Source: Pseudomonadales bacterium
GTDB lineage: Bacteria; Pseudomonadota; Gammaproteobacteria; Pseudomonadales; DC-out160
Length of the DNA: 64,000 nt
Reading direction: 5' to 3'
NCBI GenBank assembly: GCA_019090455.1
Contig: JAHRWA010000032.1
Location: 62,001 to 126,000, forward strand
Part shown: one piece after another, positions 1 through 64,000 of the stretch
How positions within the stretch are numbered: position 1 is the first letter of the stretch
Layout: every line of letters starts with the position of its first letter
Notes under the pieces: model-generated
What the model was told of the DNA's origin: nothing
Database searches by the model: none
The model's input: the letters and a program-made list of their open reading frames with translations, nothing else
Position numbers and translations under genes: made by a program

Positions 1-2
1 TT

Positions 3-596
3 TTACAGAAGCATCTTAGCGATTCCGCACAGGGCGCTGTTGGCGCAGCATTCGAACACTTCACTGCCACTATCGCATCCGTTCTTATAGAACACCCTGA
101 AGTATTTGAAGACACTAACCCTGAACTTCTTGGTATGCTTTATTGGCATTTCGTTGAAGAAACTGAGCATAAGTCAGTTAGCTTCGATGTATTCACCGAC
201 GCAACAGGAGCCGGCACTAAGTCGTACCTAATGCGGGTTTCAGCAATGGCTGCAGCTGGTGTTGTTGGGGGATTCGTATTTGTAGTACCTTTCGGCTATC
301 TACTGTATAAAGACAAGCAGCTAACCAACTTTGCTTCTGCTAAACGTTTTTTCCGAACTCAATTTACCAACCCTGGTGTTCTAACTAAACTAGGTAAAAT
401 GTATTTTCCATTCTTCCGTCGCGATTTCCACCCTTGGGATGATGATAACAGAGCTGTTATACACGCTTGGAAAAAGGAATATAACAAGTCCGGCGATACC
501 ACTAAAGCTTTCCATGCTTTGTGTGATTGGTTAGCGGAAAACAAGGGTCTTGAATTGCCTAAACAGCAAGGATCTGTTCACGCTTTGGCGGTATAG
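3..596 (+). CDS. Metal-dependent hydrolase, PF10118 family (5' end outside window)
   Basis: The reading frame is open from the first bases of the window, so the gene starts upstream; about 197 C-terminal residues are visible. The segment WHFVEETEHKSVSFDV carries the E-E-x-E-H-K histidine/glutamate motif typical of the PF10118 family of predicted metal-dependent hydrolases. These proteins are common in marine and hydrocarbon-degrading gammaproteobacteria, and their substrate is not established. A hydrophobic stretch (AMAAAGVVGGFVFVVPFGYLL) follows the motif and suggests membrane association. The gene converges on the ETF-QO gene and ends before a shared terminator. The family call is firm; the biochemical role is unknown. 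Confidence 0.8.
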   Translation, partial: LQKHLSDSAQGAVGAAFEHFTATIASVLIEHPEVFEDTNPELLGMLYWHFVEETEHKSVSFDVFTDATGAGTKSYLMRVSAMAAAGVVGGFVFVVPFGYLLYKDKQLTNFASAKRFFRTQFTNPGVLTKLGKMYFPFFRRDFHPWDDDNRAVIHAWKKEYNKSGDTTKAFHALCDWLAENKGLELPKQQGSVHALAV

Positions 597-632
597 TAAC
601 AAGCCTTAAGCAAGAACAAGTAGCAATTAAAA

Positions 633-665
633 AAGCCCCAGGCATAAAAACCTAGGGCTTTTTTT
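633..665. terminator. Bidirectional rho-independent terminator
   Basis: A 10-bp stem (633-642 with 651-660, one mismatch) encloses an 8-nt loop. It is followed by a T run on the plus strand and preceded by an A run that serves the minus strand. It lies between two convergent genes, as expected for a shared terminator. Confidence 0.85.
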
Positions 666-704
666 GTGGACAATGCTTTTCTCTAAATTACTAACACTAC
701 CTCG

Positions 705-2345
705 CTACATATTAGGATAGTTCGGGCCGCCACCACCTTCTGGTACTACCCAGACTATATTCTGTGTGGGGTCTTTGATGTCACATGTTTTGCAATGAAT
801 ACAATTTTGGGAATTGATCTGCAATTCCATCTTCTGCTTATCGACTTCAATTATTTCATAAACGCCAGCAGGACAATACCGTTGTGCAGGCTCGTCGAAA
901 AGTTTGAGGTTATGAGTTATGGGGACATCGACATCCTTAAGCCTTAAATGACAAGGTTGATCTTCCCCGTGATGAGTATTTGAAAGGAATACCGATTCAA
1001 GCTTGCCAAAAGTAATCAAACCATCGGGCTTGGGATAGTCGATCTTTTTACTCTCAGCTGCAGGGCGTATAACTTCGTGATCAGAATATTTCTCGCGCAA
1101 GGTTAACGGTAATTTTCCGCCAAACAAATTCATATCAACAAATGCAATAGCACCGCCGACAATATCACCATACTTATGCATCGCTGGACCGAAATTTCGC
1201 TGAAATTGTAACTCATCATAAACCCAAGAGTTATTGAAAGCCGTTGTATATTCAGCGAGTTCCCTTCGCTTTTCATCTTTTCTCAGCGCCGCATCGATTG
1301 CCTCCGCCGCTAGCATCCCTGATTTCATCGCACTATGGCTGCCTTTTATTTTGGCATTTACCAAAGTTCCCGCATCACAACCTATCAATAACCCGCCGGG
1401 AAAAACCATCTTCGGCAATGATTGTAATCCTCCTTTCGCTATGGCTCTCGCGCCATAACTAATACGCTTCCCTCCCTCTAGGAAGCATCTTATTTTAGGA
1501 TGCAACTTCCATCTTTGCATTTCATCGAATGGGCTACAGAATGGATTGCTATAGGACAAATCAGTTATGTATCCTAAGGCCACTTGATTGTTTTCGAGGT
1601 GGTAACAAAAACCCCCGCCACTAGCACCCACTTCAGAAATAGGCCAACCCGCTGTGTGAATCACTAAACCTTCCCGGTGCTGTGCTGGATTTATTTCCCA
1701 AACCTCTTTAATGCCAAGCGCATAATGCTGTGGATCTTTATCTGCATCTAACTCAAACTTCTGAATTAGCTCCTTACCCAAATGCCCACGACATCCTTCA
1801 CAAAACACTGTGTAACTAGCTCGTAATTCCATTCCAGGCAGATAGGATTCTTTTTTTCCTCCTTTTTTATTTAACCCGGAATCTCCAGTTATAACACCAG
1901 CAACAACCCCCTCTTCATCATAAATAATTTCCGATGCAGCAAAACCAGGGTATATCTCTACCCCTAGAGCTTCGGCTTGCTCTGACAGCCAACGACATAC
2001 ATTACCCAAACTCACTATATAGTTGCCGTCATTTCTCAAACCTATAGGTTCTAGCATCTTTGGAAATTTAAAAGCGCTTTTCTCATTCGTGAAATAATAA
2101 ACCTCATCCTCCACTACAGGTACCTTGAGTGGTGCCCCTAACTCTTTCCAGTTGGGAAACAGCTCCTCCATTGTAGTAGGTTGCATCACCGCACCGGAGA
2201 TTATATGGGCACCCACCTCCGATCCTTTTTCCAATACACACACAGATACGTCGGGATTTAGTTGGCGAAGTTTCACCGCCGTTGCTAGTCCAGAAGGGCC
2301 CGCCCCTACAATCACTACATCGAATTCTAGAGTTTCTCTCATCAC
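705..2345 (-). CDS. etfD: Electron transfer flavoprotein-ubiquinone oxidoreductase
   Basis: This enzyme passes electrons from reduced electron transfer flavoprotein to the quinone pool, linking acyl-CoA and amine dehydrogenases to respiration at the inner membrane. The 546-residue length is normal for the family. The N-terminus has the FAD-binding GAGPSGL motif in VVIVGAGPSGLATA. The C-terminal domain has the 4Fe-4S cysteines in CIHCKTC and the usual ending GGGGPNYPNM. The etfBA genes are not adjacent. Upstream on the same strand is a MalT/AlkS-like regulator. A regulatory link to fatty-acid or alkane oxidation is possible but not shown. Confidence 0.95.
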   Translation of the reverse strand: MMRETLEFDVVIVGAGPSGLATAVKLRQLNPDVSVCVLEKGSEVGAHIISGAVMQPTTMEELFPNWKELGAPLKVPVVEDEVYYFTNEKSAFKFPKMLEPIGLRNDGNYIVSLGNVCRWLSEQAEALGVEIYPGFAASEIIYDEEGVVAGVITGDSGLNKKGGKKESYLPGMELRASYTVFCEGCRGHLGKELIQKFELDADKDPQHYALGIKEVWEINPAQHREGLVIHTAGWPISEVGASGGGFCYHLENNQVALGYITDLSYSNPFCSPFDEMQRWKLHPKIRCFLEGGKRISYGARAIAKGGLQSLPKMVFPGGLLIGCDAGTLVNAKIKGSHSAMKSGMLAAEAIDAALRKDEKRRELAEYTTAFNNSWVYDELQFQRNFGPAMHKYGDIVGGAIAFVDMNLFGGKLPLTLREKYSDHEVIRPAAESKKIDYPKPDGLITFGKLESVFLSNTHHGEDQPCHLRLKDVDVPITHNLKLFDEPAQRYCPAGVYEIIEVDKQKMELQINSQNCIHCKTCDIKDPTQNIVWVVPEGGGGPNYPNM

Positions 2346-2426
2346 AACATCATCTCCATTGAATAATTTTATAAATAATTATTTTCTAGAACAGGATTAG
2401 AGTAGGTGAATTGAATTGTGGATACC

Positions 2427-2453
2427 TCACCCCTGGAGGTGAAATAGGGGTGA
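2427..2453. repeat. Small inverted repeat between the LuxR-type gene and ETF-QO
   Basis: An 8-bp perfect inverted repeat (2427-2434 with 2446-2453) with an 11-nt loop lies in the 142-bp gap. There is no T run after it on the minus strand, so it is a poor intrinsic terminator. It could be an operator or simply chance. Confidence 0.3.
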
Positions 2454-2487
2454 TTTACGGGTGTGAATGGGTGGAGGGAGTTAGGAG

Positions 2488-4071
2488 CTAAGAGTCCTTA
2501 CAAGGGCTTTGTTGATTCATTTTCAGGAGTGCTTCGGTTCTATTTTCCACTCCCATTTTTCCATAGAGATTTCGGATATGCACTTTAAGCGTATTGACAG
2601 AAATATTAAGTTCAGATGCGATTACTTTATTAGGCATACCTTGAGATACCAATTGCTTCACCTGAGCTTCACGCCGAGTCAATGGTTCTTGATGTGGCGA
2701 TTCTTGATTCAATACTGCAGATGGAATTGATCGTGATTCTGAATTGCGGGGTTCTCTCATGTTTACTGCAATTGAGAGATCATTCTTAGTTGCCTTCATC
2801 TTCGCTTTATATAGGGTATTAATTTCGATAGAAGATAATTGTGACAAGAACCTAACAGGTATCGATTCAATCCATTCCGTTAAGCTAACTTCGCCTTCGC
2901 CCCCGCCCCCTTTTTTATCTTCAGAAACTTGGTCTAACAATGTCACAACTGCCATCCAGTTTTGTAAAACAATAAATTGTTCCAACGCCTCTTCTAGATA
3001 ACCCGCCGTCTCAAACCACTCTGCCGACTGAAGATAATATTCACCCCTACTTTTTTCGGATAAAAGTAAAAACCGGGACATTAAGAAATGCCGAAATAGA
3101 TCGTGATAACGAAACCAGGTTCGATGATTGTCAAGAGGCACCAAAAACAAATTCATTTGATCCAGCAACGCGATAAGCTTAAGGCTATCCGGCTTATCAA
3201 GTATTTTATTACATAAGCCCGCACAAAATTTTGGAACACATGAGGAGATCATCAAAAACAATTGCACTTCCTCCGTTTGTAACGCAAACACTTCTTCAAA
3301 CAAATAGTCAGATATATGGCGGTCGAGATGCTCCCTGATAATAGGTCCGGCATCCGGTTTTTTAAGGGATAAAGCAGCCAATTGTAACCCTACAATCCAA
3401 CCTTCCGTGTTTTCACATAACCTAACAACATCAACATCAGACAACGCCAGCGACATGGTTTCATTGAGGAATAGACGTCCTTCATTTTGATTAAACGTCA
3501 GATCTGAAACACTCAACTCCCGCAACTGATTGTTTGCCCGCCTCTTTGCCAGCGCTAATGCAGGCTCTGCGCGTGCAATCAAAACAAGACGAATACTCGG
3601 AGGAATATGATCTAAAAAAAGATTCATCAGATCCAAGACAAGAGGACGTTCAATACAGTGGAAATCATCTAGTACCAATGTAAGCGGCTCTCTCGAATTA
3701 TTGAGAGTAGACAAATCATCTAAGTCATTGAGTAAGGAAAATACCGCCGACTCTAATAATTCATCATCAGACTCTCGGAGAATATTGAGCGCCTCTCCGC
3801 CAACATCGGGCTGAATATTATGAATAGCAGTAACAAAATGTTCCCAGAATACAATCGAAACCCTCTGAAGCCGATCTAGGCTCAACCAAGCAAAGGTATG
3901 AGGATTCGCATGCAACCATTGACTCACCAGAGTTGTTTTCCCGTAACCAGCAGGAGCCGACACCAGGATTAATTCCCCACCAGCAGATACCTTCAGCTTC
4001 TCCACTAAAGACTCGCGCAACACGGAGCGTTTACGCAACGGAGGAATGTAAAAGCGAGTTTTTAAAAGCAT
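2488..4071 (-). CDS. Short MalT/AlkS-like STAND ATPase, LuxR-type regulator
   Basis: The protein has a Walker A motif (APAGYGKTT, about residues 39-47), a Walker B-like LTLVLDDFH segment and a STAND-type ATPase region to about residue 390. A C-terminal LuxR/FixJ helix-turn-helix follows at about residues 464-527 (TRREAQVKQLVSQGM, then NTLKVHIRNLYGKMGVENRT). Classical MalT/AlkS proteins are near 900 residues, with a long TPR-like sensor between these parts. Here that region is replaced by a linker of about 65 residues containing a glycine run. The helix-turn-helix stays in frame, so this is not a simple frameshift. The gene follows a RegA-like regulator by only 3 bp, implying co-transcription and perhaps translational coupling. 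The inducer is unknown. Confidence 0.82.
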   Translation of the reverse strand: MLLKTRFYIPPLRKRSVLRESLVEKLKVSAGGELILVSAPAGYGKTTLVSQWLHANPHTFAWLSLDRLQRVSIVFWEHFVTAIHNIQPDVGGEALNILRESDDELLESAVFSLLNDLDDLSTLNNSREPLTLVLDDFHCIERPLVLDLMNLFLDHIPPSIRLVLIARAEPALALAKRRANNQLRELSVSDLTFNQNEGRLFLNETMSLALSDVDVVRLCENTEGWIVGLQLAALSLKKPDAGPIIREHLDRHISDYLFEEVFALQTEEVQLFLMISSCVPKFCAGLCNKILDKPDSLKLIALLDQMNLFLVPLDNHRTWFRYHDLFRHFLMSRFLLLSEKSRGEYYLQSAEWFETAGYLEEALEQFIVLQNWMAVVTLLDQVSEDKKGGGGEGEVSLTEWIESIPVRFLSQLSSIEINTLYKAKMKATKNDLSIAVNMREPRNSESRSIPSAVLNQESPHQEPLTRREAQVKQLVSQGMPNKVIASELNISVNTLKVHIRNLYGKMGVENRTEALLKMNQQSPCKDS

Positions 4072-4074
4072 GAA

Positions 4075-4632
4075 TTAATGTCGCACGGGCCTCTTACTCA
4101 ATTTTCTCTGTAACGTTCGCCGATGCATTCCCAGGGCTCTTGCAGCCGCGGAAATATTGCCATCACAATCCGTTAACACCTTTTGCAAATGCTCCCACTC
4201 CAAGCGCTGTACTGAAATAGGCCGGGACGCCAATTCGACACTGCAATCGCCAGAACCTCGATTTAATGCAGCCACAATTTCATCTGCATCCGTGGGCTTA
4301 GTCAGGTAATGCACTGCGCCCAACTTAATAGACTCTACGGCTGTCGCAATACTCGCATAGCCCGTCAACATCACAATACGCGTATTTTCATCCAACGCCT
4401 TTAATTGTTGCACTAAGGCCAGCCCAGACTCCTGACCGATACGTAAATCGACAATGGCATATTCCGGCTCGCGACTAATCGCCAACGCAATTGCATCCGT
4501 TAAATTCTCTGCAATACTCACCTGGAACCCCCGCTTTTCTAGCGATCCCCCCAATACTTTACAAAAAGTCGGATCATCATCTACCAATAATAATCTTGGC
4601 TCTTCATTGTTGGTCGTCTTTTCAATGGTCAT
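4075..4632 (-). CDS. regA: RegA/PrrA/ActR-type response regulator
   Basis: This is a 185-residue two-domain regulator. The receiver domain has the acidic pocket LLLVDDDP, the phospho-acceptor aspartate in AIVDLRIG, and Thr/Lys motifs in MLTGYAS and YLTKPTD. The C-terminal Fis-type helix-turn-helix (GNISAAARALGMHRRTLQRK) is the signature of the RegA/PrrA/ActR/RoxR family. Known family members respond to redox state and control respiration, carbon and nitrogen genes. Its kinase partner lies 49 bp upstream on the same strand. The STAND-LuxR gene follows after 3 bp. Confidence 0.9.
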   Translation of the reverse strand: MTIEKTTNNEEPRLLLVDDDPTFCKVLGGSLEKRGFQVSIAENLTDAIALAISREPEYAIVDLRIGQESGLALVQQLKALDENTRIVMLTGYASIATAVESIKLGAVHYLTKPTDADEIVAALNRGSGDCSVELASRPISVQRLEWEHLQKVLTDCDGNISAAARALGMHRRTLQRKLSKRPVRH

Positions 4633-4681
4633 ATTTTCATATTGTCATGTTTAAATATTGTCGAATGCCAAGTGTTGCTTG

Positions 4682-6010
4682 TCATTGCGAGGCACCTGAA
4701 GTCAAGCTAAGGAGGGGTAAAATAATTCGCGTGCAAACGCCGCCCTCTTCGCGGTTGAAAAGAGTAATACTACCACCAAGACGCTCAACCGAAGCATGCG
4801 CTAAAAAAAGCCCTAATCCTAACCCTTGCTTCTTCGATGTAAAAAGTCTCTTACCAGCGGATTCAGAAGCTACCGCACTCAGCCCCGGACCTCTGTCAGT
4901 CACTTCAATCACTAACTCAACCGCATCCCAGCTCGCCTTCAACTCAATAAAATCAGGCGAAGCATCCGCAGCATTATCTAAAATGTTAGTGAGGGCTTGG
5001 CTTAATACATTTTCTGCCAAAATGAGCGGCGAAGGGCGCTCTCCGTGAAAGCCACATTTCAAATTAGCCGCAGTACGTCGTGTACGCCATTGCGCAATAA
5101 GTTGTTCGAGATAACGATCCACCGCAACGGGCTCTCCAGAGACTGATTGCGCCTCACCTGCAGAGGCTGAGATAATAGATAGCGCTTCCTTACATCGTTT
5201 TATCTGACTACGAATAATTTCGAGTTTCTCATGCAAGTCGCTCTCGGGTTCATTCCCGTTCTCGGCAGGGTACTCCTGCAATAAGTCACCTGTCACGATT
5301 GCCATGGTTCCTAAAGGAGTCCCAAGCTCATGTGCCGCCCCTGCGGCGAGCGTGCCCAGAGCAACCAAACGTTCATCACGCAAAGCCTGCTCCCGAGCTT
5401 GTGCCAAATTACGATCTCGATCTCGTAGAGAGTTCGCCATTCCAGCCACAAAGTAAGCCACTAATCCAGCACTAAGCATAAACCCAAACCACATACCAAA
5501 AACATGTAATTCGAATCCTCCGCCATGGGAATTTCCACCCAAATGCAGAGGCGTGTAATACACCATCAGCAATGAATAACAGACCGTGGTCAAACCCGCC
5601 ACAGCCCAAGTATACCCATTAGACAGAACCGTAGCCGCTATCATCAAAGGCAGAAGATAAAACCAAGCGAAGGGATTAGTGGCTCCACCGGCAAAATACA
5701 ACACACCCGTTAACCCGAGAACATCTATCACAATTTGGAGAAAAAACTCCCAGCTCTGAATCGGGTGAGACCAACGCACACGCCACCACGTTAACAAATT
5801 CCACATCACCAGCATCGAAAACACGAGAGACAAAGGCAAAATAGGGAGTGGAATTTCAAGCCAAATTGCGGCGACACCGATAGCCAACACTTGCCCAGCG
5901 ATACTGATAATCCGTAATACAAACAGATGGTGCAAATTCAGAGTTGTAGACGATTTGGGGTCTTTTCTTGCGGTCAAAAACATGAGACTAGGGGCAACTC
6001 CGAAAAACAT
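4682..6010 (-). CDS. regB: RegB/PrrB-type redox sensor histidine kinase
   Basis: The 442-residue protein starts with several membrane helices (about residues 30-190). It carries GGATNPF at residues 108-114, which matches the GGxxNPF motif implicated in ubiquinone sensing in RegB. The phospho-accepting His is near residue 227 in HELGTPLGTM, the sequence typical of this family. A cysteine at about residue 273 (KRCKEAL) is a candidate for the redox-active cysteine of RegB. The C-terminal HATPase domain has an N-box (NILDNAADAS) and GLGLGLF. It probably phosphorylates the adjacent RegA-like protein in response to the state of the respiratory chain. The last codons overlap a stretch resembling a GTCATTGCGAGG-type repeat. 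Confidence 0.9.
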   Translation of the reverse strand: MFFGVAPSLMFLTARKDPKSSTTLNLHHLFVLRIISIAGQVLAIGVAAIWLEIPLPILPLSLVFSMLVMWNLLTWWRVRWSHPIQSWEFFLQIVIDVLGLTGVLYFAGGATNPFAWFYLLPLMIAATVLSNGYTWAVAGLTTVCYSLLMVYYTPLHLGGNSHGGGFELHVFGMWFGFMLSAGLVAYFVAGMANSLRDRDRNLAQAREQALRDERLVALGTLAAGAAHELGTPLGTMAIVTGDLLQEYPAENGNEPESDLHEKLEIIRSQIKRCKEALSIISASAGEAQSVSGEPVAVDRYLEQLIAQWRTRRTAANLKCGFHGERPSPLILAENVLSQALTNILDNAADASPDFIELKASWDAVELVIEVTDRGPGLSAVASESAGKRLFTSKKQGLGLGLFLAHASVERLGGSITLFNREEGGVCTRIILPLLSLTSGASQ

Positions 6011-6147
6011 TATCGCGAAAAGTGCTTATAGTATAAGGCATGAGGTGATAGACCTGCATCAAAGATGATACTGGTTTAACACCTACGGTTATTGAGAACA
6101 GTAAACTTTATTGATGAAGGGAGTTCTTGCTATTAAGAGAATATGAC

Positions 6148-6678
6148 TTATGAAGGATACTTCAGCTTCACCTTCGACCAACCGCCCTTTCGCCAAGTTT
6201 TGAAAGCAGTGAAGGCCAAAACCATAAGGATTTGGGTGGCAACCCACCAAACAAGAAAGATGAAAAACAACAGCGTACTTTCAACCAAATTCACTGTCAG
6301 AGCTTCTAGAGCAGGGCTATTTTTAAACTCTGGCTCCTCCTCACCAGAAGGCTCCGATGCGGTAAGATAATTGGCGGGGGACAACAACGCACTTATATTA
6401 ACGAAATTAAAACTACCGAAAGAATTGGAACTTGCTTGATCTTCAGCAATATGAGTCTGACCCTCAATAAGAGCAGTATCGTCTTCTCCGATAATGGCCT
6501 TACCCAATTCGGTTAGCTCATCAACATCAGCCAATTCACTGACAACAGCGGATTCACTGACATCATTTGACTCACTGATGTCACCCCCAACACCAAAAAT
6601 AATCACCAAAACTGCCATCGCAATTGTGACCAACAGGCTGCCTACAAGCGGATTCACAATCAACACTCCGAATTTCAC
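6148..6678 (-). CDS. Hypothetical two-helix membrane protein with acidic repeat linker
   Basis: I do not recognise this protein. It starts with a GTG codon and has an N-terminal hydrophobic helix (residues about 8-30). An acidic Ser/Glu/Asp linker of about 90 residues follows, then a second helix (LLFFIFLVWWVATQILMVL) and a basic tail. The linker contains three imperfect 18-bp repeats (6534-6587). No convincing Shine-Dalgarno sequence precedes the start. The gene lies 137 bp before regB on the same strand. It is open for 176 codons and has plausible membrane topology, but homologues were not recalled. Confidence 0.5.
   Translation of the reverse strand: MKFGVLIVNPLVGSLLVTIAMAVLVIIFGVGGDISESNDVSESAVVSELADVDELTELGKAIIGEDDTALIEGQTHIAEDQASSNSFGSFNFVNISALLSPANYLTASEPSGEEEPEFKNSPALEALTVNLVESTLLFFIFLVWWVATQILMVLAFTAFKTWRKGGWSKVKLKYPS
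6534..6587. repeat. Three imperfect 18-bp tandem repeats inside the membrane-protein gene
   Basis: The motif ATTCACTGACA recurs at 6534 and 6552, with a degenerate copy near 6570, giving an 18-bp period. It is in frame and encodes the Ser/Glu/Val-rich linker. Confidence 0.55.
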
Positions 6679-6996
6679 CTAAAAACGATTCGCAAGCCCT
6701 TAGCCTACCCACATTAAGAACACTTCAAACACACCTTGCTCGAAGTGATTAAACCTAAGCCAAACCACTACGCTAGTCAATAGATGTTCATATGCAAATC
6801 ACATCACTAATAGCTCAACAGCTCACCCAACCACATGAAATATAAAGTAATTTAAAAAGGCATTCAACACCGACTTAATAGCCTGTTGGCATTCAATTAA
6901 ACTCCGGATCTTGTTATTATTTTCAGAATACGGACTGAGCCCCTAATGCTATCAGCCCTTGGTCCTCACCCAACAATCACAAAAAGGCCCTTTACC
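6679..6996. other. Intergenic region between divergent small genes
   Basis: This AT-rich stretch of about 318 bp separates the minus-strand membrane-protein gene from the plus-strand amphi-Trp gene. It must hold both promoters, but I see no sequence close enough to consensus to assign one. The frame of the amphi-Trp gene is open back to an ATG at 6946, with a residue run that looks non-coding. Confidence 0.4.
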
Positions 6997-7221
6997 GTGA
7001 GCAACAAAACTGAACGAGACATTGAAAAAACTTATACCACATCTGAATTTGTAGCCAAATTAAGACGCCTAGCCGACTCTCTAGAAAAAGATGAGAAGTT
7101 TGAAATCCAAATCGCAGGTGAAAGAATCTATGTGCCGGTAAGAGCATCCTTTAATATTGAACACGAAAGAGAAGGATCAGAAGAAGAAATTGAGTTTCAA
7201 ATAAAATGGTCTAATTCATAG
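6997..7221 (+). CDS. Small amphi-Trp domain protein
   Basis: The 74-residue product matches the amphi-Trp domain pattern. It has a Y-T-x-x-E-F-x-x-x-L-R-x-L-A-D-S-L-E helix, then a strand FEIQIAGERIYVPVRA, then an acidic IEHEREGSEEEIEFQIKW ending in the characteristic tryptophan. The domain is found in small bacterial and archaeal proteins of unknown function. I chose the GTG at 6997 because an AAGG sequence sits about 10 nt upstream and the conserved region starts soon after it. An in-frame ATG at 6946 would add 17 unconserved residues. The gene stands alone between intergenic regions. Confidence 0.75.
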   Translation: MSNKTERDIEKTYTTSEFVAKLRRLADSLEKDEKFEIQIAGERIYVPVRASFNIEHEREGSEEEIEFQIKWSNS

Positions 7222-7329
7222 CCATAAACCAGATCATAATCACAGCCAAGGTCATGACTACGACCGTCACAGTTAGAACCAACATCGTTGTAAAGGGCTA
7301 AATCTCAAACACCCAAAAGGAGCATCATT

Positions 7330-8181
7330 GTGTCAGACTGGAAGATTGGCAACGTTAGCATTACAAAAATTGTAGAGGAAGATACCCCGGTACCCGGTAA
7401 ATTCATGCTACCGGACGCCACAGCAGAAAAGGTAAAAGAAATCCCTTGGCTCTCACCGAACTTTATTACCCCCGAGGGCTGGTTGAAGATGAGTATCCAT
7501 GCCCTGATTATCGAATCCCACGGGAAAAAAATAATGGTGGATACCTGCTTGGGCAATGATAAAGAGCGAAAGCTCAGAGCCTGGTCTCATCGTGACGGCC
7601 CTTTTCTAGATGATATCGCAGCGGCAGGTCATCCTCGTGAGAGTATCGACTACATCATTTGCACCCATCTCCATGTAGATCACGTTGGCTGGAATACCAT
7701 GCTAGTTGATGGTAAATGGGTACCTACCTTTCCCAATGCACGCTACCTCTTTGGACGAAAAGAATGGGAAGCTTGGCAAAAGGAAGGAGATTCCGATCAT
7801 TACGGTCCCGTGCTAGAAGATTCAGTCCAACCGATTATCGATGCAGGACTCGCGGATCTCGTTGAGTGGGACCATAAGGTCAATGATGAGGTCTGGTTAG
7901 AGCCCACGCCAGGGCATACACCGGGACATGTCAGCGTTCGAATTTCGTCGGGTGGAGAGGATGCAGTTATCACTGGCGATATGACGCATCACCCCTGCCA
8001 ATTAGCCCGCCCGGAATGGTCCTGTAGCGCCGATTTTGATGCCCCACGCGCTATTCAGACACGCCTTGATTTCTATGACAAGTACGCCGAAACCTCTATG
8101 CTAGTGATTGGCACACATTTTTCGCCACCCACTGCGGGTCATATTGTAAATGATGGCGATAGTTACAAACTGAAGTGTTAA
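7330..8181 (+). CDS. Metallo-beta-lactamase-fold hydrolase
   Basis: The 283-residue protein has the zinc-binding signature THLHVDHVGW (HxHxDH). A second metal histidine lies in PTPGHTPGH, an aspartate in ITGDMTHH, and a late histidine in GTHFSPPTAGH. Closely related proteins are annotated only as MBL-fold hydrolases and act on esters, lactones or thioesters. A quorum-quenching lactonase is possible but cannot be decided here. Translation starts at GTG 7330, preceded by an AAGGAG Shine-Dalgarno at about 7317-7322. There is no signal peptide, so it is probably cytoplasmic. The gene is monocistronic and ends at a strong terminator. Confidence 0.85.
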   Translation: MSDWKIGNVSITKIVEEDTPVPGKFMLPDATAEKVKEIPWLSPNFITPEGWLKMSIHALIIESHGKKIMVDTCLGNDKERKLRAWSHRDGPFLDDIAAAGHPRESIDYIICTHLHVDHVGWNTMLVDGKWVPTFPNARYLFGRKEWEAWQKEGDSDHYGPVLEDSVQPIIDAGLADLVEWDHKVNDEVWLEPTPGHTPGHVSVRISSGGEDAVITGDMTHHPCQLARPEWSCSADFDAPRAIQTRLDFYDKYAETSMLVIGTHFSPPTAGHIVNDGDSYKLKC

Positions 8182-8250
8182 CGCTTTTTATTTTGTCGCG
8201 TCAGTTAAGGCTCCAGAAAGTCGGGACCCTGACAATTAAAGCCCGCAGAC

Positions 8251-8292
8251 TTGAGAGATTTCAAATTTAAACAAGAAATCTCTCAATTATTT
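8251..8292. terminator. Bidirectional terminator with perfect 12-bp stem
   Basis: Positions 8251-8262 pair perfectly with 8275-8286 around a 12-nt AT-rich loop, followed by TTATTTT. It lies between the convergent MBL-fold and YdcF-like genes. Confidence 0.75.
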
Positions 8293-8299
8293 TCCAACC

Positions 8300-9100
8300 C
8301 TAAACACATCGACCTATCTCGCCCCACTGCCCAATCTCCCCTCTCTGAAACCCATACCAAATCCGCCCCAATACCTCGCTAATGACGGATGCACTCATCT
8401 GAAAATTATCAATCTTAGGAATATAAGATCGAATAGAAAGAGGGCTATATAAATAGCCACGAAAATCTGTCGGTGCAGGGACCACATTAAACCCAAGACT
8501 ACTAAACACCTCTACGGAACGGCGCATGTGAAAAGATTGAGTCACCAACACGATATTATTGATACCCTCCGCAGCCAAAATCTGTTTCGATAGAGTGCCA
8601 TTTTCATAAGTGTTACGACTCTTGGATTCCACCCACTTTGGCGGCATTTGAAACTCATCTCGCAGGGACACCGCCATCAAATCCCCGATAGAGGGGCTAG
8701 CCTCATCGCTAGAATAGCCAACGCCACCCGTGACTAAAATGGGAAGATCCAACTCTTTGGCTAACCTTGCCCCATATCGAACTCGAATCAACGACGACAC
8801 ACCACTAGTCTGTCCCCCATACTCCGGTGCATACTCCTTAACGCCACCTCCGAGCACCACAATGGCCTCGCAACGCGCCGCATCTGACCTCACCAAGGGA
8901 TCGTATTGATCCCCCAAATAAGAAACACCACCAGCAAACAATCCAGTAGACATAACATAAATGCTTAATAGCGATATCGCTATTAAGCTCCGACCTGTGC
9001 GCGGATAGCGGGCCAATATCAACAAACCCGCCAAGCCTAGAAAAAGGTTCAAAAAGGGTGGTAATACCACCAGCTTTACGATTGATCTCAACGTCAACAC
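8300..9100 (-). CDS. YdcF/ElyC/SanA-type DUF218 envelope protein
   Basis: The protein has two N-terminal membrane helices (about residues 10-60) followed by a DUF218 domain. That domain shows EAIVVLGGGVKEY, the TGG segment in PILVTGGVGYSSDE, SRNTYENG and LVTQSFHMRRS, all typical of the family. E. coli ElyC (YcbC) and SanA belong here and are linked to envelope integrity and lipid-carrier-dependent glycan synthesis. The start is GTG at 9100 with no strong Shine-Dalgarno. The gene is divergent from leuS. The exact substrate of DUF218 proteins is unresolved, so only the family is assigned. Confidence 0.8.
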   Translation of the reverse strand: MLTLRSIVKLVVLPPFLNLFLGLAGLLILARYPRTGRSLIAISLLSIYVMSTGLFAGGVSYLGDQYDPLVRSDAARCEAIVVLGGGVKEYAPEYGGQTSGVSSLIRVRYGARLAKELDLPILVTGGVGYSSDEASPSIGDLMAVSLRDEFQMPPKWVESKSRNTYENGTLSKQILAAEGINNIVLVTQSFHMRRSVEVFSSLGFNVVPAPTDFRGYLYSPLSIRSYIPKIDNFQMSASVISEVLGRIWYGFQRGEIGQWGEIGRCV

Positions 9101-9202
9101 TTGTCATCAACTCCGTGCAATGGATATAAAATCGATAAATGGCATAAAACCCCCTGCCAAACCACAAAGGATCAAGATTATTAGTCAAGCAGTGCTACCT
9201 AA

Positions 9203-11992
<2,790 letters not shown>

Positions 11993-12004
11993 TAGGCCTT
12001 CCAT

Positions 12005-12622
12005 ATGATAAAAGGCATGATAGATGACGTGGCCAGTAAAATTGTAACCTCGACAAAAAAGCTCAGCATAATGTTACTCGCTCTGATGGTCATCAGCTGC
12101 GGGTTTCACCTGCGCGGTTCGCTAGAAATTCCCAGCGAGCTGCAACGAATCCAGCTTCGCAGTCAGGTTCCTTCGCACTGGACAAGAAACATAAAAGCCA
12201 CCTTAACCAATGCAGGTGTAGAATTTAACAAAACCGCCAATATCATTCTCAACCTTGAAGAAGCGCAAGAAACTCGTCAGATCGCCAGCTACAATGACAA
12301 CGCTAAAGCGGCGGAATACCAACTGATGAGCGAACTGACATTTTCAGTCGAAGATAAACAAGGCACACTCCTCATACCTAAACGTGTTTTAGTGAGTGAA
12401 CGAATTTATCAGTATGATGAAAACCTCCTAGCGGGCAAGTCAGAAGAAGAGGCTTTGCTAAAACAAGAAATGCAACGTGACTTAATCCGCCAGCTGGTAC
12501 AACAATTTAGGCTTGCTATTGAACCTGATACTGATGAACCTGATAATGATAAACCTGAGACTGATGAACCTGAGAATAACGGTTCCGAAAACAACGAAAC
12601 TGACTTGATGGTTAAGCCATGA
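12005..12622 (+). CDS. lptE: LPS-assembly lipoprotein LptE
   Basis: LptE plugs the LptD barrel and helps insert lipopolysaccharide into the outer membrane. The 205-residue protein has a basic N-terminus, a hydrophobic segment and a lipobox (MVISC, lipidated Cys near residue 32). GFHLRGSLEIP follows, the conserved start of mature LptE. The tail is unusual: residues about 173-200 are an acidic Pro/Asp/Glu/Asn run encoded by four 15-bp repeats. The gene lies 12 bp after leuS and its stop overlaps the holA start (ATGA), the standard gammaproteobacterial arrangement. Confidence 0.93.
   Translation: MIKGMIDDVASKIVTSTKKLSIMLLALMVISCGFHLRGSLEIPSELQRIQLRSQVPSHWTRNIKATLTNAGVEFNKTANIILNLEEAQETRQIASYNDNAKAAEYQLMSELTFSVEDKQGTLLIPKRVLVSERIYQYDENLLAGKSEEEALLKQEMQRDLIRQLVQQFRLAIEPDTDEPDNDKPETDEPENNGSENNETDLMVKP
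12521..12580 (+). repeat. Four 15-bp tandem repeats in the 3' part of lptE
   Basis: Four consecutive 15-bp units (12521, 12536, 12551, 12566) encode EPDTD, EPDND, KPETD and EPENN. They stay in frame and extend the acidic C-terminal tail of LptE. Confidence 0.85.
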
Positions 12623-13635
12623 AATTACGTCCCGATCAACTCGATGGCCATACCCAAAAAAACCTATTGCCCGTTTATATCATCAGTGGTGATGTGCCTC
12701 TAATTCAACAAGAGGTCTGCGACAAACTCCGAGCAGCAGCCAAGAAGCAAGACTATACAGAAAGAGAAATATTTTCGGTCGAAAAAGGTTTTGACTGGAA
12801 CAACCTTACCCAGAGTGCATCGAACATTTCATTGTTCGGTGATCGAAAAATAATTGAACTCCGTATGCCCACCGGCAAACCCGGTGATGCAGGCAGTAAA
12901 GCATTACAAGCCTATTTATCCCAGCCATCCCCAGACAATCTACTACTGATTATCACAGGCAAAATAGACGCTGCAACACAACGCGGAAAATGGTTTAAGT
13001 CCATAGACAAAGTGGGTGCCTTTATTCCAATCTGGCCTGTGGATGTGAAACAGCTGCCCCAGTGGATTAATCAACGCATGCGCGGCATAGGTCTGGAGCC
13101 AGACCGTTTAGCCGTTCAAGTACTCGCAGAACGAGTGGAAGGCAATTTACTGGCTGCCAGCCAAGAAATTGAAAAGTTACATACCCTCAAAGGTAGCGGG
13201 CCGATTACTGCAGAAGACATACAACAAAGTGTTGCCGACAGCGCCCGTTACAATGTATTTGGGCTAGTAGATGCAGCACTGGAAGGTAACGCCCCCCGTA
13301 GCCTCAGAATGTTGGCTGGACTAAAAGAAGAAGGTACTGATGCCACTGTTGTCCTTTGGGCCTTAGCCCGAGAACTGAGAACGCTCTACGCGATGACACT
13401 ACAAAAAGAAAAAGGCATCGCCATCGGCAAAGTTTTACAGGAATACAGAATTTGGCAAAACCGTAAGAAGCCGGTGGAAGCCTGTTTACAGCGTAACAAC
13501 AGCCAGCTATTAGGCCAGCTTATTCAAAAGGCCACCGAGGTAGATCACAGCATTAAAGGATTAAAGAAAACTTCACCCTGGGACGGTCTACGAGATATTG
13601 CCCTTGGGTTATCGGGAATACAAGTTCTACCTTAG
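12619..13635 (+). CDS. holA: DNA polymerase III delta subunit
   Basis: HolA is the clamp-loader subunit that opens the beta sliding clamp. The 338-residue protein begins MKLRPDQLDGH and has LLPVYIISGDVPLIQQE and later segments (NLFGDRKIIELRMP-like, LLAASQEIEKLHTL) typical of the family. Its start overlaps the lptE stop by 4 nt, which suggests translational coupling. It ends 12 bp before a convergent gene. Confidence 0.96.
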   Translation: MKLRPDQLDGHTQKNLLPVYIISGDVPLIQQEVCDKLRAAAKKQDYTEREIFSVEKGFDWNNLTQSASNISLFGDRKIIELRMPTGKPGDAGSKALQAYLSQPSPDNLLLIITGKIDAATQRGKWFKSIDKVGAFIPIWPVDVKQLPQWINQRMRGIGLEPDRLAVQVLAERVEGNLLAASQEIEKLHTLKGSGPITAEDIQQSVADSARYNVFGLVDAALEGNAPRSLRMLAGLKEEGTDATVVLWALARELRTLYAMTLQKEKGIAIGKVLQEYRIWQNRKKPVEACLQRNNSQLLGQLIQKATEVDHSIKGLKKTSPWDGLRDIALGLSGIQVLP

Positions 13636-13647
13636 CCTCTCGCCCTT

Positions 13648-14961
13648 TTAAGGGATATGAGCATAGCCTGACAAGCCATCGTCTTTTTCCCGTCCTGGCA
13701 GCTGAAAACAATTCCAATTCTCTAACAAATCCTTAAACACCAACGCTTTTTTGATGTCACTGTGACGGAACAAGCATCGCATCGTATGCGCAGTTTGATC
13801 AAACACCAGTAAATCTAATTTAATGTCAGGGTGCGCTAAGGAAATAGTCACATCACGAGCATGTTGCACCAGATGAAACACACTTTTATCAAACTCAATC
13901 AAACAACCGAAGAAATTGATATTACGCAATTTCACTTCGATGTCGTGCAGTGATTCCTCAGGATTCACATCACTAGTGACAGTATCACTATGCAAAAATG
14001 CTCTCGTGTTAACTGGCACGTAACGCGGTTCACCGCGACGCTCTAGATTAATGTAAGTACCCGGAGAATACGCTTTAATGCCCTGTAAACCATCGAAAGA
14101 CTCTTCATTAAAAAACGCGGCAAACAGCGCTATCGTCTCAACCATCCGTTCAAACTGCGGCAAGTGATCCGCATTTTCAATCATAGCAAATGTAGCGTTA
14201 GCACACTGATCAGCAAACTGGGCATGTTCGTAAGGCAAAGTAAACGTATCAAACTCACCAGTACAAACTAGCGTTTCACATTCAGGGAAACCCGGCAAAT
14301 TTTCGACTTCCAAAAGGCGCTTAGCATTTAAGTGATAGCGTTCCTTTTCATTGTCCGAAGCGCTATTCAACTGTCGCTGAAACAAATTACGCGCCGTTTC
14401 ACTGACACCAGTTTCATCCAGTCGATTGTGATTAATTAAGTGGAGAATGACCGCCGAGCCAAACTCTTCTAACCGATCCCTATTCAATACATCTAGCGAT
14501 TCTGACAATAACATTCGCCAGGATTTGCGCGGCTTTTCTGTTATACCGGTGACAATCAATTTTTCACATTCCAAAGGATATTGAAAAGCAAAGGTAGCGA
14601 CAATTGCAGCACCCAAGGACATACCCAACGGCGACACCTTCTCCAGCTCGTGATCATTCACAAACCGGTGTAGCACCATTGCCATATCCTCCATACTGAG
14701 ATCTTCAGCAAGCTGATCGTTGTTACCCAACGAAGGAAGATCCACTAAGATGACTGGCGAAACTTCCAAAAACTTTTCAACGAAGAATTTAAAAGCACTA
14801 AAATTTTGAAAGGCTCCTCCCACAATCAAGATAGGAACCTTGTTTTGTACCGATTCATTGGAAAAAGCGAGATAATCTACACGCCATTTTTCATCGATCC
14901 AATGCTGCACGGGATCTGTATTTAATGCCCTACGGGTGTACTTCTTAAACACCAAACTCAT
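13648..14961 (-). CDS. Alpha/beta hydrolase fused to a PilZ-like domain
   Basis: Residues about 40-285 form an alpha/beta-hydrolase. The nucleophile is Ser115 in GMSLG (113-117), with likely partners Asp238 (TGEFDTF) and His266 (NADHLPQ). Residues about 305-430 resemble a PilZ domain. RRGEPR (308-313) fits the RxxxR c-di-GMP-binding motif, and NINFFG (347-352) lies where PilZ proteins have D/NxSxxG, with Asn in place of Ser. The protein may be an esterase-like enzyme controlled by c-di-GMP; that is inference. It is inserted on the opposite strand between holA and proA, two clusters that are often close in related genomes. No signal peptide is visible. Confidence 0.75.
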   Translation of the reverse strand: MSLVFKKYTRRALNTDPVQHWIDEKWRVDYLAFSNESVQNKVPILIVGGAFQNFSAFKFFVEKFLEVSPVILVDLPSLGNNDQLAEDLSMEDMAMVLHRFVNDHELEKVSPLGMSLGAAIVATFAFQYPLECEKLIVTGITEKPRKSWRMLLSESLDVLNRDRLEEFGSAVILHLINHNRLDETGVSETARNLFQRQLNSASDNEKERYHLNAKRLLEVENLPGFPECETLVCTGEFDTFTLPYEHAQFADQCANATFAMIENADHLPQFERMVETIALFAAFFNEESFDGLQGIKAYSPGTYINLERRGEPRYVPVNTRAFLHSDTVTSDVNPEESLHDIEVKLRNINFFGCLIEFDKSVFHLVQHARDVTISLAHPDIKLDLLVFDQTAHTMRCLFRHSDIKKALVFKDLLENWNCFQLPGREKDDGLSGYAHIP

Positions 14962-15439
14962 AACAACCGCTCCTAAATCACACGCAAACTCTTATTAAAA
15001 TCAATCTATTATTTTAATCAACGGCTAACCAGTTATCGTTTGGTAACCTCAGAAATTACTCTATAAAGAATTTCTACCCTTCGTATTTTTTATTTTTGGT
15101 ATCAATGGTTACCCTCTTCGCATCAAGACAAAACGACTTAACGTAATTGTAGACGGTGCAATTATAACCAGCGGTTACTGCCACTGTTCAAATCGGCAGA
15201 CTACGCGTAATTAACCCGTTTAATATTTAGGTCATTCATTTTATTACACTTTTTTTTAAGATCTTTTTGCTCTAAGCAATACCATTTTTGACATCTCTAT
15301 TCATAAGTCCCAATTCAACCAGATTCACAAGCTCAAATTCAGCTAGCAAAATAGGTCAACTTAATCATCAATCAGAGGTATAATCTGAAAATTACAACTG
15401 ATTAATAATGGTCTCCCATCAAGGTCTTACAAACACACT
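14962..15439. other. 478-bp AT-rich intergenic region upstream of proA
   Basis: This region lies between the divergent hydrolase-PilZ and proA genes. It contains three variants of a GGTAACC/GGTTAC(C) motif (near 15040, 15105 and 15172), which could be operator-like but are short enough to be chance. A good -10 element for proA lies near its right end. No open frame of note is present. Confidence 0.5.
15355..15384 (+). promoter_or_regulatory. Probable sigma-70 promoter for proA operon
   Basis: A consensus TATAAT -10 box sits at 15379-15384, about 55 bp before proA. The matching -35 (GTCAAC or TCAACT at 15355-15361) is weak. No other -10 box this good was seen in the gap. Confidence 0.5.
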
Positions 15440-16693
15440 ATGGACGTTAAACAATACATGACTCGCTTGGGCCAACAAGCGAGAAGCGCGTCTCGTCTGA
15501 TAGCTAAAGCAGACACAGGCAAAAAAAATGCAGCTCTTGAGGCGATGGCAGCCAAATTAGACAATAGCCGCCACACACTGCTGGAAGCGAATGCGCTGGA
15601 CTTGGAGAACGGTCGCAATAACGGCCTAGAATCCGCTTTACTCGATCGTCTTGAATTAAACGCCAAAGGCATCGATACAATGATAGAGGGATTGCATCAA
15701 GTCGCCGCGCTCGCCGACCCCGTGGGTGAAGTCACCAATCTACGCTACCGACCTTCCGGCATTCAGGTAGGACAAATGCGAGTCCCGCTTGGCGTCATTG
15801 GCATCATTTATGAGTCTCGCCCAAATGTGACAGTGGAAGCAGCAAGCTTGTGTTTAAAATCAGGAAACGCCACCATTCTTCGTGGCGGTTCTGAAGCCAT
15901 TCACTCCAATCAAGCCATCTCAACTTGCATTGAAGCAGGGCTAGAATCAGCTGGGTTGCCAAAAAGCGTCGTTCAAGTGGTAGAGACCACTGACCGAATC
16001 GCTGTGGGTGAACTCATCGCTATGCCTGAATATGTTGACGTCATTGTACCTAGGGGCGGCAAAGGTCTCATTGCACGAATAAGCCAAGATGCGAAGGTCC
16101 CAGTAATAAAACACTTGGATGGTGTTTGCCATGTCTACATTGATACGACTGCGGATTATCACAAAGCGATCGATGTTGCTGTCAATGCTAAAACACAGCG
16201 TTATGGCACTTGCAACACAATGGAAACCCTACTGGTAGCCGAAGGAATCGCAAACAAAATACTACCTGATTTAGCTGAAAAGTTCGGTGAAAAGAAAGTG
16301 GAATTAAGAGGCTGCTCGAAAACAAAATCGATCATAGATGTCCTACCAGCCACCGACAACGATTGGCTAGAAGAGTACCTTGCCCCTGTATTGGCCATAA
16401 AAGTTGTCGCAGGAATTAACGAGGCTATTGCTCATATCAATCAATATGGATCGGGGCATACCGATACTATCATGACTGAAAACCTTGAATTGACTCGACA
16501 ATTTATGCGGGAGGTAGACTCCAGCTCAGTTATGGTGAATACCTCCACTCGATTTGCCGATGGCTTTGAATATGGCTTAGGTGCAGAAATAGGAATATCA
16601 ACAGACAAACTACATGCACGCGGCCCCGTAGGCCTAGAGGGATTAACGAGTCAAAAGTACGTTGTCTACGGCGACGGACACACCCGAAGATAA
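15440..16693 (+). CDS. proA: Gamma-glutamyl phosphate reductase
   Basis: ProA reduces gamma-glutamyl phosphate to glutamate semialdehyde in proline synthesis. The 417-residue length and the segments [29 protein letters not shown] and the catalytic-cysteine region [13 protein letters not shown] are diagnostic. It heads the plus-strand run proA-nadD-rsfS-rlmH-mrdA and sits 17 bp before nadD. This proA-nadD link is common in Pseudomonas relatives. Confidence 0.98.
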
Positions 16694-16710
16694 CGAGCGA
16701 GGAAAGAAAA

Positions 16711-17406
16711 TTGCTCAAAAAAATCGGTATCTTCGGCGGCACTTTCGATCCAATTCATAATGGTCATCTGGGTATAGCCCGTGATTTAACGGATCATTTA
16801 CAATTGGATCGCGTGCACCTGGTACCTTGTCACAACCCACCCCATCGACCTTCACCAAAAGTGACGAGTCAGCAGCGGTTTGCCATGGTGGAAGGTGCCA
16901 TCGCCAATACATCTGGCTTTGTCGCTGACAGACGAGAACTCATCAATTCATCTTCATCATACAGTATCGATACCATTGAGAGCTTCCGGCGTGAATACGG
17001 AAATGACACCGCTCTCTATTTTTTTATGGGTATGGATTCACTCATTAGTTTTTCTAGCTGGTACCGCTGGCAAGATTTTTTAGACTTATGCCATATCGTA
17101 ATTGCAGCGCGGCCCGGATCATCGCCCCCCCCAAAAGACAGCGTAATAGGGAAATACTATCAACTGCATCAAACTGATAATACTGCGGTTTTATCGACAT
17201 CATCTTTAACGTCTTCACTCCTAACAAGCAAAACACACGGATATATGACAATTCTGCCCACAACACCGCTCAACATTACCGCTAGTGATATTCGATCCCA
17301 AATCGCTGCTGGAATAAAACCAAGAAATAAGATAACGGAACCCGTGTGGTCTTATATTAAAGAATATGGGCTTTACAACTATACTGAACAAACTACCGCT
17401 CAATAA
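16711..17406 (+). CDS. nadD: Nicotinate-nucleotide adenylyltransferase
   Basis: NadD makes deamido-NAD from nicotinate mononucleotide and ATP. The start of the protein, KKIGIFGGTFDPIHNGHL, contains the nucleotidyltransferase GGTFDPxHxGH motif. The ISxTxxR-like motif appears as ITASDIRSQI. The start codon is TTG at 16711; an AGGAAAG Shine-Dalgarno about 6 nt upstream supports it. At 231 residues it is close to the usual length, with a Ser/Thr-rich insertion near residues 155-170. Confidence 0.95.
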   Translation: MLKKIGIFGGTFDPIHNGHLGIARDLTDHLQLDRVHLVPCHNPPHRPSPKVTSQQRFAMVEGAIANTSGFVADRRELINSSSSYSIDTIESFRREYGNDTALYFFMGMDSLISFSSWYRWQDFLDLCHIVIAARPGSSPPPKDSVIGKYYQLHQTDNTAVLSTSSLTSSLLTSKTHGYMTILPTTPLNITASDIRSQIAAGIKPRNKITEPVWSYIKEYGLYNYTEQTTAQ

Positions 17407-17459
17407 TTCTGAGCGAAAGTTGATTACATTTAATCAAGCAACCAGAGATAAACATCACC

Positions 17460-17831
17460 ATGACAAACACCCCACTCCCCCCTAGTAGCGAGAAGCTCAC
17501 TCATCTCGTAGTTGAAGCCTTAGAAGATCTGAAAGCCGTCAATATATCGGTAATCAACGTATGCAATATAAGCTCAGTTGCAGATGCAATGATTGTTGCT
17601 AGCGGAACATCAAATCGACATGTCAAATCCTTAGCCGACAACGTGAAGGAAAAAGTCAAAGCCACGGGTATGCAACCCCTCGGAGTGGAAGGTCAAGAGA
17701 CCGGCGAATGGATATTAGTGGATCTGGGCGACGTGATTGTTCACGTAATGCAGCCAGCAACGCGAGAGTTTTATGATCTTGAGCGCCTATGGACCGCTCG
17801 CCCTAACGATCAAGAAGACACAAAATCTTAA
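17460..17831 (+). CDS. rsfS: Ribosomal silencing factor RsfS
   Basis: RsfS binds uL14 on the 50S subunit and blocks subunit joining under starvation. The 123-residue protein has ALEDLKAVNISVINV, the S-x-V-A-D-A-M-I-V-A-S-G-T-S-N-R-H core and GDVIVHVMQPATREFYDLERLW, all typical of the family. It sits between nadD and rlmH, its classical location. Confidence 0.96.
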   Translation: MTNTPLPPSSEKLTHLVVEALEDLKAVNISVINVCNISSVADAMIVASGTSNRHVKSLADNVKEKVKATGMQPLGVEGQETGEWILVDLGDVIVHVMQPATREFYDLERLWTARPNDQEDTKS

Positions 17832-17934
17832 ACACAGACTATTCAAAAAATGCCCTCTAACGACTCGAACATTGTCGTGCCTGTGTTGAACACCCACATG
17901 AAAAAACACTCACGTATAAAAACGAGATCAATCC

Positions 17935-18402
17935 GTGCAGATTAAACTCATAGCCGTTGGGCAAAAAATGCCGTCATGGGTAAATGAGGGCTACCATGAA
18001 TACGCGAAACGATTGCCTCATGAGATGAAACTTAATCTCATTGAAATTCCAGCCGGCAAGCGAGGTAAAAACACAGACATTGAACGTATCATACAGAAGG
18101 AAGGTGAACTGAGTCTGGCCGCATCAAAACCGCAAGATTGGGCTATCGCCCTCGACATAAAAGGAAAAAGGTTTACCACCGAAACCTATGCCAAGCGTCT
18201 ACAGCATCATCAAAAAGAAGGACATAATTTAGCAATTTTCATCGGCGGACCAGAAGGACTTGCACCCGCCTGTTTAGATCGCGCTAACGAAAACTGGTCA
18301 CTGTCGGATTTCACATTACCGCACCCATTGGTGAGAATCATACTCGCAGAACAAATCTACCGCGCATGGAGTTTAGGAAAAGGTCACCCCTATCATAAGT
18401 AA
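17935..18402 (+). CDS. rlmH: 23S rRNA pseudouridine-1915 N3-methyltransferase
   Basis: RlmH is a SPOUT-class methyltransferase that modifies pseudouridine 1915 in helix 69 of 23S rRNA. The 155-residue length is exact for the family. The knot motif IFIGGPEGLAPACLDRA and the C-terminal YRAWSLGKGHPYHK are diagnostic. The start is GTG at 17935 (MQIKLIAVGQKMP). It follows rsfS after about 100 bp. Confidence 0.97.
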   Translation: MQIKLIAVGQKMPSWVNEGYHEYAKRLPHEMKLNLIEIPAGKRGKNTDIERIIQKEGELSLAASKPQDWAIALDIKGKRFTTETYAKRLQHHQKEGHNLAIFIGGPEGLAPACLDRANENWSLSDFTLPHPLVRIILAEQIYRAWSLGKGHPYHK

Positions 18403-18482
18403 ATATTTCTGTTTAGACTAAAATGACTAGCTTGATATCTCGGTAAAGGAATCCACCCCACCATTAAGGAACCCACCCACCT

Positions 18483-20528
18483 ATGGGTAAGCCGGTCACA
18501 CTAAAAGACCATTACAACGAAGCTCGAATCTACACTAACCGAACCTGGTTGGCCCTGTTCGTTGTATTCGTCCTCATTTTCACTCTGATTGGGCGAATTG
18601 GTTACTTACAGATATTTGAATATGATACCCATATTACGAAATCAGACCAGAACCGTATCAACGTGCAGGCCATCCCACCCACTCGGGGTCTCATCTACGA
18701 CCGAAGTGGAATTCTTTTGGCGGACAATCGACCGAATTATTCTGTCAGCATAATCAAAGAACGTGTAGACGATATCGACCAAACAATTGATGAAGTATCC
18801 GCAATACTGACGCTGACAACTTCGGATATCGAACGTTTTAAAAAGCGGCTTAAACGCCGCCGACGCCCTTACGAAGGAATACCACTACGATTTAATTTAT
18901 CAGAAGAAGAAATTGCCAGAGTCGCCGTTAATCAGCACCAACTACCCGGCGTTGAAATTGAAGCCGATTTAGTTCGACACTACCCTTTAAAACACATCGC
19001 TGCCCATACCATAGGCTACGTCGCTCGCATCAATCAAAAAGATGAACAACGTATCGACGCAAATCGATATGCAGGTACTCATCACATTGGAAAAATTGGT
19101 ATCGAGCGATATTATGAAGATCATTTACATGGCGAGGTCGGAGTTCAGAAAGTAGAAACCAATGCCCGAGGGAGAATATTAAGTGTACTTGAACGCACTG
19201 ACCCGACTCCGGGTCAAGATTTACATTTATACATGGATATTCCAACCCAAATAGCAGCAACAGCATCCCTCACCAATAGGCGCGGCGCCATCGTTGCGAT
19301 AGATCCTACCACTGGCGGCATATTAGCTTTTGTCAGCACGCCAGCCTACAACCCTAATCTTTTCGTTACTGGCATTGATCACAAAAGTTATAACGCTCTC
19401 AATCAATCTTTAGATCGCCCGTTATTCAACAGAACGATCCAAGGACAATACCCACCCGGATCCACTATCAAACCGTTTGTTGGTTTGGCCGGTTTGGATT
19501 ATGAGGTAACATCTTGGGACTTCTCAATCCTCGACCCCGGATTCTACCGATTGGACAATGATAGACATCAATATCGTGACTGGAAAAAGTGGGGGCATGG
19601 CAAGGTAAATTTAGTCACCGCCATACGCCAATCTTGCGACACTTTTTTTTATGACATGTCTTACAAACTGGGCATCGATAATCTTCATGATTTTATGGCG
19701 CCTTTTGGTTTCGGTAGGAAGACCGACATTGATATTGGTAACGAACAAACAGGCTTGCTGCCATCCAAAGCTTGGAAGAGACGTCGCTACGATCTTCCAT
19801 GGTTTCCGGGGGAAACGCTGATTGCCGGAATCGGGCAAGGATTTATGCTTGCCACACCACTGCAACTTGCCGTCGCTACCGCAAACCTTGCCAACCGAGG
19901 ACACCTCATCAAACCCAAATTAGCATCAACTCAGTCCAGAACAAAAGAAGAACACCGCTCTGTCGATACTCCAAAGCTCGAGAAAGACAACCTACAAAAC
20001 AACGAGTTAAAAACTGGCACAGAAAACCAAGTTAGCGATGACATGAGCGACAATGTTATCGCTCATGAAAGTAAATCTATTTTAGGGCAGACCGATTCAG
20101 GTGAAAAACGGACATTGGAAAATGTCACCCTATCCGAAGAAGAAAATTGGCAGCTTATGTTTGATGCCATGGAATCAGTCGTCCATCATCCCAAAGGAAC
20201 GGCTCGAAAAATTGGTATCGATTCAAAATACCGTATTGCCGGAAAAACAGGAACCGCCCAAGTTCTGGGGATAAAACAAGATGAGGCCTATGATGCTGAA
20301 AAAATTGATGAACGCTACCGGGATCATGCGCTTTTCATTGGCTTTGCACCCGCGGATAACCCACAAATTGCCGTTGCCGTCATCGTTGAAAATGGCGGCG
20401 GTGGCGGATCAACTGCTGCACCAATAGCCAGAATTGTCATGGACAGCTACCTCCACAATACTTGGCAAAAAGAGCATACACAAAAAGAGATAAAAGAAGA
20501 CGCTGTCGCGTCAGTAAAAAACCAATAA
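18483..20528 (+). CDS. mrdA: Penicillin-binding protein 2 (elongation transpeptidase)
   Basis: PBP2 cross-links peptidoglycan during rod elongation, working with RodA. It has one N-terminal membrane helix (about residues 20-42), then the pedestal domain. The catalytic motifs are STIK (in PPGSTIKPFV), SCD (QSCDTFFYD) and KTG (AGKTGTAQV). At 681 residues it is longer than the usual 630-650. The extra length lies in a Lys/Glu/Asn-rich insertion (encoded about 19930-20130) between the SxD and KTG motifs. It is followed by rodA after 28 bp. Confidence 0.97.
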   Translation: MGKPVTLKDHYNEARIYTNRTWLALFVVFVLIFTLIGRIGYLQIFEYDTHITKSDQNRINVQAIPPTRGLIYDRSGILLADNRPNYSVSIIKERVDDIDQTIDEVSAILTLTTSDIERFKKRLKRRRRPYEGIPLRFNLSEEEIARVAVNQHQLPGVEIEADLVRHYPLKHIAAHTIGYVARINQKDEQRIDANRYAGTHHIGKIGIERYYEDHLHGEVGVQKVETNARGRILSVLERTDPTPGQDLHLYMDIPTQIAATASLTNRRGAIVAIDPTTGGILAFVSTPAYNPNLFVTGIDHKSYNALNQSLDRPLFNRTIQGQYPPGSTIKPFVGLAGLDYEVTSWDFSILDPGFYRLDNDRHQYRDWKKWGHGKVNLVTAIRQSCDTFFYDMSYKLGIDNLHDFMAPFGFGRKTDIDIGNEQTGLLPSKAWKRRRYDLPWFPGETLIAGIGQGFMLATPLQLAVATANLANRGHLIKPKLASTQSRTKEEHRSVDTPKLEKDNLQNNELKTGTENQVSDDMSDNVIAHESKSILGQTDSGEKRTLENVTLSEEENWQLMFDAMESVVHHPKGTARKIGIDSKYRIAGKTGTAQVLGIKQDEAYDAEKIDERYRDHALFIGFAPADNPQIAVAVIVENGGGGGSTAAPIARIVMDSYLHNTWQKEHTQKEIKEDAVASVKNQ

Positions 20529-20556
20529 AGCAATAACCCTAACGGGCCAATACTCT

Positions 20557-21702
20557 ATGCAGTCAAAAGATTTCTTACGCCGCTTGCCTGAACACGGATC
20601 GCCTGTCACTCAGCAAATTCGTGTATGGCAGGCTATTCACTTGGACGGTCCACTCTTGTTTGGCCTGACATTGCTCATCATCATTGGACTATTTGTGTTG
20701 TACAGCGCAGCAAATGAAGACATGCAAGTCGTCACCAAACAAGCCTCGCGCATTGGAGTCGGTTTTACTGTCATGATTGTCCTCGCCCAAATCCCGCCTT
20801 ATGCCTATAGACGCTGGACTCCCTGGTTGTATTGTATGGGAATAATGTTATTGATCGCCGTACTAGTAACTGGCATTGATGCTAAAGGCGCTCAGCGTTG
20901 GATAGCCGTACCCGGTTTTCCTCGATTCCAACCTGCCGAGCTAATGAAATTAGCGGTCCCAATGATGATGTCCTGGTACCTCGCTGACAGAACACTACCC
21001 CCCGCCATCCGACCTATTTTAGCTTCCTTAGTCATGATCGCCTGCCCTGCTGTGCTCATTGCGACACAACCCGATCTCGGCACATCGATCCTCATCAGTT
21101 GCTCTGGCATTATCGTACTACTCATGGCAGGTTTGGCATTTCGCTATATCTTGGCGGGCGTCGCACTTGCGATTCCCGCAGGTTCTGCGTTGTGGATGAC
21201 GATGCATGACTATCAACGCGGACGGGTCCTGACGTTTTTAGATCCTCTTCGAGAACCCCTTGGTGCAGGTTGGAATATTATCCAATCTAAAACAGCAATT
21301 GGCTCCGGAGGCTTAACGGGCAAAGGATGGCTGAACGGCACTCAATCGCATCTCGACTTCTTGCCCGAAAGTTCTACCGATTTTGTCATCGCAGTATTAG
21401 CAGAGGAATTTGGCTTTTTCGGTGTATTCGGCTTGCTTATCGTTTATGCCGCGGTGGTTTGTCGCGGACTTTATATCGGAGTCCAAGCGCAGGACACATA
21501 CAACCGATTACTCGCTGGCAGTATTATATTGACATTTTTTGTTTATATATTCGTGAATATAGGCATGGTAACGGGCATACTTCCTGTAGTCGGTGTACCT
21601 TTACCTATGGTCAGTTTTGGTGGGACATCCATCGTGACATTGATGGCAGGTTTCGGCATATTAATGTCCATACACACTCACCGAAAACTCGTTTCTGGCT
21701 GA
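20557..21702 (+). CDS. mrdB: RodA peptidoglycan glycosyltransferase
   Basis: RodA is the SEDS-family polymerase of the elongasome and pairs with PBP2 encoded just upstream. The 381-residue protein has about ten membrane segments. It has SEDS motifs including FQPAELMKLAVPM, the AEEFGFFGV loop after SHLDFLPESSTDFVIAVL, and the C-terminal PLPMVSFGGTS. No signal of truncation is seen. Confidence 0.97.
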   Translation: MQSKDFLRRLPEHGSPVTQQIRVWQAIHLDGPLLFGLTLLIIIGLFVLYSAANEDMQVVTKQASRIGVGFTVMIVLAQIPPYAYRRWTPWLYCMGIMLLIAVLVTGIDAKGAQRWIAVPGFPRFQPAELMKLAVPMMMSWYLADRTLPPAIRPILASLVMIACPAVLIATQPDLGTSILISCSGIIVLLMAGLAFRYILAGVALAIPAGSALWMTMHDYQRGRVLTFLDPLREPLGAGWNIIQSKTAIGSGGLTGKGWLNGTQSHLDFLPESSTDFVIAVLAEEFGFFGVFGLLIVYAAVVCRGLYIGVQAQDTYNRLLAGSIILTFFVYIFVNIGMVTGILPVVGVPLPMVSFGGTSIVTLMAGFGILMSIHTHRKLVSG

Positions 21703-21771
21703 ATCAAGGTAGAAAAAAACCCACTTATCTATTATTTTAATATTCACAGATTAAAGAGGCGATGACTAAAA

Positions 21772-22923
21772 GTGCAAGAATCCAATATTCCGTTTTTTCC
21801 GACCAGTTTCACTTCACCTAACAACTCAACTAACAACTCAACTAACAACTCAACTAGCGACTCAACTACGACGACGTCGAAGACAACCGCTCGACGCAAT
21901 TCTATAAACGGTAAACCCAGATGGAATTTCATCAAATTCGGCTTGGTTTTATTTGGGCTCACAACCGGTTTCTACACGAACACCGGCCTGGCTGGCGACT
22001 ACATTCAACATCCTGAGTTTGTCAGTTTGCTGAATGAGCTTGAAGCCCAACATAACTATAATCGCTTTGAGGTTATCAAATTATTTGCCGATGTGGAGCG
22101 CAAAGACAGCATATTAAAAGCCATTGCACGCCCAGCTGAAAAAACCATGACTTGGGGTCGATATCGCGATATTTTTCTTACCGCCTCCAATATAAAGAAT
22201 GGCATTAAATTTTGGGACAAGCACGAAAAGACACTGGCCAGAGCCAGCAAAGAGTTCGGAATTCCCAGTGAGATTATGGTCGCTATTATCGGCGTTGAAA
22301 CGCGATACGGCTCCAACCGAGGCAGTTACCGAGTCATTGATGCACTATCAACCCTCGCATTTGATTACCCCCCAAGAGCCAGCTTTTTTCGCAAAGAGTT
22401 AATTGAATTCCTTAAGCTAAAAGAAATTGCGGGTATTGATACCGCTACAGCAAAGGGTTCCTATGCTGGAGCCATGGGTTACCCACAATTCATTCCTAGC
22501 AGTTATCACCATTACGCAGTGGATTATGACAAGGACAGCAAAACAGACCTCATTGAAAATCCCGTTGATGCCATCGGCAGCGTCGGCAACTATTTTAAAG
22601 TTCACGGATGGCAAACCGGCCAGCCCGTCACAACTCGGGCAAACTTGGCAGCAACGTCTGATTTAGCGGAAGAATTTAACCGTCAATTAAAACCAAAATT
22701 TAATGTCGGTGACTTCAGAAGCAAAGGATTAATTCCCGTGTCTAAAACAGAAGATAAAGAACCTGCCACCGCCATGAAGCTAGAAGGGAAAAAAGGCACT
22801 GAATACTGGCTGGGACTCACTAATTTTTATGTGATCACACGTTACAATCACAGCAAACTTTACGCCATGGCAGTTTATCAATTGAGCAAAGAAATTAAAC
22901 TTGCCAAGAAAAAGGCAATTTAG
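21772..22923 (+). CDS. mltB: Membrane-bound lytic murein transglycosylase B
   Basis: MltB cleaves the MurNAc-GlcNAc bond with a 1,6-anhydro product. The catalytic glutamate lies in the VGVETRYG-type segment (MVAIIGVETRYGSNRGSYRV), and GAMGYPQFIPSSY is diagnostic. The N-terminus is odd. After the GTG start at 21772, about 30 Asn/Ser/Thr residues encoded by four 12-bp repeats come before the membrane segment FGLVLFGLTTGFYTNTGLAG. There is no lipobox, so it may be anchored or secreted by this helix. An ATG at 21762 is out of frame. The gene ends 2 bp before the rlpA start. Confidence 0.92.
   Translation: MQESNIPFFPTSFTSPNNSTNNSTNNSTSDSTTTTSKTTARRNSINGKPRWNFIKFGLVLFGLTTGFYTNTGLAGDYIQHPEFVSLLNELEAQHNYNRFEVIKLFADVERKDSILKAIARPAEKTMTWGRYRDIFLTASNIKNGIKFWDKHEKTLARASKEFGIPSEIMVAIIGVETRYGSNRGSYRVIDALSTLAFDYPPRASFFRKELIEFLKLKEIAGIDTATAKGSYAGAMGYPQFIPSSYHHYAVDYDKDSKTDLIENPVDAIGSVGNYFKVHGWQTGQPVTTRANLAATSDLAEEFNRQLKPKFNVGDFRSKGLIPVSKTEDKEPATAMKLEGKKGTEYWLGLTNFYVITRYNHSKLYAMAVYQLSKEIKLAKKKAI
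21819..21866 (+). repeat. Four 12-bp tandem repeats at the start of mltB
   Basis: Three exact copies of TAACAACTCAAC (21819, 21831, 21843) are followed by one variant (21855). They encode an Asn/Ser/Thr-rich stretch before the membrane segment. Confidence 0.9.
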
Positions 22924-22925
22924 TC

Positions 22926-23873
22926 GTGCATGCAATCTCGTATCTAAACGTTGGTCATAATCAAACTCATAATGCGCTCATCGGAATATTGGGCAAACCT
23001 TCTTTGTGCATAAATAAAGTATGCATACCTTATTTATGCATACTAGGTTTCTGCGTAATGAGTTTAGGTTGCTCCACTTCTTCCATGGACCCGCAGCAGA
23101 GCATCGTCTCCGGCACACGTATTGATGGCGCACCGAACGTGCCCATCAATTTAGACAAGATCAAGTCACCCACGCCGAAATCCGAACCTCTCAGCCGATA
23201 TGGTAATCACAGCCCTTACACCGTGTTGGGTAAAACTTATCAAGTATGGGAAACCGGACAACACTACCAGGAAGACGGAGTGGCTAGTTGGTACGGAACC
23301 AAGTTTCATGGTCAGCATACTTCAAGCTGGGAGCCATACGATATGCTATCTATGACCGCAGCTCACAAACATCTGCCTCTGCCCAGCTTCGTCAGAGTCA
23401 CCAATCTAGAAAACAAGAAAACAATTATTGTTCGTGTCAATGATCGTGGACCATTTCACAATGAGAGAATTATAGATCTCTCTTATGCGGCCGCACTTAA
23501 ACTGGATATGACAAAAAAAGGCACCGCAAGAGTCAGCATCGAAACCCTTGCAACACCTTATGACAAGCTCACCCCCACCCGTAATCGGGATGCTATCTAC
23601 GTACAAGCAGGTGCATTTGCTAACGTTCTCACTGCGCAACAATTAAAATTCAACCTGACGGATTACACAGACACTCCCATCCGCATCGTTAACAAACAGC
23701 ACAAGAAAACGGGGATGCAGCCCACCACTCTTTTTAAAATTCAAATTGGCCCTTTCACTAGCGTCAAAAAAGCACAACTTCTAACGCAGCGAATTCGTGA
23801 CAATCAATTAGCCCAAGCATTTATACTCACTAAACCGGCGGAGAAATTTTCATCGGAAGCGAACCAGTTTTAG
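22926..23873 (+). CDS. rlpA: RlpA septal-ring lipoprotein / lytic transglycosylase
   Basis: RlpA acts at septa, and in Pseudomonas aeruginosa it cleaves peptide-free glycan strands. The protein has a lipobox (MSLGC) after a hydrophobic segment. A double-psi beta-barrel follows (GVASWYGTKFHG, then MTAAHKHLPLPSFVRVTNL and VNDRGPFHNERIIDLSYAAA), and then a C-terminal SPOR domain. The glutamate usually seen in the G-E-x-x-D-M-x-x-M-T-A-A-H motif is replaced by proline (EPYDMLSMTAAH). The start GTG at 22926 follows the mltB stop by 2 bp, so the two are likely coupled. The N-terminus before the lipobox is long (about 45 residues). Confidence 0.93.
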   Translation: MHAISYLNVGHNQTHNALIGILGKPSLCINKVCIPYLCILGFCVMSLGCSTSSMDPQQSIVSGTRIDGAPNVPINLDKIKSPTPKSEPLSRYGNHSPYTVLGKTYQVWETGQHYQEDGVASWYGTKFHGQHTSSWEPYDMLSMTAAHKHLPLPSFVRVTNLENKKTIIVRVNDRGPFHNERIIDLSYAAALKLDMTKKGTARVSIETLATPYDKLTPTRNRDAIYVQAGAFANVLTAQQLKFNLTDYTDTPIRIVNKQHKKTGMQPTTLFKIQIGPFTSVKKAQLLTQRIRDNQLAQAFILTKPAEKFSSEANQF

Positions 23874-23966
23874 AGCTTGTCATTCTTAGAGCTTGTCATA
23901 TTATGATACAATTCCCCTTCTTAAATCGGCATTACTTTTAATAAACCAGTAGGTTCTATTGACACA

Positions 23967-25229
23967 ATGACTCTTTCAAAAACGCTTATCCGTGCCCAAC
24001 ATTTTTGCCTCCTTTTTACATCATTAATCAAGAGGGCTTCAGTTTTGATTAAGAGGACTTCAGCTGTAAAGAGAACTTCACTTATAGAGAGAGCTGCCAT
24101 TTTAATTACCACAGCCGCTATCTCTACAACTTCAGCTCATGCAGAACCTTCTCTCATTCCATCACCGCCCTCATTGGCCGCTAAATCTTACATTTTGATT
24201 GACGCCAACAGTGGCGAAGTTTTAGTTGAACATAACGCTGACCTCGTTCTACCACCTGCCAGCTTAACCAAGATAATGACCAGCTACGTGGCTGCCCATG
24301 AAATTTCGAACGGCAATGTAAGTCTAACGGACAAAGTCCGCATCAGCGTAAAAGCTTGGCGCAAAGGCGGCTCAAAGATGTATATCAAAGAAGGGGACTT
24401 CGTCGTATTAGAGGATTTATTACGAGGCATCATTGTACAGTCGGGTAACGATGCAAGCATTGCCGTTGCCGAGCATATTGCCGGTGCAGAGGATGCCTTT
24501 GCTGATTTAATGAATCAGCACGCACTCGCATTGGGCATGGATCACTCTCACTTTGTCAACGCCACGGGATGGCCGGCAAAGGACCACCGCACCAATGCTC
24601 GAGACCTGTCATTACTGACGCGAGCACTGATACAAAATTCCCCAGATCACTATGCGATTTACTCTGAAAAAGACTTCACCTACAACAAAATCAAACAACG
24701 AAATCGCAACTTATTATTGTGGCGCGATATCACCGTGGATGGCGTCAAAACCGGCCATACTGAAGAAGCAGGGTATTGCCTCGTAGCATCCGCCGAGAAA
24801 GACCACATGCGACTTATTTCTGTTGTCATGGGGGCTAATAGCTCCGAGGCTAGAGCAGAAGAGTCACAAAAACTACTCACCTTTGGATTTCGGTTTTACG
24901 AAACACACCAAGCCATCACCGCCAATGATGTTTTAACGGAAACAAAAATTTGGATGGGTTCAAGAGACAATCTAAAGTTGGGCATCAAGGACAATATTGT
25001 CATTACGATCCCTCGCGGCAAGGCCGACTCCCTAAATGCTGAATTAGACATTAACTCTGAAATTAGAGCCCCCATTATTAAGGGCGCAACCTACGGACAT
25101 CTCACGCTTAAGTTAAACGGTGAAACCGTCGCAGAACAACCCCTGGTAGCGTTAGAAGATATCCAAAATAGCGGCTTATTCAAACGCCTACGACACTTTA
25201 TTTATCTTTTTATCCTAAGCCTATTGTAA
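23967..25229 (+). CDS. dacA: D-alanyl-D-alanine carboxypeptidase (PBP5/6 type)
   Basis: DacA removes the terminal D-Ala of peptidoglycan pentapeptides. The motifs SLTK (PASLTKIM), SGN (QSGNDASIAVAEHIAG) and KTG (VDGVKTGHTEEAGYCLVAS) are all present. A C-terminal amphipathic helix (about LFKRLRHFIYLFIL) would anchor it to the inner membrane. The N-terminus is peculiar: about 45 residues with repeated (L)IKR-(A/T)-S units precede a normal signal peptide ending TSAHA. No Shine-Dalgarno precedes ATG 23967, so translation may start at an internal TTG/ATT-rich position nearer the signal peptide. Confidence 0.95.
   Translation: MTLSKTLIRAQHFCLLFTSLIKRASVLIKRTSAVKRTSLIERAAILITTAAISTTSAHAEPSLIPSPPSLAAKSYILIDANSGEVLVEHNADLVLPPASLTKIMTSYVAAHEISNGNVSLTDKVRISVKAWRKGGSKMYIKEGDFVVLEDLLRGIIVQSGNDASIAVAEHIAGAEDAFADLMNQHALALGMDHSHFVNATGWPAKDHRTNARDLSLLTRALIQNSPDHYAIYSEKDFTYNKIKQRNRNLLLWRDITVDGVKTGHTEEAGYCLVASAEKDHMRLISVVMGANSSEARAEESQKLLTFGFRFYETHQAITANDVLTETKIWMGSRDNLKLGIKDNIVITIPRGKADSLNAELDINSEIRAPIIKGATYGHLTLKLNGETVAEQPLVALEDIQNSGLFKRLRHFIYLFILSLL
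24023..24098 (+). repeat. Imperfect repeats in the dacA signal region
   Basis: Roughly four degenerate units of 17-21 bp (consensus around TTAAGAGGACTTCAGCT) encode IKRASV, IKRTSA, VKRTS and IERAA. Confidence 0.55.
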
Positions 25230-25375
25230 GAAGCTAGTATTATCCTATTAGCACCAAACATTACTCTATTAAAGCACCAGGCTTATTCTAAGACAGGATA
25301 TCTCGATGAGAAATTAATTGTAAACAATACGCCTGACGACAAACACTCATAAGTAAACAATGGTAGGAAAGCCAC

Positions 25376-25642
25376 GTGAGTATTAACGAAGATTTATGGG
25401 ACTTCCCCTGCGAGATTAAATTAAAGGTAATGGGACTTAGCCAACATCCTTTGAGCGATATCCTCACGGAAATCGTTGAAAAGCATGTCACTGGATTTGA
25501 CCGCTCTACTCTTTCAACTCGCGATAGCAAGCAAGGTAAATACATATCTATCACTGCAACTGTGCCTTTAACCCATAAAAGCCAAGTAGAAGGCATTTAT
25601 GCCGATCTCGACAAAAGAGAAGAAATTGCATGGAAACTATAA
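25376..25642 (+). CDS. ybeD: DUF493 (YbeD/UPF0250) small protein
   Basis: The 88-residue product matches the UPF0250/DUF493 family: the [13 protein letters not shown] opening, a VEKHV segment, and [18 protein letters not shown]. It adopts an ACT-like fold in known structures, and its role is unclear. Translation starts at GTG 25376. It sits between dacA and lipB, the conserved position for this gene in gammaproteobacteria. Confidence 0.93.
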
Positions 25643-25685
25643 AGAAAAGCAGAAAGAGATAAATCAAAAACTACCAGACTGGCTT

Positions 25686-26432
25686 ATGACACAGATTGAA
25701 GACCCCCACAAAAATTCACTTCTCATTCGACACCTTGCCACTCAACCCTATGAACCCGTGTGGCAAGCCATGAAGCAACTAACCCAGCAACGTACTCGCA
25801 CTATTGAAGCTAGATCGTTCATCGATGAATTCTGGTCAGTACAACACCCTCCAACCTATACGCAAGGGCAAGCTGGCAAAGCAGAACATCTCTTATCTCC
25901 CGGCAATATCCCTGTCATTCAGGTGGATCGTGGCGGCCAGGTGACTTATCACGGTCCGGGACAAATCGTTATCTATTGCCTGATTGATTTACGCCGCAAA
26001 GGAATCGGCGTTAGAGAATTAGTCACCAAAATTGAAACGAGCCTTATCAATCTCTTAAACGAATATGATATCGCAGCCAATGCAGACCCTAAGGCACCGG
26101 GTGTTTACGTCGATGGAAAAAAGATAGCCGCTCTCGGCCTGAGAATACGTAAAGGATGCTCTTACCACGGCTTAAGTCTAAATGTTGATATGGACTTGGA
26201 ACCCTTTGACCGTATCAATCCCTGCGGATTTCAAGGATTACGGGTTACTCAGTTAAAAGACCTTGTTCCCGTGGATCAAGAGGACATCGAACAAGTTGGA
26301 ATGGAACACGGCGAGAAAGCTGATTTTATTCACACCGTAGAATCCAAATTGATAGCGCAACTTGTCTCTCAACTAGCCTATAATAAACCTCGTAAAAGCA
26401 ATCAACCACTTCAACTAGATTCCAGTTTGTGA
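25686..26432 (+). CDS. lipB: Octanoyl-[ACP]:protein N-octanoyltransferase
   Basis: LipB moves octanoate from acyl carrier protein to lipoyl domains. Diagnostic parts are [27 protein letters not shown], the lysine in [14 protein letters not shown] and the active-site cysteine in [15 protein letters not shown] prefer the ATG at 25686 (248 residues) because the conserved [15 protein letters not shown] follows soon after. An in-frame ATG at 25599 would overlap ybeD by 44 nt. The C-terminus has about 25 extra polar residues. The gene is followed by lipA. Confidence 0.96.
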
Positions 26433-26447
26433 ACCCACCCAAATATT

Positions 26448-27473
26448 ATGTCCGATCAAGAACCAGAAAAGCCGAAAAGTGTAGATAAAGACCGCCCCCG
26501 TAAACGAGGCAAGCGGCTTGTTGTACCCCAGGGAGTCAAGCATCGTGGAGCTGAGAAAGTGGCTCGAATTCCTATTAAAGTCATTCCCACGGAAAACCTC
26601 CCTCGTAAACCTCCCTGGATTCGAGTGAAAGTACCCTCCTCAGGCGAAGCCAGTCGCATAAAATCAATGCTCCGTCGGCAGAAATTACATACCGTATGCG
26701 AAGAAGCCTCTTGCCCTAACTTGCCTGAGTGTTTTGGTCGAGGCACCGCAACATTTATGATCATGGGGGACATCTGTACTCGACGCTGCCCATTTTGTGA
26801 TGTTGCCCACGGTCGCCCAAATCCACTGGATATCAATGAGCCTAAACACCTCGCTGAGTCAGTTTCCGAACTCGGATTGAGTTATGTGGTTGTTACCTCT
26901 GTCGACAGGGATGATCTTAAAGACAGTGGCGCAGGCCATTTCGCAGACTGTATTCAGGCCATTCGAGACCATAATCCCACCACCAAAATTGAGGTACTAG
27001 TGCCTGATTTTCGGGGACGAATGGAAATCGCACTGGACACACTATCCACCACTCAACCTGATGTATTTAATCACAACCTCGAAAATATACCCAGACTCTA
27101 CAAACAAGTTCGTCCGGGTGCAGATTATCAGTGGTCTTTAGACTTGCTTAAGAAATACAAAGAGCGAAACCCCAGCATTCCTACTAAATCAGGCATTATG
27201 GTTGGCCTAGGAGAAACCAATGAAGAAGTCATCCAGGTACTCAAGGATCTCAAAAGTCATGATGTAGACTTGGTCACGATAGGTCAATATCTGCAACCCA
27301 GTCGAGAACACCATCCGGTAGAACGGTTTGTTACACCCGATGAGTTTGATCAATTCAAAGAGATCGGCAATAAACTAGGCTTCTCTAATATCGCTAGCGC
27401 ACCAATGGTCCGCTCCTCATATCATGCCGATTTACAGGCAAAAGGGTTTGAAATCGGTGATCCAAGCATTTAA
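26448..27473 (+). CDS. lipA: Lipoyl synthase
   Basis: LipA is a radical-SAM enzyme that inserts two sulfurs into octanoyl groups. The auxiliary cluster motif is [12 protein letters not shown], the radical-SAM motif is [10 protein letters not shown], and the C-terminal serine ligand is in VRSSYHAD. At 341 residues it is of normal length. The lipB-lipA order is standard. The 3' end overlaps or abuts the start of the DedA-PAP2 gene. Confidence 0.98.
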
Positions 27474-28830
27474 TGATTGGCTTGCTATTCACCAACAATG
27501 GATATTGATAGCAGCCTTTACCACATCACTTATTGAATCCTTTGCCATCATTGGCGTTATCGTACCCGGAGTTGCACTGCTATTTGGTATTGCCCTAGCG
27601 GCAGCCTCCAACGGGATGGCAATCGGACCATTATTGATCGCGACATTTGCTGGTGCAGTGGTCGGTGATGCCACCAGCTTCTTTATTGGGCGTCACTTTC
27701 ACGAGAAATTACGTCAATTCCCCCCTTTTACGAGTCATCCAACATGGATTGCAAAAGGAGAAGGATTTTTTCATAAGTTTGGTGCTATTAGCATTGTGGC
27801 AGGCCGCTTTATTGGTCCTCTCAGACCCATCATCCCTTTGATAGCAGGGATGTTCCAAATGTCGCCCATTAAATTTATCAGCATTAATTTCATCTCAGCA
27901 GTGGCATGGGCACCAACGTATATAGTCCCGGGGTTTCTCGTAGGGCTTTCATTTGACGATGACTATGGCCTTCAACAGCAACATACCGTATTCATACTCG
28001 GCCTCTTTCTTCTTATCGGAATCTGCAACCGCATCTTAATCAAAGCCAATAGTTCGGTAATCAGTTCCCAAAGACCTCAAACAATGAGCGGATTGCTTGC
28101 GCTTTCCTGCATTGCATTATTCATTATTCTATCTATTTTGGTAAAAACAGGAGTGATGACCGGTATCGACCAATGGATACATCAACAATTCATGACGTTA
28201 AGGCACCCTTGGCTGGATCCCATTTTCATCGCCATCACGGAACTTGGCGGCTCCAAGCCGATTATCTTATGCGGCTTCCTCATCATTGCATTCTTTATCT
28301 CTCAACGATGCTGGCCTACTGCGACGTGCGGCACAGCAATTTTTTTATCGAGTCCAGTGATACTAGGTTTAAAGTGGTTTTTCGATGTTGCGCGACCAGT
28401 TTCTGTTGTCTCTCCGCCCTCAAGTTTATCCTTTCCCAGCGGACACACCACATTGGCCGCTCTTCTGGCAGGCTTTATCGTGCTGGCACTCATGCGTCAA
28501 ATCAGCACTAAACACCAAAGTAAAGTCACTCTATTTTTTGCGGCGTTTGTTAGTATAATCGCCGTTTCAAGTCTCTATTTAGGCGTCCACTGGTTTAGTG
28601 ACGTCATAGGCGGAATACTGTTAGCGGGCATCATTTTGGGATCCATACAATTTTATTACTCTCAAAAAGAAGAGCGAAGAATCCCCAGTCACAAAGCAAT
28701 ACTAGGAGTGGTTATTGCCATACTAATCAGTGCGGGTCTATTAGTTCCCCCCCATCTTTCAGAATCCTACCTAAAGTTCCAACCGCTAGAGTCAGCACCA
28801 CTCCATTCAAATCAGCTGATAACAAATTAA
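27457..28830 (+). CDS. DedA-PAP2 fusion membrane protein
   Basis: Residues about 10-190 form a DedA/VTT domain ([28 protein letters not shown] and [19 protein letters not shown]). Residues about 215-440 form a PAP2 phosphatase domain. It has KWFFDVARP (KxxxxxxRP), PSGHTT, and a third motif [13 protein letters not shown], where the expected SRxxxxxHxxxD arginine is replaced by serine. Such fusions are thought to act on undecaprenyl or phosphatidyl phosphates and lipid movement. The loss of Arg may lower or change phosphatase activity. I chose GTG 27457, inside the lipA 3' end (17-nt overlap) with AAAGGG about 10 nt upstream. ATG 27424 is an alternative with a 50-nt overlap. Confidence 0.85.
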
Positions 28831-29172
28831 TTTGCCTCCTTAGGCTATCTGTAAAAGTGACACATTTGATTTATTCTGAAACTTAAGTAACATGACCTGG
28901 CGGGATCGGTATGGTAAGGGGTTATCATGCTTTCCCCCATACATCTGCACGATATTCCTGTATTAACGGTAGATTGAATAACTGTCTTACTCACAACGAT
29001 ACGTTAGTGATAATCAAATTTTCAATTTATATGAAAGACTTAATCAGGGTGGTTTATCTCAATTTTGAGATATTGTTCACGTAGCAACTGATTGGTAAGG
29101 GTCCGGAGAGGCTTAGCGCCACAAGCATTGACTGAGCAACTCTAACACCCGCAATTTGATGATGTTAAATTT
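28831..29172. other. 342-bp intergenic region before the AP2-like gene
   Basis: The region holds no convincing gene. Its main feature is an 18-bp palindrome (annotated separately). It lies upstream of a possible DNA-binding protein, so autoregulation is conceivable. Confidence 0.5.
29055..29072. promoter_or_regulatory. Palindrome, possible operator
   Basis: TATCTCAA-TT-TTGAGATA is a perfect inverted repeat with 8-bp arms, 100 bp before the AP2-like gene. The arms flank only 2 nt, so a dimeric protein site is more likely than an RNA hairpin. Confidence 0.45.
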
Positions 29173-29658
29173 ATGGCTAAGCACGCAAATATTACAAAAC
29201 CGGATGACCACGGTTATCAGGTACGAATCGTAAGGCAAGGTACTGAGTACAGCCGATATTTTTCTAAGAAAGTCTGGGGAAGTGACACAAAAGCCTTAAA
29301 TGCAGCCATTAATTGGCGCGACATGAAACGTGCCTCGCTACCCAAGAAAACACCCTACATTAATGACCAACCAAAAAATAACTCCACAGGTGTTAACGGC
29401 ATATCCAAAGTCATTCATCATGATAAACGCCGCGATACCAAAACACTTCGATATCAAGTTTCCTATCGCACTATTGATGGCCGTCAGTCAGTGAGGACTT
29501 TCCAAGTTGGCCGCATTGAAGACGTTTCAGCGGATCAAGATTTACATGCTTTTAGGACAGCTCTTTTATTCAGGAAAGAATATGAGCTAGCCCGCTCAAT
29601 TGGCGAGACTTTTGATAACAATCGCTTCGGCCAATGGAAAATGGAACGACTGTACTAA
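29173..29658 (+). CDS. Small protein with two AP2-like repeats
   Basis: The 161-residue basic protein appears to contain two related units. Unit one is about residues 15-50 (YQVRIVRQGTEYSRYFSKKVWG, then ALNAAINWRD). Unit two is about residues 72-140 (TGVNGISKVIHHD, then YQVSYRTIDGRQSVRTFQVG, then AFRTALLFRKEYE). The pattern of a three-strand sheet followed by an alanine-rich helix resembles the AP2/integrase-type DNA-binding fold. Related proteins in Pseudomonas and Marinobacter carry misleading transporter-like names. There is no recombinase or phage gene nearby. A DNA-binding role is inference. Confidence 0.65.
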   Translation: MAKHANITKPDDHGYQVRIVRQGTEYSRYFSKKVWGSDTKALNAAINWRDMKRASLPKKTPYINDQPKNNSTGVNGISKVIHHDKRRDTKTLRYQVSYRTIDGRQSVRTFQVGRIEDVSADQDLHAFRTALLFRKEYELARSIGETFDNNRFGQWKMERLY

Positions 29659-29673
29659 TTTCTACAATATGGC

Positions 29674-30363
29674 TTAAGTGCCCGTGGGGTTATAACCCCA
29701 ACGGGGCATGAGCACCTGTTCAACTCCTAACTTATCCAATATTCGCGCAACAACAAAATCCACCAGGTCATTGATAGAATGTGGTTTATGATAAAACCCC
29801 GGGCTTGCTGGCAATATAATTGCGCCCATTTGCGTCAACTTAAGCATATTCTCTAGGTGAATTTGAGAATACGGTGTTTCCCTGGGAACCATCACTAAGA
29901 GCTTACGCTCTTTCAGCACCACATCTGCGGCGCGTTCAATTAAATTATTGCTGGCACCGGTGGCCACGGCGGAGAGCGTACCTGTACTACAGGGGCAAAT
30001 TACCATTGCACTTGGACCTGACGAACCTGACGCCACTGCGGAGGTCCATTGCTCCGCCCCCAACACTTCCAGCAAGTCATGATTAATTATTTTTCCCGAT
30101 TTCTCACTAAACTCTTCTAATATCGCCTTCCCTAACAACCCAATTTTACTCGGTAATTTTAAATCCGTTTCAGTAGCAATGACCAAGTGAGCCGCCTTAG
30201 AAATCATTAAATAAACTTTGATATCTGCTAACAGTAAACACTGCAAAAGCCGCAACCCATATTGCACACCCGATGCCCCTGTAATGGCCACCGTTACCGG
30301 CGGTTTGATCACAGCCATTGGAGTACTATCCTCTCCACTATCACGCTCATTTTGTAAATTCAT
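29674..30363 (-). CDS. ubiX: Flavin prenyltransferase UbiX
   Basis: UbiX attaches a dimethylallyl unit to FMN, giving the prenyl-FMN cofactor of UbiD in ubiquinone synthesis. Segments [46 protein letters not shown] and the [15 protein letters not shown] block are diagnostic. The 229-residue length includes about 20 unconserved N-terminal residues before the Rossmann start. It follows mpl on the minus strand with a 34-bp gap, a known pairing in related genomes. Confidence 0.95.
29679..29708. terminator. Hairpin at the 3' end of ubiX
   Basis: A perfect 16-bp palindrome (29685-29700) is extended by imperfect pairing to about 29679-29708. It overlaps the last codons of ubiX and lies between convergent genes. 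No T run follows closely, so terminator function is uncertain. Confidence 0.4.
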
Positions 30364-30397
30364 TTGACCTCACACCCATCAACCACCCAGTAATACA

Positions 30398-31798
30398 TCA
30401 CACTCTTTTTTTCAATCGCGCAAGTAATTCAGCATGCAAACCTCCGAAACCACCGTTACTCATCACCAACACGTGATCCCCCTCTTTCGCGGTCTCCACA
30501 ATTCGCGCCACTATCTCTTTCACTGAAGAATACACTAACACCTTTTGAGAAGAAGCTGATTGAGGTGACTCTTTATCTAATGAGTTAAGAGTCCAGGCCA
30601 AATCTTCTGGCTGAAACCAGATCACTTCATCTGCAGTACCGGCTGCTGCTGCCAACTTATTCTTATGAATCCCCGATTTCATGGTGTTAGACCGAGGCTC
30701 AATCACTGCGATAATGCGCTCATCCCCCACTTTTGCTCTAAGACCTTCTAGGGTCGTTTCGATAGCCGTTGGATGGTGAGCAAAATCATCGTAAATGGTG
30801 ACGCCATCCACTCGCCCCAGATTTTCCATTCGTCGAGCAACACCTTCAAATTGCGATAAGGCTTCTATTGCAATAGGCGCGGTCACTCCGACATGTCGCG
30901 CAGCAGCAATGGCCGCCAAACCATTATTCAGGTTATGCGCACCACATTGGCTCCACCGCACCACTCCTTGTGAGGCGCCTTTACAAAACACTTCAAACTC
31001 GCTGGCATCTTCGCTGATAATGCGTGTGGACCAAGTAATATCACTATTTTCATCCTCACCCTCAACGGTACTCCCCAAATACTCACACGGCGTCCAACAA
31101 CCGGTATCGATAACCTCCTCTAAGTAGGCATCGCCCTTGGGTAAAATAACGAGGCCTAATTGTGGGATCGTGCGCACTAATTGATGAAATTGTTTTTGTA
31201 TATCTGAGATATCATCAAAAATATCGGCATGATCAAATTCAAGATTATTCAAGATAGCGGTACGCGGTTTATAATGTATGAATTTGGACCGCTTATCGAA
31301 AAAGGCACTGTCGTATTCATCCGCTTCTATCACGAAAAAAGGCGTATCGCCGAGTCGCGCCGACACTTCAAAGTTTTTTGGTACACCACCAATTAAATAA
31401 CCGGGTTTCAATCCAGCATATTCAAGAATCCACGCCAACATACTGCTAGTGGTGGTTTTTCCGTGCGTACCCGCAACACCTAACACCCAACGATCTTTTA
31501 ACACATGTTCCGCCAGCCATTGAGGCCCAGACACGTAAGGGATCCCCTTATCCAGCACATATTCCACTGCTTCATTCCCCCTAGACAATGCATTGCCAAC
31601 GATAATCAGGTCAGGATGAGGAATCAGATGCTTTTCAGAATACCCTCGACATAAGGCTATCCCCTGCTCTTCAAGCTGAACACTCATAGGCGGATAAACG
31701 TTAGCATCCGACCCCGTCACTTGATGACCCAAAGACTTAGCCAATACTGCCAAACTGCCCATAAACGTACCGCAAATCCCTAAGATGTGTAGATGCAA
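30398..31798 (-). CDS. mpl: UDP-MurNAc:tripeptide ligase (murein recycling)
   Basis: Mpl joins recycled L-Ala-gamma-D-Glu-meso-DAP to UDP-MurNAc. The protein opens HLHILGICGTFMGSLAVLA and has the Mur-ligase ATP motif GVAGTHGKTTTSSML and DDFAHHPTAIETTL. I choose the TTG at 31798 as start. An AAGGAG Shine-Dalgarno at 31810-31805 is placed 6 nt before it, and E. coli Mpl begins at the same point. The upstream GTG at 31813 lacks such a site. The gene belongs with mrdA/mltB/dacA in peptidoglycan turnover. Confidence 0.96.
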   Translation of the reverse strand: MHLHILGICGTFMGSLAVLAKSLGHQVTGSDANVYPPMSVQLEEQGIALCRGYSEKHLIPHPDLIIVGNALSRGNEAVEYVLDKGIPYVSGPQWLAEHVLKDRWVLGVAGTHGKTTTSSMLAWILEYAGLKPGYLIGGVPKNFEVSARLGDTPFFVIEADEYDSAFFDKRSKFIHYKPRTAILNNLEFDHADIFDDISDIQKQFHQLVRTIPQLGLVILPKGDAYLEEVIDTGCWTPCEYLGSTVEGEDENSDITWSTRIISEDASEFEVFCKGASQGVVRWSQCGAHNLNNGLAAIAAARHVGVTAPIAIEALSQFEGVARRMENLGRVDGVTIYDDFAHHPTAIETTLEGLRAKVGDERIIAVIEPRSNTMKSGIHKNKLAAAAGTADEVIWFQPEDLAWTLNSLDKESPQSASSQKVLVYSSVKEIVARIVETAKEGDHVLVMSNGGFGGLHAELLARLKKRV

Positions 31799-31813
31799 AA
31801 CCGACTCCTTCAC
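31799..31813 (-). promoter_or_regulatory. Shine-Dalgarno deciding a TTG start for mpl
   Basis: On the minus strand AAGGAG (31810-31805) is followed by 6 nt and then TTG at 31798. This site lies inside the reading frame that would start at GTG 31813. Confidence 0.65.
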
Positions 31814-31888
31814 TTTCTGTTGGCTAGGCTATAGAGTCTAGCTCCAATATCAATATCCAGGCACCTGCCCGCTACTAACCGACGACCT

Positions 31889-32539
31889 TCACCCCGTAAT
31901 AAGCAACGCATCAGCCGTGGAGACAATCAAGCCCGACTCTAGGAAATGTAATTTTGGGGCAGAGGATAAGGTACGTATGTTCGGAGTCGGGCTTTCCGAT
32001 GAAGGAGTGGCACGGGGATCAGCGTCCAACCCGAAAAACTGATTTTCAAGTACTATCGCAGACATGACCATCGCGACAGCCAACATTAAGGCTAAACCAG
32101 GCCCGACATCCAAGGCCTTACGGTAGATAAAACCCTTCACTGCCAAATCCCAGACATAAAACAACAACAGCAAAATACTACCCGCTTGGGGTACCGAACC
32201 TTCCGCTTCCTTGGCCACCAACATCACCAAAACCGGCATCGACAAACAAGAAATAACCAAATCCTGCCCCAATAGCGCTGCGACACTCTGAGGAAAACGA
32301 TTTAGCCCGCCTTTTAGCTGCAACCCCAGCCACAGGCTCGCCACAAACACCATCAACACCATCACGCTACTCATTAAAGAATGCAACAGATTCGTGTCGA
32401 GTAAGAACCAGCTAGCCACTGAATTAAAAACCACAAAAATAGTCACTACAGAAATCAGCAATACGCTATGTGCCGGCACATCTTCCGGCCCACGTTTAAA
32501 CAAATTAATATCCCAAAACAAAACTAAAATAGATTTCAT
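31889..32539 (-). CDS. Hypothetical membrane protein, about five helices
   Basis: I do not recognise this protein with certainty. From M at 32539 it has about 216 residues with about five hydrophobic segments (for example VLLISVVTIFVVFNSVASWFL and LALMLAVAMVMSAIVL), then a polar C-terminal tail of about 45 residues. The overall look resembles YIP1-like proteins. An in-frame start six codons upstream (32557) is possible. It precedes mpl on the same strand by about 90 bp. Confidence 0.6.
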   Translation of the reverse strand: MKSILVLFWDINLFKRGPEDVPAHSVLLISVVTIFVVFNSVASWFLLDTNLLHSLMSSVMVLMVFVASLWLGLQLKGGLNRFPQSVAALLGQDLVISCLSMPVLVMLVAKEAEGSVPQAGSILLLLFYVWDLAVKGFIYRKALDVGPGLALMLAVAMVMSAIVLENQFFGLDADPRATPSSESPTPNIRTLSSAPKLHFLESGLIVSTADALLITG

Positions 32540-32705
32540 TTCTTTCCCGCTGCCCACTGAGTAATGATTTCAGCATCCTATCAGGTTGCTGAATTTTCGC
32601 TATAAATACTCGCAGTAAGGGGACATTCTGGGCCTCATGCAATTAACATTGATTTACAGTATCATTCAATAAACAGCTGATGCTTAATTGGAGACCTTGC
32701 GACAG

Positions 32706-34025
32706 ATGGCAAAGAATACAACGAGTAACAAAACTACCCCCAAAAAAATAACCCAGAAAATCACGAAGAGAAATGCTTTCTACGCCCAATCAGGTGGCGT
32801 CACTGCCGTCATCAACGCAACAGCTTGCGGCATAATTGAAACTGCCCAACAGAATAAAGACAAGATCGGAAAAGTCTACGCGGGTCGAAATGGAATTATC
32901 GGCGCGCTCACAGAAGACCTCATTGACACCAGCAAAGAAACCAAGAAAACCATCGCTGCCTTAAAACACACGCCTGGAGGCGCATTTGGCTCCTGCCGAT
33001 ATAAACTGAAATCAATCGAAGATAATCGCGCTGAATACGAGCGATTAATTGAAGTCTTCAAAGCCCACAACATAGGTTACTTTTTTTACAACGGCGGAGG
33101 CGATTCTCAAGACACGGCCAATAAAGTAGCTCAAATGAGCCAAGAAGTCGGTTACCCCCTAATCTGTATTGGTGTTCCAAAAACGGTAGACAACGATCTT
33201 CCCATTACAGACAACTGTCCCGGCTTTGGTTCCGTCGCTAAATATGTTGCCATTTCCACTCGTGAAGCCGGACTCGATGTCGCGTCCATGAGCGAAACCT
33301 CCACTAAGGTTTTTATATTGGAAGTAATGGGACGACACGCTGGCTGGATTGCGGCAGCTGGGGGCCTTGCTAAAGACCAGGAAAATGACCCACCTCATAT
33401 CATTATTTTCCCTGAAATCGCTTTTGATCAAGCCAAGTTTTTAAGGAAGGTCAAGAGCACAGTAAAGAAGTGTGGTTACTGTGTTGTCGTTGTTAGCGAA
33501 GGCGCACATTACGCAGACGGCCAGTTTTTAGCGGATGCGGGCTCCAAAGATGCTTTCGGCCACAAACAACTGGGAGGCGTTGCCCCCATGCTAGCCAACA
33601 TGGTCAAACAAGAACTCGGTTACAAATACCATTGGGCAGTGGCAGACTATTTACAAAGAGCCGCTCGGCACATTGCCTCAGGTGTTGACGTTGAACAAGC
33701 GTACGCGGTAGGTAAAGCCGCAGTTGAGTTTGCTTTAGCAGGCAAAAATGCGGTCATGCCCACCATTGTCAGAAAACCCAGTAAGAAATACGCCTGGACT
33801 ATCGGCGAGGCTAAGCTGGCTGATGTCGCCAATATCGAAAGAGAATTACCCCGTAATTATATTACCCGTGATGGATTTGGCATAACTGATTTAGCGCGAG
33901 AATACCTTGAACCCCTTATTCAAGGTGAGGATTACCCACCTTATAAAAACGGATTACCTCAATATGCACGTTTGAAAAACGTCGCTGTCACCAAAAAACT
34001 GAGCAACAAGTTTAAGCTTCGTTAA
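32706..34025 (+). CDS. pfp: Pyrophosphate-type 6-phosphofructokinase
   Basis: The enzyme phosphorylates fructose-6-phosphate, probably using pyrophosphate. Key signs are the sugar-phosphate motif PKTVDNDLP (Lys after Pro, the PPi-type residue, rather than Gly), the loop NGGGDSQDTANK with Asp at the ATP/PPi-discriminating position, and the EVMGRHAGWIAAAGG block. The ATG at 32706 has a TTGGAGA Shine-Dalgarno before it, and a TTG at 32688 is an alternative. PPi-type enzymes are reversible and are found in several marine gammaproteobacteria. It ends at a strong hairpin shared with the convergent kinase gene. Confidence 0.93.
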   Translation: MAKNTTSNKTTPKKITQKITKRNAFYAQSGGVTAVINATACGIIETAQQNKDKIGKVYAGRNGIIGALTEDLIDTSKETKKTIAALKHTPGGAFGSCRYKLKSIEDNRAEYERLIEVFKAHNIGYFFYNGGGDSQDTANKVAQMSQEVGYPLICIGVPKTVDNDLPITDNCPGFGSVAKYVAISTREAGLDVASMSETSTKVFILEVMGRHAGWIAAAGGLAKDQENDPPHIIIFPEIAFDQAKFLRKVKSTVKKCGYCVVVVSEGAHYADGQFLADAGSKDAFGHKQLGGVAPMLANMVKQELGYKYHWAVADYLQRAARHIASGVDVEQAYAVGKAAVEFALAGKNAVMPTIVRKPSKKYAWTIGEAKLADVANIERELPRNYITRDGFGITDLAREYLEPLIQGEDYPPYKNGLPQYARLKNVAVTKKLSNKFKLR

Positions 34026-34060
34026 CAGTACTCAAAAGCGGCTTACTATCGTAACAGCAC

Positions 34061-34096
34061 AACATCAACCCGCAAAAATCATTGCGGGTTGATGTT
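34061..34096. terminator. Hairpin between convergent pfp and PP2C-kinase genes
   Basis: Positions 34061-34074 pair perfectly with 34083-34096 (14 bp) around an 8-nt loop. A U tract is not obvious on either strand, but strength and position support termination in both directions. Confidence 0.65.
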
Positions 34097-34100
34097 GACC

Positions 34101-35837
34101 TTAAATTAACAGCAAATACCCAAGCACTATATTCCCCAGCAATAAAACCCCGGATAGTATTTTCCAAAATCTCTCAGAATCTCGCTCAACAAGAGGCCGC
34201 ATTTCTTTTTCTAAAAAAGCAGAATTAGGATTTGTTAAATCAAATAAAAATTCAGAAAAACTGTCATACCGCAATTCACTATTGATGGACAACGCTTTCT
34301 TAATCGCACCATCAATCCAAATTGGAACCATAGGGTTATGCTTATAGGCAGGCACGTACTTCAACGTGCTGTAGTCACGCACATTTTGACAACGAGAGAA
34401 ACTCTCTCCCCAAGGCAGCATACCTGTCATCATTTCATAAGCAATGATAGCCAAGGAGAACATATCCGAACGATCATCTGATTTTCTACCTAACTTATAT
34501 TCGGGGGCAGCATATTCATCGGTACCCAATATAATATCTCTCGCAATGGATGCCTGAATTTCACTAATACCTGAAATAAACACCGACCCGAAATCAATAA
34601 TTTTAACGTTATCATCTGCGTCTAACACAATATTATCGGGCTTCAAATCTTGATGTAGCGTTTCCTTTCGATGGAAATCCCGCAGCCCTTTAATCAGCTG
34701 TGCGATAATTCTCACCACTTCCGTCAATTCCGGATGCGGATTTTTTTTCATCCACCCCACAAGCGTCTCGCCTGGTACATGCTCTATCAGATAGTATAGA
34801 AATTTTCGCGGACGATCCGGCCGAATAACTTTAACCACATGGTCACTCTCAATACGGCTTCCTACCCACTCCTCCATAATCAATCGCTCAATATAGGCAG
34901 GGTCATCCGAGAAATTATCAGAAGGCGTTTTCATCACCATTATTTGTCCTGACACGGTATCCTTGACGCGATAAAGCTGACTGCGACTACTAGCATGCAA
35001 TTCTTCCAGAATTTCGTAGCCATCAAGAATAAAACCTTTTTCCAGAAAGGGTGGGAAGGGTAATTCAGATAATTTGCGATAGACGTCATCCGCACTACCC
35101 ACCGCCATTCCCGTCACGGTTAACGCTTGCACGCTAAGGTTGTCATGGCTTTTTGCGTTTGCAGCGCTATCGATCAACTTATCGCACAACAAGGTCAAAT
35201 TGGTCGTATTCTCTGCCACCAAATCTCTCAACAGCTTGCGTGATATAAAATCATGAATGCCATCACTGGTGAGCAGAAACAAGTCGCCTTTCTGAATAGG
35301 CATGGATAAATAATCGATATCAACCGCAACATCTATACCTAATGCTCTTGCTAGATAAGATTGACCAGGTGCGACAAAAGCAGTGTGATCTTTGGTTATT
35401 TGTTCCAGTTCGCCGTCACGAAACAAATAAATACGTGTATCCCCCACATGAAAAATGTGCGCAGTCTGCGATTTGAGTACTAGGGCGCTAAATGTGGTGA
35501 TATAGCCTTTCTGCGCGTCTATATAACTTTGACCTTGCGCGTAGAGCCATCGATTGAGTGCCGTTAACACTTTGTGCGCCGATGTTTTTACAGTCCAAGA
35601 ATCAGGGGTACTGTAATAATCATAAAGAAAGTTCTGAACACAGGTCTCACTTGCCTCCTTACCCGCCTCCGCCGCACTCACACCATCGGCAATGACGCAA
35701 GCAATACCCTTTGCCGTGAGCTCAGGCTCCTCTGGAACCCGAACACCAATACAATCTTCGTTATCCTCTTTTACACCCGCTTCGCTGCGCTGGGCAACAT
35801 TGACGGTTAACGACCCTTCCAGATGCTCTATATCCAT
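34101..35837 (-). CDS. PP2C phosphatase-Ser/Thr kinase fusion with membrane anchor
   Basis: Residues about 15-240 form a PP2C phosphatase (QRSEAGVKEDNED, VIADGVSAAEAG, HVGDTRIYLF, LLTSDGIHDFI). Residues about 255-510 form a kinase (VMKTP lysine, HQDLKPDN catalytic loop, KIIDFGSV). HQD replaces the usual HRD, so it may be an RD-independent kinase. A C-terminal hydrophobic segment anchors it. Homologues lie beside nitrate/nitrite assimilation genes in Pseudomonas, and here nirB is also nearby. An ATG at 35837 starts just before the PP2C domain. The frame is open to a TTG at 35921, which would add 28 residues. It is divergent from the 303-residue periplasmic gene. Confidence 0.88.
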   Translation of the reverse strand: MDIEHLEGSLTVNVAQRSEAGVKEDNEDCIGVRVPEEPELTAKGIACVIADGVSAAEAGKEASETCVQNFLYDYYSTPDSWTVKTSAHKVLTALNRWLYAQGQSYIDAQKGYITTFSALVLKSQTAHIFHVGDTRIYLFRDGELEQITKDHTAFVAPGQSYLARALGIDVAVDIDYLSMPIQKGDLFLLTSDGIHDFISRKLLRDLVAENTTNLTLLCDKLIDSAANAKSHDNLSVQALTVTGMAVGSADDVYRKLSELPFPPFLEKGFILDGYEILEELHASSRSQLYRVKDTVSGQIMVMKTPSDNFSDDPAYIERLIMEEWVGSRIESDHVVKVIRPDRPRKFLYYLIEHVPGETLVGWMKKNPHPELTEVVRIIAQLIKGLRDFHRKETLHQDLKPDNIVLDADDNVKIIDFGSVFISGISEIQASIARDIILGTDEYAAPEYKLGRKSDDRSDMFSLAIIAYEMMTGMLPWGESFSRCQNVRDYSTLKYVPAYKHNPMVPIWIDGAIKKALSINSELRYDSFSEFLFDLTNPNSAFLEKEMRPLVERDSERFWKILSGVLLLGNIVLGYLLLI

Positions 35838-35992
35838 ATTATTTTTTAAATCAACTGCAGTAACATGTTGGCCCCTAGGGGCATTCTTGATTTTGGGTAG
35901 ATGATAATTCAGCCCGAACAATCTTGCACACTGTTATCAGAATTTAGTTCTGCTAAAATACCTTTATCCATGACCCGACAGGAGCCGATACA

Positions 35993-36904
35993 GTGCGTCA
36001 CCACCTAACAACTAAAGCTTTCATCATCCTCTCACCAAAACTGGCGCTAATATCACTCATGATGTGTGCTTCCCTAATGACGGTCAGCATTTCCGCACAC
36101 GCTCTACCTGTAGACATTGAATTACACCGTTATATGCTCGCAACCCAAAAGCATTTAGAGAAAAAGGATTATGCCGCTGCCAAAACCTACCTTACCAAAA
36201 TGAAAGCACTTCAATCCGCCAAAACCAGCTTAATGCCCTCTGAGTATTTTTATTATTACGCCTTCATTTTGCAAAATGACAAACAATATACCGATGCGCT
36301 AGAACATTATGAAAAATACATTGCTAAAACAGGTAAAAATGGAGAATTCTATCAACAAACATTACAAGCAATGACCGACATCGAAGAGAGCCAATATAGA
36401 GAAAAGGAAAATAAACAAAAAGTCACTGAGCAAAAAGTAAAACGTTCCGACGCGATAGGACAATTAAGCCAAGCCAATTTATCCCAAAATAACGATTACG
36501 ACACCAAAATTAAAAACCTGTATCTAAGCGAAAGTATTGCCGGCGCGCTCATTTTGCATATCAATAGCCTACTTGCCACATACCCCTATAGCGGTCAAAG
36601 GATACAAACTACAACTCACTCCAACGCCATTATCTATACAGTCAAAATAAACGACAGCAATGATATCGTCACTCAAAAGCAAGATAACGCCTCAAAACAC
36701 CCCATATTAAGCACTACAAAATTCTCGATTTATGGCGCTAACCCATTCATATCCCACCTTTGCGATGCACACAGTGCTCGATGTGAAATAAGAACACCCG
36801 ACGGAAGAGGTCTTTGGGTTGAGCTGGCTTATGAACTCGAGGCCGCAGAAGAAATTACTTATGCTTTTTCCAGATTAATCAAAGCACTGCAGCGTAGTAA
36901 TTAG
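35993..36904 (+). CDS. Hypothetical secreted protein with TPR-like helices
   Basis: I do not recognise this protein. The 303 residues begin with a signal peptide (about 35 residues, ending near SISAHA). Helical repeats similar to a TPR follow (LATQKHLEKKDYAAAKTYL, then QYTDALEHYEKYIAKTGKNG). The C-terminal region (about 180-300) contains a two-cysteine loop (CDAHSARC). The GTG start at 35993 is preceded by a clear AGGAG about 10 nt upstream. It lies between the divergent PP2C-kinase and the nirB control region. Confidence 0.75.
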   Translation: MRHHLTTKAFIILSPKLALISLMMCASLMTVSISAHALPVDIELHRYMLATQKHLEKKDYAAAKTYLTKMKALQSAKTSLMPSEYFYYYAFILQNDKQYTDALEHYEKYIAKTGKNGEFYQQTLQAMTDIEESQYREKENKQKVTEQKVKRSDAIGQLSQANLSQNNDYDTKIKNLYLSESIAGALILHINSLLATYPYSGQRIQTTTHSNAIIYTVKINDSNDIVTQKQDNASKHPILSTTKFSIYGANPFISHLCDAHSARCEIRTPDGRGLWVELAYELEAAEEITYAFSRLIKALQRSN

Positions 36905-36920
36905 CACCTTACAACCAAGG

Positions 36921-36935
36921 GCACCAAATTGGTGC
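36921..36935 (+). promoter_or_regulatory. Probable NtrC-binding site (enhancer) upstream of nirB
   Basis: GCACCAAATTGGTGC is a perfect palindrome of 7-bp arms around a central A. It fits the NtrC consensus GCAC(C/T)-N5-GGTGC exactly. It lies about 180 bp before the predicted start of transcription, a normal enhancer distance. Confidence 0.75.
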
Positions 36936-37089
36936 GCAAAAGCAAGAACACGCGCCGATTTTCCACACAAAAAATCAGGGTGCTCTATGTTAGGGCTCGA
37001 CAATCAAGGTAAGAACTTCGTACCCTCTCTTTGTAGTTATATCTCATTGATTTTATAACATTTAATTTTTTTATTATCCCGACAGTGAT

Positions 37090-37106
37090 CAGGCACACAA
37101 ATTGCT
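37090..37106 (+). promoter_or_regulatory. Sigma-54 (RpoN) promoter of nirBD
   Basis: The sequence CAGGCACACAAATTGCT matches the -24/-12 pattern YTGGCACGNNNNTTGCW at nearly all fixed positions. GG is at 37092-37093, GC is at 37104-37105, and exactly 10 nt separate them. The predicted transcription start is near 37117, about 100 nt before nirB. Confidence 0.8.
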
Positions 37107-37220
37107 TTACCTGTCGCCAGAGACACTTCATTTTGTCTGGAAATACCGCCGAAAAATGCGTAATTTCAACACCATTTGTCGTTTTGCTCGCCCCATCAAG
37201 CATTTCATGCGGAGAAATCT

Positions 37221-39758
37221 GTGAATAAAAAACAGCGCGTAGTAGTCATTGGCAACGGTATGGTTGGCCATAAGTTTCTTGAAGTTATGGCTGAAGGAAA
37301 CACCAACAATGAATTTGAGCTCATTACATTTTGCGAAGAGTCACGCGTAGCTTACGATCGCGTTCATCTATCAGAATTTTTCTCCGGTAAATCGGCAGAA
37401 GATTTGTCCTTGGTGCCAGAAGGGTTTTACGAAACCCATAACATCACAGCCTATATTGGCGACAAAGCCGAGAGCATCGATAGAGCGAATAAACAGGTGA
37501 CATCCGCCAGCGGAAAAGTCGTCAGTTATGACAAGCTAATTTTGGCAATGGGATCTTTCCCATTTGTACCACCCGTACCCGGACATGAGCGCGACAATTG
37601 CTTAGTTTATAGAACCATCGACGATCTCGAAGCCATTACAGCGGCCGCCAAAAATGCCACCGTAGGTGCCGTAGTAGGTGGTGGACTGTTAGGGCTTGAA
37701 GCGGCTAAGGCATTGAAAGATCTTGGTTTGAAAACGCATGTAGTCGAATTCTCCCCTCGATTAATGGCAGTTCAAGTAGATGAATCCGGCGGCGCACTAT
37801 TAAAGCGAAAAATTGAAGCATTAGGTGTTTCTGTGCACACCGGCAAAAACACGCAATCTATTACTGATGGCGACCAGCACAAACATGTTATGTCCTTTGC
37901 CGACGGTGAGAAGTTAGAAACCGATATTATTCTTTTCTCCGCTGGCATTAGACCCCGCGATGAACTGGCTCGAGAGTGTGAGCTGGAGCTGGGTGAGCGA
38001 GGCGGCATTAAAATAAACAACGCGTGCCAAACCTCCGACGAAGACATTTATGCCATCGGCGAAGTCGCCTTATGGGACAACAAAATATTTGGCTTAGTAT
38101 CGCCAGGATACCAGATGGCAAGCGTCGCTGCTGAACAAGTCCTCGCGACGCAAGATGCGAAAGAATTTACCGGTGCAGATATGAGCACCAAGCTTAAGTT
38201 GATGGGTGTTGACGTCGCGAGCATTGGAGACGCTCACGCAAAAACTCCCGGTGCAAAAGCCTACTCCCTCATTGATGAATCCAACGATATCTACAAGAAA
38301 ATAGTTGTCAGTGAAGACGGAAAACAATTACTGGGCAGCGTATTGATAGGCAATGCCGATGAATACGGAAACCTTTTACAGTTCATGCTCAACAGCATGG
38401 AACTGCCTGAACACCCCGAAGATCTAATCCTTCCTCAACGAGAAGGCAGTGCCAGTGTCGGGCTGGGCGTTGACGCTCTACCCCAATCAGCGGTTATCTG
38501 TTCCTGCAACAACGTCACTAAAGGTGATCTGTGTGCTGCAATCGAAGGCGGCGCTGTGGAAATCAGTGAGCTCAAAGCTTGCACCAAGGCAGCCACTAGC
38601 TGTGGAGGCTGTGCCGCACTGACAAAACAAGTGCTAGACAACGAACTTGAAAAACAAGGCATCGAAGTCAAGAAAGACATTTGTGAACACATTCCTTATT
38701 CAAGACAAGAAATTTATCATCTCGTTAGAGTCGGAAAGATAAAAACCTTCGCAGAATTTCTTTCCACTCACGGTAAAGGATTCGGATGCGACATTTGCAA
38801 ACCCACTGTCGCATCGGTACTCGCTTCCTGCTGGAATGGTTACATTCTTGAAGATGAACTGGCAACACTGCAAGACACCAATGATTACTTCATGGCAAAC
38901 ATGCAAAAAAACGGCACATATTCCGTTGTTCCCAGAGTCCCTGGAGGCGAAATCACTCCAGACAAACTGATAGCCATTGGTAGCGTTGCAAAAGAATTCG
39001 ATCTCTATACAAAAATAACGGGCGGACAACGCATTGACTTGTTTGGTGCACAGTCTCACCAACTGCCAGAGATCTGGAAAAAGCTTATTGATGCTGGCTT
39101 CGAAACAGGTCACGCCTATGGAAAATCCGTAAGAACAGTCAAATCCTGTGTCGGTAGCACCTGGTGCCGGTACGGTGTCGATGACAGCGTAGGATTATCT
39201 ATCGAGATAGAGAATCGATACAAAGGCCTGAGATCACCCCATAAACTTAAATTTGCGGTATCCGGCTGTACCCGAGAATGCGCAGAAGCACAGAGCAAAG
39301 ATGTGGGTATTATTGCCACTGAAAATGGCTGGAATCTCTATGTTTGTGGCAATGGCGGGATGAAGCCGCGCCATACTGATTTGCTCGCATCTGACTTAGA
39401 CAAAGAAACGCTAATCAAATACATCGATCGCTTCCTTATGTTTTACGTTCGTACCAGCGACCGGTTGCAGCGTACTTCGGTCTGGATGGACAACCTAGAA
39501 GGCGGGCTTGAATACTTAAAACAAGTCGTCTGTGAAGACAGCCTAGGTTTGGCAAAAGAACTCGAAAGTGAAATGCAAAGCGTCATTGGAACCTACCAGT
39601 GCGAATGGAAAACGACCATTGAAGATCCGGAGAAGATGAAGCGTTTTAGTCATTTCGTTAACACCGATGTCAGCGATAACAATGTCGTTTACGTGAAAGA
39701 GAGGGAGCAAATTCGCCCGGCCCGAAAAGAAGAGCGAATAGAAATTGCTCCTGCTTAA
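37221..39758 (+). CDS. nirB: NADH-dependent nitrite reductase large subunit
   Basis: NirB reduces nitrite to ammonium with NADH, using FAD, a 2Fe-2S cluster, siroheme and a 4Fe-4S cluster. The N-terminal FAD region has VVIGNGMVGHKFLE and the BFD-like 2Fe-2S part has VICSCNNVTKGDLC. The siroheme/4Fe-4S cysteines are in CVGSTWCRYG and SGCTRECAEAQSKDVG. I start it at GTG 37221, since GGAG lies 6 nt upstream and the FAD motif follows; this gives 845 residues. nirD follows. No nitrate reductase (nasA-type) or transporter gene is adjacent, so the source of nitrite must be encoded elsewhere. Confidence 0.97.
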   Translation: MNKKQRVVVIGNGMVGHKFLEVMAEGNTNNEFELITFCEESRVAYDRVHLSEFFSGKSAEDLSLVPEGFYETHNITAYIGDKAESIDRANKQVTSASGKVVSYDKLILAMGSFPFVPPVPGHERDNCLVYRTIDDLEAITAAAKNATVGAVVGGGLLGLEAAKALKDLGLKTHVVEFSPRLMAVQVDESGGALLKRKIEALGVSVHTGKNTQSITDGDQHKHVMSFADGEKLETDIILFSAGIRPRDELARECELELGERGGIKINNACQTSDEDIYAIGEVALWDNKIFGLVSPGYQMASVAAEQVLATQDAKEFTGADMSTKLKLMGVDVASIGDAHAKTPGAKAYSLIDESNDIYKKIVVSEDGKQLLGSVLIGNADEYGNLLQFMLNSMELPEHPEDLILPQREGSASVGLGVDALPQSAVICSCNNVTKGDLCAAIEGGAVEISELKACTKAATSCGGCAALTKQVLDNELEKQGIEVKKDICEHIPYSRQEIYHLVRVGKIKTFAEFLSTHGKGFGCDICKPTVASVLASCWNGYILEDELATLQDTNDYFMANMQKNGTYSVVPRVPGGEITPDKLIAIGSVAKEFDLYTKITGGQRIDLFGAQSHQLPEIWKKLIDAGFETGHAYGKSVRTVKSCVGSTWCRYGVDDSVGLSIEIENRYKGLRSPHKLKFAVSGCTRECAEAQSKDVGIIATENGWNLYVCGNGGMKPRHTDLLASDLDKETLIKYIDRFLMFYVRTSDRLQRTSVWMDNLEGGLEYLKQVVCEDSLGLAKELESEMQSVIGTYQCEWKTTIEDPEKMKRFSHFVNTDVSDNNVVYVKEREQIRPARKEERIEIAPA

Positions 39759-39868
39759 TCGACAACCCGTTTAATCACTAATCAATTTAATTGGTAATCG
39801 ATTTGATCGGAAATCGTTTAAATTGATTGGCACACTCTATTGAGAACACCATCTGCTGAGGTAAACAC

Positions 39869-40210
39869 ATGACCGACGTAACATCCAATACTAGCTGGAC
39901 AGCAGTCTGCCAAACTAGTGACATACTTCCTTTTTCGGGTGTTTGTGCTCTCGTAAACGATACGCAAATCGCCATTTTTCGCACCAAAGATGATCAACTA
40001 TGGGCCATCAATAACTTTGACCCCTTCAGCGACGCCAACGTTCTCTCTCGAGGGATTGTGGGTGATCTGGAAGGGAAGCTTGTAGTGGCTTCACCCATTT
40101 TTAAACAGCATTTCGACTTAGAAACGGGACAGTGCCTGGAAGATGACAGTGTACAACTGCAAACTTTTAGCGTCAGAAATAACGATGGCCAAGTCGAACT
40201 GGCCTTATAA
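39869..40210 (+). CDS. nirD: Nitrite reductase small subunit NirD
   Basis: NirD is the small Rieske-fold partner of NirB. At 113 residues it has the conserved start WTAVCQTSDILPFSGVCALV and the central WAINNFDPFSDANVLSRGIVGD segment. Like other NirD proteins it lacks the Cys-His pairs that bind iron-sulfur in true Rieske proteins. It follows nirB by 110 bp and is probably co-transcribed from the sigma-54 promoter. The next gene, ppa, has its own spacing. Confidence 0.95.
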   Translation: MTDVTSNTSWTAVCQTSDILPFSGVCALVNDTQIAIFRTKDDQLWAINNFDPFSDANVLSRGIVGDLEGKLVVASPIFKQHFDLETGQCLEDDSVQLQTFSVRNNDGQVELAL

Positions 40211-40365
40211 ACCATTACCGCAAAACAAAATCATAAAATACAAGCACTTAGAGGCATAGGATTTTTTGTAGATGGTCAACCACATGTCCTGGTATACTGT
40301 GCCCCCAATTTTCATGAATGAATTGTATTTAATCATCCCATCATTAAACAAACCTAGGGTATAAG

Positions 40366-40899
40366 ATGAACTTTGACAATATTCCTCCTGGCGATAACCC
40401 TCCTGAAAGTATCAACGTTGCTATTGAAATTCCAGCCAATAGCCAGCCCATAAAATATGAGATCGACAAAGCCAGTCACGCGTTATTCGTTGACCGCTTC
40501 ATGGCAACTCCCATGTTTTACCCTGCGAATTATGGCTATATTCCTAACACTTTATCGGAAGACGGCGATCCCTTAGACGTTTTAGTCGTCAGCCCATATC
40601 CCTTAGTACATGGCTGTGTTATTCGGTGCCGCCCTGTTGGAATCCTCAATATGTCTGATGAGGCAGGACAAGACGCTAAATTACTAGCTGTGCCTGTTCA
40701 AAAACTAACGTCACTGTATGATGGCGTTCAGGAAGCAAGCGACCTGCCTAAACTTCTAGTTGATCAAATCGAGCATTTCTTCGAAAACTACAAAGATCTA
40801 GAGAAAGGAAAGTGGGTCAAAATTGATGGCTGGTCAGATTCAAAAGCAGCAAAAGTGGAAATATTAAAATCCATTAAAGCGTTTGAAGATGCCAAGTAA
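40366..40899 (+). CDS. ppa: Inorganic pyrophosphatase
   Basis: Ppa hydrolyses pyrophosphate to two phosphates. The 177-residue length, the Mg2+-binding [10 protein letters not shown] motif, the N-terminal [12 protein letters not shown] segment and the C-terminal [19 protein letters not shown] are diagnostic of family I enzymes. It ends at a strong terminator. It competes for pyrophosphate with the PPi-type phosphofructokinase encoded about 6 kb upstream. Confidence 0.97.
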
Positions 40900-40933
40900 A
40901 TGTAAGGCATCAAGCTAATCCTTTAGATCATAC

Positions 40934-40971
40934 AAAAAAGCCTGCGACTTTAAACAATCGCAGGCTTTTTT
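40934..40971 (+). terminator. Rho-independent terminator after ppa
   Basis: GCCTGCGA (40940-40947) pairs with TCGCAGGC (40958-40965), extended by A/T pairs on both sides, followed by a run of T. It is well formed in both directions and sits before the minus-strand DUF2333 gene. Confidence 0.9.
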
Positions 40972-41066
40972 GTATTCTGATTAATGTTAAACACAAACAT
41001 TAAAGAATAACCCAACACTTAGAAAACGACTTAATTTTTGAGAACCAATGGGCCTCTAAAATCCAC

Positions 41067-42062
41067 TTAGCCTTTAGAGAGCAACTCTCTAAAATCAATA
41101 ATGGCGGCATTGGCCCTGGAAATATAATTTGCCATAACCAATGAATGGTTGGCAAGCACCCCCATACCATCGCCATTTAAAATCAAGGGACTCCACACTG
41201 TCTGCTGAGTCGCTTCCATTTCACGTATTATTTGCTGCAAACTGGCCACTGCATTTTTCTTTTCAAGCACACTATTAAAATCGACTTCTACCGCCTTTAA
41301 AAAATGGTAAAGAGCCCAAGTCGTGCCTCGCGCCTCGTAAAATACATCATCAATCTCCAACCAAGGCGTTTTATAGCTCATTTCTGATCCGACAAAAGTA
41401 GACTGAGCCGCCGCACTATCACCCGCCAAATCAATATTCACTACACGCTGACCCACGCTAGAACTCAATCGTTGTGACAAGCTACCTAAACGCTTAGACA
41501 CATCCGACAACCAAGATCGCAAGTTGTCAGCACGAGCATAGAATTGGGCATCGGGCGAATCCACATCCGATAATCGAGCTAAATATTTATTCAGCTCTTT
41601 CACTCCACGCCGGTATTCATTTTCTGTCGCCGGAAAGGCCCAGCTTTTGTGATCAAAATTAAATTGCGGCTCCGCAATAGCTAAATTTAGATCTTCGCGA
41701 GATTGGGATTGAGATCGCGCTATATCTTTTCTCAATGCTTGACTTAAATCACGAACTTGAACAAGTACTCCAAATTCCCAATTGGGTATATTGTCCAACA
41801 GCAATCCCGGTGGAAAGATATCATTACTTAAATACCCTCCTGGTTTATCTAACAATACGTTTGCCACTTCCACTAAAGTGTTAACGGTGACATAACCCAC
41901 GACCTGATTATTTCCCTGCTCCGCCGTTTCCTGCAAGGCGCGCGCTCTAACATCAAACAATTCAGGCTCATCGCTCCAAAAAAAACCGACCCCACCTAAA
42001 ACAATAACAAGCAAAGCGACCAGACCACCCACTATCGGGTATTTACTCACACCTTCAGTCAT
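41067..42062 (-). CDS. DUF2333 family protein
   Basis: The 331-residue protein has one N-terminal membrane helix (YPIVGGLVALLVIVLGGVGFFW) and a large periplasmic part. It includes LLDKPGGYLSNDIFPPG, NWEFGVLVQVRDLSQALRKD and later FDHKSWAFPATENEYRRG. These match the DUF2333 family of gammaproteobacterial envelope proteins, whose role is unknown. It follows lapD on the same strand by 76 bp, so it may be co-transcribed with lapG-lapD. Confidence 0.85.
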   Translation of the reverse strand: MTEGVSKYPIVGGLVALLVIVLGGVGFFWSDEPELFDVRARALQETAEQGNNQVVGYVTVNTLVEVANVLLDKPGGYLSNDIFPPGLLLDNIPNWEFGVLVQVRDLSQALRKDIARSQSQSREDLNLAIAEPQFNFDHKSWAFPATENEYRRGVKELNKYLARLSDVDSPDAQFYARADNLRSWLSDVSKRLGSLSQRLSSSVGQRVVNIDLAGDSAAAQSTFVGSEMSYKTPWLEIDDVFYEARGTTWALYHFLKAVEVDFNSVLEKKNAVASLQQIIREMEATQQTVWSPLILNGDGMGVLANHSLVMANYISRANAAIIDFRELLSKG

Positions 42063-42138
42063 AATTTATCCTAATTAAGCAGTAAAATGTTCGGCGAAAG
42101 AAATCGCCAACTGAATTATCGCAACTCTAGCTTACACC

Positions 42139-44244
42139 CTATAGCGGAGTAGGCAATCCCAAAAAGTGTCCCTGTGCACCATCTACCCCGAAGTCCTTCA
42201 ACATTTCCCACTGTAGAGACATTTCAACACTTTCTGCTGTCATAATGATATCTCGACTATGCGCAACTCGCAGCAGCGATTGAACATACAGTTGATGATC
42301 TCTATTACTCCCTATATCCCGAATATAACTATGATCCACTTTAATGGAATATAGAGGTAAGTCTCCTAAATAGGACAGACATTGTTTAGCGCCACCAAAA
42401 TGATCCACTGACATTCGAGCTCCCGCCACTTTCAATCCAACAGCTAAAGCCTGTACTTGCGCCGTTGCCATAACCAACGAGCACTCAGAGACTTCAAAAA
42501 TAAGTGATTGCGCGATGTCACCGCTGTCTCTCACGACGAGGATAAGCCATTCAACAAAACCACTCATTAAAATCGATTGAGGTGATAAATTCACACAGTA
42601 CGATCTATTGCACACTGTATTTTCACCCTGCAATTGACGCAATAGTTTTTCTATTATGTGCCTGTCGTAAACTTCCGATAATCCAAGACGCTCCACATAA
42701 GGTATAAAATCTCCAGCACGAATAATGTCGCCGCTAATCTCCAGCCTGAGCAGTACTTCGTGATATATAACCACAGAATCCTGGCAACGTAGTATGGGTT
42801 GAGAATAAAATATGAGCCCATCGGTCACCAAGGCCTCCTGTAATATATTTTGCCAATGCCCTATGGATAAATTTAACAAATGAAATGGCACGCCTGGTAT
42901 CTCGGCCTGGATTTGATCGCTTTCGTGAATAGGGGACTCAACAATAGACGATCTCACATTATCAGTTTCAGCGTTATCAGTTTCAACAACACTCGATTTA
43001 TTTTGCCTGTTTTGACGCTTACCACAACGAGAATGGCTTACGCCACTTTGGCCTTTATTTTGACTTTGCCTTAACGCCAAATCCGCCTCACTTAACAATT
43101 CGGATTCGTTACCTCCAACATCACAATATGCCAACCCCATATTGATATGAATCGAGCTCTCGCTAGCTTCGAGCGCATTGGTTAATGGCTTAATAACGGT
43201 GGATAATCGGATAATGGAATCATATGCCGCGTGCAAATGAGCTTCTGCATTTTCAGCACTCACATTAGGCAGCCACGCAATGAAGTCAGCGCCAGAGCGA
43301 CGCGCAATCACATTACCTTGAACATCATTGAAATTTTTCTGCCAGTATTTCGACACTTGTCTTAATAGCTGATCACCCGCAGCACGACCATATACTTCAT
43401 TGTATTGTGATAACCCGTTTATTCTTAATATCAAAACAGCACCACTGGTGGACTCTTCCGGTGCCTCCAAATGCCCTTGATAGCGGGATGTAAAAAAAAG
43501 ATCATTCCCTAATCCTGTGACGAAATCTTTATAGTTTTGCTCCCTCACCTGGTCGATCAACATCACTTGCTCATCAAATGTCACCTTCAATTGATAAGCC
43601 ATCCGATTCATTGCTTGAACAGTTCGTCGTAACTCCCTAGTTCGAGGCAGAGGCTGCTGAAAAGAGAAGTCTTTATTGCAGATTGCAGCGGCTTGCGCTT
43701 CAACCGCTTTCAGAGGACGTAAAATAAATTGCATCAGATAAAGCAACAAACCCAAAGTCATTATGCCTACGGCAAAAAACCAGAAAAAAGCTTGCTGTGC
43801 GTTAGTCCATAAATCCAAGTAGGCGTATTCTGGATGGCTTTCAATTCGGACACGGCCCTGCTGCTGCCAACCATTCATGACTAGTGATTCGCCAACAGGA
43901 ACCTCAAGATCAATCAAACGTACAAACCAAGCGGGGACAACAGCAAGGCGAAGAGAGGACTGACGATCGGCAACCGTTTGCTGATTCTGACTGACAACTA
44001 CAATAGAGCGGTAAGATCCATGATCAAATATCGCATCCACCATAGAATTTACTTTTGTCCAGTCCTCTTGCTGTACATATTGGCTAATGGAAACTCCCAA
44101 GGTAGTCGCCGTATCGCGCGCATGGGAGTAGAGCTGTTTTTCGAAATAGTGACGCGAATTCAATACCGACACAACGAGACTACCTGTCAGCAACACCACA
44201 ATTAACACTACGGTCAGTAAGCTTATTTGCCTATATAAGGTCAA
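42139..44244 (-). CDS. lapD: LapD-like c-di-GMP receptor (HAMP, degenerate GGDEF, degenerate EAL)
   Basis: LapD senses cytoplasmic c-di-GMP with an inactive EAL domain and sequesters the protease LapG in the periplasm, thereby keeping a large adhesin on the surface. The 701-residue protein has two membrane helices and a LapD/MoxY periplasmic domain (VMNGWQQQGRVRIES). A HAMP domain, a GGDEF domain with RSGADF in place of GGDEF, and an EAL domain with EVLLR in place of EALLR follow. Both enzymatic sites are degenerate, as expected. A linker of about 50 residues between GGDEF and EAL contains TDN repeats. The TTG start at 44244 is fixed by AAGGAG (44256-44251) placed 6 nt upstream. LapG is encoded immediately before it. 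Confidence 0.92.
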   Translation of the reverse strand: MTLYRQISLLTVVLIVVLLTGSLVVSVLNSRHYFEKQLYSHARDTATTLGVSISQYVQQEDWTKVNSMVDAIFDHGSYRSIVVVSQNQQTVADRQSSLRLAVVPAWFVRLIDLEVPVGESLVMNGWQQQGRVRIESHPEYAYLDLWTNAQQAFFWFFAVGIMTLGLLLYLMQFILRPLKAVEAQAAAICNKDFSFQQPLPRTRELRRTVQAMNRMAYQLKVTFDEQVMLIDQVREQNYKDFVTGLGNDLFFTSRYQGHLEAPEESTSGAVLILRINGLSQYNEVYGRAAGDQLLRQVSKYWQKNFNDVQGNVIARRSGADFIAWLPNVSAENAEAHLHAAYDSIIRLSTVIKPLTNALEASESSIHINMGLAYCDVGGNESELLSEADLALRQSQNKGQSGVSHSRCGKRQNRQNKSSVVETDNAETDNVRSSIVESPIHESDQIQAEIPGVPFHLLNLSIGHWQNILQEALVTDGLIFYSQPILRCQDSVVIYHEVLLRLEISGDIIRAGDFIPYVERLGLSEVYDRHIIEKLLRQLQGENTVCNRSYCVNLSPQSILMSGFVEWLILVVRDSGDIAQSLIFEVSECSLVMATAQVQALAVGLKVAGARMSVDHFGGAKQCLSYLGDLPLYSIKVDHSYIRDIGSNRDHQLYVQSLLRVAHSRDIIMTAESVEMSLQWEMLKDFGVDGAQGHFLGLPTPL

Positions 44245-44302
44245 ACAGATCTCCTTATCACTTAAATTCTAGCTAAACCTTAATGCTAGCTATCCCTTAA
44301 TT

Positions 44303-45019
44303 TCAGTTATCGTTCAGCACTTCCTCAAGATCAATCCTATCTCGTAACTCACGCCACAATGTGACGTCATTGCCAGTACCTAGGCGATGGGTTTCCCCCT
44401 TTTGCTTCGACAACCACAAGCCATCAGCATTGAAGCTATAGACGGGATCAAGATCAGCACGCTTAGAGGCAGGTAATATTTCCCCCCGCAGGTTATCCAG
44501 CACGAGCGGATCGACACCTTCAATTGGCGTATAGCTCAGCACCATGTGCGCTCTATTCAATTCAATAGCCTTTACATAAGTTAACCGTAAACGCGCAACC
44601 GAAATTCCCATCGCCCGCAGGGTGAAATATTTAGCTATCGCAAAATCCTCACAATCCCCCCCATTTGATGCCAATAGTTCTACCGGAGTTGCCCAATAAT
44701 CACTAAAGCGCCAATGCGCCTGATCGCTAACAAACCGGATACCATTGAAGAACCGATTCACCAAATCCAACTTTTCCGAAATGGATGCATGCTGATTGCG
44801 GTCCACTAAATTCTGCCAACTAGAAATTCGTTGTAACGCCGTTTCGCCATACCGTTGCTTGAGTTGAGATGCCAAGTGAGTGCTAATTGGCAATATTTCA
44901 ATAGCCTGGGATTGAGCGCTCAATCCCAGGCTCAGAAAACAGGTGATCGTGAGATTCAACGCAAAGACACTCCACGCCAATCGATTTTTTTCACTGACAA
45001 TAGAACTTTTATTTTCCAC
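44303..45019 (-). CDS. lapG: LapG-like periplasmic cysteine protease
   Basis: LapG cleaves the N-terminus of LapA-type adhesins when LapD releases it. The 238-residue protein has a signal peptide (ending near SAQSQA) and the bacterial transglutaminase-like fold. The catalytic triad is Cys in GGDCEDFAIAKYF, His in NRAHMVLSY and Asp in VLDNLRGE. The start is GTG at 45019. It forms an operon with lapD. No LapA-like adhesin gene is seen in the window, so its substrate lies elsewhere. Confidence 0.93.
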   Translation of the reverse strand: MENKSSIVSEKNRLAWSVFALNLTITCFLSLGLSAQSQAIEILPISTHLASQLKQRYGETALQRISSWQNLVDRNQHASISEKLDLVNRFFNGIRFVSDQAHWRFSDYWATPVELLASNGGDCEDFAIAKYFTLRAMGISVARLRLTYVKAIELNRAHMVLSYTPIEGVDPLVLDNLRGEILPASKRADLDPVYSFNADGLWLSKQKGETHRLGTGNDVTLWRELRDRIDLEEVLNDN

Positions 45020-45253
45020 TGGATGTCTATCTATAAATGCATACTAAATCCCGTATATACAGCCACTTACCATTGGCCACCACAATCTAGAGCGCCTCAA
45101 AGTAGCGTTTACTTTTTAACCTCTTGAGTTAATTGTAGCCAACTACTGCTTAAATACAGTACAGATACAGACAATCACAACTGTTTATAATTTATACGCC
45201 AAGTACGCAAGCTAACCAATGGATTTGAAGCTATATTTAGGAAATAGCCTTGC

Positions 45254-46930
45254 ATGATTGAAAAACTAAAAATGGACAATACTCAACTCGATAATAAAAC
45301 CAATGCGCAAAGCAAGGCGCTACGACGTTTTTTCGCCAAAAGAGTCACCAACCAAGTTAGGCTACTACTCGATGTTTGGCGCCTGACCAATCAAGAGAAT
45401 TGGTCACATCAACGTCTAAAAGATCTACTCAGTGCTAATGAAAAGCTCATTCGTTATGCCAAGCACTTTGAAGAAGATTCTCATCTACATTTGGCCGAAG
45501 AAATTCATCATCTGCTGGTCGCCATCAACAAGGACAAAGTTGCCCCCTCTAGCGACCAGCTATACCGGTTAACCGACCTTATTCAAACACTAAGCGAAAC
45601 TGCGCTGAGAAAGGGGGATTTCGAAGGTGATATCGGATCGGTTATCACGCCTAAAAAACCCATTTATATCGCTCTCAACGATCAAAAACAAGGTTGTAAG
45701 CTGGCACGTCAATTGGAGTTCTTTGGATTTCGTACTGAATACTGCAGCACACTAGAGGCATTCAATACGCAAATGCTAAAACGTCATCCAGCCGCTATTG
45801 TGATGGATGTGAATCTGAATCAAGAGGCGCATTTAGGGATTAACGTGATACAACAAGTCCAAGATCGTGTAGAAAACACTATACCGACTATTTTTTACTC
45901 GGAAAACGATGGTGATATTTTTACTCGACTTAAAGCCTGTCGAGCAGGAGGCATTCACTTTCATTCTGAAGACCTTGAAATGGGACTAGTCGTAGAAGAG
46001 GTAGAGGCCGCCACTCAAAACTCACCCGCATCGCCATTAAGAATCCTCGTCATTGAAGATTCCGAGACCCAAGCATTTGCCATTCAAACCATTCTCAACA
46101 ATGCAGGTATGATTTCACTCATCATCACTGATCCTATGTTGGTACTCGATTCATTAGAAACATTTCAGCCAGAGATCATTATTATGGATATGTACATGCC
46201 TCGCTGTACAGGCATGGAAGTGGCAAATGTCATTCGTCAACAAGAGAAATACGTCAGCATACCCATTATCTATTTATCGGCCGAAGAGGATATAGAAAAA
46301 CAACTCCATGCAATGAGCCACGGAGGCGATGAATTCCTCCAAAAACCAATTAAAGCGTCCCACTTAATCTCCACATTGCGCACCAAAGGTGAAAGAGCTC
46401 GCGCACTCATTTCTTTGATGGTGAGAGATTCATTAACCGGTCTTTTGAATCACACCCGAATATTGCAAGCACTGGACAAGGAGATCCTTCGGGCCCAGGC
46501 AAACAAAACACCCCTGTGCTTTGCCATGCTAGACATTGATCACTTCAAAAACATTAATGATTCCTACGGACATCCCGTGGGCGATAGAGTCATTAAAAAC
46601 CTCGCATTGCTTCTCAAACAACGTTTGCGTAAATCGGATGCGATAGGTCGATATGGTGGAGAAGAATTTGCAATCGTACTATCCAACACAAATTTGGCCG
46701 ACGCTGTTAGAATATGTGACTCCATTAGGGAACATTTCTCTCAGTTTCGACATCCAATTGAAGGCTCTGAATTTCAAGTCACTTTTAGCTGTGGCGTAGT
46801 GCAATTGGATGACGATAATGGCGAGAAGCTCACCATTATCGCTGACGAGGCACTCTATGACGCAAAACACAACGGTCGAAATCAAGTCTGCAGCCCAAGC
46901 CTTTCCGAACAAGACAGTAGCAGCCATTAG
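45254..46930 (+). CDS. gcbA: GcbA-like REC-REC-GGDEF diguanylate cyclase
   Basis: The product makes c-di-GMP. It has an N-terminal helical segment (about residues 20-125), a first receiver-like domain (Asp near 185), a second receiver (RILVIEDSE, phospho-acceptor Asp near 312 in IIIMDMYMP, Lys near 364) and a GGDEF domain. The GGDEF site is GGEEF (468-472), preceded at the correct spacing by an I-site RKSD (459-462), so it should be active and feedback-inhibited. Its position before dsbD matches PA4843/GcbA in Pseudomonas. It is divergent from lapG and probably feeds the LapD pathway; that is inference from family and neighbours. Confidence 0.85.
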   Translation: MIEKLKMDNTQLDNKTNAQSKALRRFFAKRVTNQVRLLLDVWRLTNQENWSHQRLKDLLSANEKLIRYAKHFEEDSHLHLAEEIHHLLVAINKDKVAPSSDQLYRLTDLIQTLSETALRKGDFEGDIGSVITPKKPIYIALNDQKQGCKLARQLEFFGFRTEYCSTLEAFNTQMLKRHPAAIVMDVNLNQEAHLGINVIQQVQDRVENTIPTIFYSENDGDIFTRLKACRAGGIHFHSEDLEMGLVVEEVEAATQNSPASPLRILVIEDSETQAFAIQTILNNAGMISLIITDPMLVLDSLETFQPEIIIMDMYMPRCTGMEVANVIRQQEKYVSIPIIYLSAEEDIEKQLHAMSHGGDEFLQKPIKASHLISTLRTKGERARALISLMVRDSLTGLLNHTRILQALDKEILRAQANKTPLCFAMLDIDHFKNINDSYGHPVGDRVIKNLALLLKQRLRKSDAIGRYGGEEFAIVLSNTNLADAVRICDSIREHFSQFRHPIEGSEFQVTFSCGVVQLDDDNGEKLTIIADEALYDAKHNGRNQVCSPSLSEQDSSSH

Positions 46931-47012
46931 CGACTCATAATGACGATTTTCCGCGTTTTAGCTAACTCAAGCCTAGAAAGCTAAAACCGTTCAGCCAAAC
47001 TAGGACAGCACT

Positions 47013-49064
47013 ATGATACAAAATGTAGCCCTCAGACAATTAATCTCGCCTGTGAAACTCTCGCTCCTAGGAACACAAACAACTATTCGAAAGAGCTGCC
47101 GCCTGGTGATAGTCGTATTAGCCTTTATCATAGCGTCCTCTGCTCACGCGGAATTTTCATTTCAAAAGACCGACTCTAGCCTTCAAAATAACAGTTCAGA
47201 CCTTCAAAATAACAATCCCGGATCACAACTTTCTTCCTTCTCGACAGAATCTGAGCCGGAATTTCTACGTGTCCACGAAGCGTTCAAGACAAACCTCTCC
47301 ATCGAAGACAATAAGATCATCGCACAATGGCAAATCGCAGATGAATACTACATGTACCGTGACCGGTTCAAATTTCAAATATCGGATGGTGCGGATGATC
47401 TTTTAGGGTCTCCCATTTTTGATCATAAAGGAAAAATAAAACTCGACGAAATATTTGGTGAGGTGGAAGTCTTTACCCATCAAGTGACTGTCACCATTCC
47501 TATCAACGATCAATCCAACAATCCCATTAAACAGCCGTTCGAGGTCGTCGCTACATTCCAAGGGTGCGCTGATGCAGGATTGTGTTACCCACCCACTAAA
47601 TTCAAGCAAACTTTCTCGATAGACTCCGGCAGTTCTACCGCTAACTCACTACCATCAAACCCGACCAAATCTGCCCTGTCCAATGCAACAAAAAATACAA
47701 ACGCAGAAAAGTCGTCCGCACCTCCACGAAAGAAATCACCAAATAAAGAAGGAATGAATGATGCTGAAGGGATTAGCGGAATGCTACAAAATGCAAGCCT
47801 TCTCGGCATCGTGGGAATATGCCTGCTTATCGGTATTGGACTGACATTCACGCCTTGTATTTTACCCATGATCCCCATTCTCAGTAGCATAATAGTGGGT
47901 CAAAACGGAAAACTATCCACCGCTAGAGGTTTTGTACTCTCCAGTGTTTATGTTATTGGCATGGCATCAACCTATGCCGCGATTGGTATTTTATTCGCGC
48001 TTAGTGGCAAACGCATCGTTCTTTATATGCAAAATCCGGTGGTGCTTTTTACTTTCGCTGGCATATTCATCTTGCTGGCAATCTCGATGTTTGGGTTTTA
48101 TGAGCTGCAACTACCCGAGAAACTGCGCAGCAAATTAGATAGCGTCAATCAAAAACAAAAAGGGGGCACTCTAATAGGCGTTTTTGTCATGGGTATTTTA
48201 GCCGCATTACTGGCTTCGCCCTGCGTTTCCGCCCCTTTAGCTGGCGTCTTGCTCTTTATATCCACCGCTGACAGTGTGCTTTTAGGCGGCATTGCCCTTT
48301 TTTCGATTGGCTTGGGAATCGGCTTACCACTTATCGTACTCGGTACAACGGGAACCAATATCTTACCCAAAGCAGGTGGATGGATGAACACAGTGAAGTC
48401 TTTCTTTGGCGTCATCATGCTCGCACTCGCAGCTTATTTTGTGAAACATTTGCTCCCCGGCCCCATTATGATGGTCATCTGGGCGTCACTTTTAATCGTT
48501 CCCGCCATTTACATGGGTGCTGGACAAACCTTAGATGGAGCAGCCAGTGGTTGGCAAAAACTGTGGAAAGGATTGGGCATTATGATGATGATCTACGGTG
48601 CGGCTTTGATTATCGGCGCCGCGGGGGGGCGAACTAATCCACTACAACCATTAGAACTCAAGTTGGGTGGTCAGACCGAAAACTCAACAAAAGAACATCT
48701 CAATTTTACTCGCGTCACTAGCATCCCGGAATTGGAGTCGCAACTCAAGCAAGCCACTCAGAACGGACAACCCGTTATGCTCGACTATTACGCTGACTGG
48801 TGCATTGCTTGCGTAGAAATGGAACATGATGCTTTTCAAAACCCTAAAGTCGTTCGACTACTCTCCTCCCACCACTTAATACAGGTAGACCTAACCTCTA
48901 CCAATGACGCCGACAAGCTACTCGATAAATACTCGCTTATTGGCCCCCCTAGCATTTTATTCTTTGATATGACCGGAACTGAAAATAGGGATGCCAGGGT
49001 CGTCGGTGAAATGAAGTCAGCTCGATTCACTCGCCACCTCCAACAACATGTGATTCTCAATTAG
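47013..49064 (+). CDS. dsbD: Thiol:disulfide interchange protein DsbD
   Basis: DsbD carries electrons from cytoplasmic thioredoxin to periplasmic thiol proteins. A signal peptide (ending ASSAHA) is followed by the alpha domain with CADAGLCYPP. Eight membrane segments carry the FTPCILPMIP and ASPCVSAPLAG cysteines. A C-terminal thioredoxin-like gamma domain has DWCIACVEMEHDAF (CxxC). At 683 residues the length is slightly above average because of an extra Ser/Asn/Gln stretch after the signal peptide and a polar linker before the membrane domain. It lies upstream of aroQ, as in Pseudomonas. Confidence 0.97.
   Translation: MIQNVALRQLISPVKLSLLGTQTTIRKSCRLVIVVLAFIIASSAHAEFSFQKTDSSLQNNSSDLQNNNPGSQLSSFSTESEPEFLRVHEAFKTNLSIEDNKIIAQWQIADEYYMYRDRFKFQISDGADDLLGSPIFDHKGKIKLDEIFGEVEVFTHQVTVTIPINDQSNNPIKQPFEVVATFQGCADAGLCYPPTKFKQTFSIDSGSSTANSLPSNPTKSALSNATKNTNAEKSSAPPRKKSPNKEGMNDAEGISGMLQNASLLGIVGICLLIGIGLTFTPCILPMIPILSSIIVGQNGKLSTARGFVLSSVYVIGMASTYAAIGILFALSGKRIVLYMQNPVVLFTFAGIFILLAISMFGFYELQLPEKLRSKLDSVNQKQKGGTLIGVFVMGILAALLASPCVSAPLAGVLLFISTADSVLLGGIALFSIGLGIGLPLIVLGTTGTNILPKAGGWMNTVKSFFGVIMLALAAYFVKHLLPGPIMMVIWASLLIVPAIYMGAGQTLDGAASGWQKLWKGLGIMMMIYGAALIIGAAGGRTNPLQPLELKLGGQTENSTKEHLNFTRVTSIPELESQLKQATQNGQPVMLDYYADWCIACVEMEHDAFQNPKVVRLLSSHHLIQVDLTSTNDADKLLDKYSLIGPPSILFFDMTGTENRDARVVGEMKSARFTRHLQQHVILN
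47180..47214 (+). repeat. Two 21-bp-period repeats in the start of dsbD
   Basis: CCTTCAAAATAACA occurs at 47180 and 47201, encoding LQNNSSD and LQNNNPG just after the signal peptide. Confidence 0.6.
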
Positions 49065-49191
49065 GGATTGATTCCGCCGACATTCGTCATTCCCAATATT
49101 CGGATATTGCTAAGCTAGCCGTTATTGCGTGGACAGCCCTTTCTAATTCATGCAGAATTATTCGTATTATTAAAAGACTAGGTTTATAGAC

Positions 49192-49644
49192 ATGGCTTCC
49201 ATTCTGGTACTGCACGGCCCAAACCTCAATCTACTCGGTTCCAGAGAACCCGACAAATATGGTGCCATAACACTGGCGGAGATAAACCAAAATTTAAGCG
49301 ATCTTGCGAAGACTCAAGGGAATCACTTACAATCATTTCAAAGCAATGCAGAATATGAAATCATTGAGCGAATTCACGATTCTGCCAAGGACGGTACTGA
49401 TTTCATTCTTATCAATCCGGCCGCATACACTCATACCAGCGTCGCATTAAGAGATGCCTTGTTAGCGGTCAATATACCCTTTATTGAAATCCACCTTTCT
49501 AACGTTTATGCAAGAGAGTCTTTTCGCCACCAGTCTTACTTTTCAGACATTGCAATTGGGGTTATTTCAGGTCTAGGTGCACATGGATATGAACTCGCCC
49601 TTCAAGCTGCAGATTCCCATTTAAACGCAACTAAAAAAGCATAG
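49192..49644 (+). CDS. aroQ: 3-dehydroquinate dehydratase, type II
   Basis: AroQ dehydrates 3-dehydroquinate in the shikimate pathway. The 150-residue length, the opening [38 protein letters not shown] and [20 protein letters not shown] are all diagnostic of the type II dodecamer enzyme. In related bacteria accB-accC follow directly. Here the next gene is prmA, 135 bp away, with no trace of accB or accC between. Confidence 0.97.
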
Positions 49645-49779
49645 CGACTCACTTTTATTACATGCCTACCAAGATAAGCTCGTATTACAATCTCAATTCA
49701 TAAGTTTATAATGACAAGCTTATAGAAAAACCAACATTTTTTGCTCTTACAATCAAACTCTATTAGGCGCTGATTAAAC

Positions 49780-50694
49780 ATGCCCTGGATTATCATCAAG
49801 TTCGCCCCCTCACCTGATCAATTGCCCTTATTAGAAACCCTACTGTCGAATGCAGGCGCTGGCGCTATTACCTTTGAAGATAATGCCGACCAGCCCTTGT
49901 ACGAACCTCCTCGTGGATCGATGCCTATTTGGGAAAGCACCCGGCTTTCAGCCCTATTTGAATCTGACGTTAATATCGAAAATATTACCGCACTTATTCG
50001 ATCTCAGTTTGCCAACAACACCCCACAATACCGGGTTGAAATTTTGGAAGACAAAGACTGGGTGAGAGAATGGATGGAGGCGTTTCACCCAATACAATTT
50101 GGAGACAGACTCTGGGTATGTCCGAGCTGGCGTAAACCACCGGATAAAGATGCTATCAATATGCTACTCGATCCAGGACTAGCATTCGGCACAGGAACCC
50201 ACCCCACAACAGCATTATGCCTAAAGTGGTTGGATGCCCAGCCACTCGAAGGTAAAACGGTTGTGGATTACGGTAGCGGTTCCGGCATTTTAGCCGTGGC
50301 AGCCAAGTTACTTGGCGCAGCCACCGTATGGGCCGTCGATAATGACCCTCAAGCACTCATCGCAACGAAAGCGAATGCAGAACGAAATCATATTTCTGAA
50401 CATATTCTGGTAGCTTCTCCAGAAGAGTTTGAAGAAGAGTTTATTCGAAAAAAACAGAAGGCTGACATATTGCTGGCCAACATTTTAGCAGGCCCTTTAA
50501 TACTTTTAGCGGCAACTCTTGAGAAATCACTTAAACTACAAAGTAAGCTGATACTTTCAGGCATCCTCCAAGAGCAGGCAGAAGAAGTGATAAGCCACTA
50601 CGAACGGTGGTTCAACATTGATCCTATCGTGTCAGATGGCGATTGGGTTCGCATCACAGGGATGAGAACCACAACAGAGGTCATGAACAAATGA
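49780..50694 (+). CDS. prmA: Ribosomal protein L11 methyltransferase
   Basis: PrmA trimethylates lysines of ribosomal protein L11. The 304-residue protein has the MPWIIIKF opening, DPGLAFGTGTHPTTALCLKWL and the SAM motif VVDYGSGSGILAVAAKLLGA. The motif D-Y-G-S-G-S-G differs from the usual D-F-G-C-G-S-G by Tyr for Phe and Ser for Cys, which is tolerable. Its stop overlaps the start of the zinc-ribbon/DUF3426 gene (ATGA). Confidence 0.96.
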   Translation: MPWIIIKFAPSPDQLPLLETLLSNAGAGAITFEDNADQPLYEPPRGSMPIWESTRLSALFESDVNIENITALIRSQFANNTPQYRVEILEDKDWVREWMEAFHPIQFGDRLWVCPSWRKPPDKDAINMLLDPGLAFGTGTHPTTALCLKWLDAQPLEGKTVVDYGSGSGILAVAAKLLGAATVWAVDNDPQALIATKANAERNHISEHILVASPEEFEEEFIRKKQKADILLANILAGPLILLAATLEKSLKLQSKLILSGILQEQAEEVISHYERWFNIDPIVSDGDWVRITGMRTTTEVMNK

Positions 50695-52505
50695 CAGAGC
50701 AACTGCTAACCAAGTGCCCCCATTGCGGAACCACGTTCCGCTTGAGTCCGACACAGCTGGAATCGGCAAAAGGGGCCGTTAGATGCGGTGCTTGCTTACA
50801 AGTATTTCACGCTTCAGACTATCTGGTTGACTCGGGAGAAACTGCGAATCAAACCGAATTAGATGATAACAAGCCCTATACAAGTCCAGGCATGGATACC
50901 GGGTCATTCTCCACGTCAGCCGAGACAGACAGTCAATCATTCTCATTTGACGCCACTGAAAATGATGATGAACCCGATCTATATGGTCATTCTGAGTTAG
51001 AGGTAAAAGGCGCAGGTATAGAAGAGGCTGATGAAGCTTGGGCTGAAGCGCTATTAAAAGAACTTAATGAAGAGGAATCGGATGCTAGCTTAGGACAACC
51101 CATAGATGAGTTGGAGTCTGTCGAAAAACCTGCTGACCCAGCACCTGATTTCTCCCAACTGCAATCTATCGATAACGCCAGCCAGTTGGACCAAAGTCAC
51201 TCCAAATCAGAATTTGTGAGTGAGGATCATGCCTCTGAGCCCAAACTTCCTTTTGATTTTAGCGGATCTCTGCCTGAACCAACCCGTAATTTAGGCGGTA
51301 CAGGGGAAGAACACACTGAGGATATCGATGATCCGTCAGCTCAATTTTCAGAAGGTAGTGGCAAAGCCACTCTAGATAACGAAGAGCTTACTGATACTTT
51401 TAAGGAGCTTGAATCCTTCGATACCGATACCTCTTTTCAAAACCCATTTACCGATGAACTCATTTCAAACCAGACAGTTCCTGCCAAACTAGAAGGCGCG
51501 GATGAATCTTGGGCGCAATCCATGCTCTCGGACCTAGAGGACGAGGAACAAGTCATTGATCATCATTCGTTGGAATTAGAAGAGCAGAAAACAGATGATC
51601 CAGGTTTGTTTGGGCTAGGATATCAAACTGATGAGGCTTCTGATGAGATCAAACACCAAGCTCAAGCCAGCGTTCGCAGCAAATTAGACGATGACATTAG
51701 TAGCTTCTTTGATGATGCAGAGAATGATGAATCCGACTATAACGAATTTGCTAGTAATGAAAGCACTTTCACTGAACAAGCTAATGCTGATAGCAAATCC
51801 CCTCTTTTTACTGATAATGATCTCATCCCTCAAGCACTACCCAACGGAAATTCTGCTCTGGATAATTTTGACGATGATCCAGCAGATGATGAGCTACCGA
51901 ATTTATTAACTGATCATGATAAAAACGATTCCGTCCAAGATTATCTATCGAAATTTGAAACAGAACCGATTGATAGGACAGCGCCTGAATCACGCTCTAA
52001 AAGAGGTACCCTTCGCTCTATTGGCCTAGTAGCACTTAACATCGCTGCGCTTTCCCTATTAGCCGCTCAATATACATTTTATAATTTCGATACACTGGCA
52101 CGGCAGGACAACCTTCGCCCGTATTTTCATCATGTCTGTGAAGCGGGGTTCTGTGAATTACCCAAGCGATTTGATTCGAATAAAATAAAAGGAGCAAATT
52201 TAATAGTTCGACAACACCCTACGCAAGTTAATGCGTTGGTAGTGGATGCCATTATTTATAATAGAGCCAACTTTGAGCAAGCGTTCCCAACTTTGCAATT
52301 AAGCTTTTCTGATCTTGATGGCGTACTTGTGGCTCAAAGGGATTTTTTACCTTCGGAATACCGTCAGGGGGAGCTACTGTCCATTCAAGCCATGCCGTCT
52401 AATACACCCATTCACTTATCATTAGAGATAGTGGATCCAGGACCAAAAGCAGTAAATTATCGTTTGAAATTTCATTATCTAAAGCAGCAAAAATCGAAAT
52501 CATAA
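50691..52505 (+). CDS. Zinc-ribbon and DUF3426 protein with acidic disordered middle
   Basis: The 604-residue protein starts with an MJ0042-type zinc ribbon (KCPHCGTTFRLSPTQL, then VRCGACLQVFHASDY). A long acidic, low-complexity region (about residues 45-430) follows. The end has a membrane helix (SIGLVALNIAALSLLAAQYTFY) and a DUF3426 domain with the CEAGFCELPKRFD motif. The acidic part contains two copies of an ADE-x-W-A motif with flanking acidic residues (ADEAWAEALLKELNEEE and ADESWAQSMLSDLEDEE). Function is unknown. Position and translational overlap with prmA match the equivalent Pseudomonas gene. The start is ATG 50691. Confidence 0.9.
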   Translation: MTEQLLTKCPHCGTTFRLSPTQLESAKGAVRCGACLQVFHASDYLVDSGETANQTELDDNKPYTSPGMDTGSFSTSAETDSQSFSFDATENDDEPDLYGHSELEVKGAGIEEADEAWAEALLKELNEEESDASLGQPIDELESVEKPADPAPDFSQLQSIDNASQLDQSHSKSEFVSEDHASEPKLPFDFSGSLPEPTRNLGGTGEEHTEDIDDPSAQFSEGSGKATLDNEELTDTFKELESFDTDTSFQNPFTDELISNQTVPAKLEGADESWAQSMLSDLEDEEQVIDHHSLELEEQKTDDPGLFGLGYQTDEASDEIKHQAQASVRSKLDDDISSFFDDAENDESDYNEFASNESTFTEQANADSKSPLFTDNDLIPQALPNGNSALDNFDDDPADDELPNLLTDHDKNDSVQDYLSKFETEPIDRTAPESRSKRGTLRSIGLVALNIAALSLLAAQYTFYNFDTLARQDNLRPYFHHVCEAGFCELPKRFDSNKIKGANLIVRQHPTQVNALVVDAIIYNRANFEQAFPTLQLSFSDLDGVLVAQRDFLPSEYRQGELLSIQAMPSNTPIHLSLEIVDPGPKAVNYRLKFHYLKQQKSKS

Positions 52506-52695
52506 TGGAGTAGCGCTATTTAAACTGAACATGCCGATCAAATACCCAACAAACTCGTGTTTTTATTCAGTTTATTTTACATTCAATGCCCAAAACGCTT
52601 TCCGATCCATAAAGATAACGTTATGATAGCCCACTTCTTAACCAGCCCATTTATTAATCCCTATTTTGCAGTACATTCATGATTTCTAAGCTCAC

Positions 52696-53697
52696 ATGAA
52701 CGAAGAAAGGCGCATCCAAATCGGCCCCTACTCTCTCGATAGCCAAGTTGTGCTTGCACCGATGGCTGGAGTAACGGATCGCCCCTTTCGGCAACTTTGC
52801 CGAAAAATGGGAGCAGGAATGGTCGTCTCAGAAATGTTAACAAGCGACAGCCGCCTTTGGAAATCTCGTAAATCTCAGTGGCGTATGAACCACGAAGGTG
52901 AGCGAGAACCGTATGTCGTACAAATCGTTGGCACCGATCCAGAAATGATGTCGGAAGCAGCTCGCTTAAACGTTCAACGTGGTGCTCAAATTATCGATAT
53001 CAATATGGGATGTCCTGCAAAGAAGGTCTGTAAAAAAGCAGCTGGGTCTGCTCTGATGAAAGATGAACAGCTAGTTAAGAAAATACTGATATCAGTTAAT
53101 AGCGCTGTCGATGTTCCGGTAACGCTAAAAATTCGCACCGGATGGGACAGCACCCATAAAAACGCTGTAACCATTGCCAAATTGGCAGAGGATTGCGGCA
53201 TTCAAGCACTGGCAATTCACGGTCGGACTCGAGCTTGCCGCTTCATTGGAGCAGTAGAGTACGAGACCATCGCTAGCGTTAAACAAGAAGTGTCGATACC
53301 TGTTTTTGCAAACGGGGATATAAAAAACCCTAAAAAAGCAAAAGAAGTTCTAGACCAAACCGGTGCCGATGGTATTATGGTCGGGCGAGGAGCACAGGGA
53401 CGACCTTGGGTCTTTAGAGAAATTTGTGGTTTTCTTAACGGTGAACCGCACCCAGCACCTTCTCTGAAAGAGATGAAAAATATAGTGACTAGTCACTTGA
53501 TGGATATTCATCTCTTTTATGGAGAGTACATGGGTTTACGAATATCTCGAAAACATTTTGGCTGGTACATGCAGTACCTTCCTAGTGGAAAGGACATTTC
53601 AAAACGGTTTAACCAGTTGATTACAACAAGTGAACAACTCGTCAGTGCTCAGGATTTCTTTGAGCGATTAATCGAAGGAGAGGTAATGGCGGCATGA
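52696..53697 (+). CDS. dusB: tRNA-dihydrouridine synthase B
   Basis: DusB reduces uridine in the D-loop of tRNAs using FMN and NADPH. It has [17 protein letters not shown], the catalytic-cysteine motif [30 protein letters not shown] and [12 protein letters not shown]. The 333-residue length is normal. It overlaps fis by 4 nt (ATGA), the arrangement known from enteric bacteria and Pseudomonas, where dusB-fis is co-transcribed. Confidence 0.97.
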
Positions 53698-54071
53698 ATG
53701 ATTTAAACACACCGAATGAACCAACAATTGTCAACACTGAGAGTATTGATAGCGCGAGTGCTAGCGGTATTGATAACCAAGATAGCAATACCGCTAGTCA
53801 GGAGTCTTTAAAACAACACCTGACCACACCAGCGGATCAACAAAGCCAGACATTGCGTGATAATGTTGAAAAAGCTTTGCGTAATTATTTTGCCCACCTT
53901 GACGGCCAACCCGTCACTGACGTTTATCAAATGGTGTTATCAGAAGTTGAGGCGCCTCTATTGGAAACGGTAATGGAATACACTCGCGGCAATCAAACTA
54001 AAGCATCAATCCTGCTTGGTCTGAATCGTGGGACTTTACGTAAAAAGCTGAAGCAGTACGGATTAATCTAA
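53694..54071 (+). CDS. fis: DNA-binding protein Fis
   Basis: Fis is a nucleoid protein and global regulator. The C-terminal region (about residues 55-125) with [21 protein letters not shown] and the helix-turn-helix [24 protein letters not shown] is highly typical. The N-terminus has about 40 extra Ser/Asn/Thr/Asp residues (125 residues against 98 in E. coli). Its start overlaps the dusB stop, so expression is coupled to dusB. Confidence 0.96.
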
Positions 54072-54154
54072 GTCGGTTTCTAACACATCACCACATTCGT
54101 GGTAGTGTTCAGTAGCCCGTTTTAGTCTAGAGAAATCCTAAAGTAAAAATCGCT

Positions 54155-54187
54155 AAAGGAGGGTGTGTCCTGTACTCACTCTCCTTT
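54155..54187 (+). terminator. Hairpin between fis and purH
   Basis: Positions 54155-54165 pair with 54177-54187 over 11 bp, including one G-U pair, around an 11-nt loop. The following sequence is only partly T-rich (GCTCGTTTCTCTC). It could terminate fis or structure the purH leader. Confidence 0.5.
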
Positions 54188-54303
54188 GCTCGTTTCTCTC
54201 TAAAAGAATTTTATGTACGAATCATCTAGCTTCGCTTTCACCTCTTCACTATCGCCTTAACAGCAGACTGTTACCTTGAAACCTTGAAACTATCTTTCAG
54301 CTA

Positions 54304-55929
54304 ATGAGCAATTTAATCACCGCCATGAATAATACTCCCTCAAGCACGCAGCACTCAGACAGAAAAATCACTCGCGCATTAATCAGCGTTTCTGATAAAA
54401 ATCATTTAGTCCCGTTTGCAGAAGCTTTGGTAAATCGGGGTATTGAAATATTGTCCACTGGCGGCACTTATCGATTGCTGAAAGAGAATAATATCGCAGC
54501 CACCGAGGTTTCAGATCACACCGGTTTCCCTGAAATGATGGACGGTCGAGTGAAAACGCTACACCCAAAGATCCACGGGGGTATTCTCGGGCGTCGCGAT
54601 ACTGACGATGAAATAATGTTAGAGCATGGCATCGCCCCAATAGACCTAGTCATCGTCAATCTTTATCCTTTTACAGAAACCATTGAAAAACCGGATTGCA
54701 ATTTATCTTTAGCAATTGAAAACATTGATATTGGCGGACCTACAATGGTCCGAGCCGCGGCGAAAAACCATAAAGATGTGGGTATCGTAGTCAATTCGTC
54801 TGATTACGATAGTGTTCTACAAGAGATAATTAAAAACGATGGCGCTTTGAGCCAGCAATTTAAATTTGAACTCGCGGTAAAAGCATTCGAACATACTGCT
54901 AAATATGATGGCGCAATTGCTAATTACCTAGGAAGCATTAATCCTACAAGCGATGAGAAGCAAGACTTTCCTAACACATACAACACTCAGTTCATCAAGA
55001 CTCAAGAAATGCGCTACGGTGAAAACCCTCACCAAAAAGCCGCTTTTTATGTCAGCCCCTCACCCACAGAGGTTTCTGTTGCCACCGCTACACAAATACA
55101 AGGCAAAGAATTGTCCTTTAATAATGTAGCTGACACCGATGCAGCACTAGAGTGCGTGAAGAGTTTCACAACACCTGCTTGCGTCATCGTAAAACACGCA
55201 AACCCTTGTGGAGTCGCTATAGGCGACAACATTGGTCAAGCCTACGGCCTTGCTTTCGCAACAGATCCCACCTCCGCATTTGGCGGCATTATTGCGTTTA
55301 ATCGACCACTAGATTCCGACACTGCACAACGCATCGTTGAACGCCAATTCGTGGAGGTTATCATCGCCCCCGCTGTAGATGCAGACGCGACCCCTATTTT
55401 GGCAACGAAGAAAAATGTGCGCGTATTAATTTGCGGTGATTTCAGCAGCGAACAACGTATAGGTGGGTTCGATTACAAGCGTGTTAACGGCGGGTTACTC
55501 GTTCAGGAAAGAGATCTAGGTATAATCACATCTTCCGATCTAAAGATCGCCACAGAGCGAGCGCCATCAGCTCAAGAACAAAAAGACCTTTTATTTTGCT
55601 GGGTCGTTGCAAAATACGTTAAATCCAACGCCATCGTTTATGCAAAAGCAGGACAAACTATCGGCATCGGTGCAGGCCAAATGAGCCGAGTGTACAGCGC
55701 GCGAATAGCCGGAATAAAAGCCGCAGATGAAAGTCTAGAGGTCAAAGGATCAGTTATGGCCTCAGATGCTTTTTTCCCCTTCCGCGACGGCATTGATGCT
55801 GCTGCAGCTGCCGGCATCACTGCCGTGATCCAGCCTGGTGGATCAATTCGAGATGATGAAGTTATCGCCGCCGCTAACGAAGCAAACATCGCCATGGTTT
55901 TCACAGGAATGAGACATTTTCGCCACTAA
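54304..55929 (+). CDS. purH: Bifunctional AICAR transformylase / IMP cyclohydrolase
   Basis: PurH carries out the last two steps of IMP synthesis. The N-terminal cyclohydrolase part has [33 protein letters not shown]-like residues and [14 protein letters not shown]-type segments (here [19 protein letters not shown]). The C-terminal part has [20 protein letters not shown] and [11 protein letters not shown]. At 541 residues it is near the standard. An internal ATG at 54325 could be the true start. purD follows after 110 bp. Confidence 0.97.
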
Positions 55930-56039
55930 TAAGCACTACTAGCTACCATTACTCTATACAAATACAATCTCGGCACTCATCAGTACCTGCGATGTGCCCC
56001 TCTATTTTCGCTGTATAACTTACTTGATAGGATCCTTAT

Positions 56040-57377
56040 ATGAACGTTTTAATCGTAGGCTCTGGCGGAAGAGAACACGCGCTCGCGTGGAAGGCGGCGC
56101 AATCTGTAGACGTCAGTATCGTATATGTGGCACCGGGAAATGCTGGCACTGCCCTAGAAAATAAAGTGGAAAACGTAGCTCTTGGTGTTTTGGATATTGA
56201 GAAATTAGCCCAATTCGCACAGAAAAAAGACATTGAACTTACGATTGTAGGGCCTGAAGTACCACTAGTAGCAGGAATCGTTGATCATTTCCAAAGTGCC
56301 GGATTAGCTATTTTTGGACCCACTAAGGGTGCAGCGCAACTTGAAGGGTCCAAGGCATTTACAAAAGATTTCCTCGCCAGACACCATATTCCTACCGCAG
56401 CATACGGCAACTTTACAGACACAGAGAAAGCCATTGCCTACATCAAAGAGCAAGGTGCTCCTATTGTTGTTAAAGCGGATGGATTAGCCGCTGGTAAAGG
56501 AGTCATTCTTGCCCAAACAGAAGAAGAAGCCATTAATGCAGTACAAGACATGCTTTCAGGAAATACTTTTGGCGAAGCGGGCCATCGAGTTGTTGTTGAG
56601 GAGTTCCTCGTCGGCGAAGAGGCAAGTTTTATATGTATGGTTGACGGAAAAACCATCCTGCCATTGGCCACTTCCCAAGACCATAAAGCGCGAGACAACG
56701 GCGATAAAGGACCCAACACCGGCGGTATGGGCGCTTACTCCCCGGCTCCGGTAGTCACCCAAGCAATACACGACAAAATAATGGACGAAGTCATTCGTCC
56801 CACTGTCGACGGTATGGAAAAAGAAGGACACCCTTATACCGGCTTTCTTTATGCTGGTGTTATGATTGATAAAAAAGGAATTCCTAAAGTACTAGAATAC
56901 AATTGCCGATTCGGTGACCCTGAAACGCAACCAATCATGCTTCGACTAAAATCTGACATAGTTGCACTATGCAATGCTGCTATTCATCAGAAGCTAGATC
57001 AAACTGAAGCAAAGTGGGATTCCCGACCTGCGCTAGGCATTGTCCTCGCTGCCGAGGGTTATCCTGAAAATTACAACAAAGGAGATGAGATTCCAGCACT
57101 ATCGATAGGAAATGACACAAGCATAAATAATATTCCACAGGACCACAGCCTGTATCAAGGCAAAATATTTCATGCAGGAACCAAAATTAAAAATGGTCGC
57201 GTTCTAACAAACGGCGGCAGAGTGCTCTGCGCTACTGCATTAGGACGCTCTGTTTCCGAAGCACAAAAAAACGCTTACCAATTAGTAAAAAATGTCGCGT
57301 GGGAAAACGCCTACTATCGCGATGATATCGGTCATCGTGCCATTTCACGAGAAGAAGCCTTAGAAAAAAAGCAGTAG
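56040..57377 (+). CDS. purD: Phosphoribosylamine-glycine ligase
   Basis: PurD adds glycine to phosphoribosylamine in purine synthesis. The ATP-grasp enzyme of 445 residues has the GGREHALAWK opening, GPEVPLVAGIVD, VVKADGLAAGKGVILA, GPNTGGMGAYSP and EYNCRFGDPETQ. It is about 15 residues longer than the E. coli protein. It lies between purH and the CNB-rhodanese gene. Confidence 0.97.
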   Translation: MNVLIVGSGGREHALAWKAAQSVDVSIVYVAPGNAGTALENKVENVALGVLDIEKLAQFAQKKDIELTIVGPEVPLVAGIVDHFQSAGLAIFGPTKGAAQLEGSKAFTKDFLARHHIPTAAYGNFTDTEKAIAYIKEQGAPIVVKADGLAAGKGVILAQTEEEAINAVQDMLSGNTFGEAGHRVVVEEFLVGEEASFICMVDGKTILPLATSQDHKARDNGDKGPNTGGMGAYSPAPVVTQAIHDKIMDEVIRPTVDGMEKEGHPYTGFLYAGVMIDKKGIPKVLEYNCRFGDPETQPIMLRLKSDIVALCNAAIHQKLDQTEAKWDSRPALGIVLAAEGYPENYNKGDEIPALSIGNDTSINNIPQDHSLYQGKIFHAGTKIKNGRVLTNGGRVLCATALGRSVSEAQKNAYQLVKNVAWENAYYRDDIGHRAISREEALEKKQ

Positions 57378-57380
57378 GCT

Positions 57381-57411
57381 AAAACACCTATATTGCCTAA
57401 ACGGGTGTTTT
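57381..57411 (+). terminator. Probable terminator after purD
   Basis: AAAACACC (57381-57388) pairs with GGTGTTTT (57404-57411) around a 15-nt loop, just after the purD stop. The T run is short, so this is moderate evidence. Confidence 0.5.
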
Positions 57412-57643
57412 ATCATTAGAACTATCATAGCGGCTTTCAATAGGTCCCTTTGCACTCCAGCCAGAGGGACGCATATATTGACTAGTAGAATGCCGTAATG
57501 CGTTAAAATTTCCCTCAACCTAGTTCAAGTTTTTCAATAAATCTTTCACCCTTTAACTTTTCACCTCTCACAGACTCCGATTTAGAACTAAACTTTTATA
57601 AATAAAGTTTCATCAAAGACATTGAGCTGAGGAATTTGCTTGA

Positions 57644-58672
57644 ATGGACGAAAAGCCAAACATTGAGATATTACAGCAATTTATACCAATGGACAGCCTA
57701 TCAGAAAGCCATGTCGCCGAGCTATTAGCCGATGCGGCCATACAACACTTTCCGGCTGGCAAAATGATATTCAAACGCGGCCAATCCAGTAAAGCCTGCT
57801 TTTACCTAGTAGAAGGGCAGATTGACCTTTGCGACGAGAACTTTAATATATCCCCCATCGAGGCCAATACTCCAGCCTCCCAAAGAGCTTTTGATAATTA
57901 TACCCCCCATAAAGTATCTGCTGTTACCACAGGTGATGTACAGATACTGGCAATAAATAGGGACCGCTTGGACCTAGTACTAACGTGGGACCAAGCTGGT
58001 AACTATTTAGTAGAGGAGCTGGATGAGGATGTAGATTCATTGGGCAACGACTGGATGTCCAGCCTATTACAATCAAAACTATTTCAAAAAGTACCCCCGG
58101 GGAATATTCAACAACTTTTTGTCGCTTTTTCTGAAATCAGCGCTGTTTCAAAGCAAGAAATAATAAAAGAAGGTGAAAACGGTGATGACTTTTTTGTCAT
58201 CCAGAGTGGCACTGCAATCGTTCGTCGACAGGGAAAAGATAAAAAACCTAAGATTTTAGCCACCCTTGGACCCGGCAGTTTTTTTGGAGAAGAGGCTCTG
58301 ATAGGCGATACCGTTCGCAATGCGACTGTTGAGATGTCTGAACCTGGATTATTAATGCGCCTGGGTAAGGAAGACTTTAAACGCCTACTACAAGAACCCA
58401 TCCTTCACTATGTCACAACAAAAGACATCACAGATTTACGTGAATCAGGCGACTCCGTAACCATCATCGACGTGAGACTCGCTATGGAGTACTCACAAGA
58501 AAGTGGTGATGGCTCTAAAAACATTCCACTTCCAGAATTGAGGCAACACCTCCATAAACTCAATGAAGAGACTATCTATGTAACTCGCTGCGACGGCGGT
58601 AGACGCAGCGAACTGGGCGCCTATCTTCTAAACGAATTAGGTCTACAAGCCATGGTCTATAAATACGATTAA
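57644..58672 (+). CDS. Double cyclic-nucleotide-binding and rhodanese protein
   Basis: The 342-residue protein has two cNMP-binding-like domains. The first is about residues 20-130. The second, about 145-255, is the better formed, with EGENGDDFFVIQSGTAIV, GPGSFFGEEALIGDTVRNATV and the usual Glu and Arg of the phosphate-binding cassette. A C-terminal rhodanese-like domain follows, about 265-342, with IIDVRLAMEYSQESG and CDGGRRSELGAYLL. The Cys there is the likely active-site residue. There is no helix-turn-helix, so it is not a Crp-type DNA-binding protein. It sits between purD and retS, where Pseudomonas has no gene. The nucleotide ligand is unknown. Confidence 0.85.
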   Translation: MDEKPNIEILQQFIPMDSLSESHVAELLADAAIQHFPAGKMIFKRGQSSKACFYLVEGQIDLCDENFNISPIEANTPASQRAFDNYTPHKVSAVTTGDVQILAINRDRLDLVLTWDQAGNYLVEELDEDVDSLGNDWMSSLLQSKLFQKVPPGNIQQLFVAFSEISAVSKQEIIKEGENGDDFFVIQSGTAIVRRQGKDKKPKILATLGPGSFFGEEALIGDTVRNATVEMSEPGLLMRLGKEDFKRLLQEPILHYVTTKDITDLRESGDSVTIIDVRLAMEYSQESGDGSKNIPLPELRQHLHKLNEETIYVTRCDGGRRSELGAYLLNELGLQAMVYKYD

Positions 58673-58865
58673 ACACAATATTCCATACTCTCAATGGGGT
58701 TCGAGTGATAATACTCGGTTATCTCTTTGTCACCTTTATACCTTCTCCTAAATATATTAAAGTCATTAACGCAGAAACGGCACAACACTAAGGTATAATT
58801 AAGGATTTCAAACACCCCAACAGCAGAATACCCCCCAACACCAATGAAGGGCGACGCCACCCAGC

Positions 58866-61763
58866 ATGCAGGTTCCTACTTTAACCGACAAACTCCCACG
58901 GCTAACACTGCGCCAACCATGGATTTATGGTCCCCCTATTTCTACTCTAAAACTAACGATGCTAATTGGGTTTATGATCTGCATTGCAACACTATCTGTC
59001 TGCCATGCAACTCAAACTATCTCCATCGAACATCGAATGCCTACCACTTCGATTGGAGAGTATATCGAATATTATGAAGACAAGAGTGGCGACCTAACCT
59101 ATGACGATGTACTCGCTCCAGAACACAATAACCGATTCACTTTATCTAGACATGCATATCTTCGCTTTGGATATACTCGGTCGACCTATTGGCTGCGCAT
59201 TAAACTGAAAAACACTTCTACAAAAGACAACACTGTAATTCTTAATATTAATCACCCCAACATCGACAAAATTCATATCTATTCAGAAGACCAAGAGCGC
59301 CCTCTTCAATCAGCGGGAAACAGAACAGAACAATTCTATGGTGACATTCGTCACCATACTTATCTTTTTTATCTGGATCTAAAAGCACATGAAGAACAAA
59401 TATTTTATCTCAGCTTGAATTCAACTCAGTATTTAAACTTCCTCATGACCATAAGTTCCCCCGAGCAATTTCTTCAAACTCTCAATATGGACCAAGTTCT
59501 ATTTGGTTTGAGCTTCGGCATTATTATTGGATTGTTTATATATCATATTTTTGTCTATTACTCGGTCAGAGAAACTTCCCATCTATACTATATTTTTCTG
59601 CTCATTAGTTTGCTCGTTTTTCTTAGCTCCCAAACGGGTTATTTTAGTTTTATCTGGCGTTTCTCGGAAGGTCTTCAACGACAACTGGATTCCGGATCAG
59701 CTTTACTTGTCATTTCAATGGCCGCTTTTTTCGCGCGCTATTACTTGAAAATGCCAGACTCTGCCGATTGGCTGCATAAACTCCTCCAATTCATTGCCTA
59801 CTTTTCCTTAATCTGTTGCACAGTGCTGCCTTTTACACCTGCTGACTTGGGTACCCAAGTCAGCGTTATAGTTGCTATTTCTATCAGCCCTTTCTTAGTC
59901 GGGGCCGGAATGATAAGTTGGCTCAATGGCTACGCACCTGCTCGGTATTTTTTTCTTTCTCGATCAATATACCTACTAACCCTAATCCTAATTTTGCAAA
60001 CAGCTTACGGCTATCTTCCAACCCCCATTCAAATTACTCACGTCTTACTATTCGCTGGAATATGCGAAGCAATATTACTGTCACTCGGGTTAGCGGAGCG
60101 CGTCAGTGAGCTAAAGAACGAACATCAAAACTTACATCAAAAAACGACGATTGCTGAAGTAGAAATACGCACTAAAACTGAGTTCCTTGCGAAAATGAGC
60201 CACGAGATACGAACTCCTATGAACGGTATTTTAGGCATGGCGGAGTTACTTGAAGATACGCCGCTCACGACAACTCAAGATGACTTTGTAAAAACCATAC
60301 ATGAATCTGGCAATAATCTTCTCAAAATACTCGATGATATTTTGGATTACAGCAAGATAGATGCGGGTCAAATTGAATTACATATCCAACCGTTTGATCT
60401 GACAACATTGATAATTAATTCGATCAATAGTCTAAAATTAATTGCCGAAGAAAAAAAATTACTACTAGTGAATGATCTGGCTACTGACGTCCCCATTCAT
60501 CTGAGTGGCGATGCCATTCGACTCCAACAAATCATCACCTGCCTTGCCAGCATTGTCATTAAATATTCCGAAGAGGGAGAACTTAGGATCATCACTTCGC
60601 AAGAAAATAGCGATAAAAATGTAATTCAATTTAAAGTCGAGAGCACAAGTACAGGCTCCGGTATTCCGAGAGATCTACTAGAACAGCTTTCACTGCACAC
60701 CCATAATACAGGGAATGATATTGCGGCAGAATTCGGCCATACGGGCGTCGGTTTAATGATAGCTAAACAACTAATTGAGTTAATGCACGGCAGCATTAAT
60801 GCGAAAATGATCACAGGAAAGGGCGGTGCACTCTGGTTCAGCGTTCCACTGAGACCTCAACTAAAAGCGACGACAATCGAAAAAACACATGACGCAAACT
60901 TGGAAGAACTCAAACTACTCATTGTCGATGACAATGCTTCCTGCAGATTGGTCATCGGACAACAAGCGAGTAGCTGGGGAATGAAGGTCACAACTGCAAT
61001 TAACGGCAAACATGCTTTGGCTATTCTTCGCACCCAAGCCAACCTAAAAGAGCCCTTTGATATTGTTATTCTTGATTATGATATGCCAAGTATGAATGGA
61101 TTAGAGCTAGCAGCGAAGGTAAGAGAAGACGGCCTGATTACACATGATATTTTATTATTAATGATGACTGGATTAGGAATTTCACCCGATACAACCGCGG
61201 CTAGAAATGCGGGTATTCGGAGAGTTCTCACGAAACCCGTATCCGGAAAATTGTTGAAAATCACTCTTGCGGAAGAACTCAGCCATATGCAACGTGCGTT
61301 GGGAAACAATGCATCTGTTGGCCACAACATTCAGAAATTTCAGGTGAAAATTAAAATACTCGTAGCGGAAGATCACCACCTTAGCCAAAAAGTAATAAAA
61401 GGCATGCTCGCAAAATTGGGCGTCGATAAAGTGGAAACAGTGGATGATGGAGAAAAGGCTATCGCCGCCATAAAAACTGATGACTACGACCTAATTCTAA
61501 TGGACTACGATATGCCAGTGAAAAATGGGTTCGAAGCAGCAAGAGACATCAGACAATGGGAAAAAAATCATTCAAAAAAAACCACCCCGATAATTGCGCT
61601 TTCGGCCCACAAACTGGACGAGCAGAAAGAAATAAGTTTGCAGTGTGGAGTCAATGCTCTCCTAATGAAGCCAGTGGAATTATTTGAACTGCAAGACATG
61701 CTAATAAAGTGGACTCGCGTCGAACCCAGCACATCCGAATCACCATCAATCAACAGTCATTAA
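58866..61763 (+). CDS. retS: RetS-like 7TMR-DISM hybrid sensor with degenerate ATPase domain
   Basis: RetS in Pseudomonas binds GacS and dampens the Gac/Rsm switch between motility and biofilm. The architecture matches: signal peptide (about 30-50), 7TMR-DISMED2 sensor (50-200), seven-helix domain (210-410), HisKA with His446 (KMSHEIRTPMNG), an HATPase-like domain (540-662) and two receivers with Asp737 and Asp880. The ATPase site is damaged. The N-box asparagines are replaced (TCLASIVIKY, about 558-567), and the Asp of the D-x-G-x-G box is Ser595 (STGSGI), while the GVGL loop remains. The purD-retS neighbourhood is that of PA4855-PA4856, with one extra gene between. Confidence 0.88.
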   Translation: MQVPTLTDKLPRLTLRQPWIYGPPISTLKLTMLIGFMICIATLSVCHATQTISIEHRMPTTSIGEYIEYYEDKSGDLTYDDVLAPEHNNRFTLSRHAYLRFGYTRSTYWLRIKLKNTSTKDNTVILNINHPNIDKIHIYSEDQERPLQSAGNRTEQFYGDIRHHTYLFYLDLKAHEEQIFYLSLNSTQYLNFLMTISSPEQFLQTLNMDQVLFGLSFGIIIGLFIYHIFVYYSVRETSHLYYIFLLISLLVFLSSQTGYFSFIWRFSEGLQRQLDSGSALLVISMAAFFARYYLKMPDSADWLHKLLQFIAYFSLICCTVLPFTPADLGTQVSVIVAISISPFLVGAGMISWLNGYAPARYFFLSRSIYLLTLILILQTAYGYLPTPIQITHVLLFAGICEAILLSLGLAERVSELKNEHQNLHQKTTIAEVEIRTKTEFLAKMSHEIRTPMNGILGMAELLEDTPLTTTQDDFVKTIHESGNNLLKILDDILDYSKIDAGQIELHIQPFDLTTLIINSINSLKLIAEEKKLLLVNDLATDVPIHLSGDAIRLQQIITCLASIVIKYSEEGELRIITSQENSDKNVIQFKVESTSTGSGIPRDLLEQLSLHTHNTGNDIAAEFGHTGVGLMIAKQLIELMHGSINAKMITGKGGALWFSVPLRPQLKATTIEKTHDANLEELKLLIVDDNASCRLVIGQQASSWGMKVTTAINGKHALAILRTQANLKEPFDIVILDYDMPSMNGLELAAKVREDGLITHDILLLMMTGLGISPDTTAARNAGIRRVLTKPVSGKLLKITLAEELSHMQRALGNNASVGHNIQKFQVKIKILVAEDHHLSQKVIKGMLAKLGVDKVETVDDGEKAIAAIKTDDYDLILMDYDMPVKNGFEAARDIRQWEKNHSKKTTPIIALSAHKLDEQKEISLQCGVNALLMKPVELFELQDMLIKWTRVEPSTSESPSINSH

Positions 61764-61866
61764 CTGGCTGAGTTACATTACCAAAACCGAAGGGTCTAAC
61801 TTGTCGTAATTCCGATAAATTAGCTGCATTAAGTCCAACGCTTTAGCTTCGGCATGTTAATCCTGA

Positions 61867-61906
61867 TTTTCTATGAGAATACCTTATTCGGGTTTCTCAT
61901 AGAAAA
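61867..61906. terminator. Perfect 13-bp hairpin between retS and the lipoprotein gene
   Basis: Positions 61867-61879 pair perfectly with 61894-61906, ending in A/T runs that serve both directions. The right arm lies inside the last codons of the minus-strand lipoprotein gene, so coding and terminator sequences overlap. Confidence 0.75.
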
Positions 61907-62222
61907 TATAGCTGGTGGAATAATCACTAAACTCAAAATAAACCCTCTTCTCTCCAGCATCTACTTTTTGATTTTGATTTTCATCTAAAATTCCATAACC
62001 AAAACGGTACGGGCGCGAAACAGAATCACTAGTCCCCGTAGCAGTGGAGAGTTTGTCAACCTTGATAAAACGTTTCACTAACTTTTCACCCGCATATACG
62101 TCCAATATGCCATCCGTCCCAGTCCAGTTTTGAACTGCACGCCCGAATTTATTTTGTATTTCCTGCGTACATCCCACATTCAAACTCGCTAACGCAACCG
62201 CAGCTATTATTTTCGCCTTCAT
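61884..62222 (-). CDS. Small hypothetical lipoprotein
   Basis: I do not recognise a named family. From the ATG at 62222 the 112-residue protein has a signal with a lipobox (LNVGC, lipid Cys at about residue 18), followed by a polar domain with FGYGILDENQNQKVDAGEKRVYFEFSDYS. The D-E-N-Q-N-Q-K-V-D-A-G-E segment resembles an EF-hand-like or calcium-binding loop by spacing, although this is weak. An alternative start is at 62237. The gene ends inside a terminator hairpin. Confidence 0.75.
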   Translation of the reverse strand: MKAKIIAAVALASLNVGCTQEIQNKFGRAVQNWTGTDGILDVYAGEKLVKRFIKVDKLSTATGTSDSVSRPYRFGYGILDENQNQKVDAGEKRVYFEFSDYSTSYIFYEKPE

Positions 62223-62371
62223 TAAAACCCCATCCATTATGTTCGTTTATATGTCGACATCGATATTATCACAATCGTCCAACATTACACTTCAAAGGGG
62301 TTCGCCACTCATGATACGTATATCGTGGTAACATATGAGTTAATTAATTCACCTTGCAACGGGAGACCCAC

Positions 62372-63016
62372 ATGTCCTCAAGACGATATACCTTTGTGGA
62401 CAAACTCATCCAACAAGCCGAAAACGCGCTGAAAACTGTCGTTCCAAATAGCGTCAATTCAGATCGCCCTTCACCCTCGGAAAACAAACCTAATTCCAGA
62501 TTAACAAAACACGAAGCGCGACATGTCGCTGGATTAATGAGAATAAACCACACTGGGGAAGTTTGCGCTCAGGCGCTTTACCAGGGCCAAGCACTCACGG
62601 CACACCTTGAACAAGTTCGAGGTGCAATGGAGCAAGCAGCAAAAGAAGAAGAAGATCATCTCGCATGGTGTGAAAACCGACTCACTGAACTCGGTAGCCA
62701 TACTAGCTATTTAAACCCTTTATTTTACGGACTGTCATTCGGAATGGGAGCTGCGGCTGGCATCATAGGGGACAAATGGAGCTTAGGGTTTGTAGCCGAA
62801 ACGGAACATCAAGTGGTCAGACATCTGGACAGTCACCTGCAGGAAATTCCAATTCGCGACAAAAGAAGCCGCGCTATTCTAGAGAAAATGAAAGAAGAGG
62901 AATTACATCATGCTACCACTGCAACTGATAATGGAGGCGAGCCGCTACCCCAACCGGTTAAAAAGGCAATGAGTATTGCCTCAAAAGTCATGACGAAGTC
63001 CACTTACCGGATTTAA
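62372..63016 (+). CDS. coq7: 2-nonaprenyl-3-methyl-6-methoxy-1,4-benzoquinol hydroxylase
   Basis: Coq7 performs the last hydroxylation in ubiquinone synthesis with a di-iron centre. The ligand motifs are visible: [37 protein letters not shown] and [12 protein letters not shown] start it at ATG 62372, since GGGAG at 62361-62365 is 6 nt upstream; this gives 214 residues. It converges on speD, and a coq7-speD neighbourhood is known from Pseudomonas (PA0655/PA0654). Confidence 0.96.
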
Positions 63017-63105
63017 TTTCCCAGTTTCCGAATTTAACATTCATCGGATTTAAGACCTACCAAAATTCAAGCCTAGAAGACAGGACCACTGGCACCTCAA
63101 AGTAT

Positions 63106-63951
63106 TCATTTTCCGAGGTCGTAATTGCGCCCATAGAATATCTCAAACATCTCCTGCTGCAGACACTCCCTTACAGTCACCATTTCTTTTTCGCTCAGGT
63201 CATCAATGCCCGCACCAAACAAATAATTATCGAGAATGAATTCTTTTAATAACATTTTTGTATGAAATATATTTTCTTGGTAAACATTCACATCAATCAG
63301 CTGATATAGCGATTTTGTATCGGTGGAAATATAGTTTTGCACCGAGTTAATATCGTGATCGACGTAATGCTTATGGCCATTTACATCCCTAGTAAAGCCA
63401 CGAATACGATAGTCCATTGTCACAATATCAGAATCAAAACAATGAATGAGATAATTCAAAGCGCGTAAAGGAGAAATTAGCCCGCAAGTTGAAACATCAA
63501 TATCAACTCTAAAAGTACTAATACCACTATGAGGGTGGCTTTCAGGATAAGTGTGTACTGTCACATGGCTCTTATCAAGATGAGCCAATATGGTTTCAGA
63601 GACGGGAACCGGCATTTCAGAATCGAAAGCAGGTGCTTTGGGAACAGGGCCCGGCTCCTCCCGCCTATCACTTTCATCTGGCGGACGACTATGCTCGGCG
63701 ATCAACATGGTGACACTCGAACCTTGCGGGTCATAGTCTTGCCGCGACACACTCAATACGTTGGCGCCAATAATATTAGTGACTTCGAGCAATATCTGCG
63801 ACAACCGTTCGGCGTTATACAGTTCATCAATGTACTTTATATACTCTTTCTGGTCGCTCTCTGTGCGCGTATAACAGATATCATAGATATTAAAACTAAG
63901 TGATTTAGTTAAGTTGTTAAACCCATGGAGTTGCAGCTTTTTATCTACCAT
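63106..63951 (-). CDS. speD: S-adenosylmethionine decarboxylase
   Basis: SpeD decarboxylates SAM for spermidine synthesis, using a pyruvoyl group made by self-cleavage. The cleavage site is in [19 protein letters not shown], where the serine after KS becomes pyruvate in the E. coli enzyme. The C-terminal parts [22 protein letters not shown] and FGAGIDDLS are typical of the Gram-negative type. The length, 281 residues, is slightly above the E. coli 264 because of a Pro/Glu-rich insertion before the cleavage site. The ATG at 63951 is near the window end. Confidence 0.95.
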
Positions 63952-64000
63952 ATGTAGCAGTCTTTCACGCCCTTCTATTGCCTTAAACTGTTAATTCTTT

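Follow-up and report, generated by a model that had tools for sequence, protein, structure and literature searches.

We asked what a MalT-like regulator that appears to have lost its sensor controls, and whether it acts as part of the redox two-component pair beside which it is encoded. The locus lies in a 64-kb stretch of DNA (hereafter the window), in which an ORF check placed four genes on the minus strand, the strand of every window feature given below. These encode a RegB-type histidine kinase (4682..6010; 442 aa), a RegA-type response regulator (4075..4632; 185 aa), a short STAND-LuxR (MalT-like) regulator (2488..4071; 527 aa) and a linked copy of ETF-QO, the presumed target (705..2345, starting from GTG at 2345 or ATG at 2342; Pfam Fer4_ETF_QO 163 bits, ETFQO_UQ-bd 130 bits). 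The initial annotation placed the start of the malT-like gene 3 bp past regA, which is exact: three bases, 4072-4074, separate the regA stop from the malT ATG. From this arrangement it proposed a three-part system, and it suggested that the adjacent ETF-QO gene might be the one controlled.

The composition of the short regulator agrees with the initial description of a MalT-like protein that keeps its ATPase and helix-turn-helix without the TPR sensor. Its best NCBIfam match is the MalT model (NF003420), even though its 298.2 bits miss the equivalog cut-off of 537, and its residues 1-382 align to model positions 1-380 of 903. Because this match stops at 380 and is followed by a LuxR-type C-terminus (LuxR-type models and Pfam GerE, 64.4 bits against a cut-off of 23.5, residues 463-515), about 375 residues, corresponding to the sensor, are missing. 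No TPR/SUPR sensor lies in between: beyond the model's best stretch, residues 430-460 (2692..2784) form the linker in the place of the sensor and are predicted to be disordered (pLDDT <50 in the AlphaFold model), and the LuxR-type helix-turn-helix comes next (residues ~461-521; 2509..2691). Upstream, the regulator has the NOD elements Walker A and B, HD and a WHD with its conserved histidine, as well as an arm domain (residues ~339-437; 2761..3057) with six helices in the AlphaFold secondary structure, which we read as three hairpins by comparison with the arm described in passages of PMC6468293. Across 28 sequences (10 short and 18 long forms), P40 A41 G42 and G44 K45 T46 T47 (the PAG and GKTT of Walker A) are invariant, as are D135-D136, R19 and H323. 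The best fold match of the model is MalT itself (8bob_C; TM 0.86 by target length). Passages of PMC4381067 describe ATP-dependent multimerisation and cooperative DNA binding for MalT, and from the retained NOD we infer that the short regulator would do the same.

Next, we considered whether the short form is an isolated or recent product. Short forms of 491-527 aa were found in 13 of the 390 genomes sampled within the order, so the form is not unique to this genome. In a tree of MalT-type ORFs (34 of 126, with some long forms left out and many repeats of one gene) they make up one clade (support 100/99), which spans several families, mostly of marine bacteria, at similar lengths. The rows nearest to this clade are full-length MalT-like/LAL regulators, and the full-length relatives in the order have frames of ~870-1010 aa with 26-41% identity to the window protein. 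By the tree, the sensor appears to have been lost once, and with its single well-supported clade the short form is old rather than a recent internal deletion. Neither of the two outcomes that the initial annotation named as refuting its proposal was therefore seen. In a sample drawn from the whole class (369 genomes, 9 of them with a match at 1e-55, the window's own included) we saw no short forms outside the order, 6 of the 8 non-window matches having open frames of at least 838 aa. Two candidates from outside the order, L220 and L221, were rejected as broken and frameshifted long forms upon inspection of their ORF lists by eye.

The loss of a domain could also mean that a full-length MalT-type regulator is decaying and that the short protein is what is left of it, and a truncated ORF of 519 aa that belongs to the long clade (L086, Marinobacter similis) speaks for this. 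We consider this extremely improbable for the short clade, however, given its single origin over several families, its even lengths, and the conservation of the helix-turn-helix and switch residues. Between the closest relatives compared (G292 and G273) the short gene has a dN of 0.052, far below its dS of 0.69, which indicates purifying selection. No stops or frameshifts were found within the frame read in any of the 15 short genes (the start of the Thalassolituus gene was masked). The counts below refer to these 15 short-gene loci (L042/G694 was left out, its gene running off the contig), which are kin, so that 15 of 15 represents fewer than 15 independent events.

We then examined the two-component pair. 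The best NCBIfam models are ActS/PrrB/RegB (NF033792) for the kinase and ActR/PrrA/RegA (NF033791) for the response regulator, with scores below the curated cut-offs for both (248 bits against 350, and 194.5 against 250). The kinase matches HATPase_c above its cut-off and HisKA at 23.7 bits against a cut-off of 26.9, and has a cysteine after the H-box (IKRCKEAL), a candidate for the redox-active cysteine of the redox box (Cys265 in a characterised RegB). Residues 108-114, GGATNPF, fit GGXXNPF, given as the ubiquinone motif of RegB in passages of PMC8191878. In the proposed three-part system, RegBA would sense redox or quinone state and control or work through the short MalT, which in turn would control ETF-QO. 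The 3-bp gap, the shared strand of the four genes and the single RegB match in the window genome (E 1e-30) are consistent with this, and the kinase motif together with the role of ETF-QO makes the logic plausible. ETF-QO feeds the ubiquinone pool.

The distribution of regBA does not bear the proposal out. The pair lies upstream of the short malT at 1 of the 15 loci, that of the window alone, and the relatives keep the short malT, ETF-QO and the repeat described below without regBA there. Of the 12 short-gene genomes searched, 9 have RegB homologues at E 1e-30, window included (three further named genomes were inspected near the gene only), and in the other 8 RegB lies on a different contig from the short gene or ~840 kb away (G065). 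A congener has an opposite-strand ORF ~295 bp upstream of the short malT. Two loci have other two-component genes upstream, a same-strand LytTR response regulator in G049 and a divergent hybrid kinase in G150; these are of different kinds and we treat them as probable chance neighbours. On these 15 loci RegBA is rejected as a conserved partner of the short malT, and the three-part system is unlikely. The regB-regA-malT order is a local arrangement rather than a conserved system in the loci examined, possibly a meaningful one in this species.

In contrast to regBA, ETF-QO accompanies the short gene across the clade. It lies directly downstream of the short malT at 13 of 15 loci, with one gene between them at another and 5.5 kb away at the last (G213). 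No ETF-QO was found within the 11-13 kb examined around the long paralogues L129-L133. PF05187 and PF21162 scored above cut-off in the window ETF-QO and in the three other linked copies scanned, which also match FAD-type families. In a tree of 57 ETF-QO ORFs out of 75 (many of them repeats of one gene across loci; the Oleispira gene, split in two frames, represented by its longer piece only) the linked copies are not one clade. A single origin of all 16 linked rows was rejected (AU test, p 0.0009), while a grouping of the window-type and Ketobacter-type linked copies was not rejected (p 0.54; under this constraint the tree even came out slightly ahead of the free tree), and the linked/unlinked label needs four changes on the free tree. 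The pairing with the short malT therefore seems to have been made or re-made more than once, beyond which we claim no count. Duplication of the whole ETF set was also considered and rejected, since EtfA was matched just once in each of 13 of the 15 short-gene genomes (not at all in G292, twice in Pseudomaricurvus). The idea that the linked gene is an extra copy may fail in Pseudomaricurvus, whose main ETF-QO could be the linked one: the other copy is grouped there with EtfA, a DAO/GcvT protein and an ORF that looks EtfB-like by eye.

A shared feature was found upstream of these linked ETF-QO genes. A 16-bp inverted repeat like TCACCCCTAGGGGTGA is present at 15 of 15 malT-associated ETF-QO promoters at ≤3 mismatches, including that of G213, where ETF-QO is not adjacent. 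In the window, the putative operator is TCACCTCCAGGGGTGA (2427..2442; 2 mismatches to consensus), and exactly 22 nt downstream of it lies the putative -10 hexamer TACTCT (2399..2404). TANNNT occurs at this distance from the repeat in 15 of 15 promoters, and in 0-1 of 15 at any of 39 alternative spacings. An extra half-site, TCACCCCT, lies upstream as a direct repeat (2446..2453; 11 bp from the operator start), and similar half-sites 11-14 bp off were seen at many loci, though not all. The half-site within the palindrome is GGGGTGA, in which GGGTGA is one base from the MalT core box GGATGA. The putative operator nevertheless departs from the textbook MalT box, quoted in passages of PMC9628970 as GGA[TG]GA, of which two stand in direct repeat according to the title of a reference. 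A consensus scan for a terminator or promoter at the operator found nothing, and no -35 consensus was found at the ETF-QO promoters with the repeat.

A site upstream of -35, at a fixed distance from the -10 and without a -35 consensus, is the layout of activator-dependent promoters. Repeat and hexamer are accordingly arranged as for an activator that binds immediately upstream of -35. The short protein might instead repress ETF-QO, since the repeat adjoins the promoter and a LAL repressor, SCO6993, is reported in passages of PMC9628970. We regard repression as quite unlikely, because MalT itself is an activator and the promoters lack a -35 consensus, with a repeat that stops before -35 and keeps a constant spacing to the -10.

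To determine the specificity of the repeat, we compared these promoters with control sequences. Among ETF-QO upstream regions not beside a short gene, 0 of 42 rows (41 distinct genes, as L164 and L189 are the same; 11 from genomes that have the short gene) had a site at ≤3 mismatches, the best having 5, and 1 of 4500 shuffles reached ≤3. Since these 15 loci had themselves supplied the consensus, we also held loci out: a consensus from 5 loci recovered the other 10 at 0-4 mismatches with controls at ≥5, so that a single mismatch separates the poorest true sites (4) from the closest control (5), and a second choice of 5 training loci recovered the other sites at 1-4 mismatches (sites of training loci were placed with the full consensus). 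The operator is the sole match at ≤3 mismatches in the window and at ≤2 in the genome. A single window match is unremarkable by itself, since 10 of 100 shuffled windows have one at ≤3 mismatches, and the reversed pattern also occurs at one place in the window genome.

Genome scans at ≤2 mismatches placed the site at ETF-QO in 12 of 15 short-gene genomes, the sites of G049, G125 and Pseudomaricurvus being missed at 3 mismatches. The 10 other sites in these genomes do not exceed the 13 that the reversed pattern gave, and no wider regulon was seen at this threshold. A second site with 1 mismatch lies elsewhere in one of the Oleispira genomes (L223), without TANNNT at 22 nt by eye. In 8 control genomes, drawn from many without the short gene, two have a site, neither at ETF-QO. 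It could still be that another factor binds the repeat and that the short MalT is a mere passenger beside ETF-QO, given that the putative site differs from the textbook MalT box. This is improbable, however, as the site is missing from all control rows, stays with ETF-QO in G213 despite the 5.5 kb between the genes, is shared by linked ETF-QOs of different origin, and has a half-site so close to the MalT core. Control of the adjacent ETF-QO gene, raised initially as a possibility, is strongly indicated by the 13 of 15 linkage and by the repeat in every linked promoter.

Collectively, the domain make-up, the conserved repeat, its 22-nt spacing and the ETF-QO association across the clade, as read from the sequences, suggest that the short protein is probably a sensorless STAND activator dedicated to the adjacent ETF-QO gene. 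It would retain the STAND ADP/ATP switch (NBD, helical, winged-helix and arm domains) and LuxR helix-turn-helix, the TPR sensor being gone, and would switch by nucleotide. In its ATP state it would multimerise and place its DNA-binding domains on TCACCCCTAGGGGTGA, often with the extra upstream half-site. Bound to the repeat, which ends at about -35, the short protein would then draw RNA polymerase to a promoter that has the -10-like TANNNT but lacks any recognisable -35 box, and the effect on ETF-QO would be activation rather than repression.

As the sensor is absent, such an activator would most likely be controlled by proteins docking on the NOD/arm or by its own expression level, and in the window the close spacing of the genes probably ties that expression to regBA. 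More speculatively, and we think it doubtful, the NOD/arm could itself take the signal by docking ETF, ETF-QO or another redox protein. A STAND factor serving one gene would then read electron flow from fatty-acid/alkane oxidation into the quinone pool directly and set the level of its own ETF-QO, with RegBA added in the window species as a second, quinone-sensing input.

A sensor domain is the presumed trigger of STAND switches. Here the sensor has been lost and the remainder retained together with a single clear target and a defined candidate operator, and what NOD and arm can do alone becomes directly testable in a small system. The locus also offers a proposed regulator and candidate binding site for an ETF-QO gene; titles and opening parts of abstracts, with subscription journals thinly covered, yielded no published ones, and the matched passages of Thalassolituus/Oleispira alkane proteome papers held no statement on ETF-QO or MalT.

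Among known systems, the closest is MalT of E. coli (PDB 8bob), the best fold and NCBIfam match, which shares the NOD Walker A/B, the WHD histidine, the N-loop arginine, the arm, and the C-terminal LuxR helix-turn-helix, and to whose box the putative half-site is close. The short protein differs in having no TPR/SUPR sensor and hence no inducer site of the maltotriose type (527 aa, where the model has 903 positions, and 298 of 537 bits on it), in a putative operator that is palindromic, with or without a further half-site, and in showing no wider regulon at ≤2 mismatches. Full-length MalT-like/LAL regulators of the order have the same N-terminal module, but keep the sensor. SCO6993 of Streptomyces coelicolor (606 aa), likened here by its description in passages of PMC9628970, is also a shorter LAL with a P-loop and LuxR helix-turn-helix, but is of a different lineage and is reported there as a repressor of antibiotic regulators. 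Lastly, the window pair is of the type of the RegB-RegA (PrrBA, ActSR) redox two-component system, without a conserved link to the short regulator.

All four genes that the initial annotation had placed together are present as open reading frames on the reverse strand of the window: regB (4682-6010), regA (4075-4632), the MalT-like STAND-LuxR regulator gene (2488-4071), and the ETF-QO gene (705-2345). A gap of 3 bases separates regA from the MalT-like gene, as had been described. RegB and RegA each find their own redox family as best match, yet score under the curated cut-offs. A 176-aa ORF without a Pfam match lies upstream of regB (6148-6678). That the regulator has no sensor was confirmed by MalT-model coverage, predicted structure, and PDB fold match. 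In a profile search, residues 1-382 of the 527-aa protein matched positions 1-380 of the 903-position MalT model, and a LuxR-type HTH was found at residues 463-515. The structure predicted by AlphaFold (from 28 sequences; mean pLDDT 82, pTM 0.75) comprises the NOD, an arm reaching roughly residue 437, a disordered segment (430-460), and the HTH. Among PDB entries, E. coli MalT matches this model best (8bob; TM 0.86 by target, 410 columns), with APAF-1 ranked second. Because domain matches, model layout, and the fold match to E. coli MalT agree, the missing part is the sensor.

The short MalT is a family and no accident. The possibility that it is unique to this genome, raised at the outset, fell away, as matches at 1e-85 or better occur in 13 of 390 genomes of the order, in three families as labeled by the search tool. 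Twelve of these 13 genomes were already among the 65 matching at 1e-40 in a 293-genome sample, where every long form ranks below the short forms. Named relatives carrying the gene include Ketobacter, Oleispira, Thalassolituus, and Pseudomaricurvus, alongside MAGs; a class-wide sample of 369 genomes yielded no short form besides the window's own. A phylogeny built on the N-terminal region that all rows share places the 15 short proteins in one clade (100/99), separate from 19 other rows; those with a known start (14/15) measure 491-527 aa. In Thalassolituus alkanivorans (locus L047), the start region of short malT is masked with N. Between genomes G292 and G273, short malT shows a dN of 0.052 and a dS of 0.69; the linker alone evolves fast (protein identity 0.52 over 27 codons) and the HTH slowly (identity 0.97). 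A truncated 519-aa MalT-like ORF in Marinobacter similis (L086, 6001-7560) groups with the long clade and is perhaps a frameshift rather than a short form.

The proposed three-part redox system was not borne out: regA lies upstream of short malT in the window, and other genes take this place elsewhere. In the congener it is an opposite-strand ORF with a sub-threshold PBP-like match, and at the other loci inspected an M48 peptidase, a LytTR regulator, a hybrid kinase, SHMT, a first ETF-QO, or Pfam-less genes. Of the 12 short-gene genomes searched, 9 have RegB homologues, the window's included, and in the other eight these lie away from short malT. RegBA is thus a local neighbor. In G049 (L125, 4252-6047), a 343-aa ORF and then a LytTR response regulator lie upstream of short malT on the same strand.

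The initial interpretation was therefore half right, wrong in taking RegBA as partner and right about ETF-QO. ETF-QO is the partner of the short regulator, following it directly on the same strand at 13 of 15 loci; one opposite-strand ORF intervenes in Oleispira, and in G213 ETF-QO lies 5.5 kb downstream. Two ETF-QOs are present in 14 of 15 short-gene genomes, the exception being G292 (84% complete). In a 115-genome sample, all 5 genomes with the short gene have two ETF-QOs, as do 2 of the 110 without it, 16 of which have none at 1e-100. EtfA gives a single match in 13/15 short-gene genomes. Since the other ETF-QO of the window genome adjoins two ETF subunit genes, the linked one looks like an extra copy. 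Linked copies are not kept together in the ETF-QO tree, those of Thalassolituus and Pseudomaricurvus grouping with other ETF-QOs. A single regulator clade has thus come to pair with ETF-QOs that do not all share an origin, via recruitment or gene replacement. In T. alkanivorans (L047, 4158-9192), two sister ETF-QO genes flank short malT as the product of a local duplication, and EtfA lies some 1 kb upstream of this group. The linked ETF-QO of the Oleispira NORP219 MAG (L043, 8506-10260) reads as two ORFs, and a TGA falls within the match; either the gene is broken or the assembly is in error.

The space before the linked ETF-QO contains a 16-bp inverted repeat, a putative operator with consensus TCACCCCTAGGGGTGA, present at no more than 3 mismatches in 15/15 linked promoters. 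The 42 control rows stand for 41 different ETF-QO genes away from the short gene; each was scanned over a longer stretch than the linked promoters, and all show at least 5 mismatches. Only 1 of 4500 shuffles reached 3. In a held-out test, a consensus from five loci found the remaining ten at 0-4 mismatches, controls again showing at least 5. A TANNNT hexamer follows the repeat at exactly 22 nt in 15/15 promoters, whereas no other spacing between 0 and 39 nt has it in more than one of them; this fixed distance is the strongest single fact. If TANNNT is the -10 box, the repeat would span about -50 to -35, where class II activators sit; no -35 consensus was seen at the linked promoters. In G213 the repeat is found at the distant ETF-QO. 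At up to 2 mismatches no further site turns up in the window genome, although the reversed pattern likewise matches there once; a lone match is in itself unremarkable. Among 8 genomes without the short gene, the site occurs in 2, in neither at ETF-QO. In Oleispira (L223, ~2843-2858), a second 1-mismatch repeat lacks TANNNT at 22 nt; a 955-aa ORF whose start resembles a signal sequence follows it after ~60 bp. A 1-mismatch copy just upstream of a 969-aa ORF in G037 (L224, ~2906-2921), where the short gene was not found, reflects chance or another regulator. In Pseudomaricurvus (G293), the 2-mismatch site TCACCCCTATGAGTGA occurs twice in identical form, at C11:552876 and on a second contig at C31:17689, perhaps inside a repeated element.

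Published abstracts describe Oleispira and Thalassolituus as alkane degraders, and the names of other hosts suggest a similar lifestyle; a second ETF-QO would suit heavy beta-oxidation. A term search of two alkane proteome papers (PMC6304351, PMC7318663) returned no ETF-QO passage. Titles and abstract openings, from a literature set mostly leaving out subscription journals, yielded no report of a MalT-type regulator that lacks its sensor and controls ETF-QO.

The arm of MalT, with the sensor's help, keeps the NOD closed, and sensor and arm together bind the inducer (PMC4381067, PMC6468293); resting MalT is sequestered by MalY and stabilized by a WHD histidine and the 20 N-terminal residues (PMC10427625). 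R19 and H323 are invariant across the 28 aligned sequences, 10 short and 18 long, from which we infer that the ADP/ATP switch is still in use. With the sensor gone, the state of this switch may depend on a docking protein, on nucleotide level, or simply on the amount of protein made. The MalT chain in 8bob comprises 412 residues, approximately the part retained in short MalT, and the half-site GGGGTGA of the putative operator resembles the MalT core, GGA[TG]GA as quoted in PMC9628970. Short MalT with ETF-QO thus represents a known type of regulator in a new form, with a clear and testable target.
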